Shown one piece after another: positions 1 through 33,708 of a stretch of DNA of 33,708 nt (its first letter is position 1; every line of letters begins with the position of its first letter). Both the position numbers and the translations under genes were made by a program. The notes under the pieces were generated by a model. The model saw nothing but the letters and a program-made list of their open reading frames with translations, ran no database searches and was not told the origin of the DNA. The DNA is from a virus. The stretch lies in IMG/VR virus record IMGVR_UViG_3300030106_004404, positions 1-33,708 of that record; one strand, written 5' to 3'.

Positions 1-1
1 A

Positions 2-1387
2 TTTCCAAAAGCAGAAGGTCAAGATGGAGGTACGGCAACCCCTAGTTCTCCTTCAGGAGCAGGTGGTGGTGGAGCACTCGCAGTTGGTTCTGCCAATTCA
101 GGACCGAGTGGAGGTGCTGGTGGCGCAGGAGCGCCAAATGCCATTACCGGATCAGCAACTTTTTATGCTGGTGGAGGTGGTGGAGGAAGTAGACCAGCCA
201 CTGCACCCGGAAAATCAGCAGGTGGAGCAGGTGGTGGTGGTACAGGTGGAACTTGTGATGCAACAGGAACGGTTGGAGAAGCTAATACTGGTGGAGGTGG
301 TGGTAATGGAAGATCTAATGGAGCCGGATGTTGTGCACCAGGAAGAGCAGGTGGTCCAGGGGTCGTAATTTTAAGAGCAAGTCAATATTTATCAACAGAT
401 AGTGCGTGTGCACCAGTTAATTCACCTGATGGTGGTACAAGTACATTTATAGCAAAATTTAAAGCATCAGCGAATTTAACAATTGGATCCGTACCTAGTA
501 ATGGTTTTGATTATTTAGTTGTAGCTGGTGGGGGAGCCGGTGGACAACAAAGAGGTGGTGGAGGTGGTGCTGGAGGATTTAGATCTTCTTTTCCAGGTGG
601 AACAAAAGTATTTTTAGAGACAGGTACAAATCACGTAGTGGTGGGAGGTGGTGGAACAGCTACGCCTACATGTGCATGCACTAGATGTGCCGGAACTCCT
701 GGAGAGGATTCATATGTCGGATATATAACAAGTTATGGTGGTGGAAAAGGTGGATATCAAGATAATGATGATGGCCATCCGGGTGGTTCAGGTGGTGGTG
801 GAGAAGGTCGATTTGCTACGTGTGGAGGAGCTGGAAATATTCCTCCAGTTAGTTCACCTCAATCTCCTGTTCAAGGTTATGCAGGTGGAAACGCTTCAGG
901 AACTCAAAATCCACCAGATGGATATTCTTCTGGAGGTGGTGGTGGAGCTACTGCCGCAGGATCACCTAATCCAAGTTCTACTCAAGGTGGTGCAGGAGGA
1001 ACAGGAAAAGCTAATTCAATTTCAGGAGCTTCAGTAACTTACGCAGGTGGTGGCGGAGGTGGAACAGGATCTTATGCTAATACTCAAGGAACTGGTGGTG
1101 CAGGAGGTTCTGGAGGTGGCGGAGCTGGTGGAAATGGTGGAGCAGCACCTGTAGCTAGTGGAACAGCAGGACAAGTCAACACTGGTGGTGGTGGAGGTGG
1201 CGCTGCTGTAGGTCCAGGATCAGTGGTAGGAGCAGGAGCAGCCGGAGGGTCAGGAATTGTTATTTTAAGAATACCAACAGCTTGTGCACCGGGAAGTTTA
1301 GCAGTAGCCCCTGGAACTAATACTTTAACAACCGATGGGTCTGATAAAGTAGCTACATTTACTGTAACTGGAACGTTGACAGTATAG
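2..1387 (+). CDS. Glycine-rich tail fibre/adhesin-like protein, 5' partial
   Basis: The frame is open from the first bases of the window to a TAG at 1385-1387, giving 461 residues with the N-terminus missing. An in-frame GTG at 638 is only an internal codon. The protein is built of glycine-rich modules. One incomplete module ends in GVVILR near residue 120. A complete one begins with FDYLVVAGGG near residue 170 and ends with SGIVILR near residue 417. After it comes a tail containing ATFTVTGTLTV, a close match to the last residues of the protein at 1873-3699. Runs of GGGG alternate with short loops containing Cys, Pro and Asn. Phage adhesins such as S16 gp38 fold similar glycine-rich sequence into polyglycine II sandwiches, so a receptor-binding role is likely. 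The role is inferred; the repeat structure is directly visible. Confidence 0.8.
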   Translation, partial: FPKAEGQDGGTATPSSPSGAGGGGALAVGSANSGPSGGAGGAGAPNAITGSATFYAGGGGGGSRPATAPGKSAGGAGGGGTGGTCDATGTVGEANTGGGGGNGRSNGAGCCAPGRAGGPGVVILRASQYLSTDSACAPVNSPDGGTSTFIAKFKASANLTIGSVPSNGFDYLVVAGGGAGGQQRGGGGGAGGFRSSFPGGTKVFLETGTNHVVVGGGGTATPTCACTRCAGTPGEDSYVGYITSYGGGKGGYQDNDDGHPGGSGGGGEGRFATCGGAGNIPPVSSPQSPVQGYAGGNASGTQNPPDGYSSGGGGGATAAGSPNPSSTQGGAGGTGKANSISGASVTYAGGGGGGTGSYANTQGTGGAGGSGGGGAGGNGGAAPVASGTAGQVNTGGGGGGAAVGPGSVVGAGAAGGSGIVILRIPTACAPGSLAVAPGTNTLTTDGSDKVATFTVTGTLTV

Positions 1388-1427
1388 AAAAATTAAATTA
1401 TAAATATAACTTTTAAGGAGTAAAAAT

Positions 1428-1862
1428 ATGGCACATTTCGCAGAATTAGATGGTAATAATACAGTAACAAGAGTGGTTGTTGTAGGCAACGATGTTGAAA
1501 CAGCAGCGGGACCTTTAGGATCAAATGACATGCATGTGGATGGTGAAACATGGTGTATTAATTTTTTTAAAACACCTAACTGGAAACAAACTTCTTACAA
1601 TAATAAGTTTAGAAAACAATATGCAGGCAAAGGATATACTTATGACGCTGCAAAAGATAAATTTATTTGTCCACAACCTTACGCATCTTGGTCATTAGAT
1701 GGTAATGATGACTGGCAAGCTCCAGTTACTTATCCAACTGATACTACAGATAAACGTATAAATTGGGATGAAGCAGGTCAACAATGGACTGCGACTGATA
1801 ATTCAGATCCAGTCAACAATTTTAATTGGGATGCATCAGCGCTAGCTTGGGTATCCGCATAA
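1428..1862 (+). CDS. Conserved marine-phage protein, probable fibre-associated (144 aa)
   Basis: The start ATG has a strong ribosome site AAGGAG at 1415-1420, seven bases upstream. The protein has no signal peptide or membrane segment. It is rich in aromatic residues and Asn/Asp, and near the C-terminus it has a repeated W-D-x-A type pattern (INWDEAGQQW and FNWDASALAW). It resembles small proteins starting MAHFAxLD that sit near tail or fibre genes in marine phages; I know no established function. It lies between two glycine-rich adhesin-like genes with gaps of 40 and 10 bases, so co-transcription and a role as fibre assembly or fibre-tip protein are reasonable inferences. Confidence 0.75.
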   Translation: MAHFAELDGNNTVTRVVVVGNDVETAAGPLGSNDMHVDGETWCINFFKTPNWKQTSYNNKFRKQYAGKGYTYDAAKDKFICPQPYASWSLDGNDDWQAPVTYPTDTTDKRINWDEAGQQWTATDNSDPVNNFNWDASALAWVSA

Positions 1863-1872
1863 GGAGACTCAT

Positions 1873-3699
1873 ATGGCTAGTCCTTCAGGATCAGCAAACG
1901 GCGGTATAATAGGAGCAACGAATAGAACTTCGTACGGAAAAAATAAAGTTACAAGTAAAATTGCAGGTACCCCTTCCGCGGCAACACTGGGGTCAGGTAC
2001 AAGATTAATCGATACATTAGTAGTAGCAGGTGGTGGAGCTGCAGGCATGGACAATTCTGGTGGTGGGGGAGCTGGTGGTGTTCTAAGAACAGAACTTCCT
2101 GTAAGTGGATGTCAAGTTTTAGGAGCAGTTGTTATAGGTGGTGGTGGAGCAAGAAATCCAGCACCCGGATCAGCAGCTGGAGGAGATGGATGTAATTCAA
2201 GTTTAGTAGTTGGTGGTACAACTTACACTGCCGTTGGTGGTGGTGGAGGTGGAGCTGGAACAAATGCAGCTAAGCCAGGAGGTTCAGGTGGTGGAGCAGA
2301 TGCTGCTGGGCCCTTAACTGGAGGAACAGGAACTGCATGTCAAGGAAATCCAGGTGGTAATTCGACTCCCGATACAGGTGGAGATGTCGGTGCTGGTGGC
2401 GGTGGTTCGTCCGCTGCAGGTGGAGCCGGAGTAGGAAATTGTGGTTCGGGAAGTAATCCAAGAACAGCGGGAGCTGGTGGAGCAGGTTTATGTATATCAA
2501 GTTTATTTCCAGGAGCACCTGTTAGTGCTGTTGGCGGTGGAGGCGGTGGTGCTGCAGGACCAAGTCCAGCACCTAATACAAGAACCGGAGCAGGTGGACT
2601 CGGTGGTGGTGGAGCTGGATCAACAACAGGTGGAAATGATGGAGACGCTAATACTGGTGGTGGTGGCGGAGGTGGTGGTCCTCCAGGTTCTACTTATGAC
2701 GCCGGTGGAGGTGGTTCAGGAATTGTTGTCGTAAAAGAATTAAATAAAGCAAGTGGTATGTGGTCATTACAATCTCAAATGGAAGCTAAGGTAGCAGGAA
2801 CATGGCCGTTAGTTTCAGTTTCTCCTTTTAACTTTGATTTATTAGTAGTCGCTGGTGGTGGAGGTAGTTCAGACGGTGGTGGTGGAGGTGGTGGTTATAG
2901 AATATTAAGTTGTCAGCCGGGAGGACCCGCTGAGTATACAATTACAATTGGTGCTGGCGGATCTGGTGGAAATGGAACCTGTAAAGGTGGAGATGGTGAC
3001 GATTCAGTTTTCAATGTTGGTCCTGCAGCTATTACATCTACAGGAGGTGGTGGTGGAGGAACATATTTATCTCCCACTAAAGCAGGAAATCCTGGAGGAT
3101 CAGGCGGAGGTGGTGGTATTGTAAATGGATCAAAAGGATGTGGAAACGTTCCTGCAATCCCTGCTCCATTAGGAGGGCCTCAAGGAAATCCAGGAGGTGA
3201 TGGAGTTGGAAACCCTAGTTGGAATAATAGTGGAGGTGGTGGTGGAGCATGTGCAGCCGGTGCTATGGGTATAGGAGGTGCTGGAAAAAGTGCCATCCCT
3301 GTTTTTGGAGCCGCTCCTCAACCTTATTATCCGGTACCAGGTCCTGGTGAAGGTTACTTTGCAGGTGGTGGTGGAGGAAGAAGAGAAAATCCAAACCCTG
3401 CATCTGTCCCTGAATTTATTGGTGGAATAGGTGGTGGTGGAACGGGTAGTAATGGAGGAAATACTCCATGTGGAGGTACACCAGCCCCTTCTAAAACTGG
3501 AATAGTTAACTCAGGTGGTGGTGGAGGTAATTATTATCCAGGCAATTTAGGAACTGGCGGATCTGGTATAGTTTTGGTTAAACTTCCTAGTGCTGCATAT
3601 CCTTTTGCATCAGTTTCTCCGGGATGTAATAGTTTGGTACCTACACCTACAGGTGGAGTTGCTAAGTTTACTGTGACTGGTACATTGACTTTCCCATAG
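1873..3699 (+). CDS. Glycine-rich tail fibre/adhesin-like protein with two repeat modules
   Basis: The 608-residue protein starts after AAGGAG at 1861-1866, which overlaps the upstream stop codon. After a short N-terminal stretch of about 45 residues it has two glycine-rich modules. The first runs from DTLVVAGGG (about residue 47) to SGIVVVKE (about 283-290). The second runs from FDLLVVAGGG (about 320) to SGIVLVKL (about 563-570). Both carry GGGGG runs alternating with loops containing Pro, Asn and Cys. The C-terminus ends in AKFTVTGTLTF, almost the same as the end of the truncated glycine-rich protein at 2-1387, so the two are paralogues. A polyglycine II sandwich adhesin is the best structural guess. 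Many GNPGG and GSPNP-like segments offer prolines and asparagines that the oxygenases next door could modify, which is inference. Confidence 0.85.
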   Translation: MASPSGSANGGIIGATNRTSYGKNKVTSKIAGTPSAATLGSGTRLIDTLVVAGGGAAGMDNSGGGGAGGVLRTELPVSGCQVLGAVVIGGGGARNPAPGSAAGGDGCNSSLVVGGTTYTAVGGGGGGAGTNAAKPGGSGGGADAAGPLTGGTGTACQGNPGGNSTPDTGGDVGAGGGGSSAAGGAGVGNCGSGSNPRTAGAGGAGLCISSLFPGAPVSAVGGGGGGAAGPSPAPNTRTGAGGLGGGGAGSTTGGNDGDANTGGGGGGGGPPGSTYDAGGGGSGIVVVKELNKASGMWSLQSQMEAKVAGTWPLVSVSPFNFDLLVVAGGGGSSDGGGGGGGYRILSCQPGGPAEYTITIGAGGSGGNGTCKGGDGDDSVFNVGPAAITSTGGGGGGTYLSPTKAGNPGGSGGGGGIVNGSKGCGNVPAIPAPLGGPQGNPGGDGVGNPSWNNSGGGGGACAAGAMGIGGAGKSAIPVFGAAPQPYYPVPGPGEGYFAGGGGGRRENPNPASVPEFIGGIGGGGTGSNGGNTPCGGTPAPSKTGIVNSGGGGGNYYPGNLGTGGSGIVLVKLPSAAYPFASVSPGCNSLVPTPTGGVAKFTVTGTLTFP

Positions 3700-3702
3700 G
3701 TC

Positions 3703-3731
3703 TTTACTTTCCCATTTATTTAAGTTATAAA
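3703..3731 (+). promoter_or_regulatory. Candidate sigma70-type promoter before the oxygenase cluster
   Basis: TTTACT at 3703-3708 and TATAAA at 3726-3731 are separated by 17 bases, in the 48-base gap before the first oxygenase gene. Transcription would start near 3738, giving a leader of about 10 bases to the ATG at 3748, with only a weak ribosome site (AAAGA). The match is moderate and AT-rich sequence produces such matches by chance. Confidence 0.4.
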
Positions 3732-3747
3732 TCTCATATAAAGACAT

Positions 3748-4374
3748 ATGAATTTAACGAACCATTATTATTATTTTACATCAGCTATTCCAGAACGGAT
3801 TTGTGATGATATTGTGCGTTACGGAAAACAATTAGAAAATCAATTAGGCACTACGGGTGGTTATGGTGATGTTAAAAAATTAAATCAATCTCAAATTAAA
3901 GATTTAAAAAAGAAAAGAGATTCAGACATTGTATGGATGAGTGATCGATGGATCTATAATGAAATTCAGCCTTATGTAAAAGCAGCCAATGAACGGGCAG
4001 GTTGGAATTTTCAATGGGATTGGTCCGAAGCTATGCAATTTACAAAATATACTAAAGGCCAATATTATGATTGGCATTGTGATGGTTGGGATCAACCTTA
4101 TAATTATCCTAATGAACCAACTCATGGTAAAATTAGAAAACTATCAGTTACCCTTACGTTATCTAGTCCTAAAGATTATAAAGGAGGAGAACTAGAATTT
4201 GATTTTAGAAACCAAGATCCTGATAAAAAACCTAACATTAAAAAATGTAAAGAAATACTCCCGAAGGGATCTTTGGTCGTGTTTCCTGGTTTTGTGTGGC
4301 ATAGAGTATGCCCTGTAAAAAAAGGATCAAGATATAGTTTAGTTATTTGGAATTTGGGATGGCCTTATAAATGA
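3748..4374 (+). CDS. 2OG-Fe(II) oxygenase, prolyl 4-hydroxylase type (208 aa)
   Basis: This is a complete double-stranded beta-helix oxygenase of the prolyl 4-hydroxylase superfamily, which uses 2-oxoglutarate, O2 and Fe(II) to hydroxylate a protein or small-molecule substrate. The iron ligands are visible: HCD at H110 and D112 (YYDWHCDGWD) and the distal H185 (FPGFVWHRV). R195 in KKGSRYSLVIW is the expected 2-oxoglutarate carboxylate binder. The strand LSVTLTLSSPKDYKGGELEF (residues 132-151) is typical of the family. There is no signal peptide, so it should act in the host cytoplasm. It is the first of four consecutive oxygenase genes, directly after the fibre genes, and its stop overlaps the next start (ATGA at 4371-4374). 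The substrate is unknown. Confidence 0.93.
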   Translation: MNLTNHYYYFTSAIPERICDDIVRYGKQLENQLGTTGGYGDVKKLNQSQIKDLKKKRDSDIVWMSDRWIYNEIQPYVKAANERAGWNFQWDWSEAMQFTKYTKGQYYDWHCDGWDQPYNYPNEPTHGKIRKLSVTLTLSSPKDYKGGELEFDFRNQDPDKKPNIKKCKEILPKGSLVVFPGFVWHRVCPVKKGSRYSLVIWNLGWPYK

Positions 4375-5093
4375 AAAAGAAACAGAAGAAAGCTAGGAAA
4401 GTAAAAGTAAAAAAAGACCCTATTAAAACTTTTCCTCAACAATTAAATAGAGAAGATTTATTTAAATGTCCTATATGGTTTGCTGATGAACCTACATTCG
4501 TAGATGATTTAAATAAAGCGTCTGATAAATATATAGAAGAATCTAAAAAGAATTTAAAAAAAGATATTGATAAAAGAAATAAAGAGATGGGAGATAAAGG
4601 AGATATGGGTAATGTATTTCATTCTACTTCATTAGTAGGAGATCCTAATTTTTTAAACTTACAAAATTATGTAGGTGCTACAGCCCATAATTTATTAGTA
4701 GAACTGGGTTTTGATATGACAGGTTACCGAACCTTTATTACAGAACTGTGGGTACAAGAATTTGCTAAACAAGGGGGAGGACACCATACGTTACACACCC
4801 ATTGGAATGGTCACATATCTGGTTTTTATTTTTTAAAAGCTAGTGAAAAAACATCAAGACCTGTCTTTGAAGATCCAAGACCTGGTAATATTATGAATCT
4901 TTTACCAGAAAAAGATAAAACAAAAGTTACTTATGCAAGTTCCCAAATAAATTATGAGGTTAGACCCGGGAGAATGATATTTTTTCCATCTTACATGCCT
5001 CATCAATATATAGTAGATATGGGATACGAACCCTTTAGATTTATACATTGGAACTGTCAAGCTATACCTAAAGGAGTATTAAATGTCACCTAA
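4371..5093 (+). CDS. 2OG-Fe(II) oxygenase, TIGR02466/PF13759-like (240 aa)
   Basis: A lysine-rich N-terminal tail (residues 1-18) precedes a cupin-type oxygenase core. The signature is HTHWNGHISGFYFL (H142 and H144, residues 142-155), then EVRPGRMIFFPSYMPHQ (distal H211), then R223 in PFRFIHWNCQ. This pattern matches the putative 2OG-Fe(II) oxygenase family common in marine phages and cyanophages. The expected H-x-D/E metal motif appears here as H-x-H, so the acidic ligand may be different or absent, and activity cannot be assumed. The gene overlaps its predecessor by 4 bases and its successor by 11, so all three should be translated from one message. The substrate is unknown. Confidence 0.8.
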   Translation: MKKKQKKARKVKVKKDPIKTFPQQLNREDLFKCPIWFADEPTFVDDLNKASDKYIEESKKNLKKDIDKRNKEMGDKGDMGNVFHSTSLVGDPNFLNLQNYVGATAHNLLVELGFDMTGYRTFITELWVQEFAKQGGGHHTLHTHWNGHISGFYFLKASEKTSRPVFEDPRPGNIMNLLPEKDKTKVTYASSQINYEVRPGRMIFFPSYMPHQYIVDMGYEPFRFIHWNCQAIPKGVLNVT

Positions 5094-5580
5094 AGTTGTA
5101 GAAAATTTTTTATCTCAAAAAAATTATAAAACTTTGTACAATGCTATCAACAATGAATATTTTCCATGGTATTATAATAACTATAAGATAGATGAAGATA
5201 ATAATAAATTATTTCATTACCAATTCACTCATACTTTTTTTAAAAATAATAAAATTAATTCTAATTACTTTATTATTTTAGAATCTTTACTTAAAAAATT
5301 AAAACTTAAAACTTTAAAAAAAGTTAAAGCTAATTTAAATCCTATTAGTGATAAGCTTGTTGAATTTGGAGAACATAAAGATGCTGATAAGGAAGCACAG
5401 TGCATGAGTATGATATATTATCTTAATACCAATAATGGTTATACTAAAATAAAAAATAAAAAAATAAAATCTAAAGCAAATAAGGCTGTCTTTTTTCCAT
5501 CACACACTTCTCATTTTGGAACTAATTCAACAGATTGTAATAATAGAATGGTATTAAATATAATATATAAGGAGGATTAA
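5083..5580 (+). CDS. 2OG-Fe(II) oxygenase-like, small phage type (165 aa)
   Basis: The C-terminal two thirds fit a small oxygenase core: GEHKDAD supplies H98 and D100, MSMIYYLNTNNGYTKI is a beta-strand pair, FFPSHTSHFG supplies the distal His (H144, or less likely H141), and R155 in NNRMVLNIIY is the 2-oxoglutarate binder. The start follows a good AAAGGAG site. The gene is noticeably richer in A and T than its neighbours, with Lys and Asn dominating the protein, which may mean a separate origin. It overlaps the upstream gene by 11 bases and directly abuts the next one. The family assignment rests on the ordered metal and 2-oxoglutarate residues; overall similarity to its three neighbours is low. 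Confidence 0.8.
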   Translation: MSPKVVENFLSQKNYKTLYNAINNEYFPWYYNNYKIDEDNNKLFHYQFTHTFFKNNKINSNYFIILESLLKKLKLKTLKKVKANLNPISDKLVEFGEHKDADKEAQCMSMIYYLNTNNGYTKIKNKKIKSKANKAVFFPSHTSHFGTNSTDCNNRMVLNIIYKED

Positions 5581-6210
5581 ATGTCGTTTAAAAAAAATAA
5601 ATATAGCATTTTAAAAAATGCAATTAATAGGGAGATGGCGGATTTTTGTTTTGCTTATTTTTTAAACAAAAGAAGAGTGGCCAGATTTTTATTTGATCAA
5701 AGGTACATATCCCCTTTTACAGAATACTGGGGAGTGTGGACTGATAAACAGGTTCCTAATACTTATTCTCATTATGGAGATTTAGTAATGGAGACTTTAC
5801 TACAAAAAGTAAAACCTGTGATGGAAAAACATACAGGAATTAAGTTATCGGAAACTTATTCTTATGCTAGAATTTATAAAAAAGGAGACATTCTTCACAG
5901 ACATAAAGATAGATACTCTTGTGAGATATCTACCACTTTAAATTTAGGTGGTGATCCATGGCCAATCTATTTAGATCCAACAAGAAAGAGAGGTCAAGCA
6001 GGAATTAAAGTAGAACTTGACCCTGGAGATATGCTTTTATATTCGGGATGTGATCTGGAACATTGGCGGGAAGAATTTAGAGGAAATAATTGTGGTCAAG
6101 TATTTTTGCATTACAATCGAAAAGGCTCTAAACTTGCCAAAGAAAACGAGTTTGATAAACGTCCATTTATAGGACTTCCCCCTTGGTTTAAAGGCTTTAA
6201 ATCTAATTGA
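5581..6210 (+). CDS. 2OG-Fe(II) oxygenase-like (209 aa)
   Basis: The ATG directly follows the stop of the previous gene and has a near-perfect AAGGAGG site. The core reads SYARIYKKGDILHRHKD, giving the H108-x-D110 metal motif, then CEISTTLNLGGDPWPIYLD, then LDPGDMLLYSGCDLEHWREE with the distal H161, then the strand GQVFLHYN. The usual Arg in the last strand is not obvious: Q173 sits there, and R163 or R167 could serve instead, so 2-oxoglutarate binding may be unusual. It differs clearly from the other three oxygenases and is the last of the run. I infer the same expression timing as the fibre and tail genes. The substrate is unknown. Confidence 0.85.
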   Translation: MSFKKNKYSILKNAINREMADFCFAYFLNKRRVARFLFDQRYISPFTEYWGVWTDKQVPNTYSHYGDLVMETLLQKVKPVMEKHTGIKLSETYSYARIYKKGDILHRHKDRYSCEISTTLNLGGDPWPIYLDPTRKRGQAGIKVELDPGDMLLYSGCDLEHWREEFRGNNCGQVFLHYNRKGSKLAKENEFDKRPFIGLPPWFKGFKSN

Positions 6211-6233
6211 TTATAGGTTAAATGTAGTATATT
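6207..6233 (+). promoter_or_regulatory. Weak candidate promoter before the tail structural gene
   Basis: TTGATT at 6207-6212 and TATATT at 6228-6233 are separated by 15 bases, shorter than ideal. Transcription would start near 6240, about 12 bases before the ATG at 6252. The -10 hexamer is the same as in the better promoters at 22362 and 33071. Confidence 0.25.
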
Positions 6234-6251
6234 TTACTCTTGGAGAGTTAT

Positions 6252-8411
6252 ATGCTTCATAAAATTACACTACAACCAGGCTTAGATAAACAATCATCAG
6301 ACACTGGAGCCGAAGGAAAATGGGTCAACGCCGACTATGCTCGGTTTAGATATGGTTATCCTGAAAAAATAGGAGGATGGTCTCAGTTAGGAAGTGACCT
6401 TTTAGTAGGTTCTGGTAGAGATCAACACGTATGGGTAGATAATGATGGTAATAGGTACGCGGCTATTGGTACTAACAAAATGCTTTATATCTATTTTGAA
6501 GGTGCTTTCTATGACATTACTCCTTTAGATGCTACCCGTAAACAGAGTAGTGCTACATGGACTTTTGATGGTACAACCTCGGTCACAATTACAACGTCCA
6601 CGGCCCACGGCGCAGACGTAGGAGATATTATATTATTAGATGGAGTAACCTTACCTGGTGGTACAGGTCTTACAGATGCGGATTTTGAAAATAAATTATT
6701 TGAAATTATTACAACCCCTTCTCCTACAACTTTTACTATTACATCAGCAAGTGCAGGTTCTGCAGCTACTGGAGGTAGTGTAGATGTAAACTTTTATTAT
6801 GTTATTGGTCCAGTCACACAAGGTTATGGTTATGGTTGGGGTACTAATACATTTGGTGGTCAAGTTGTTCCCCCTACTATTACAACACTTGTAGGAACTT
6901 TAGCAGACGATGCTTATGGAACAGGAGGTTCTCCTTCAACTCAAATTACTTTAACTTCGACATCTGCTTTTTCTTCTTCAGGAACTATTCAAATAGGAAG
7001 TGAATTAATTAGTTATACCGGTAATAATACAGGTACCAATACTATTACAGGAATTACTAGAGCAGCCAGTGGAAGTACACGATCCGCGCATGGTGCAGGA
7101 TCTACAGTATATGACGCTACAAGTTATGTAGGTTGGGGTAGTGCAAGTTCTTCTTCTCACGTAGTTATTGAACCAGGTCAATGGAGATTAACTAATTATG
7201 GAGAAAAACTTTTAGCCTTAGTTCATAATAAAAAAGTATTTGAATGGAATCCTTCATTTGCTAATCTATCAGTTAGAGCTACAGTTGTTTCAGGAGCTCC
7301 TACAGCTTCAAGAGATATGATGGTATCTACTCCTGATAGACACTTAGTGTTTATTGGAACAGAAGAAACAATCGGGTCTTCTACTTCAGTAAATGAAATG
7401 TTTGTAAGATTTTCTGATCAAGAAGATATTAATACTTATACCCCTACAGCAACTAATACAGCAGGTAGTCAGACATTACCTGATGGATCAAAATTAATGG
7501 CATGTACTACAGGAAGAACAGCTTTATATATCTGGTCGGATACAGCTATGTATACTATGAGATTTATTGGTCCTCCATTTACTTTTGGATTTGATCAAGT
7601 AGGAACAAACTGTGGAATTTCTAGTCAACATGCTGCAGTAGAGATTGATGGTATAGCTTATTGGATGGGGCCTAATGGTTTCTTTAGGTTTGCCGGAGGT
7701 CGTGTAGAAAGTATGTTATGTTTGGTAGAAGATTATGTCTTTGAAGATATTAATGCGAGTGCTAACCAACAAATTCATGCAGCGGTAGATAATATATTTG
7801 GAGAAGTAACTTGGTTTTATTGTAGTAGTGGATCTAGTTATGTAGATAGATCAGTTACTTATAACTATTTAGAGTCTACTCCTGATAGACCTATTTGGTA
7901 TACATCTTCTTTAGATCGAACTACTTGGACTCAACAAGGAATTTATTCTAATCCATATGCAACAGAGTATGAAACGGGAGAAACTCCTACTTATCCAAGT
8001 ATAGGTGGAGTTACTAATGGCGCAAGTTATTTCTGGCAACATAATATAGGAACAGATCAAGTTAAAGCTGATGGAAATACAACTGCTATTCAAGGATATG
8101 TAGAATCAGGAGATTATGATATTAGCAGACAAGAAGGTATTCAAGGTCAAGGAGAATATATTATGCGAGTAAGTAGAATTATTCCTGACTTTGGTCAACA
8201 AACAGGAGATGCTAAAGTTTATTTAAATTCTAAAACATTTCCTAATGCATCTGCAGTTTCCACTTCTTATGCAGCAACTACAAGCACTACTCAAATTTGG
8301 ACAAGAAAACGTGCAAGACAAATTGCATTAAAAGTAGGCAACGTAAGTACTGGACAAAGCTGGAGAATGGGTACATTTAGATTAGATATTAATGCAGGAG
8401 GCAGAAGATAA
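6252..8411 (+). CDS. Probable tail/neck structural protein (719 aa)
   Basis: I chose the ATG at 6252 because GGAG at 6242-6245 is correctly spaced for it; an in-frame TTG at 6240 would lie before the ribosome site. The N-terminus (MLHKITLQPGLDKQ, then GKWVNADYARFRYGYPEKIGGW) matches a pattern I know from marine podovirus-like phage structural proteins. The rest is beta-rich with many Thr, Ser and Gly and repeated short strands such as DRHLVFIG and GRTALYIWSDTAMYTM, suggesting propeller-like blades as in phage tail-nozzle or DNA-stabilisation proteins. Around residues 90-260 there are inserted Ig-like or hub-like segments (TAHGADVGDIILLDG, TFTITSASAGSAATGG). It opens the structural module. The exact role (tail nozzle, tubular or neck protein) is inference. 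Confidence 0.75.
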   Translation: MLHKITLQPGLDKQSSDTGAEGKWVNADYARFRYGYPEKIGGWSQLGSDLLVGSGRDQHVWVDNDGNRYAAIGTNKMLYIYFEGAFYDITPLDATRKQSSATWTFDGTTSVTITTSTAHGADVGDIILLDGVTLPGGTGLTDADFENKLFEIITTPSPTTFTITSASAGSAATGGSVDVNFYYVIGPVTQGYGYGWGTNTFGGQVVPPTITTLVGTLADDAYGTGGSPSTQITLTSTSAFSSSGTIQIGSELISYTGNNTGTNTITGITRAASGSTRSAHGAGSTVYDATSYVGWGSASSSSHVVIEPGQWRLTNYGEKLLALVHNKKVFEWNPSFANLSVRATVVSGAPTASRDMMVSTPDRHLVFIGTEETIGSSTSVNEMFVRFSDQEDINTYTPTATNTAGSQTLPDGSKLMACTTGRTALYIWSDTAMYTMRFIGPPFTFGFDQVGTNCGISSQHAAVEIDGIAYWMGPNGFFRFAGGRVESMLCLVEDYVFEDINASANQQIHAAVDNIFGEVTWFYCSSGSSYVDRSVTYNYLESTPDRPIWYTSSLDRTTWTQQGIYSNPYATEYETGETPTYPSIGGVTNGASYFWQHNIGTDQVKADGNTTAIQGYVESGDYDISRQEGIQGQGEYIMRVSRIIPDFGQQTGDAKVYLNSKTFPNASAVSTSYAATTSTTQIWTRKRARQIALKVGNVSTGQSWRMGTFRLDINAGGRR

Positions 8412-8578
8412 TGGCAAAAATAGTTGAAGTTGTAACAGATATTTTAGGACCTGACTTTAAACAAATTAATGTTCAAGGACTTTCAAATAACGTACAAAAT
8501 ATTGTACAAAAATTAAACACTACCTATCAACAACAATTAAAGGATGAGATGGAAGCCTTTACTTTGTTTACAAATTAA
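8411..8578 (+). CDS. Small conserved-looking protein, unknown (55 aa)
   Basis: The ATG overlaps the stop of the upstream structural gene by one base (TAATG), so it is probably translated by re-initiation. The protein is mostly polar and predicted helical, with Gln-rich stretches (NNVQNIVQKL, YQQQLKDEMEAF). There are no Cys, no membrane segment and no recognisable motif. Its place between two virion-type genes suggests a minor structural or assembly protein. Confidence 0.6.
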   Translation: MAKIVEVVTDILGPDFKQINVQGLSNNVQNIVQKLNTTYQQQLKDEMEAFTLFTN

Positions 8579-8600
8579 GGTATAAAAAGGAAAAGAAGAA

Positions 8601-8945
8601 ATGGCTAATAAATATAAAATTAATATTACACCAGTAGCAACTACAAGTATTACTACTTTATATACTTGTCCCACTGCTAATGTAGCCATTGTAAAATCTA
8701 TTTCAGCCTACAATACTCATCCTACTGCTCCAACAAACTGGGTATTAAGTGTACGGGACAATAGTGCTAGTGCTGATTTTGTATATAAAGGTGAAACATC
8801 GGTAGCAGCAGCTACTAAAAAAGAGTTTCTAAGTGCTGATGAAAGTAGTATACTTATACTTGAAGAGTCAGATGCTTTAAAATTTTCAACAACAGTAACA
8901 TCGGCTAATGTTTTTGTTAGCGTGTTAGAACAGGATAGAACGTAA
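8601..8945 (+). CDS. Probable small virion protein (114 aa)
   Basis: This is a beta-strand-rich protein of alternating Thr, Ser, Val and Ile with only one Cys and no membrane segment (KYKINITPVATTSITTLYT at the start, ANVFVSVLEQDRT at the end). A purine-rich stretch AAGGAAAAGAAG precedes the ATG. The stop overlaps the next start by one base (TAATG at 8943-8947). Proteins of this size and composition in this place in marine phages are usually structural, perhaps a head or tail decoration or fibre base protein. That is a context inference; no family motif is evident. Confidence 0.65.
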   Translation: MANKYKINITPVATTSITTLYTCPTANVAIVKSISAYNTHPTAPTNWVLSVRDNSASADFVYKGETSVAAATKKEFLSADESSILILEESDALKFSTTVTSANVFVSVLEQDRT

Positions 8946-9205
8946 TGAGCTTTGAAGAAAAAGGTGAATTTTTAGGATACACTATTATTGATGGAAAACA
9001 AGTTCCTAAGTATAGAGGAAAAACAATTGTTAAATTATGGAATATTCAAACTAACCAAGAATATAATTCAGATAAAGAAGCTGATGATGATGTAGATAAT
9101 CCATCTACAGATACCAAAAGAGAACATATAAGGAGAGATGTAACTATTATTGCACCACACATTGATTTAGTTGGTGGTACAGTAAAAAATCCAAATGAAA
9201 GCTAG
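8945..9205 (+). CDS. Hypothetical protein (86 aa)
   Basis: The ATG overlaps the previous stop by one base. The N-terminal half looks like a small beta domain (GEFLGYTIIDGKQVPKYRGKTIVKLWNIQTNQEY). It is followed by an acidic, disordered-looking linker (residues 41-57) and a short strand segment (VTIIAPHIDLVGGTV). I do not recognise the family. Its last 11 bases overlap the start of the glycosyltransferase gene, so translation of the two is probably coupled. Confidence 0.6.
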   Translation: MSFEEKGEFLGYTIIDGKQVPKYRGKTIVKLWNIQTNQEYNSDKEADDDVDNPSTDTKREHIRRDVTIIAPHIDLVGGTVKNPNES

Positions 9206-10145
9206 AGGTGGAACTGAGATACAGTTGGAAGAACTTAGAAAGAGACTTCCTAAAAATTATTGGGAGAAGATTTCTATTACTACTTCTGTGCCTGAAAAAC
9301 ACCCGATTGATCCTAGTCGCTTAAACATTCTATGGTTAAAAAATTCTTATGATCAACCCAATGTTAGACCCTGGTTTCTCATCAAGAAGAACCACCCTAA
9401 ATATGATTGGTATGTTTTTAATTCTCATTGGAGTTATGAAAAATATAGGATGCATTTTGATATTCCTACTTCTCGTTGTTTTGTTATTAAAAATGCCTTA
9501 CCGAAATTCAATTGGCAACCTAAAAAATTCTACCAACAAGGTGAGACCTTAAAATTAATTCATCACATTACTCCTTGGAGAGGTTTAAATGTATTACTGG
9601 CGGCTATGCATTTTCTTGAAGATGAAAATATTACATTAGATGTTTATAGCTCTACTCAAATATATGGAGATGAGTTTAAAGAAGCTAATGATAAATATTA
9701 TGAACCTTTATATGAGCATGCTAAATCTATGAAGAAGGTTAATTTTAAAGGTTATGCTCCTCAAGAAGAAGTATTTCAAGCTTTACAAGATAGTCATGTA
9801 TTTGCTTATCCTTCTATCTGGGAAGAAACTTCGTGCAATTCAGCAATAGAAGCTATGGCTGCAGGATGTGCCGCTTTAGTTACAAACTTTGGAGCGCTCT
9901 ATGAAACGTGTAGTGACTACGGATTCTATGTGAATTATAATAATGTACCTAAACAATTAGCTGTAGATTATTCTCAGCATATTAAATACTTACAAAGAAT
10001 TTTACCTCAAAAAGATATACAAAATAGATTAACTAATCAACGACAACACTTCCTACATTTTTATGATTGGGATCAAAGAATTAAGGAATGGATTGCTTTT
10101 TTAAATAATGCTTTGATGAAAAAAGGAATTCCTCATGAAGATTAA
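9195..10145 (+). CDS. Glycosyltransferase, GT-B fold, GT4-like (316 aa)
   Basis: The N-terminus carries GGTEIQ, the glycine-rich loop seen near the start of many GT4 enzymes. The C-terminal nucleotide-sugar domain has LIHHITPWRGLNVLLAAM (residues 121-138) and PSIWEETSCNSAIEAMAAG, containing the retaining-GT EX7E motif (E211 and E219), followed by GCAALVTNFGALYETC. At 316 residues it is shorter than typical GT4 enzymes of about 350-400 residues, and the N-terminal domain is compact. The enzyme would transfer a sugar from a nucleotide sugar; donor and acceptor cannot be read from the sequence. It overlaps genes on both sides by 11 bases and is paired with a GT-A enzyme, so the two may add successive sugars to a virion protein, DNA or the host surface. 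Confidence 0.85.
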   Translation: MKARGGTEIQLEELRKRLPKNYWEKISITTSVPEKHPIDPSRLNILWLKNSYDQPNVRPWFLIKKNHPKYDWYVFNSHWSYEKYRMHFDIPTSRCFVIKNALPKFNWQPKKFYQQGETLKLIHHITPWRGLNVLLAAMHFLEDENITLDVYSSTQIYGDEFKEANDKYYEPLYEHAKSMKKVNFKGYAPQEEVFQALQDSHVFAYPSIWEETSCNSAIEAMAAGCAALVTNFGALYETCSDYGFYVNYNNVPKQLAVDYSQHIKYLQRILPQKDIQNRLTNQRQHFLHFYDWDQRIKEWIAFLNNALMKKGIPHED

Positions 10146-11001
10146 AGCTAGTGATAGTTTTTTAACAGAGGATAAATTTAAACCTGAAGTTAACTTGTAT
10201 CAACAAAATCAGGTAGATGGAACTCAATTAGTTGATACTCATATTCCTCGATATTTAGATAAGCATTTGTTTGTAGCTACTCCTAATATGGGAGAAATAA
10301 AATTAAGTTGTGTTAAATCTTTATTAGAACTTCAAAGTCTTTGTTTATCTGAAGGGATTAATATTATACCTCAATTTCATATGGTTAGATCTTCCATTAT
10401 TATTACGGGGAGAAATATGTGTGTCCAAGCTTTTTTAAAATCTCGATGTTCTCATATGTTATTCATTGATTCAGATATTGAATTTGATGCTACTTCTATT
10501 TTAATGATGATGAAAGCGGACAAAGATATTGTACTTACTCCTTACCCTATGAAGGCTGTCAACTGGGATAAAGCTAGAGATATGGCAGCTAAAAGCGGAA
10601 GGCCTATTGAAGAATGTCCTTACTATTATTGCATGGAATTCCCTGATAAAAATAACATTGAAAGTGTAGATGGTTTAGTGGAGATTAAAAAAGGACCAGC
10701 TGGCTGTATGCTGATTAAAAGAGAAGTATTTGAAAAGATGATTAAAGCTTACCCTAACTTACTTATTAAACAAAAACATTTGGTTAATGGAATCATGGGA
10801 GGAACAGAAGAAATGTGGAATTTCTTTGACACCTCTTTTGATGAAAAAACAGGAGATTTTGTAGGGGAAGATTACGCTTTCTGTAATAGATGGACGGCTA
10901 TTGGTGGTAAGATCTACGCCAATGTGGACGCCTACATTACCCATCATGGGGACTTTGCTTATCGTGGAAGATTCATTGACGAAGGCAGAAAAATTAAGTA
11001 A
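10135..11001 (+). CDS. Glycosyltransferase, GT-A fold (288 aa)
   Basis: The protein shows a GT-A pattern: HLFVATPNMG (first strand), SRCSHMLFIDSDIEFDA with the metal-binding DxD at D112 and D114, a KGPAGCMLIKREVFEKM acceptor-loop segment (residues 186-202), GEDYAFCNRW with the acidic pair E245 and D246, and THHG near the end (H270 and H271, a possible metal ligand). Such stand-alone GT-A enzymes are frequent in marine phages and have unknown targets. The ATG overlaps the GT-B gene by 11 bases, indicating co-translation. The two folds together suggest two sugar-transfer steps. There is no membrane anchor, so the enzyme is expected in the cytoplasm. Confidence 0.85.
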   Translation: MKIKASDSFLTEDKFKPEVNLYQQNQVDGTQLVDTHIPRYLDKHLFVATPNMGEIKLSCVKSLLELQSLCLSEGINIIPQFHMVRSSIIITGRNMCVQAFLKSRCSHMLFIDSDIEFDATSILMMMKADKDIVLTPYPMKAVNWDKARDMAAKSGRPIEECPYYYCMEFPDKNNIESVDGLVEIKKGPAGCMLIKREVFEKMIKAYPNLLIKQKHLVNGIMGGTEEMWNFFDTSFDEKTGDFVGEDYAFCNRWTAIGGKIYANVDAYITHHGDFAYRGRFIDEGRKIK

Positions 11002-11034
11002 TATAATAAACTAAGGGTTTTCAGGACTACCCTT
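11002..11034 (+). promoter_or_regulatory. Candidate -10 box and leader hairpin before internal virion genes
   Basis: A perfect TATAAT lies at 11002-11007. The nearest -35-like hexamer, TTGACG at 10976-10981, is 20 bases upstream, which is long. A stem AAGGGT (11013-11018) pairs with ACCCTT (11029-11034) around a 10-base loop. If transcription starts near 11014 the hairpin would form the 5' end of the message. No T-run follows, so it is not a typical terminator. The remaining leader up to 11066 holds AAGGA as ribosome site. Confidence 0.3.
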
Positions 11035-11066
11035 CAACCTGCTATCACAAATTACAAGGAAAAATT

Positions 11067-13424
11067 ATGGGATGGAATCCGTTTAAAGCAGCTAAAAAAG
11101 CAGTCAAAGGTATACTAAAACCTTTCAAAAAAGTATTAAGAAGTCCGATAGGTAAAGTAGCAGGTTTAGCTGCTCTTTATTATGGGACTCCAATGCTAGG
11201 AGGCTATGGTGCAGGTGGTGCAGGATGGAAAAAAATGTTAACTGCTAAAGCTCCCTGGTTATATAAAGCAGGAGAAGCGACTGTACCGGGTTATCCAGAT
11301 CTTATAACTGGAAAAGGTACAGGATCTACTGGAATCTTAGCTAACCTAGGAAGAAAATGGGGTAGCATGGGTACCCTTGGTAAAGCAGCCACTATTGGTG
11401 GTGCTACAATGGCAGCTGGTGCTCTTGGTGATGAAGTTATAGATGAAACCAAAACAGTAGTAGATACTTCAGGTCATGAAGGTTATTTAAAAGCAAGAAA
11501 AAATTTTGTAGATGAATGGGCTAATTGGTACATGCAACAAGGAGATGATGAAGAAACAGCTTATGCAAAAGCTAGTGAAGCTATGTTTAATGATGGTGGA
11601 ATCGTAGGTCTAGCTCAAGGTGGAAGGATTGGATTACAACATGGAAGTAGACAGCCAGGAATGGATATAAGTAGTAGCCCACAAGCTCAAAAAGATCTTG
11701 CAACGGATATTCAAAAAGTAAAAGATGCTATACACGAGCAAGCAAGGGCAAGGAATTGGAGCAACACTTCAGCAGACGACTATGTTACAATGCATAGACA
11801 CTTAACAAGTCCTGGTACAGATGAGCGCGTTATAACACCTCCGAGAAAACCAATAAGAACAAAAGACAATAGAGTTAAACAACCTTTTTATGGTCCCCTT
11901 ATAACAGGACTAAATTGGGTAGGAGATAGAATTGGTCATTCAAAATTTGGAATGTGGAATAATCAAATGCAAAGAGAAAATTATCTTGACTGGGCTAAAA
12001 CAAATGATCCAGAAGCATACGTTGAATCAATGACAAATTTAGCCAACCTAGGTTATGTAGATTATGATCCAAATAATGTAACAATAGATGAGTTTGGAGG
12101 GCCCCATCAAAAAACTAAGTTTGGTGCATCTTATGGAGATGAACTATGGGAACCTCAAGCTAAAGAAGTTTTAGGGGAAGGATATAAAAATTATTTAAAT
12201 AGACATAACGTAGTTTCTCCAGGAGGTGATGGACCTCAAAATCCTTGTGATGGACCTAACCCTCCAGCGTATTGTTTTAGTGGAGTAACAGCTGGAGCTT
12301 CAACACCTAAAGAAACAGTTGGAGATTACTATGGATTTTCAGAATGGGCAGATTGGGATCCTAATAATACTTCTCCATTGTTTGGAGACGCGACTCAGTA
12401 CAAAGCAGTTCTTAGTAAAGGTGGTAGAATTGGCTTGTATGCAGGAGGAATGGGTGGTATGAATAACCCTATGAATCCTATGATGAACAGAGGTCTGGGA
12501 GCCATGGGCTCGCCGGGCATGAATCCTTTTAACCAACAGAATTTAATGGCCCAAGGGCAGATGCGTGGCAATCCTATGATGGGAGGAAATCCTATGATGG
12601 CAAGAGGCAATCCTATGATGGCACAAAGACCAGGAATCCCGGCCCAAGGAGCAGGGATCAGTGGCACAACAGCTGCTGCAAGAATGGCTAAAAAAGAAGA
12701 CGACGGAGAATTATTAAAGCTAATTAGAATGTTAGCTTCTATGGGAATACCTATGGAACAATTAAGAGGGAGAACTAAAGAAGAATTAGTAGAGATGGCA
12801 ATCTCTTTACAAAAAGATCAACCTACAGGAAGACCTGAAGTTGTTGAAGAATCAGAAGAGGTAGAAGAAGAAGTAATGACAGCAGCAGGTGGTGGAAGAG
12901 TTCGTGCAGCTGAGGGTTATCCTAATCCTGAAGCAGAATTTATGAGTGAGACACAACTAGAAGAAAATTATCCGGGGCTTGCTAGAGGAGAATTAGGAGA
13001 AGTTATAACTGAAGATGAAGAGGAAGAAATTTATATACCACAAGAAAAGAACCCTTTTGAAAGACAAGGAATGGAATTTGATAGGCCTGTAGGAAGGGAA
13101 GGAACTGTTAGAGCAGACAATCCACCTGTAGTATATAGTCTTAATGAAGGTGGTTTAATGAGAACTGGATATGCGATGGGATCAGAGCAACCAGTTATTC
13201 CATCTAAGGATGGACCTCAAATAGATTACCGAGAAATGGGTGGTTATCAACCTCATGGAAAAAAAGAAAAGCATGATGATGTTAGAGCGTTATTAGCTCA
13301 AGGAGAATTCGTTGTTACTTCTGATGCTGTGAAAGGTATCGGTGGTGGAGACAGAGACTTAGGTGCAAAAAGAATGTACGATATGATGCACAAGTTTGAA
13401 CCAATAGGGAGAGCATTAAGCTAA
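11067..13424 (+). CDS. Internal virion / structural protein with GGRIGL motifs (785 aa)
   Basis: The basic N-terminus (residues 1-30, Lys-rich) is followed by hydrophobic, Gly/Ala-rich segments (about residues 31-60 and 100-122) that could interact with membranes. GGRIGL occurs at residues 185-190 and 452-457, with related sequences later (GGGRVRAAEG, EGGLMRTGYAMG). Residues 460-520 are Met-, Gly- and Asn-rich with NPMM repeated. An acidic stretch lies at 591-604 and another at 645-655. The C-terminus (about 736-775) has the pattern DDVRALLAQGEFVVTSDAVKG ... GAKRMYDMM, which I recognise from virion proteins of marine phages. No enzymatic motif is evident. Size, order and composition suggest an internal core or DNA-ejection protein. 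The next gene starts on its stop codon (TAATG). Confidence 0.75.
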   Translation: MGWNPFKAAKKAVKGILKPFKKVLRSPIGKVAGLAALYYGTPMLGGYGAGGAGWKKMLTAKAPWLYKAGEATVPGYPDLITGKGTGSTGILANLGRKWGSMGTLGKAATIGGATMAAGALGDEVIDETKTVVDTSGHEGYLKARKNFVDEWANWYMQQGDDEETAYAKASEAMFNDGGIVGLAQGGRIGLQHGSRQPGMDISSSPQAQKDLATDIQKVKDAIHEQARARNWSNTSADDYVTMHRHLTSPGTDERVITPPRKPIRTKDNRVKQPFYGPLITGLNWVGDRIGHSKFGMWNNQMQRENYLDWAKTNDPEAYVESMTNLANLGYVDYDPNNVTIDEFGGPHQKTKFGASYGDELWEPQAKEVLGEGYKNYLNRHNVVSPGGDGPQNPCDGPNPPAYCFSGVTAGASTPKETVGDYYGFSEWADWDPNNTSPLFGDATQYKAVLSKGGRIGLYAGGMGGMNNPMNPMMNRGLGAMGSPGMNPFNQQNLMAQGQMRGNPMMGGNPMMARGNPMMAQRPGIPAQGAGISGTTAAARMAKKEDDGELLKLIRMLASMGIPMEQLRGRTKEELVEMAISLQKDQPTGRPEVVEESEEVEEEVMTAAGGGRVRAAEGYPNPEAEFMSETQLEENYPGLARGELGEVITEDEEEEIYIPQEKNPFERQGMEFDRPVGREGTVRADNPPVVYSLNEGGLMRTGYAMGSEQPVIPSKDGPQIDYREMGGYQPHGKKEKHDDVRALLAQGEFVVTSDAVKGIGGGDRDLGAKRMYDMMHKFEPIGRALS

Positions 13425-14326
13425 TGGCAACAGAAACAATAACACAAACTAATTTACCAGCACCGTTTATTGAAACGATGGGTAAAACCTTCGGTGAAGG
13501 TATTACAAGATTAGCTGCCAAGCCTATCGATACAACAAAATTTCAACCAACGGTAGCAGGAGTTGGCGCAGTAGGACAAGCGGCTCAGCAAGCTGCAGCA
13601 AGTCAAGCAGGTTTAGGTCAATTAACTTTTGGAGCTGAGGGACAGGTTACAGGAATAGGTCAAGGTACAGGTATTGCTGGCTATCAACCTTATTTATCAG
13701 CAGCAACAGGATTGTTAGGACCCGGAGCAGGAACAGGGGTAGGAACAGTTTCTTCTTACATGAGTCCTTATACAACTAATGTTATCCAGGCGATGAAAGA
13801 TCAAATGGCAGACGTTAAAGCTCAACAAGATATTCAAAGAAATGCACAAGCTGTAGGAGCTGGTGCGTTTGGTGGGGCAAGACAAGGAGTTCAACAATCA
13901 GTAGCGGATACAGAATACAATAGAATGATTGGACAAATGGTTGCTCAACAAATGGGACAGTCATACAACCAAGCACAGATGGCAAGACAACAAGATTATG
14001 GAAACCTAACAGGACTAGCACAGCTTCAACCTCAATTAGCAATGCAGAATGTAGGAAACATTTCTCAACTAGGTCAACAAGAGCAGGCTTATAGACAAGC
14101 TCTTCAAGATACTACAGCGGCTCAACAGAAGATGGCATTGTATGAACCATACCAAAGATATGGTTTCTTCGGTGAACAGTTAACAGGATTGATGGGTGGT
14201 TACCCTGGTGGAACTAGAATGACAGATCAACCAACAGCAAGTCCGATGCAAAACTTACTAGGTATGGGTATCGGTGCAGGCTTAGGCTATGCTGGTATGA
14301 AAAACTTAGGAATGTTCGGCGGCTAA
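13424..14326 (+). CDS. Probable internal virion / DNA-ejection protein (300 aa)
   Basis: This Gln- and Ala-rich helical protein follows by TAATG overlap. The middle region (SSYMSPYTTNVIQAM, then a long helix with many Gln, then GAGAFGGARQGVQQS) is a pattern seen in phage ejection or injection proteins. The C-terminus is Gly-rich and hydrophobic (NLLGMGIGAGLGYAGMKNLG), able to insert into a membrane. There is no signal peptide. By order and composition it may play the role of T7 gp14, the small ejection protein that forms the outer-membrane pore, but no sequence homology to T7 gp14 can be claimed by eye. Confidence 0.7.
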   Translation: MATETITQTNLPAPFIETMGKTFGEGITRLAAKPIDTTKFQPTVAGVGAVGQAAQQAAASQAGLGQLTFGAEGQVTGIGQGTGIAGYQPYLSAATGLLGPGAGTGVGTVSSYMSPYTTNVIQAMKDQMADVKAQQDIQRNAQAVGAGAFGGARQGVQQSVADTEYNRMIGQMVAQQMGQSYNQAQMARQQDYGNLTGLAQLQPQLAMQNVGNISQLGQQEQAYRQALQDTTAAQQKMALYEPYQRYGFFGEQLTGLMGGYPGGTRMTDQPTASPMQNLLGMGIGAGLGYAGMKNLGMFGG

Positions 14327-14327
14327 A

Positions 14328-15611
14328 ATGAAAAAGAAAAGTATTTTAAATAGACCAATGTTTAGACAGGTCACGTCCCCTGCTTACGGCACAGGTATAG
14401 CTTCTAACTTAGTTAGTAATGAAGAGAGACAAAGATATAACTCTGGTGGGAGAGTTGGATTAGCTTATGGACAGCCTTGGCAAGACTTTAAGTGGGATCA
14501 GCCCCCAGGATTTCAAGAGATATGGAAAGGTAGTAAAAAGGAAGGTACCTGGCAAGACACTCAAAAAGCTAAGTCCAATTTAAATCGAATGTTAGAATAT
14601 GCTGAACCGTTTGGTGAGTGGACAGGATCAGTGAGGCAATCGCCTCAGTATATTGATAGTGAGGAAGGTCTCCCACTTCAGTATGGAGTAAAAATTTCTG
14701 GAGTAGGTGATGACGTGGAAGCACAAGATGTATACCAAGGAAGTGATCCTAGATATTTTAAACCAACACACCGAGGAGTGTTTGTTGAGGAAACAGATGT
14801 GAGAGAAAATCAACCTTATAATCAAGATGATATAATAGATGATTCAGGAAAAAAAGAAGTAGTAGGGACACAACAAAAGAAAACAGTACATGATGATTCA
14901 ATGTGGAATCGTAAACAAAACACAGACGACCTGGATACGGACGCTGATGGATGGGCAACTTTAATGGGTGAATTAGATAAAGATATTGAAAAGAAAAAAC
15001 AACTCGGAAAAGGAAATGCATTAATGCAAGCAGCTGCAGCTGCAGTTAAATGGGGCGGTGCTCCTACTGCAGAAAAAAGAGCCGCAGCTATCTCTGAAGG
15101 ATTAACACAGGTAGGAGAGACAGCTATGAAAGCGGCAGCAGAAGGTATGGATTTAAAAAACAGAGCTAAAATTTTAAAAGGTATTGAAGATGTAAAAAAT
15201 AAAAAAGCAATTACAGTTCAAGAAATGAGAGGTAGTCAAGCTATGGATAGACTAAAGGAAAACATAACATATCTTCAAAGCGTATCTGATAAGGATGGGA
15301 AAAAGCTGGGTATCAGTGACCAATTTAAATTCACATTATCTGACCCTAAAATTAGTAATGATCCACTACTTTCTGTAAGCGCATTACAAACCGTAGCGCA
15401 AGGAGAAGATATTGATATTAATACAGAAACACTAGACATGAGTAAACCTGAAAGTTTAACTAAAAAATTTCCACCGGGTACCATTATTAGAGATACCAAA
15501 CCAACTGGAAAATGGTATATTGCAGGTGAAGATGGAACAGTAGATCAAACAAAAGGGTATACGTATAAAGCAATAGGAGATTGGGTAGAGTCTCAGGCTC
15601 CTGACAAGTAG
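14328..15611 (+). CDS. Probable internal virion protein with GGRVGL motif (427 aa)
   Basis: The N-terminus is basic (MKKKSILNRPMFRQ) and is followed by RYNSGGRVGLAYG, the same short motif as in the protein at 11067-13424. The central part is polar and acidic. An Ala-rich helix follows (about residues 225-275, NALMQAAAAAVKWGG then GETAMKAAAEGM) and the C-terminal third is mixed alpha/beta. There is no catalytic signature. It starts two bases after the upstream stop and ends 11 bases before the giant protein, so it belongs to the same late operon. By position it could be an equivalent of T7 gp15 (core or ejection protein), although it is shorter. Confidence 0.7.
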   Translation: MKKKSILNRPMFRQVTSPAYGTGIASNLVSNEERQRYNSGGRVGLAYGQPWQDFKWDQPPGFQEIWKGSKKEGTWQDTQKAKSNLNRMLEYAEPFGEWTGSVRQSPQYIDSEEGLPLQYGVKISGVGDDVEAQDVYQGSDPRYFKPTHRGVFVEETDVRENQPYNQDDIIDDSGKKEVVGTQQKKTVHDDSMWNRKQNTDDLDTDADGWATLMGELDKDIEKKKQLGKGNALMQAAAAAVKWGGAPTAEKRAAAISEGLTQVGETAMKAAAEGMDLKNRAKILKGIEDVKNKKAITVQEMRGSQAMDRLKENITYLQSVSDKDGKKLGISDQFKFTLSDPKISNDPLLSVSALQTVAQGEDIDINTETLDMSKPESLTKKFPPGTIIRDTKPTGKWYIAGEDGTVDQTKGYTYKAIGDWVESQAPDK

Positions 15612-15621
15612 GAGGTAAAGC

Positions 15622-18600
15622 ATGGCTGTTGATAAGTCCATTCCACGATACGACCCTTCCAAATTACTTCCTCCGGAAGAAGAAAACCAAACAAGTTTAA
15701 TGGCATCAATCGGTGCAGGTATTGCAACCGGTTTAATTAAAATTCCTGAAGGGGCCGCATCTTTATACGCAAACATCTATGATCTAACCAATGATACAGA
15801 CACAGCTCTTGAAGTAGAGAAATGGTTTGATGATAATGTTTATAAAAAATTAGGTAACATAGAAGAGAAAGCAGAAGCAACCACTGCTGGTAAAATTACA
15901 GCAGCTCTTGTTAACATTGGTATACCCGGTGGTATTGCATTTAGATATGGAACTAAGGCAGCTAACTGGGCCATCAAGTCTGCTAACAAAGGAAAATATT
16001 TTACCCTTAATAATCCAACCCTAGCTAAAGCAGGACAAAAAGCTTTAGAGTTAAATAAAAAAGGAAAAGCTGCCAGATTTGCAGCCGGTGCGGTAGCTGG
16101 AGGTGTAGCAGAAGGAGTTTTTGTTGCAGACGTAGAAGACTTTGGAACAATAGGAGATTTATTAGGAGGACCAACAGAGTTAGAAGATTTATCTTTTAAA
16201 GAAGGCAAAGATAGAGCAGCGAGATCCATATTAAATAGAGTTAAGTTTGGAACGGAAGGTGCCTTACTTACAGGAGTCATAGGTGGAACAGGTGCAGCCA
16301 TAAAAAAAGTTGCAACCCGAGGTAAAGCTCTCAAGTATTCTAACAGTTGGGGAGATAGAATTTTAAATAGTTTAGCTCACAGATTTAGACCTAGAGGGGA
16401 TATACCTGAAGAAGCTTTTTTAACTAAGAGAGAACAAATTGGAAAAAGATCTAAAGATTTAACTAGAGCTGTTAGTTTATCAAGAGCGGTCGATAGAGAC
16501 ATTGATAGAATCTTTCCTAATATTAAATCTACTTTTAATAAAACAACAAGAGCAGAAAAAGAACAACTCTATAAAGATTTAGAAGATGTTTTATTCTCCG
16601 GGGAAGCTAGTGTAACTGTTGCAGGTCCGCTTCGAAAAGGTACCAAAGTAATTATAAATGATAGAGGGGACACTGGTACCATAGTTGCTTTTAATAAAAA
16701 AAATAAAAAAATGGGGAATATGAATGATAATTATATTGTCAAGATAGACAACAAAAGAATTGCTTCCCAAAAAGATAATATGGTTCTGGATAAATCTATA
16801 ATAGATTCTTACAATCCTTCCGCTGGCCGTGATCAAGCAGGCAGAGTTACAATGGGAGAAATGGATGCTAATCTTATTCAAAAGATTAGTAAAAAACTTT
16901 TAAACAATGGAGCTAATCCTGAACACGTTGCTAATATTTTTCAAAACATAGGATTAATGAGAAGGAAATGGGAGAACATGGCAGAACTTATTCATTCTCA
17001 ACTGCCCATAACTGCTCAACCACAATTTAGATTAATGATAGGGGATCAATTTAAAGGATGGTTAGGAAGAACGTACGGAATTTTTGAAAACAGATCAGCT
17101 ATTCCTTTTTTAAATTATAAACCTGCAGAAGAGGCTTTTAATAAAGTAGTTAATATATTTATGAGACAAAACAGAAAAGCTATTTCAAGAGCAGAAGCTC
17201 AAGGAACTACCCCTCCTACTCCTTTAACTAAAGAACAAGCGGAGTGGGAAGTAGATACTATTTTAAAAAATGCTACGCAAGGAGACAAAGATATTTTAAA
17301 AATAATGAAGGACACTGAAGTCACAAGAGCTTTAAGAGTTCCAACCTTTAATATTAATACAAACTTTGTAAAAGATTCTGTGGCAGCGGATCTTGCTAAG
17401 ACAGATATGTTTCCTAAAAGATTAGAACAAGCAGTAACTAAAGGAAGATATGCAACCATAGGTAAAGAAGGTCTTCCAGAAAAGACTGTTATAGGTAAAG
17501 GAAGTAAAGCATTTAGAGAATTATTTGGAGAGATGAAAGATGTCAGACAAAAAATGTTACATGGAACAGAACGTTTATCCATGGTAGCTAGAAAAAATGA
17601 ATTCTTAACGAACCTGGTAGAAAGATCGGCAAGAAGACAAAGAGAATGGGATGCATTAACACCTGAGCTAAGAGCCACAGCTGCAGGTGGCAGACCATTC
17701 TTGTTTGCAACAGAGGGAGCAGCACGAGCTACCTTAAATAATATAGACGTAGCAAAATACGAAGCAAGACCCTCTGGTTCAGCATGGGGAGAGACTGCGT
17801 CCCAGAACCCTATTATTAATGCGTTTCCTGATGGAGCATGGATGGAAAGATCATTAGCTGAAGCATTAGATACAACACAAAAATCTTTATTTAATAATAA
17901 AACAGTAGGTTTCCTTTATGATTCTTTATTTTTATTTCCTAAAGCTACATCTCAATTTGCTAAGACTGTGTTCTCACCTATTACTCACGCAAGAAACTTT
18001 TTTAGTGCAGCTACTTTTCAAACAGCTAATGGTATCTGGTTTGAAAATCCTAAGACATTAGCCGCTGCATGGAGAGATGCTTTTGGTGCTCTTCAACCTC
18101 AAAGTATAAAACAAAATAGTAAACTAGCTCAAGAGCTTTATGAAGAAGCAGTAGAATTAGGAGTGACTAATACTAATGCAAGAGCTGGAGACATGATGAG
18201 ATTATTTCAGGATGTAGGCAGTACATTCGGCCAAGGAAAGTTAGCTACAGATCGTCTAACTAAAATGATGTTACAACCTAACTGGGCTAAGAAGTTCGCT
18301 AAGTGGAGTCAAGATATGTACGTAGCAGAAGATGACTTCTGGAAACTAGGGAACTGGGTAATGGAAAGATACAGATATAAGAATGCATATAAAAGAGCTT
18401 TTGATAAAGGTTTAATTAAAGAGATGCCTACGGAGAAACAACTTAAATCTATGACCGCAGACATTGTTAGAAATACTGTACCTAACTATGAATATGTTCC
18501 AGAGTTTATTAGAAGTTTAAGAAAACTTCCTGTTGGAAACTTCGTATCATTCCCTGCAGAAATTTTAAGAACTTCTACAGGTATTGTTCAACAAGCAGTA

Positions 18601-19923
18601 AAAGAAATTAATGATCCTATTACAAGAGCCATTGGAATGAAAAGACTAGCTGGGTTTGCAGCAACAACTGCTGTAGTCCCACCGACAATGGTTGAAATGT
18701 TTAAAACAATTTATGATTACACTGACGATGAACTTGAAGCATTAAAAAGATTCTTACCTGACTGGTCTAAAAACTCTACCATCTTACCTATGAAAGATGA
18801 AGAAGGTAATTTAAAATACATAGACTTTAGTCATGGCTTTGCTTATGACACAGTTACAAGACCAGTTCAAACTGTATTAAATATGGTAGCCCAAGGAGAG
18901 ACAGATGAAAAAACTTTAATGGAAGGATTCATGAAAGGGTTAGCCACTTCAACTAAAGAGTTAGGTGCTCCATTTATTTCTGAATCTATTTGGACTGAAG
19001 CATTCTTAGATATAATTAGAGGAGGTGGAAAAACTAAAGACGGAAAAATTTTATACACTGATGCTACACCTATGGGTGAAAGGGTCTCAGCAATTATAGC
19101 TCACGCTGTTAGAGCCCAAGCCCCATTCTCTGCTCAACAAATGATTCGTTTAGGTTTTGCGGCACGAGGAGAACCAAGTAAAACGGTTGGACCATTTAGA
19201 GGAACAGGACAAACTTATGAACTTACTGATGAAGCTCTAGGGTTTACCGGTTACAGACCAGTACCTGTAGATCCAGAACGAAGTTTAGACTTTATGATGA
19301 GTGACTATCAACGTTCAATTAGAAATGCACGTAGAGAATTTAATGCAGAGCTATTAAGAGGAGAAGCAGTGACTCCCCAACAAATTGTCGATAGGTATAT
19401 TATTGCTAACAAAGCTAAGTGGGAAGCAATGAAAGATATGTCTTTAAATATTACGGCCGGGGAAGTATTAGGAGTGCCAACTTGGAAATTAAGTTCTGTC
19501 CTAGGAAGAATTTCTCAAAAAGATGCTCTGTCTCTAGCTACTACTAATTTTTTTATTCCATTTAATATTTCAGAAAATGTACGGAAAGTTTTCCAAGAAA
19601 ATGCTGATAAATTAGGAGTGTCAAATCCTTATTGGGAAGCTGCATCAATGTTAGGGTCTTTAAAAAGTTTAATGAGTACTTTTAATTTAGACATGGAAGA
19701 ATGGCCAGATTTAATTGACCAATTTAATTTAAATCCTTCTCCATTACCTCAGGGTAACCTACAACAAACACCATCCGGTGCAAGTGCTATAAATCCTCAG
19801 GTTTATAACCGTCTTCCACTTACTTTGAATCCAATTACAGGGTTGACACAGACACAGACTGCGCTACTATCTCCGGGTGACCAGGTATTGGCACAAAGAT
19901 TAAATAGGAACAGATTAACATGA
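15622..19923 (+). CDS. Giant internal virion / ejection protein (1433 aa)
   Basis: This is the longest gene here, starting after AGGAGG at 15610-15615. Hydrophobic Gly/Ala-rich helices occur near the N-terminus (ASIGAGIATGLIKIPEG; AARFAAGAVAGGVAEG at about residues 149-165; ALLTGVIGGTGAAIKKV at about 213-230). The remainder is largely helical and basic, with a central region of aromatic and Asn-rich segments (ITHARNFFSAATFQTANG) and a Pro/Gln-rich C-terminus. Length and order are similar to T7 gp16 (1318 residues), the inner-membrane and translocation ejection protein, but I do not see a lytic transglycosylase motif. Its stop codon overlaps the holin candidate (ATGA). The structural role is inferred from size, place and composition. 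Confidence 0.75.
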   Translation: MAVDKSIPRYDPSKLLPPEEENQTSLMASIGAGIATGLIKIPEGAASLYANIYDLTNDTDTALEVEKWFDDNVYKKLGNIEEKAEATTAGKITAALVNIGIPGGIAFRYGTKAANWAIKSANKGKYFTLNNPTLAKAGQKALELNKKGKAARFAAGAVAGGVAEGVFVADVEDFGTIGDLLGGPTELEDLSFKEGKDRAARSILNRVKFGTEGALLTGVIGGTGAAIKKVATRGKALKYSNSWGDRILNSLAHRFRPRGDIPEEAFLTKREQIGKRSKDLTRAVSLSRAVDRDIDRIFPNIKSTFNKTTRAEKEQLYKDLEDVLFSGEASVTVAGPLRKGTKVIINDRGDTGTIVAFNKKNKKMGNMNDNYIVKIDNKRIASQKDNMVLDKSIIDSYNPSAGRDQAGRVTMGEMDANLIQKISKKLLNNGANPEHVANIFQNIGLMRRKWENMAELIHSQLPITAQPQFRLMIGDQFKGWLGRTYGIFENRSAIPFLNYKPAEEAFNKVVNIFMRQNRKAISRAEAQGTTPPTPLTKEQAEWEVDTILKNATQGDKDILKIMKDTEVTRALRVPTFNINTNFVKDSVAADLAKTDMFPKRLEQAVTKGRYATIGKEGLPEKTVIGKGSKAFRELFGEMKDVRQKMLHGTERLSMVARKNEFLTNLVERSARRQREWDALTPELRATAAGGRPFLFATEGAARATLNNIDVAKYEARPSGSAWGETASQNPIINAFPDGAWMERSLAEALDTTQKSLFNNKTVGFLYDSLFLFPKATSQFAKTVFSPITHARNFFSAATFQTANGIWFENPKTLAAAWRDAFGALQPQSIKQNSKLAQELYEEAVELGVTNTNARAGDMMRLFQDVGSTFGQGKLATDRLTKMMLQPNWAKKFAKWSQDMYVAEDDFWKLGNWVMERYRYKNAYKRAFDKGLIKEMPTEKQLKSMTADIVRNTVPNYEYVPEFIRSLRKLPVGNFVSFPAEILRTSTGIVQQAVKEINDPITRAIGMKRLAGFAATTAVVPPTMVEMFKTIYDYTDDELEALKRFLPDWSKNSTILPMKDEEGNLKYIDFSHGFAYDTVTRPVQTVLNMVAQGETDEKTLMEGFMKGLATSTKELGAPFISESIWTEAFLDIIRGGGKTKDGKILYTDATPMGERVSAIIAHAVRAQAPFSAQQMIRLGFAARGEPSKTVGPFRGTGQTYELTDEALGFTGYRPVPVDPERSLDFMMSDYQRSIRNARREFNAELLRGEAVTPQQIVDRYIIANKAKWEAMKDMSLNITAGEVLGVPTWKLSSVLGRISQKDALSLATTNFFIPFNISENVRKVFQENADKLGVSNPYWEAASMLGSLKSLMSTFNLDMEEWPDLIDQFNLNPSPLPQGNLQQTPSGASAINPQVYNRLPLTLNPITGLTQTQTALLSPGDQVLAQRLNRNRLT

Positions 19924-20132
19924 CGCCCAGAACAACTAGAGAATCTATTATTAGTTTAGAAGGACACATCACGGGATTAAAACGTGATGTAGATAATATC
20001 AAGAAAAACGATTTGCTACATATGCATCAGGACATAGAGAAATTGGGCGGCAAGATAGATAAAATCTATTGGGTATTATTAGCAACGGTGGGGGCTGTTG
20101 CACTTCAACTTTTCAATACATTTATTGCATAA
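19920..20132 (+). CDS. Holin candidate, XhlA-like (70 aa)
   Basis: Residues 10-45 form a polar, coiled-coil-like helix, and residues 50-69 (YWVLLATVGAVALQLFNTFI) are a single C-terminal membrane segment. This architecture, coiled coil then one C-terminal helix at about 70-90 residues, is that of XhlA-type proteins, which work with a holin and endolysin in lysis. The start overlaps the end of the giant virion protein (ATGA) and its own stop overlaps the endolysin start (TAATG), so it sits exactly where a holin is expected. The role is inferred from topology and neighbour. Confidence 0.7.
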   Translation: MTPRTTRESIISLEGHITGLKRDVDNIKKNDLLHMHQDIEKLGGKIDKIYWVLLATVGAVALQLFNTFIA

Positions 20133-20608
20133 TGAATCTTTCACGTAACTTTAGCTTGCAAGAGCTTATAAAATCAGACACTGCTATTCGTAAAGGTATA
20201 GATAATAATCCTAACGCAGATCAAATAGAAAAATTAAAAGCACTATGCGAAAATATTTTACAGCCAGTGCGTGATCACTTTGGCAGAGTTAAGGTGACTA
20301 GCGGATACCGAAGCCCAGAATTGTGTACTGCTATCGGCAGTTCAGTTAATTCACAGCACGCGAAGGCTGAGGCCGCAGACTTCGAAGTAATGGGCACAGA
20401 TAATGCTGAACTTGCTGACTGGATCAAAGACAACCTTCCATATGATCAATTGATCCTCGAGTACTACACTCTCGGAGAACCAAACAGTGGGTGGATCCAC
20501 TGCAGCTACATACCTGAAGGTAGCCGTGCACAATTTATGCACGCATACAGACAAGAAGGAAAGACAAAATACAAACCTATTATTGGAAAGGCGACGGACT
20601 TAATCTAA
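20132..20608 (+). CDS. Endolysin, peptidase M15 type (158 aa)
   Basis: The ATG at 20132 forms TAATG with the upstream stop; a longer frame opening at 20069 would overlap the holin candidate and is unlikely. The protein fits the Peptidase_M15_3 family of zinc D-Ala-D-Ala or L-Ala-D-Glu peptidases: VTSGYRSPELC (residues 55-65), SQHAKAEAADF with H76 and D83 as zinc ligands, YDQLILEY (104-111) and SGWIHCSY with H123 as third ligand. A family 158 residues long without signal peptide needs a holin to reach the murein, consistent with its neighbours. It should cleave peptidoglycan peptides at the end of infection. Recognition is strong. Confidence 0.92.
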   Translation: MNLSRNFSLQELIKSDTAIRKGIDNNPNADQIEKLKALCENILQPVRDHFGRVKVTSGYRSPELCTAIGSSVNSQHAKAEAADFEVMGTDNAELADWIKDNLPYDQLILEYYTLGEPNSGWIHCSYIPEGSRAQFMHAYRQEGKTKYKPIIGKATDLI

Positions 20609-20736
20609 TGAAAAAAACATTTGCACAACACATGCAAGATCTAACTAGCTGGTTTAATAGATATGAATTACAGTATAGAGTCTTAATGCTTCTTGCAGTT
20701 ATCTATTTACTAGTTACTCATCACATTACTTGCTAA
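20608..20736 (+). CDS. Small single-pass membrane protein in lysis cassette (42 aa)
   Basis: The ATG overlaps the endolysin stop by one base (TAATG). An amphipathic N-terminal helix (residues 1-24) precedes one membrane segment of about 14 residues (LMLLAVIYLLVT), ending HHITC with a terminal Cys. Position suggests a lysis accessory such as a second holin, antiholin or spanin-like partner. There is no family match I can name. Confidence 0.6.
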   Translation: MKKTFAQHMQDLTSWFNRYELQYRVLMLLAVIYLLVTHHITC

Positions 20737-20754
20737 TCTTAAAGGAGGGAACTT

Positions 20755-20850
20755 ATGATTGTTTCTTTTTACAATAGGCTAAATGCATTATTGAATAACC
20801 ACCAAGGTTTGGTGTTATTTGTAATGCTGGTGGCTATTATTATAAAATAG
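20755..20850 (+). CDS. Tiny membrane protein (31 aa)
   Basis: A strong ribosome site, AAAGGAGGG at 20741-20749, is followed by ATG at 20755. The peptide has a polar first half and a hydrophobic C-terminal segment (GLVLFVMLVAIIIK). The good site and the position at the end of the lysis cassette support translation. It may be a holin-like or regulatory microprotein. Nothing else can be said from the sequence. Confidence 0.55.
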   Translation: MIVSFYNRLNALLNNHQGLVLFVMLVAIIIK

Positions 20851-20898
20851 TGGATTTTGGAATTTTGCGCGCCCCACGCGTATATCCTACTAAATCCA
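20851..20898. terminator. Possible bidirectional stem-loop between convergent genes
   Basis: TGGATTT at 20851-20857 pairs with AAATCCA at 20892-20898, the second arm overlapping the helicase stop codon. Inside lies an unusually GC-rich patch (20867-20880) where CGCG at 20868-20871 can pair with CGCG at 20877-20880. No long T-run follows on the plus strand; TTTT appears on the minus strand a little downstream. It is a candidate terminator for both converging transcripts, with weak support. Confidence 0.3.
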
Positions 20899-22320
20899 TG
20901 ATTTAAGTTCTTCGCCCATTACCTTAGAAGCGATATTTACCTTCTTTTTAAGAGCTTTGACTATTTTGTTGTCTACTGTATCTTCAGCTATTATATCAAT
21001 GTAGGTAACTGGAAGTTTTTGACCAATACGGTGAATACGGTCTTGTGACTGTAATCGTTTTTCCAGATCATACCCATTTGAGTAGTAAATCATGGTTGAT
21101 GCAGCAGTCAACGTGATTCCATATCCACCGGTTGCAGGAGTTCCTACCAGGAATCTTACGTTTTCATCATTTTGAAATTTACGAATATTATCTTGTCTTT
21201 CTTCTTGTGGCGTTAGTCCATAATAATCGACCACGGACCCCGGACCATATTCTTTTACAATAGCTTGAATAATAGAAGTTATATCATATTGAAAATGTGC
21301 CCAAATAACTACCTTTCCTTCTATTTCATCTAAGACATTCATTAATTCATCTACTCTATTATTTTTTATAGGTTGAGTAGTCCCATCATCAGCTTTAAAA
21401 TGACCACAAGTAATTTGTTGGAGTCTCATCAATTGTGTCAAAACTGTGGCGGTGGTTGTAACCTTACCATTAAGATAAGCTAATGCTTCTTCTTTCATTT
21501 GTTTATAAATTTTTGATTGATCTGGAGTTAAAGTGATCATTCTTTTCATAAAAGTTTTATCGGGTAAATCCAAACAATCTTCTTTTAAAACTCTATAAGA
21601 AAAGTCTTTCAGTTTATCAGAAAGTTCTCCCAAATTTTTATAGGCAGCCACCACCTGGACCTGTCTTCCTCCAAATCTCATTGTTTTCATTTCTGCATAT
21701 CTATTTCTAAAAGAATAATAAGAAGCAAAGTTTAATAACCAAGGACTTAAAAACTCACATTGAGTATAGAGATCTAAGGGATTTCTAGTTACAGGAGAAC
21801 CAGTAAGAATTCTTCTATACTTTGAGTACTCGGCTAATTTTAAAATATTTTTAGTTCTTTTAGCTTTAGGGTTTTTAATAGTTGTAGATTCATCAATAGC
21901 CATTAAAGAATTATGACAAGATAAAAATTTATATGCAAAATTAGTTCCTTTAGGGGTACTTAAAGCTTCTACATTCATCACTAAAATATGTAAATTAGAT
22001 GTAAGTTTAAATAACTCATTTAATTTTTCTTGTTGTTTTTTAGTAATAGCTGCTTGCCATAAAACTGCCTCATTTTCGACATGATCTGGTAAATGTTGAG
22101 GAACTTCTTGTTCATACCAAGTTTTAATAACGCCTTTAGGGGCAATTATTAATACTCCATTTATTTTTCCTTTATCATACAGCATGGAAATATTATCGAT
22201 GAGAACTTTAGATTTACCTGTTCCCATCTCCATAAAATAAGCAAAAGTTTCCTTATTCCAGGATTTTTCCAAAGCAGTAAGTTGATGCGCGTACGGCTTT
22301 GTTTTAAATTTGTAATTCAT
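20890..22320 (-). CDS. SNF2-type DEAD/DEAH-box helicase (476 aa)
   Basis: This is a superfamily 2 ATPase of the SNF2 class on the opposite strand from nearly all other genes. Visible motifs are Q-like HQLTALEK (12-19), Walker A MGTGKS (32-37), LIIAPKGVIKTW (Ia), the DEST box 143-146 in AIDESTTIKN, LTGSP (172-176), VVIWAHFQYD (IV), and LVGTPATGGYGITLTAAS followed by QSQDRIHRIGQ (V and VI, 391-434). The RIHRIGQ form is typical of SNF2 proteins. At 476 residues it is a minimal motor without extra domains. Such enzymes translocate on double-stranded DNA, and phages use them in replication, recombination or DNA remodelling. Its promoter overlaps the one for the rightward replication genes. Confidence 0.93.
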   Translation of the reverse strand: MNYKFKTKPYAHQLTALEKSWNKETFAYFMEMGTGKSKVLIDNISMLYDKGKINGVLIIAPKGVIKTWYEQEVPQHLPDHVENEAVLWQAAITKKQQEKLNELFKLTSNLHILVMNVEALSTPKGTNFAYKFLSCHNSLMAIDESTTIKNPKAKRTKNILKLAEYSKYRRILTGSPVTRNPLDLYTQCEFLSPWLLNFASYYSFRNRYAEMKTMRFGGRQVQVVAAYKNLGELSDKLKDFSYRVLKEDCLDLPDKTFMKRMITLTPDQSKIYKQMKEEALAYLNGKVTTTATVLTQLMRLQQITCGHFKADDGTTQPIKNNRVDELMNVLDEIEGKVVIWAHFQYDITSIIQAIVKEYGPGSVVDYYGLTPQEERQDNIRKFQNDENVRFLVGTPATGGYGITLTAASTMIYYSNGYDLEKRLQSQDRIHRIGQKLPVTYIDIIAEDTVDNKIVKALKKKVNIASKVMGEELKSWI

Positions 22321-22339
22321 AATTTTTATTTTTTCTTTC

Positions 22340-22367
22340 TTGACTTCTATATATAGATAGTTATATT
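22340..22367 (+). promoter_or_regulatory. Sigma70-type promoter for rightward replication operon
   Basis: TTGACT at 22340-22345 and TATATT at 22362-22367 are separated by 16 bases. Transcription would start about 22373-22375, only one to three bases before the ATG at 22376, so the first message is probably leaderless. The spacer contains the 12-base palindrome TCTATATATAGA (22346-22357). The same hexamers and spacing recur at 33049-33076. Confidence 0.65.
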
Positions 22368-22376
22368 GTTTGTCAA
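22348..22376 (-). promoter_or_regulatory. Sigma70-type promoter for the leftward helicase
   Basis: Read on the minus strand, TTGACA (plus-strand 22371-22376) and TATATA (22348-22353) are separated by exactly 17 bases, a near-consensus promoter. Transcription would start near 22341, leaving a leader of about 20 bases before the helicase ATG at 22320. It lies almost fully on top of the rightward promoter, so RNA polymerase cannot occupy both. Confidence 0.65.
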
Positions 22377-22798
22377 TGAGAAAGATACAACAAGATGTTT
22401 TTAGTAGCTTAAAATGTGGACCTACTCCAGATAAATATGATCCGGAGGCAGTAGTTTATGTTATTCAGGAAATTCCTGGTACTAAAGAAGGCAGACCTAA
22501 AATAAATATTATGGGTGCAGCAGGATATGGAAAATTAAAATTTTTATTACCTGAACTTTCACAAATTATATTTTCTCCTGGTCCTTTAATTTATAAATTA
22601 AGACAAGGACTTAAAAATATTTCTAAAAAAGATTATTTATTATTAACTGGAGATCCAGCAATAATTGGAGTAGCTTGTTCTATCGTTTCAGAAAATACAA
22701 ATGGAAAATTTAAATTGTTAAAATGGGATAAACAAGAAAGAAAATATTATCCTATTGAAATTAATCTACACGAGAAAGGAGAAATAGATGGCAATTGA
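22376..22798 (+). CDS. Conserved phage protein, unknown, first gene of replication operon (140 aa)
   Basis: I chose the ATG at 22376; an in-frame TTG at 22370 lies before the predicted transcription start. No ribosome site precedes the ATG, which fits a leaderless message. The protein has a mixed alpha/beta pattern: AVVYVIQEIPGTKEGRPKINIMGAAGYGKLKFLLPE, then DYLLLTGDPAIIGVACSIVSE, then GKFKLLKWDKQERKYYPIEINL. The DYLLLTGDPxxIG region and the C-terminal strand pattern are familiar from other marine phages where the protein is also uncharacterised. There is no Walker A or known DNA-binding motif. Being first in the early operon it may be a replication or host-takeover factor. It overlaps the next gene by 11 bases. 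Confidence 0.75.
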   Translation: MRKIQQDVFSSLKCGPTPDKYDPEAVVYVIQEIPGTKEGRPKINIMGAAGYGKLKFLLPELSQIIFSPGPLIYKLRQGLKNISKKDYLLLTGDPAIIGVACSIVSENTNGKFKLLKWDKQERKYYPIEINLHEKGEIDGN

Positions 22799-23339
22799 TT
22801 TTGAAAAAGACCAGGAAGATTTATTAAATAGAACAGAAAATATTGATAAACTTGCTGATAAAATAAAAAACTTAGAAAGTTTACAAACTCGACTTGACTT
22901 ACAAGAAGAGAATCTTAAAAACACTAAAAAAGAAATTGAAAATTTATCTGGAGAAGTGATACCAACTATGATGTCTGAGATGGGTTTATCCCAACTTAAA
23001 CTAGCAGATGGTTCTTCTGTAGATGTAAAGCCGCATTATAGCGCTACAATTACCCAAGCGAATAAAGAAGCGGCGTTTAACTGGCTTCGTAACAATGGAC
23101 TAGGAGATATAATCAAAAACGAGATATCCGTATCTTTTGGTCGCAACGAAGATAACAAGGCAGCTGATTATGCTGTTCTTGCAAAGAGTAATGGGTTTGA
23201 ACCGACACAGAAGTTGAAGGTCGAGCCCATGACTCTTAAAGCGTTAGTCCGCGAGCGTATTGAGGCAGGGAATCCCATGCCAGCGGAAATTTTCAATGTA
23301 TTCATTGGAAATAAAACAACAATAAAAAGGAAACAATAA
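22788..23339 (+). CDS. Conserved phage replication-region protein with coiled coil (183 aa)
   Basis: The ATG overlaps the upstream gene and follows a good GAAAGGAG site. Residues 1-60 form a long charged coiled coil (DKIKNLESLQTRLDLQEENL and onward). The second part is a globular domain: VIPTMMSEMGLSQLKLADGS, VDVKPHYSATIT, AAFNWLRNNGLGDIIKNEIS, VSFGR and LKALVRERIEAGNPMPAEIF. The arrangement is one I know from many marine podovirus-like phages, always next to the following gene, without a proven function. The third base and GC content rise in the second half compared with neighbours. A role in single-strand DNA handling or as a partner of the following protein is possible. Confidence 0.75.
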   Translation: MAIDFEKDQEDLLNRTENIDKLADKIKNLESLQTRLDLQEENLKNTKKEIENLSGEVIPTMMSEMGLSQLKLADGSSVDVKPHYSATITQANKEAAFNWLRNNGLGDIIKNEISVSFGRNEDNKAADYAVLAKSNGFEPTQKLKVEPMTLKALVRERIEAGNPMPAEIFNVFIGNKTTIKRKQ

Positions 23340-23341
23340 AC

Positions 23342-24112
23342 ATGAAAAATGAAACAGACGTTGCAGTACGTAACACTGCCGGAGCATTGTCTTCAAATTT
23401 ATTTGAAGCAGATGCTAATAAAGGGGCTCAGAACATTCAGCAAGATGATCTTGCATTGCCTTTCTTGAAAGTTCTAGGTCATTTATCACCGGAGATCAAC
23501 AAACAGCATGCGAAATACATAGAAGGGGCACAACCTGGTATGATTATCAATACTGTTACTAAAGAGTTGTTTGATGGTGCAAAGGGAATCAATGTACTTC
23601 CTGTCTTTTATAAAAGACAATACATTGAATGGCAAGATAGAGGAGCTAGTATGGGCGCACCAGTGAACATATATGAAGCTTCTGATACATTGCCTAAAAC
23701 TCAAAGAAGTAAGGATAACAAAGATAGATTAGCTAATGGTAACTATTTAGAAACCACAGCGAGTCACTTTGTAATTCTTCTAGGTAAAACTCCAACCACA
23801 GCATTAATTTCAATGAAGGCCACTCAACTCAAAGTGAGTAGAACATGGAATTCATTAATGATGGGAATTAAAATGCAAGGCAAGAATGGATTGTTTACCC
23901 CGCCAACTTACAGCCATATTTATAATCTAAAAGCTGTTCAAATGTCTAATGACAAAGGAACATGGTTTGGATGGGATGTGTCTTTAAAAGGACCGGTGGA
24001 AGATAAATCCATTTATGAAGTAGCTAAAACTTTTTCTACTAGAGTGAATAAAGGAGAAGTAGAAGCGAAACATGAGTCTGGCATAGAACCCAAAAAGGAA
24101 ATTAATTTATAA
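23342..24112 (+). CDS. Probable single-stranded-DNA-binding-like phage protein (256 aa)
   Basis: The start follows AAGGAAAC. A flexible N-terminus leads into DDLALPFLKVLGHLSPEINKQHAKYIEGAQPGMIINTVTKELFDG (residues 36-80), then VLPVFYKRQYIEWQ, a beta-rich core with TASHFVILL and TTALISMKATQLKVSRTWNS, and a charged C-terminal tail. This is a widespread phage family that some annotations call ssDNA-binding protein. The beta-rich core and the acidic or polar tail agree with that, but I cannot show an OB fold by eye. It sits just before primase and helicase. Sure about the family resemblance, unsure about function. Confidence 0.7.
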   Translation: MKNETDVAVRNTAGALSSNLFEADANKGAQNIQQDDLALPFLKVLGHLSPEINKQHAKYIEGAQPGMIINTVTKELFDGAKGINVLPVFYKRQYIEWQDRGASMGAPVNIYEASDTLPKTQRSKDNKDRLANGNYLETTASHFVILLGKTPTTALISMKATQLKVSRTWNSLMMGIKMQGKNGLFTPPTYSHIYNLKAVQMSNDKGTWFGWDVSLKGPVEDKSIYEVAKTFSTRVNKGEVEAKHESGIEPKKEINL

Positions 24113-24120
24113 TTTCTAAG

Positions 24121-24178
24121 TTTCGAAGAAGCGAGAGTGGACTCGAAAAAAAGATTAAGGGGTTCCTAGGGACCCCTT
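24121..24178. other. Two stem-loops between ssDNA-binding-like gene and primase
   Basis: The first stem pairs TTTCGA (24121-24126) with TCGAAA (24143-24148). The second is a strong near-palindrome, AAGGGG at 24157-24162 with CCCCTT at 24173-24178, with CC and GG pairing inside. On the plus strand no T-run follows, so it is not a normal terminator. On the minus strand the strong stem is followed within four bases by seven T residues (plus-strand A-run 24146-24152), which is a terminator shape in that direction. On the message it may be a processing site or a partial attenuator. Confidence 0.5.
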
Positions 24179-24194
24179 AGTCAGAAGTGGATTT

Positions 24195-25640
24195 ATGTTG
24201 GAACAAATGAATAAGACAGCGCCAGTTACCTATGAACAATGGATTGATTCCGGAAGGATCATTATTCCTTGTATGAAAGGCACTCCGATAGTCAAAGATT
24301 GGTCCAACTCTAATTTTAAAATTACCAAAGAACAATGGAAAAATAATTATTCTCACTGTGAGATAGCATTGAGATTAGATGAGGATATTGATTTAGATAT
24401 AGATAATGAGTTGGTTAAAAGATTTGTACCTCGCTATGTAAAATCTCTTAATGCAATTTCAGGAAGAAATGGAAACCCTAACAGTCACTACTGGTGGAAG
24501 GGACAAATAGAATTTACACAATTTAAATTACCTAAAGAATTAAAAGCACAATATCAGAATTTACCGCACGGCTCTATGCTATGTGAATTAAGAAATGGAA
24601 ACGACCGATATACTATCGTTCCTGAATCTAAACATAGTAAAGCCAATGAAAATGTACATTGGGAAAAATATATTAGTATCAATAAGTACATTGGAAATTT
24701 AAGAGAGGATATAGGAAAGGTTGCTTTATCGGCAGCTTTATGTTTGTTATATGCTCCTCAAGGACAAAGAGATACTTATTGTAGTGCTATTGCAGGTGTA
24801 CTTCTCAAACATACCACCTGGGACGTAGCAGATATAGATGAATTTGTTTATAACTTGGCTTACGAATCTAATGACGAAGAATATTCTAAACGAATGTCTA
24901 AAGGAACAAGTGGACAGAAAGCGACTAAAAATTTAGGAATTCCAAAATTAGCAGAAATTATTGGATGTTCCAATGCCACAGTTTCAGAAATCTTTAGTTG
25001 GGTTGGTGCTAAACATGTAGCAGGAAAAGAAATTGCTGAAGAATCTATTGGGGACATTATTGAATATGGAAGTGATAGATATATTGTTAAAGTAAATGCA
25101 ATGGTGAATGACCAATTAATAGAAAAAGAAATATTAGTGGATGGTCCTACCTTAATGAAACAACAATTATTTTACGACCAAGTCATCAGTCAAGCTTCGG
25201 TTTGGATTCCTAAAATGAAACCTTCTGATTTTGAAATTATAATGAGAAAAAAATATGAAGTGAGAACTCAATCCAAAGATTATGTAGAAGAAGCAAATAA
25301 AGATTTAATTTTTATTAAACATTTTAAAAATTACATAAGGCAAGTTAAAGCTTTTACAGATAAAAAAGAATTAGCTAATTATCATTTACCTTATTACAAT
25401 CCTAATACTACAGCATTAGAATTTAATCTTGATGCATTTGAAGATTATTTAGAAAGCAAGAAAGTTAATATAGAAAGAGTAGACTTAGTATTAAAACTCC
25501 AAAGAATTTTAAAAGCAAGAAAGAATAGAGGAAAATGGAAAGGTAAATCATGTGTGTCGTGGAGAATCGAAAATGCTGACATTGCTAAGGAAGATATGAT
25601 TGTAGAAGGAGAATTTAAAGAGGTAACTAATGAATCCTAG
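24195..25640 (+). CDS. Primase-polymerase, AEP type (481 aa)
   Basis: The N-terminal 160 residues follow the bifunctional primase/polymerase (PF09250) pattern: RIIIPCMKGTPIVKDWSN, an ALRLDEDIDLDID metal motif (D66 and D68), a SGRNGNPNSHYWWKG segment with S97-H98 (motif II), HGSMLCELRNGNDRYTIVPESKH (residues 125-147) covering motif III and the second sugar/phosphate site, and VHWEKY. The C-terminal part is helical with no helicase motif; it may bind the template or a helicase. The enzyme would make RNA or DNA primers on single-stranded DNA. The ATG at 24195 has no good ribosome site; ATG 24207 (after TTGGAA) is an alternative start. It overlaps the helicase gene by 11 bases. Confidence 0.8.
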   Translation: MLEQMNKTAPVTYEQWIDSGRIIIPCMKGTPIVKDWSNSNFKITKEQWKNNYSHCEIALRLDEDIDLDIDNELVKRFVPRYVKSLNAISGRNGNPNSHYWWKGQIEFTQFKLPKELKAQYQNLPHGSMLCELRNGNDRYTIVPESKHSKANENVHWEKYISINKYIGNLREDIGKVALSAALCLLYAPQGQRDTYCSAIAGVLLKHTTWDVADIDEFVYNLAYESNDEEYSKRMSKGTSGQKATKNLGIPKLAEIIGCSNATVSEIFSWVGAKHVAGKEIAEESIGDIIEYGSDRYIVKVNAMVNDQLIEKEILVDGPTLMKQQLFYDQVISQASVWIPKMKPSDFEIIMRKKYEVRTQSKDYVEEANKDLIFIKHFKNYIRQVKAFTDKKELANYHLPYYNPNTTALEFNLDAFEDYLESKKVNIERVDLVLKLQRILKARKNRGKWKGKSCVSWRIENADIAKEDMIVEGEFKEVTNES

Positions 25641-27225
25641 ATTTGTAGCAGGTCCTCCAGGTACAGGGAAAACTCACGAATTTATCGTGAATCTTTATAA
25701 AGATTTGCTAAAAGATTATTCCCCAGAAAATATAATAATATTATCACACACAAATGTAGCTGCTGATGAAATCCGAGACGCTATTTTAGATATTTCAGAA
25801 ATGAAAGCCAAGGGATTAAGAAAAAAATTTTTTAAATATAGAATCTGTACCATTCATTCATACTGTAAAAACAAAGTTCCTTTAAAGGAAAAATTTGATG
25901 ATGATGTGGATCATAAAAATTTAATTCAACTTAATAAACGTTTTTTTAGTACCGAAAAAAACCTAGAAAAACATGGGTTTTATAAATATGTTAAAGCAGC
26001 TAGAGGCCGAGGTTTAACTTTAGAACAGTTTTGGAAAAAATGTTATTCGTTAGATTATAAACCTTATAATAATATTTCTTTACTAAAAGAGATGTATGAA
26101 GTCTACGTGGATTATAAAAAAAGATATAACATTTGTGACTTCGAGGATATGATCGAAGACTTTAATGAGGTAGCTAAAGATCCTCTTATTGATGTTTTAA
26201 TTATTGATGAAGCACAGGATAGTAACGTTCCTCAAATGAAAGCTATCAATAAAATGGCACAGAATGTTAAGGATGGTCACTTCTATATGGTAGGAGACGC
26301 TGACCAAACTATTTTTGAATTTGCTGGTTCAAATGCTCATTACTTTCATACTTTATCTGCACAACCTTTTAAAGAACTAGAAAAAGGAAAAAGATGTAGT
26401 CGAATTGTTAATGAGAAATGTAAAGAAATTATAAAACCTTTATGGGACAAATATGGATATAGTAGGGTATGGACTCCCGCAGTCTATACTGAAAGACATG
26501 GTAAAGGAAAAATAGGAGAGGTCATCGAAGGTAATGGATATTTTTTACCTCACTTAGGTCCTTCTCCTCATATGGATATTCTTTTAGATAAAATACAAAA
26601 CACTAACGAAACCTTTTTGTTTACTTTTAGAGGTACACCGAGCGATAAAAAAATAAGAGAATTTTTTATTAATAATGCCCTTGAGTTTTCTCATATTGAA
26701 AACTCCGCATTTGTTTCTAAAAAAGAATTAAAAGCCCACTACTTCTGGCCTAAATTTTTACAGGGTCAACCGATGAGTCTTAAACAAATAAAAGAATTCT
26801 GGGAATATTTGTCTAGTGTAGTCAAAGTAAGAGGAAAAGGAGATGTAAAATATTTTGAGGATTGGATTAAGCAAGACTATACTGTTGATTATTTAATTGA
26901 AAAGAAATTTTTAAAACCCGAGTGCAAACAACACCCAGATCTAGATTTAATTAGACTTAAAGTTCATAACTTTGATTCCAGGATGATTTACATAAAAAAA
27001 TTATTAAAACAAGGAGTGGATTTTAATAATGATGTTCGTATAAAATATGGTAATATACATACTATTAAAGGATTAACTTTTGATAATGTAATAGTTGATC
27101 TTAGTATGACACGAAGAGAAGATTATTATGTACAACTAAGATTAAAATATACTGCATACAGTAGAGCTATTTATGATTATTGGACATTAAATACACAAAG
27201 CCAATTTACGTTAGGAGCAAGATGA
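25630..27225 (+). CDS. UvrD/PcrA-like superfamily 1 helicase (531 aa)
   Basis: Clear SF1A motifs are present: Walker A GPPGTGKT (8-15), LSHTNVAADEI (Ia, 38-48), CTIHSYC (73-79), IIDEAQD (191-197), VGDADQTIFEFAG (221-233), GKRCSRI (252-259, IV-like), IHTIKGLTFDNVIVD (476-490, V) and YTAYSRA (507-513, VI). It is smaller than cellular UvrD (about 720 residues). The 1B region is short and the 2B region reduced. The enzyme unwinds DNA 3' to 5' in its family. Directly after the primase and with no DnaB-like helicase in the window, it may be the phage's replicative unwinding enzyme. The start codon overlaps the primase. Confidence 0.93.
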   Translation: MNPRFVAGPPGTGKTHEFIVNLYKDLLKDYSPENIIILSHTNVAADEIRDAILDISEMKAKGLRKKFFKYRICTIHSYCKNKVPLKEKFDDDVDHKNLIQLNKRFFSTEKNLEKHGFYKYVKAARGRGLTLEQFWKKCYSLDYKPYNNISLLKEMYEVYVDYKKRYNICDFEDMIEDFNEVAKDPLIDVLIIDEAQDSNVPQMKAINKMAQNVKDGHFYMVGDADQTIFEFAGSNAHYFHTLSAQPFKELEKGKRCSRIVNEKCKEIIKPLWDKYGYSRVWTPAVYTERHGKGKIGEVIEGNGYFLPHLGPSPHMDILLDKIQNTNETFLFTFRGTPSDKKIREFFINNALEFSHIENSAFVSKKELKAHYFWPKFLQGQPMSLKQIKEFWEYLSSVVKVRGKGDVKYFEDWIKQDYTVDYLIEKKFLKPECKQHPDLDLIRLKVHNFDSRMIYIKKLLKQGVDFNNDVRIKYGNIHTIKGLTFDNVIVDLSMTRREDYYVQLRLKYTAYSRAIYDYWTLNTQSQFTLGAR

Positions 27226-27389
27226 AAAATCCCTGGTCTGAAGAAGCTAGAAAGAGAGCAAGAAAAAAATGGAGACAAAGTCCAAAAGGTAAAGCATGGG
27301 ACAAAGCTTATAATCAAAGGCCAGAAGTTAAAGCGAGGAGAAAAGAATATAATATTCAAAGAATAATTAAGGAATGTAGTGATGTCTGA
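27222..27389 (+). CDS. Small basic protein (55 aa)
   Basis: The ATG overlaps the helicase stop (ATGA) and follows TAGGAG. The protein is very rich in Lys and Arg with a tandem pattern Y-N-x-x-P-E-x-K-A-R-x-K-x-Y (PKGKAWDKAYNQRPEVKARR). Similar repeats occur as small stand-alone phage proteins and in linkers of phage HNH endonucleases, and are expected to bind nucleic acid. No catalytic residues are seen. Its place between helicase and the DUF3310 gene suggests a nucleic-acid-binding accessory. Confidence 0.65.
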   Translation: MKNPWSEEARKRARKKWRQSPKGKAWDKAYNQRPEVKARRKEYNIQRIIKECSDV

Positions 27390-27459
27390 AGAAGATTTTC
27401 ACAGATTTATAATGCAAATGGAAGAAGAAGTATGGGGAGAATATGAGCGATATATATAA
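27382..27459 (+). CDS. Possible tiny acidic peptide (25 aa)
   Basis: An ATG at 27382, eight bases before the upstream stop ends and downstream of AAGGA, opens a 25-codon frame rich in Glu and Met with one Trp. It overlaps the start of the DUF3310 gene by 17 bases. Acidic microproteins of this kind are frequent in phage early regions, but translation is uncertain here. Confidence 0.3.
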   Translation: MSEEDFHRFIMQMEEEVWGEYERYI

Positions 27460-27709
27460 AAAACAAGTGGGAGGATCTCACTATCAGTCTATGGCCATTC
27501 AGCCATCAGAATTTATTAACAGAAATAATATTCCATTTGCCGAAGGCAATGCTATAAAATATTTGTGTCGTCATAAACAGAAAAATCAAAAAGAAGATTT
27601 ACTAAAAGCAAAACATTATATTGACATGGCAATCGATAGAGACTATCCTGAAGAAGTGAAAGAGATAAAAAAAGAAAATAAAAATTCATGGGGGATAGTT
27701 AAAAAATAA
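27443..27709 (+). CDS. DUF3310 protein, T7 gp1.7-like (88 aa)
   Basis: The sequence KKQVGGSHYQSMAIQPSEFINRN (starting near residue 6), then IPFAEGNAIKYLCRHKQKNQKEDLLKAKHYIDMAI, is the DUF3310 signature (GGSHY, IQP.E.I, GN.IKY..R.K, DL.KA.HYI). The same domain is found in T7 gp1.7, a nucleotide kinase that phosphorylates dGMP and dTMP and lacks a Walker A motif. The present protein contains just that domain, so a role in nucleotide supply for replication is possible but not certain. GGGGAGA gives a good ribosome site. The stop overlaps the DNA polymerase start (TAATG). Confidence 0.88.
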   Translation: MSDIYKKQVGGSHYQSMAIQPSEFINRNNIPFAEGNAIKYLCRHKQKNQKEDLLKAKHYIDMAIDRDYPEEVKEIKKENKNSWGIVKK

Positions 27710-29664
27710 TGTGTATCCCTGAAATTTCAGAATTAGATTTAAAAGGTATAGATACAATTGCAATTGACTTAGAAACTTATGATCCCAATTTAAAAACTAA
27801 AGGGTCAGGTGCAATTAGAAAAGATGGTTTTGTTTGTGGTATAGCTGTTGCAACTTCTAAACAAAAATTATATTTTCCAATAGCTCATGCCATGACTAGC
27901 AATTTAGATCCCGATGAAACGTGGGAGCTTCTTAACAAAAAAGTCTTTAAAAACAAGGGTTTACGCAAGGTTTTTCATAATGCTATGTATGATATTTGTT
28001 GGATCCGATCAGTCCTGGGGGAAATGCCTGCAGGAGAAATAGTTGATACTATGATTGCTGCGTCCGTTATTGATGAAACCCGAATGAAATATTCTTTAGA
28101 CTCACTCAGTAAAGAATATTTAAAAGATGAAAAATATAAATATGATTTACAAGAAAGAGCTTTAAATGAATTAGGTATTAAGGATCCTATGTCTAACATG
28201 CACAAACTATCTTACGACTTAGTAAAAGATTATGCAATTCAAGACGTTAATTTAACATTAAGGTTATGGAATATATTCGAAAAAAAATTAGATGAAATTA
28301 TATATCCTCCGAAGCAAAAAAGTCTACGAAAAATTTTTACTTTAGAAACAAAATTATTTCCTTGTCTAGTTGACATGAAATTCAAAGGAGTTAGAATAGA
28401 TGTCCAAAAAGCTGAGCGGTTTGGAAAAAAACTAGAGAAACGTAGAGATAATTTAATTAACATTATAAAAAAGAGAACCGGTGTAGATATACAAATATGG
28501 GCTGCATCTTCTATTAAAAAATTATTAGATCAACAAGAGATTAAAGATTATAAAAAGACTCCTAAGTCTGGAATGCCACAACTTCCTAAAGAATATTTAA
28601 AGACTCATTCTAATAGATTCTTACGGATGATTGTTAAAGCAAGAGAATGTGATAAAGCAAAGAGTGCATTTGTGGAAGGCCTCTTAAGTTTTGTGCATAA
28701 AGGTAGAATTCATGCAGATATAAATCAAATTAGATCTGATCAAGGTGGGACGGTGACTGGAAGATTTTCTATGTCTAATCCTAATCTTCAACAGATCCCA
28801 GCACGGGGATACTATGGTAAAAAGATGAGAGAATTATTTATTCCTGAAGAAGGATGTACCTGGGGGAGCTTTGACTACTCGCAACAGGAACCACGGATCG
28901 TGGTACACTATGCATTGAAATTAGAACTGCCGGGCACTCAAGATTTACAAAAAGAATTTGATAGTGATGATGCAGACTTTCACCAAATAGTAGCAGACAT
29001 GGCCCACATACCACGGACCACGGCCAAGACCATTAACCTGGGACTGTTTTATGGAATGGGAAAAATGAAATTACAAAAAGAATTAAATTTATCTAAGGAT
29101 AAAGCTAATGAATTATTTAAAAATTATCACAGTAAAGTTCCTTTTGTTAAACAATTGTCTCAAGATTTAATTGAGTTTGCTGAGAAGCATAAACTTTTAT
29201 TTACACTTGAAGATAGATTTTGTAGATTTAATAAATGGGAAACAAGAGATAGAGAATGGAATCCTGAGATAAATAGATATGAACCAGTTCCTATTCTTAC
29301 CTTAGAAGAAGCTCACACGGCATATAAAGCAGAATTATTAGAAAAAGTGGGAGATGATAAATTGGATCCTGACTATATGGATAACTTTAAATATCATTAC
29401 AAACCTGCATTCACCTACAAAGCTTTAAATAGATTGGTTCAAGGATCAGCAGCAGACATGACTAAAAAAGCTATGGTGTTGTTATACGAAAAAGGTATAC
29501 TGCCCCACATACAAATTCATGATGAATTGTGTGTGTCAGTCAAAGATAAAGAACAAGCTGGTACAATACAAAAAATTATGGAGACCGCTATTTCTCTTCT
29601 TATTAAGAATAAAGTTTCTTATAAGAAAGGAATAAGTTGGGGAAACATTAAGGAGGAAAAATGA
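27709..29664 (+). CDS. DNA polymerase, family A, with 3'-5' exonuclease (651 aa)
   Basis: The exonuclease domain is intact: DLE at D20 and E22, NAMYD with D95, and the Exo III motif Y175-x3-D179. The polymerase domain has TVTGRFSMSNPNLQQIP (348-364), motif A SFDYSQQEPR with D389, the O helix RTTAKTINLGLFYGMGK (436-452) with R436, K440 and Y448, and motif C IQIHDELCVS with H604, D605 and E606. There is no 5'-3' nuclease domain. The residue equivalent to E. coli Pol I F762 is L444, a Leu variant seen often in marine viruses. The start uses a TAATG overlap and there is a good AAGGAGG site for the next gene at its end. This is the replicative polymerase. Confidence 0.96.
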   Translation: MCIPEISELDLKGIDTIAIDLETYDPNLKTKGSGAIRKDGFVCGIAVATSKQKLYFPIAHAMTSNLDPDETWELLNKKVFKNKGLRKVFHNAMYDICWIRSVLGEMPAGEIVDTMIAASVIDETRMKYSLDSLSKEYLKDEKYKYDLQERALNELGIKDPMSNMHKLSYDLVKDYAIQDVNLTLRLWNIFEKKLDEIIYPPKQKSLRKIFTLETKLFPCLVDMKFKGVRIDVQKAERFGKKLEKRRDNLINIIKKRTGVDIQIWAASSIKKLLDQQEIKDYKKTPKSGMPQLPKEYLKTHSNRFLRMIVKARECDKAKSAFVEGLLSFVHKGRIHADINQIRSDQGGTVTGRFSMSNPNLQQIPARGYYGKKMRELFIPEEGCTWGSFDYSQQEPRIVVHYALKLELPGTQDLQKEFDSDDADFHQIVADMAHIPRTTAKTINLGLFYGMGKMKLQKELNLSKDKANELFKNYHSKVPFVKQLSQDLIEFAEKHKLLFTLEDRFCRFNKWETRDREWNPEINRYEPVPILTLEEAHTAYKAELLEKVGDDKLDPDYMDNFKYHYKPAFTYKALNRLVQGSAADMTKKAMVLLYEKGILPHIQIHDELCVSVKDKEQAGTIQKIMETAISLLIKNKVSYKKGISWGNIKEEK

Positions 29665-29774
29665 AGGAACAATTAAAAAACCTTAAAATGAAGTGGGACG
29701 TATGGTCCCTACATTATAGGGAATATCTTGTTGGTTTTATTATTGGTGTAGTTGTTGGCGCAATTATATTTTAA
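29661..29774 (+). CDS. Small single-pass membrane protein (37 aa)
   Basis: The ATG overlaps the polymerase stop (ATGA) and is preceded by AAGGAGG, an excellent site. A basic, Trp-containing N-terminal helix (residues 1-21) is followed by a membrane segment (LVGFIIGVVVGAIIF) with two Gly-xxx-Gly spacings that favour helix packing. No known family. It probably places its N-terminus in the cytoplasm. Confidence 0.65.
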   Translation: MKEQLKNLKMKWDVWSLHYREYLVGFIIGVVVGAIIF

Positions 29775-29783
29775 TGAATCATT

Positions 29784-30434
29784 ATGGCTTATCTAAATGC
29801 AAATATACCTGTGACGTATGCACAGATCAGGAGAGAATATCTCTATGACCTTAAGGAACATTTTGGAGAAGCTGAAGACTGTATTATTTTTGGGTTGGCG
29901 TCTATTACAGGACGTCCAATCCTCTTTCATGCTATTATGGAGAACGGTGCTGTGTTCTATCGTCTCCCTATTTCGGCCTTCATTCAAAGAGGATTTGATA
30001 TCAAAGAAGTACCTAGGGTGCGACTTGACGAGCTGGAGCTTTGGAATTGTTTTAGTTATTATCCTGCTGTTACTTCTTACGACATCTTAGACGGCCAAGC
30101 CGGTAAATACTTCGGAAAAGATAAGAAATTACATCCCGGAGCTTATCTTTTTACAGTTGACTGGGCGCATCCAGAGAGTAATATAGTAGATACTGATCAT
30201 TCAGAAATACCGCACGAACATAAGTGCGCACACATTCTCGCTCTAGAGAATGGAAATTATGCGGCACAGCCCAACAATCGTATCCTTTGGGATATACCTT
30301 CATTCACAGTTAAGAATGAAACACCCGATTGGAAAGTGCAAACAAGTGAGTGGAATGTAGAAGACACTCGTAAGTGGAAGACTGAAGACACTGATAAATT
30401 CTTTTACGAAATTGAGGAGAAAAAAGATGATTAA
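29784..30434 (+). CDS. Conserved phage protein of unknown function (216 aa)
   Basis: This protein belongs to a type I recognise from marine phages: MAYLNANIPVTYAQIRREYLYDL at the start, then EDCIIFGLASITGRPILFHAIMENGAVFYRLPISAF, RLDELELWNCFSYYP, YLFTVDWAHPESNIVDTDHSEIPHEHKCAHILALENGNYAAQPNNRILW and a C-terminal tail with repeated WKVQTSEWNVEDTRKW segments. His, Asp and Cys are clustered at about residues 125-155 (WAHPES, DTDHSEIPHEHKCAH), which could bind metal. There is no membrane segment or signal peptide, and the function is unknown. No ribosome site is evident; translation may follow the upstream gene, nine bases away. Confidence 0.8.
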   Translation: MAYLNANIPVTYAQIRREYLYDLKEHFGEAEDCIIFGLASITGRPILFHAIMENGAVFYRLPISAFIQRGFDIKEVPRVRLDELELWNCFSYYPAVTSYDILDGQAGKYFGKDKKLHPGAYLFTVDWAHPESNIVDTDHSEIPHEHKCAHILALENGNYAAQPNNRILWDIPSFTVKNETPDWKVQTSEWNVEDTRKWKTEDTDKFFYEIEEKKDD

Positions 30435-30492
30435 AAAATTATGGGATAAATTTGTTAGTTGGCTTTTTAGTTGGCACAAAAAAAATGGGTAA
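30427..30492 (+). CDS. Amphipathic cationic microprotein (21 aa)
   Basis: A strong ribosome site GAGGAG (30414-30419) stands seven bases before ATG 30427, which overlaps the previous stop. The peptide is Lys-rich with Trp at regular spacing (KKLWDKFVSWLFSWHKK), and on a helical wheel gives one hydrophobic and one basic face. It overlaps the start of the metallothionein-like gene by eight bases. The strong site argues for real translation. Membrane association is likely from composition; function is unknown. Confidence 0.55.
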   Translation: MIKKLWDKFVSWLFSWHKKNG

Positions 30493-30658
30493 GTGCAAAA
30501 AATGTCATTGTAATTGTCACTGCGACGGAGACCTTCATAGTCACCATTACGATGGAGATGTATGCACTTGTGAAAATTGTGAATGCAAAAGAACTTATGA
30601 CAAAGAAAAAGATCAGGCAAATGACATGTCTTATGAAAACGAAGTAAAGTATGATTGA
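30485..30658 (+). CDS. Metallothionein-like Cys/His-rich protein (57 aa)
   Basis: The correct start is the ATG at 30485; a longer frame to 30452 would begin with TTG inside the upstream gene. Within residues 4-34 there are nine Cys (4, 7, 9, 11, 13, 27, 29, 32 and 34) and five His. The second group reads CTCENCEC, the C-x-C-x-x-C-x-C arrangement of bacterial metallothioneins such as cyanobacterial SmtA (CACEPCLC). The first group, CHCNCHC, and HSHH in between add more thiolate and imidazole ligands. The tail (35-57) is charged. It should bind zinc or similar soft metals. The role in infection, perhaps metal storage or transfer to zinc proteins, is unknown. Confidence 0.75.
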   Translation: MGKCKKCHCNCHCDGDLHSHHYDGDVCTCENCECKRTYDKEKDQANDMSYENEVKYD

Positions 30659-30908
30659 AAAATTAATGACAATGTTGGTAGGAATCTTACTAGCCCTAGC
30701 TGGCTGGAGTTTGTCTAGAACATTTGAACTATCTACTATTCAAGCAGTCCATGAAGATAAAGTACAGAAACTTGAAAGACATGTAGAAAAATTACAAGAT
30801 AAAATGGATCAGATGATGGATTCAGATGAAGAAATTATGGAGCAACATAAAAAATTATTTGAAGCTCTAGAATCAAATCAACCCTCAACAGGATATAACT
30901 ATAACTAA
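30651..30908 (+). CDS. Membrane-anchored coiled-coil protein (85 aa)
   Basis: Residues 5-21 (LMTMLVGILLALAGWSL) form one membrane helix, and residues 30-75 form a heptad-patterned coiled coil (VQKLERHVEKLQDKMDQMMD). The end is polar (QPSTGYNYN). The topology resembles inner-membrane spanins or anchors, but it lies far from the lysis cassette. It overlaps the metallothionein-like gene by eight bases and shares TAATG with the next gene, which has the same topology. Unknown function. Confidence 0.7.
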   Translation: MIEKLMTMLVGILLALAGWSLSRTFELSTIQAVHEDKVQKLERHVEKLQDKMDQMMDSDEEIMEQHKKLFEALESNQPSTGYNYN

Positions 30909-31321
30909 TGGCACTTAAAATTTCAGAAGAAGCAGCAGTACAAATGCCTATGAAGACGGTAGCCAGCCTTATCACGCTGGTCGCAATCGGAACCTGGGCT
31001 TTTTTTGGTATTCAAGAAAAATTAAATTCAAACTCAACAAAATTAGAACTAATGGAGAAGGATCTTGTAGAAAATACAGCATTTAGAATAGGCTGGCCTC
31101 GTGGAACTTTAGGAAGTTTGCCCGCAGACAGTGAACAATTTATGCTTATTGAAGAATTGTATAAGCAAGTAGAAAAATTACAGATACAACAAGAGTCTGG
31201 TATGCATAATAAAGTTAATATAGAATTCTTAACAAAACAATTAGAGAAAGCTCTAGAAGATATTGAAGAGCTTAAGGACTCTAACAGAGAAATACATTAT
31301 AAAAATGGGAGTAGTAATTAA
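30908..31321 (+). CDS. Membrane-anchored coiled-coil protein (137 aa)
   Basis: A short cytoplasmic N-terminus is followed by one membrane helix (about 17-35, TVASLITLVAIGTWAFFGI). A linker contains FRIGWPRGTLGSLPADSEQFM (about 58-78), a phrase I have seen conserved in marine-phage proteins, and two coiled-coil stretches (81-94 and 104-126) follow. It begins on the stop of its smaller look-alike, so the two may form a hetero-oligomer in the membrane. Function unknown. Confidence 0.7.
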   Translation: MALKISEEAAVQMPMKTVASLITLVAIGTWAFFGIQEKLNSNSTKLELMEKDLVENTAFRIGWPRGTLGSLPADSEQFMLIEELYKQVEKLQIQQESGMHNKVNIEFLTKQLEKALEDIEELKDSNREIHYKNGSSN

Positions 31322-31570
31322 ATGACAGAATTAGTAGTAGCATTGTTGATGATAGTCAACGGAGAAATTAAGGAACACAGAATTCAAATTGATCCTAGAA
31401 CAGGTAAGCCTTCAATGGCAATGTGTTTGAAGGGTAAAAGACATGCTACAAGAAATGATAAAAAATATAACGAAAGTAGTAATATCCAGCATCAATGTAT
31501 AAAAGCTATGGCTGAAACTGAGTTAAATATTGATGGATCTAAGTCCATTAAAAAATTAATTCTTGAATAA
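31322..31570 (+). CDS. Small protein with hydrophobic N-terminus and two Cys (82 aa)
   Basis: The N-terminus (LVVALLMIVNG) is hydrophobic, followed by a positively charged region with Cys at 35 (SMAMCLKGKR) and 59 (QHQCIKAMAE). The layout, short hydrophobic N-terminus, an N-G or D-G turn, then two Cys, is shared by the proteins at 32316-32534 and 32829-33047. It may be exported or membrane-attached with a disulfide; there is no clear signal-peptidase site. It starts directly after the upstream stop. Confidence 0.65.
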   Translation: MTELVVALLMIVNGEIKEHRIQIDPRTGKPSMAMCLKGKRHATRNDKKYNESSNIQHQCIKAMAETELNIDGSKSIKKLILE

Positions 31571-31700
31571 GAAAAAGAACCCAATAGCAAAGATTCTAAG
31601 AGATAGACGTTATCGCCAGCTTGTGATAAAGAATAAGAAAAAATATAATAGGAAAAAAAGATGGCAGGATACGGCGACGGAACCTTCGGAAGCAAATTAA
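31563..31700 (+). CDS. Small basic protein, TTG start (45 aa)
   Basis: A frame opening with TTG at 31563 encodes NKKKNPIAKILRDRRYRQLV, then KNKKKYNRKKRW and a short acidic tail. Small basic proteins with the pattern K-N-P-x-A-K...R...K-Y-N-R-K-K are frequent in marine phages, which is the main support. There is no good ribosome site, the start is TTG, and it overlaps the next gene by 40 bases, so the start and end are uncertain. Confidence 0.45.
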   Translation: MNKKKNPIAKILRDRRYRQLVIKNKKKYNRKKRWQDTATEPSEAN

Positions 31701-31894
31701 ATTTTGAAACTCAAATCACTAATGGGACATGTCCCAGCTGTAGTGAATTAAGTATATTTGTTTCTATTAATCCTGAAATTTTTAGATGTACAACCTGTGG
31801 TAGTGATCTAAAACAATATATTAATGGTAAAATAAGCTATTTACCTATTATGAGCGCGAAATCAAACATTCAAAGAGATGGGCAAGAAAGCTAA
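31661..31894 (+). CDS. Zinc-ribbon protein (77 aa)
   Basis: Two CxxC knuckles, C24-C27 (CPSC) and C43-C46 (CTTC), are separated by a short beta hairpin (SIFVSINPEIFR) and followed by GSDLKQYINGKISYLP, which completes a small zinc ribbon. AGGAAA lies before the ATG. Zinc ribbons of this size bind nucleic acid or proteins; phages use them as transcription or translation modifiers. The family is common in marine phages as an unknown. It overlaps the next gene by 17 bases. Confidence 0.75.
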   Translation: MAGYGDGTFGSKLNFETQITNGTCPSCSELSIFVSINPEIFRCTTCGSDLKQYINGKISYLPIMSAKSNIQRDGQES

Positions 31895-32021
31895 ATTTGG
31901 TTTAGTAACTAAACCTAAACGAGATAAACCTAGAAAGCGTCCGGGTCGCCATAAAAAGAACAGAAATAAACACGAAAAAAGAATGGGAAAATATCGTGGA
32001 AAAGGTAGAAAAGGACGTTGA
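31878..32021 (+). CDS. Conserved highly basic small protein (47 aa)
   Basis: Almost half of the residues are Lys or Arg (MGKKAKFGLVTKPKRDKPRK, then RPGRHKKNRNKHEKR). I recognise the KPKRDKPRKRPGRHKK core from many marine phage genomes, so the gene is real even though it is short. It resembles a ribosomal-protein or nucleic-acid-packing peptide in composition. Its stop codon lies inside the promoter for the next gene (TTGACA at 32018-32023). Confidence 0.75.
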   Translation: MGKKAKFGLVTKPKRDKPRKRPGRHKKNRNKHEKRMGKYRGKGRKGR

Positions 32022-32046
32022 CAAATATCCCTAGATATCCTATATA
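32018..32046 (+). promoter_or_regulatory. Near-consensus sigma70-type promoter, leaderless
   Basis: TTGACA (32018-32023, consensus) and TATATA (32041-32046) are separated by exactly 17 bases. Transcription would begin about 32052-32053, that is at the ATG of the following gene, so the message is predicted to be leaderless. The -35 box includes the stop codon of the upstream gene. It is one of the strongest promoters in the window. Confidence 0.75.
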
Positions 32047-32052
32047 GGATAT
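32035..32052. repeat. 18-base perfect palindrome over the -10 box (operator candidate)
   Basis: ATATCCTATATAGGATAT is a perfect inverted repeat that covers the -10 box and runs to the base before the start codon. A dimeric repressor bound here would block RNA polymerase. The helicase/replication promoter region has a smaller palindrome, TCTATATATAGA at 22346-22357, with a similar centre. AT-rich palindromes arise by chance more easily, but 18 bases with GG/CC in each arm is unlikely. Confidence 0.6.
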
Positions 32053-32235
32053 ATGAAAGAAAAAAAGATAACAATAACAAGTAGAAACATTACACCTAAA
32101 CAATGGGCGGCATTAATACTTGAACTTAATTTAATTAAACAGGCGTGGAGACCTTATGCAAAATTAGAACTAATGACTCCTAATGTTAAAAAAATTATAA
32201 ATCAAGGAAGACGAAGATATGATGCACGCGATTGA
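32053..32235 (+). CDS. Small conserved-type protein, unknown (60 aa)
   Basis: The start ATG is at the predicted transcription start of a strong promoter and has no ribosome site. The sequence is ITITSRNITPKQWAALILEL, then NLIKQAWRPYAKLELMTPNVKKIINQGRR. It reads as one beta strand plus two helices and ends in basic residues, which could be a small DNA- or RNA-binding protein. I recall similar short proteins in marine phages, always hypothetical. Expressed from the strongest early-type promoter here, it may act in host takeover. Confidence 0.7.
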   Translation: MKEKKITITSRNITPKQWAALILELNLIKQAWRPYAKLELMTPNVKKIINQGRRRYDARD

Positions 32236-32428
32236 CGCAGCTGCTAATAAATGGAATAAAACTAAAAACCCAAAATATAAAGATTTATGGTATAAATTAG
32301 TGAAGGAGTTTGCAAATGGTAAAAACATTAGTAATACTAATTCTTTTGTTCGATGGAACGTTAGTAAAAGAGAAGTACGATTTGGCAAGACCAATGGAAC
32401 CACACGAATGTCTAATGTTTGCAGATGA
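32219..32428 (+). CDS. Small basic protein, unknown (69 aa)
   Basis: The frame begins with two ATGs (32219 and 32222) after AGGAAG and overlaps the previous gene by 17 bases. Residues 1-35 (AIDAAANKWNKTKNPKYKDLW, then YKLVKEFANGK) look like a real helical protein. The last third overlaps the next gene in another frame by 113 bases, so the C-terminal part may just be constrained by that gene. No known motif. The true gene could be functionally only the first half. Confidence 0.5.
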   Translation: MMHAIDAAANKWNKTKNPKYKDLWYKLVKEFANGKNISNTNSFVRWNVSKREVRFGKTNGTTRMSNVCR

Positions 32429-32534
32429 TCATAGGGAAGCAATTGCTACCTATAAAGAATTTGAAGATAGCATGAAAAATGGCTATTATTTAAACGATGG
32501 CAGAGGCACCTGGCAAGGAGTTCTCTGTGAATGA
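32316..32534 (+). CDS. Small secreted or membrane-anchored protein, ECxMF family (72 aa)
   Basis: The ATG at 32316 has AAGGAG seven bases upstream, so the frame opening at 32310 is not the start. The hydrophobic N-terminus (VKTLVILILLFDG) acts as signal or anchor. A conserved-looking PHECLMFADDHREAI (C32) and a terminal WQGVLCE (C71) follow, suitable for a disulfide in the periplasm. The E-C-[LM]-M-F motif at residues 31-35 recurs at 32-36 in the minus-strand protein at 32829-33047, showing that they are related. Similar proteins are common in marine phages with no assigned role. Superinfection exclusion is one possibility. Confidence 0.75.
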   Translation: MVKTLVILILLFDGTLVKEKYDLARPMEPHECLMFADDHREAIATYKEFEDSMKNGYYLNDGRGTWQGVLCE

Positions 32535-32673
32535 TTTAAAAAGGACCGGCGTCCAAATAATGCCTCGCGCTATTCCCTGTACGTCAAGCGATGACCCCCG
32601 TTATGGTAGGGGTAGCCTCGGAGCCTTTGCTCCTGCAGAAGTACGTGCACGGAAACTGTGGGGGTTATTATGA
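32527..32673 (+). CDS. GC-rich small protein, GTG start (48 aa)
   Basis: A GTG at 32527 stands six bases after AAGGAG (32515-32520), an ideal ribosome site located inside the upstream gene, and the frame runs to TGA at 32671-32673, which overlaps the next ATG (ATGA). The protein contains PCTSSDDPRYGRGSLGAFAP and a basic C-terminus (EVRARKLWGLL). Between 32561 and 32660, 58 of 100 bases are G or C, against a clearly AT-rich background, so this stretch has an unlike origin or an extra constraint. Unknown function. ATG 32560 is a less likely internal start. Confidence 0.6.
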   Translation: MNDLKRTGVQIMPRAIPCTSSDDPRYGRGSLGAFAPAEVRARKLWGLL

Positions 32674-32777
32674 AAATATTAATAAGCCTTTTTATAATCA
32701 TTCTAATCTACGGATTTATAGTTTGGTTACTTAGGAAGTGGCACAACGAACCTATCCTAAAAGAGAGAGAAGATTAG
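32670..32777 (+). CDS. Small single-pass membrane protein (35 aa)
   Basis: The ATG overlaps the upstream stop, with GGGGGT just upstream as a possible ribosome site. Residues 3-21 (ILISLFIIILIYGFIVWLL region) form a membrane helix followed by a charged C-terminus (RKWHNEPILKERED). By the positive-inside rule the C-terminus is cytoplasmic. It is the last gene before a terminator. Function unknown. Confidence 0.6.
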   Translation: MKILISLFIIILIYGFIVWLLRKWHNEPILKERED

Positions 32778-32790
32778 AATAGGTATTAAA

Positions 32791-32819
32791 GGTAAGAACG
32801 TATCGCTTACCATATTTTT
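32791..32819 (+). terminator. Intrinsic terminator, probably bidirectional
   Basis: GGTAAG (32791-32796) pairs with CTTACC (32806-32811), with CG/CG pairing in the loop region, followed by ATATTTTT. This is a good rightward terminator for the small-gene operon. Read on the minus strand the same stem is followed by TTTAAT, so it may also end the convergent gene at 32829-33047. Confidence 0.75.
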
Positions 32820-32828
32820 GTAATATAA

Positions 32829-33047
32829 TCAAGTGTTTGTTTGAGGTTGTTGATAACAATAAAATTTTATAATAGTTCCATACTCATTTACATCTTTAGG
32901 CCCAATTTCCTTGGCTTTTTTAATATATTCTTCATAACCAAACATCATGCATTCGTAGTGACTATCAAATGTCTCATGCCATTCGTGTGGGGGTAGACAA
33001 GTTTGATACACACTTGAACAAATTATTAGACCTAATATAAATTTCAT
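32829..33047 (-). CDS. Small secreted Cys-rich protein, ECxMF family (72 aa)
   Basis: The N-terminus MKFILGLIICSSVYQTC looks like a signal peptide, with a lipobox-like but imperfect ending. The body has HEWHETFDSHYECMMFGYEE (C33), a charged helix and KFYC (C64). The E-C-M-M-F segment matches the plus-strand protein at 32316-32534, and I know similar proteins from marine phages. It is one of only two minus-strand genes in the window. It converges on the terminator at 32791-32819. A weak -10 (TATAGG at 33069-33074, minus strand) overlaps the rightward promoter's -10. It is likely exported to the periplasm; role unknown. Confidence 0.75.
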   Translation of the reverse strand: MKFILGLIICSSVYQTCLPPHEWHETFDSHYECMMFGYEEYIKKAKEIGPKDVNEYGTIIKFYCYQQPQTNT

Positions 33048-33048
33048 C

Positions 33049-33076
33049 TTGACTTTGTAAGTTAATCTCCTATATT
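33049..33076 (+). promoter_or_regulatory. Sigma70-type promoter for the ribbon-helix-helix gene
   Basis: TTGACT (33049-33054) and TATATT (33071-33076) are separated by 16 bases, the same two hexamers and spacing as the promoter at 22340-22367. Start of transcription is predicted near 33083, giving a 22-base leader with AAAGGA. The -35 box begins just one base beyond the start codon of the divergent gene. Confidence 0.65.
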
Positions 33077-33104
33077 GTCATTATTAATAAATGAAAGGAA
33101 ACAA

Positions 33105-33278
33105 ATGACCGATATAACTAAATACAGGAATGTTTCATTACCACACGAAACATACAAGGTTTTAATAAGTTTGTCGAAGGTTTTATTACCCGATGCAAAG
33201 TTATCAATATCTAAAACGATTGAATCGTTAGCAAATGAGAAAGCGAAGAAGTTAAATGGCAAAATTAAGAAAGTCTAG
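33105..33278 (+). CDS. Ribbon-helix-helix-like DNA-binding protein candidate (57 aa)
   Basis: The start is the ATG at 33105 after AAAGGA. An earlier in-frame TTG at 33075 lies inside the promoter. The sequence YRNVSLPHETYKVLISLSKV (residues 7-26) reads as a beta strand then helix A, followed by DAKLSISKTIESLANEKAKK (helix B), the ribbon-helix-helix layout of Arc/MetJ-type regulators, which bind palindromic operators as dimers. It sits behind a good promoter and near the 18-base palindrome. It may repress the early promoters; this is inferred. Confidence 0.6.
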   Translation: MTDITKYRNVSLPHETYKVLISLSKVLLPDAKLSISKTIESLANEKAKKLNGKIKKV

Positions 33279-33465
33279 ATTAAAAAAATTAATTTGTCCA
33301 ACCTGCAACGGTAATGGATACGTTAAAATAATAAATGACGAAGACAGGGAAAAATACATTCATCAATGTTGGGACTGTGATTCGGAAGGAGAGTTTTATG
33401 AGACTGCAGATAATCTTATTGGTGACTCTGACGGTGATCGTAATCATGACATCAAGTTGCACTAA
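33256..33465 (+). CDS. DnaJ-type zinc-finger protein (69 aa)
   Basis: A basic N-terminus (LRKSRLKK) leads into two zinc knuckles, C14PTC17NGNG and C38WDC41DSEG, the CxxCxGxG arrangement of the DnaJ Cys-rich domain, separated by a charged stretch. The C-terminus is acidic. There is no J domain, so it is a stand-alone finger that may bind an unfolded protein or nucleic acid. It overlaps the previous gene by 23 bases and the next one by 68. Confidence 0.7.
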   Translation: MAKLRKSRLKKLICPTCNGNGYVKIINDEDREKYIHQCWDCDSEGEFYETADNLIGDSDGDRNHDIKLH

Positions 33466-33532
33466 ATTTGATAACTTTGATCCTACTACGTCAACTTTAA
33501 AATGGATATTAACAAATGATAAGGGAAACTGA
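33398..33532 (+). CDS. Tiny lipoprotein candidate (44 aa)
   Basis: The ATG at 33398 follows a strong GGAAGGAGAG site. The signal region (LQIILLVTLTVIVIMTSSC) ends with a lipobox-like TSSC, so C21 would be lipidated, leaving a mature 24-residue peptide CTKFDNFDPTTSTLKWILTN and four more residues. Small phage lipoproteins act as outer-membrane spanins or exclude other phages; it is not near the lysis genes, which favours exclusion. The strong site supports the reading despite the overlap with the zinc-finger gene. Confidence 0.6.
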   Translation: MRLQIILLVTLTVIVIMTSSCTKFDNFDPTTSTLKWILTNDKGN

Positions 33533-33708
33533 CATAGCATACATTGCTGGATTGTTTGATGGCGAAGGTAGTATAAATATTACAAGACGTCCTGAAAGAA
33601 AAAAGAAACACAAAGGCAAAGGTTATAGAATATCTAACTCTATGCGCATTAGCATGGAAATATCTATGACGGATCAATCGGTATTAATATGGCTACACGA
33701 AGTATTAG
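33516..33708 (+). CDS. LAGLIDADG homing endonuclease, 3' partial
   Basis: The frame starts at ATG 33516, inside the previous gene's end, and runs off the window after 64 codons. AYIAGLFDGEGSI (residues 8-20) is the LAGLIDADG motif in its common IAGLFDGEG form, with D15 and E17 as catalytic and metal-binding candidates. A basic loop (RRPERKKKHKGK) and a strand SMRISMEISMTD follow, as in this family. It would cut a long DNA site and promote its own spread. Whether it lies in an intron or stands alone cannot be seen. Confidence 0.85.
   Translation, partial: MIRETDIAYIAGLFDGEGSINITRRPERKKKHKGKGYRISNSMRISMEISMTDQSVLIWLHEVL

Follow-up and report, generated by a model that had tools for sequence, protein, structure and literature searches.

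Genes A to D, four consecutive genes of a marine phage, are a genuine oxygenase cluster that is conserved and maintained by selection; clusters of this kind are already known. What our analysis adds is the reassignment of the C and D families, the finding of D-A fusions and the absence from D of the arginine that binds 2-oxoglutarate (2OG). The window, that is, the whole stretch of 33,708 bases that we analyzed, comes from a viral record of 35,546 bases. At the DNA level its nearest annotated relatives are pelagiphages, with HTVC033P on top (~79% identity across one third of the query), and the window phage is a pelagiphage-like podovirus related to phages of SAR11 bacteria. The features that matter here, all on the same strand, are as follows.

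1428..1862, +: small conserved protein, phrog_7759; upstream of the row, recurs upstream in relatives
1873..3699, +: glycine-rich, fibre-like protein (PF21722, 2e-20; phrog_2295); directly upstream of A
3748..4374, +: gene A, 208 aa; PKHD/PiuC-like 2OG-Fe(II) oxygenase; H110-x-D112, H185, R195
4371..5093, +: gene B, 240 aa; PF13759/TIGR02466-type oxygenase; H142-x-H144, H211, R223
5083..5580, +: gene C, 165 aa; PHD2/P4H-like oxygenase; H98-x-D100, H144, R155
5581..6210, +: gene D, 209 aa; divergent oxygenase-fold protein; H108-x-D110, H161; invariant Q173
6240..8411, +: virion structural protein, phrog_3287 (7e-90); directly downstream of D, recurs there in relatives
9195-10145, +: glycosyltransferase-like gene, Glycos_transf_1 (Pfam, 7e-14)
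10135-11001, +: glycosyltransferase-like gene, weak Anp1 (Pfam, 2e-4)

The reading frames correspond exactly to the overlapping or abutting genes described in the original prediction, which was made from the sequence alone: A to D run head to tail, A and B overlapping by 4 bases and B and C by 11, while C and D abut without overlap. As that prediction also had it, the row adjoins fibre genes, with the glycine-rich fibre-like gene on one side and the virion structural gene on the other. This closely packed set in the fibre/structural region is probably co-translated. Purifying selection acts on each of the four, the median dN/dS being 0.12-0.18 in every family, and because of these ratios, the Pfam matches of A, B and C, and the confident models of C and D, a chance origin of the row is very unlikely. 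Further downstream, the two glycosyltransferase-like genes lie next to each other (9195-11001), and the annotations of HTVC023P and HTVC027P include glycosyltransferases too.

By Pfam, A, B and C are predicted 2OG-Fe(II) oxygenases: each reaches a curated domain model and, in each, the iron ligands and a downstream 2OG-binding Arg are conserved. Gene A matches PF13640 (6.2e-17, 62.8 bits against a cut-off of 27) and phrog_61 (7e-39), and is closest by sequence to PiuC-type PKHD hydroxylases, PiuC being its match in the PDB (2e-8). It has in common with the PKHD-type hydroxylases PiuC and YbiX both the domain and the HxD...H...R residues, but scores at most 59 bits against NCBIfam cut-offs of 143-399 and is therefore no PiuC/YbiX equivalog. 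H110, D112, H185 and R195 occur in 228/228 rows of its family alignment. Gene B matches PF13759 (2.3e-14, 54.1 bits, cut-off 27) and TIGR02466 (64.2 bits, cut-off 62.5). Its iron motif is HxH...H, not HxD...H, and the same HxH is found in the solved relatives 3bvc and 2rg4; H142 and H144 are present in all 224 rows, H211 in 223/224 and R223 in 221/224. Gene C passes PF13640 narrowly (30.2 bits, cut-off 27), its family profile matches PHD2 at 2e-4, and its model (pLDDT 93.8) aligns to PHD2 with a VIA Z of 15.9 and an rmsd of 3.0 over 153 residues. Conservation in this family is 51/52 for H98, 46/52 for D100, 50/52 for H144 and 49/52 for R155. The label that PHROGs gives to it, 'DNA endonuclease V' (phrog_274), is unsupported, C matching PF13640 and PHD2 instead, and an endonuclease V model is absent among the matches listed for the gene. 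In all three proteins, the conserved Arg (R195, R223 and R155, respectively) lies 10-12 residues past the distal His, and known 2OG oxygenases have an Arg at such spacing.

Gene D belongs to phrog_2954 (4e-51). It has no Pfam match at E<=1 and no NCBIfam match, and its family profile, compared by sequence with solved structures, finds no match at E<=1. It is the fold and the iron site that place D as a probable oxygenase-type protein, with putative use of 2OG, in keeping with the original assignment. The model (pLDDT 94.1, pTM 0.90) displays a double-stranded beta-helix (DSBH) and has 660 matches in the PDB at E<=0.001, those listed being oxygenases of DSBH fold. By Foldseek, P4H is matched at 2.4e-9 and the best among the matches listed are P4H, PHD2, EctD and SnoN; alignments to SnoN, P4H and PHD2 give a VIA Z of 15-16, with an rmsd of about 3 over 160-180 residues. 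The DSBH core, on which the original prediction hinged, is thus displayed by the models of both C and D. The triad H108, D110 and H161 is found in 72/73 rows, the lone exception being a mis-trimmed row from a D-A fusion, and all the metal-binding and distal His residues that had been named for A to D are present and conserved across relatives.

A basic 2OG-binding residue 9-12 positions past the distal His is absent from D: the residue at H161+12 is a Gln (Q173) in 73/73 rows. From this spacing, and from its position in the strand formed by residues 170-180 of the model, we infer that Q173 is structurally equivalent to the 2OG-binding Arg. The presence of Gln173 speaks against a 2OG site of wholly standard type. 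Since D has Gln for Arg, 2OG would be anchored by another basic residue, or the iron would be used differently. R97, R111, R163 and H177 are near-invariant across the 73 rows, and a basic residue such as R97 or R163 may stand in for the Arg.

The PHROGs name of the D family is 'ferrochelatase', which is carried by many phage records, as is 'DNA endonuclease V' for C. We reject it as a label: none of the 73 D-family members matches the Pfam ferrochelatase model at E<=0.1, the ferrochelatase fold is absent among the matches listed for the D model, and D displays an oxygenase DSBH fold and an HxD...H site. Three records, 023Pt_psg01, S-SCSM1 and Sf-FP1, already name the D homologue an Fe(II) or 2OG oxygenase. 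Co-located ferrochelatases have been read as heme-related partners of the oxygenases (2022; PMC9599517), and phrog2954 has been named as a seasonally enriched ferrochelatase group (2024; PMC11561400). In view of the oxygenase fold and iron site of D, this 'seasonal ferrochelatase' signal more likely stems from one more oxygenase. Another mislabelled oxygenase family may be phrog_1644, 'minor coat protein', which is matched at 5e-5 by the C-type oxygenase of syn9 (L340), a phage in which genes called 'minor coat protein' (gp46, gp52) are interspersed with oxygenases.

A to D are oxygenase-type DSBH proteins of four distinct families, which bears out the prediction of four different types. The accompanying claim, that they show little similarity to one another, holds by sequence, each ORF being matched at E 1e-5 by at most one of the four queries. 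In hhalign profile-profile comparisons, A, B and C are mutually related (probability 94-97%), while D is an outlier (4-25%). It is by this comparison that we addressed separate origins, the four families being too divergent for a tree.

In viral contigs, almost 600 relatives, as a lower bound, were confirmed for each of A, B and D; querying with a distant D and with a D-A fusion widened the D set, and a distant C query led to one locus. The gene order, a search for which had been proposed along with the prediction, was found in many other genomes: among the matches listed, the distinct loci with A upstream of D read A-B-D in 137/229 cases, A-B-C-D in 17/229 and A-C-B-D in 13/229. The supposed rarity of a four-gene row is refuted, because A-B-D and A-B-C-D are recurrent and named phages hold equal or longer clusters; pelagiphages and cyanophages often have clusters of three to eight genes of this type, or more. 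HTVC008M has five and Mosig six by annotation, and S-SM1 has eight by our profiles. Such clusters were described in 2022 (PMC9599517), and the genome of cyanophage S-SCSM1 encodes 24 oxygenases (PMC9602691). As for a host origin of D, one genome scan with one peptide pattern, a weak probe, gave 10 loci, most of which share phage-type neighbours and therefore look like phage contigs. A tryptophan-halogenase gene accompanies the clusters in L248, L255, L256, L260, L340, L343 and HTVC008M (L005:2321-3715), and these companions suggest that the tailoring enzymes encoded near fibre genes are a broader group. In P-SSM7 (L342), Syn30 (L344) and S-CAM22 (L345), D stands alone between a DNA methyltransferase and the clamp-loader gene gp62 in the replication operon. 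The order there is dam-D-gp62-regA, away from fibre genes, and a DNA-related role is possible for this D lineage.

D and A are closely linked. Among the matches listed, A is found within 2.6 kb of D in 197/212 distinct D genes with enough flank, and in 191/212 the gene immediately before D is of type A, B or C, both counts being biased upwards because one of the four genes served as query when the loci were collected. Three contigs encode D and A fused in one ORF with tandem oxygenase folds (L286:2526-3719, the same contig as L346; L347:2980-4197; and L323:2006-3211). Synechococcus phage S-T4 probably carries a D-A fusion as well, judging by one continuous match (9322-10467) over 96% of the fusion length, and a single PHROG, phrog_3531, spans both D and A. 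The fusions lend some support to joint action of D and A and, with the Gln173 substitution, make the biochemistry of D directly testable.

What the cluster does can be approached from its neighbours and from the folds. The fibre/structural context and the prolyl-hydroxylase-like folds make virion protein hydroxylation our leading guess, and we propose, tentatively, that A to D are protein (peptidyl) hydroxylases in virion assembly, the likeliest target being the neighbouring glycine-rich fibre proteins. The four enzymes would act late, and the original prediction saw in them a putative multi-step or multi-target pathway; the hydroxylated side chains would perhaps be readied for the glycosyltransferases whose genes follow in the same block. 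For A, B and C we expect ordinary use of Fe(II), O2 and 2-oxoglutarate, with iron held by His/Asp or His/His plus the distal His, and 2OG held by Arg. D would work jointly with A, either as a subunit or as a domain in tandem; since Gln replaces Arg in it, D would hold the cosubstrate differently, R97 being a candidate, or have a partner role. In relatives, the ABD module is flanked upstream by a glycine-rich fibre-like gene and downstream by the structural gene of phrog_3287. Among the matches listed, a glycine-rich ORF is found upstream in 125/130 ABD-type loci with enough upstream DNA and in 19/46 non-ABD loci, compared with 13% among all long ORFs; this synteny may merely reflect descent, one lineage being weak evidence. 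In the unrelated myoviruses Mosig, HTVC008M and Sf-FP1, the clusters adjoin fibre or neck genes. The C and D folds are nearest, among the matches listed, to protein prolyl hydroxylases, including the bacterial P4H 4iw3, which was solved with its protein substrate EF-Tu, and this resemblance between models likens C and D to peptidyl prolyl hydroxylases. The DSBH fold spans protein, nucleic-acid and small-molecule substrates, and fold rank therefore cannot choose among them. The glycine-rich proteins have the same Pro content with and without C (6.5% vs 6.4%, p=0.74), the sole difference in composition being in Asp (p=0.04, uncorrected over ten residues), and a literature search on hydroxylated phage fibres found nothing pertinent. 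A point against the virion reading is the solitary D that certain cyanophages have in the replication operon. The most specific form of this reading, in which D, an iron oxygenase widespread in marine phages and lacking the canonical 2OG anchor, is an obligate partner of A (fused to it in some phages) and hydroxylates glycine-rich fibre proteins, we consider unlikely; if true, a virion-modifying protein hydroxylase complex has hitherto been read as heme metabolism.

Three other readings compete with virion hydroxylation. That the oxygenases are auxiliary metabolic enzymes, acting on host small molecules or on the host iron/2OG balance in infection, is the published view (PMC9599517, PMC11561400, PMC9602691), and both the resemblance of gene A to PiuC, named an iron uptake factor, and the rise of host iron transport genes in infection by HTVC027P (PMC12753301) fit it. 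This view rests in part, however, on D being a ferrochelatase, which the 0/73 matches to the ferrochelatase model and the oxygenase fold do not support, and A to D lie among structural genes and outside any metabolic block, so that we regard it as doubtful. A joint role with the two downstream glycosyltransferase-like genes in modifying phage or host surface glycans or lipids would account for that pair (9195-11001), for its counterparts in HTVC023P and HTVC027P, and for the tryptophan-halogenase genes beside some clusters, which give a gene set of tailoring-enzyme style; yet this pair does not adjoin the oxygenases, and A to D themselves showed no feature specific to glycans, which leaves such a role quite improbable. 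Finally, at least D might act on (methylated) DNA, in modification or repair, as the dam-D-gp62-regA order in three cyanophages would have it. The D of that operon is, however, of a different lineage and in a different place from the window D, and no DNA methyltransferase was recognised by inspection among the larger ORFs of the window. The folds closest to D among the matches listed are moreover prolyl hydroxylases and small-molecule oxygenases, not AlkB/TET, although a nucleic-acid substrate is still compatible with them; we hold action on DNA to be very improbable.

Among characterized enzymes, the HIF prolyl hydroxylase PHD2 and Pseudomonas P4H have the fold and iron ligands in common with C and D, and PHD2 is related to C by sequence profile as well. 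Identity to C and D is only 10-18%, and D, unlike these enzymes, is without the 2OG-binding Arg at the equivalent spacing. Among phages, HTVC033P and HTVC023P keep the order of the window for their homologues of A, B and D; in HTVC033P, D is 80% identical to the window D, and a 159-base reading frame (gp59) takes the place that C occupies in the window, between B and D. All four types are present in 023Pt_psg01, in the order C-A-B-D. Compared with the pelagiphage clusters (HTVC033P, HTVC023P, 023Pt_psg01, HTVC008M and Mosig EXVC030M), the A-B-C-D row of the window is one variant among several. Cyanophages S-SM1, syn9, S-MbCM25 and Sf-FP1 (T4-GC 240/412/611/615) likewise have several A-D homologues in consecutive genes, some near fibre genes, but these are T4-like myoviruses whose clusters hold more genes than the window and are more divergent, with D at 28-44%.
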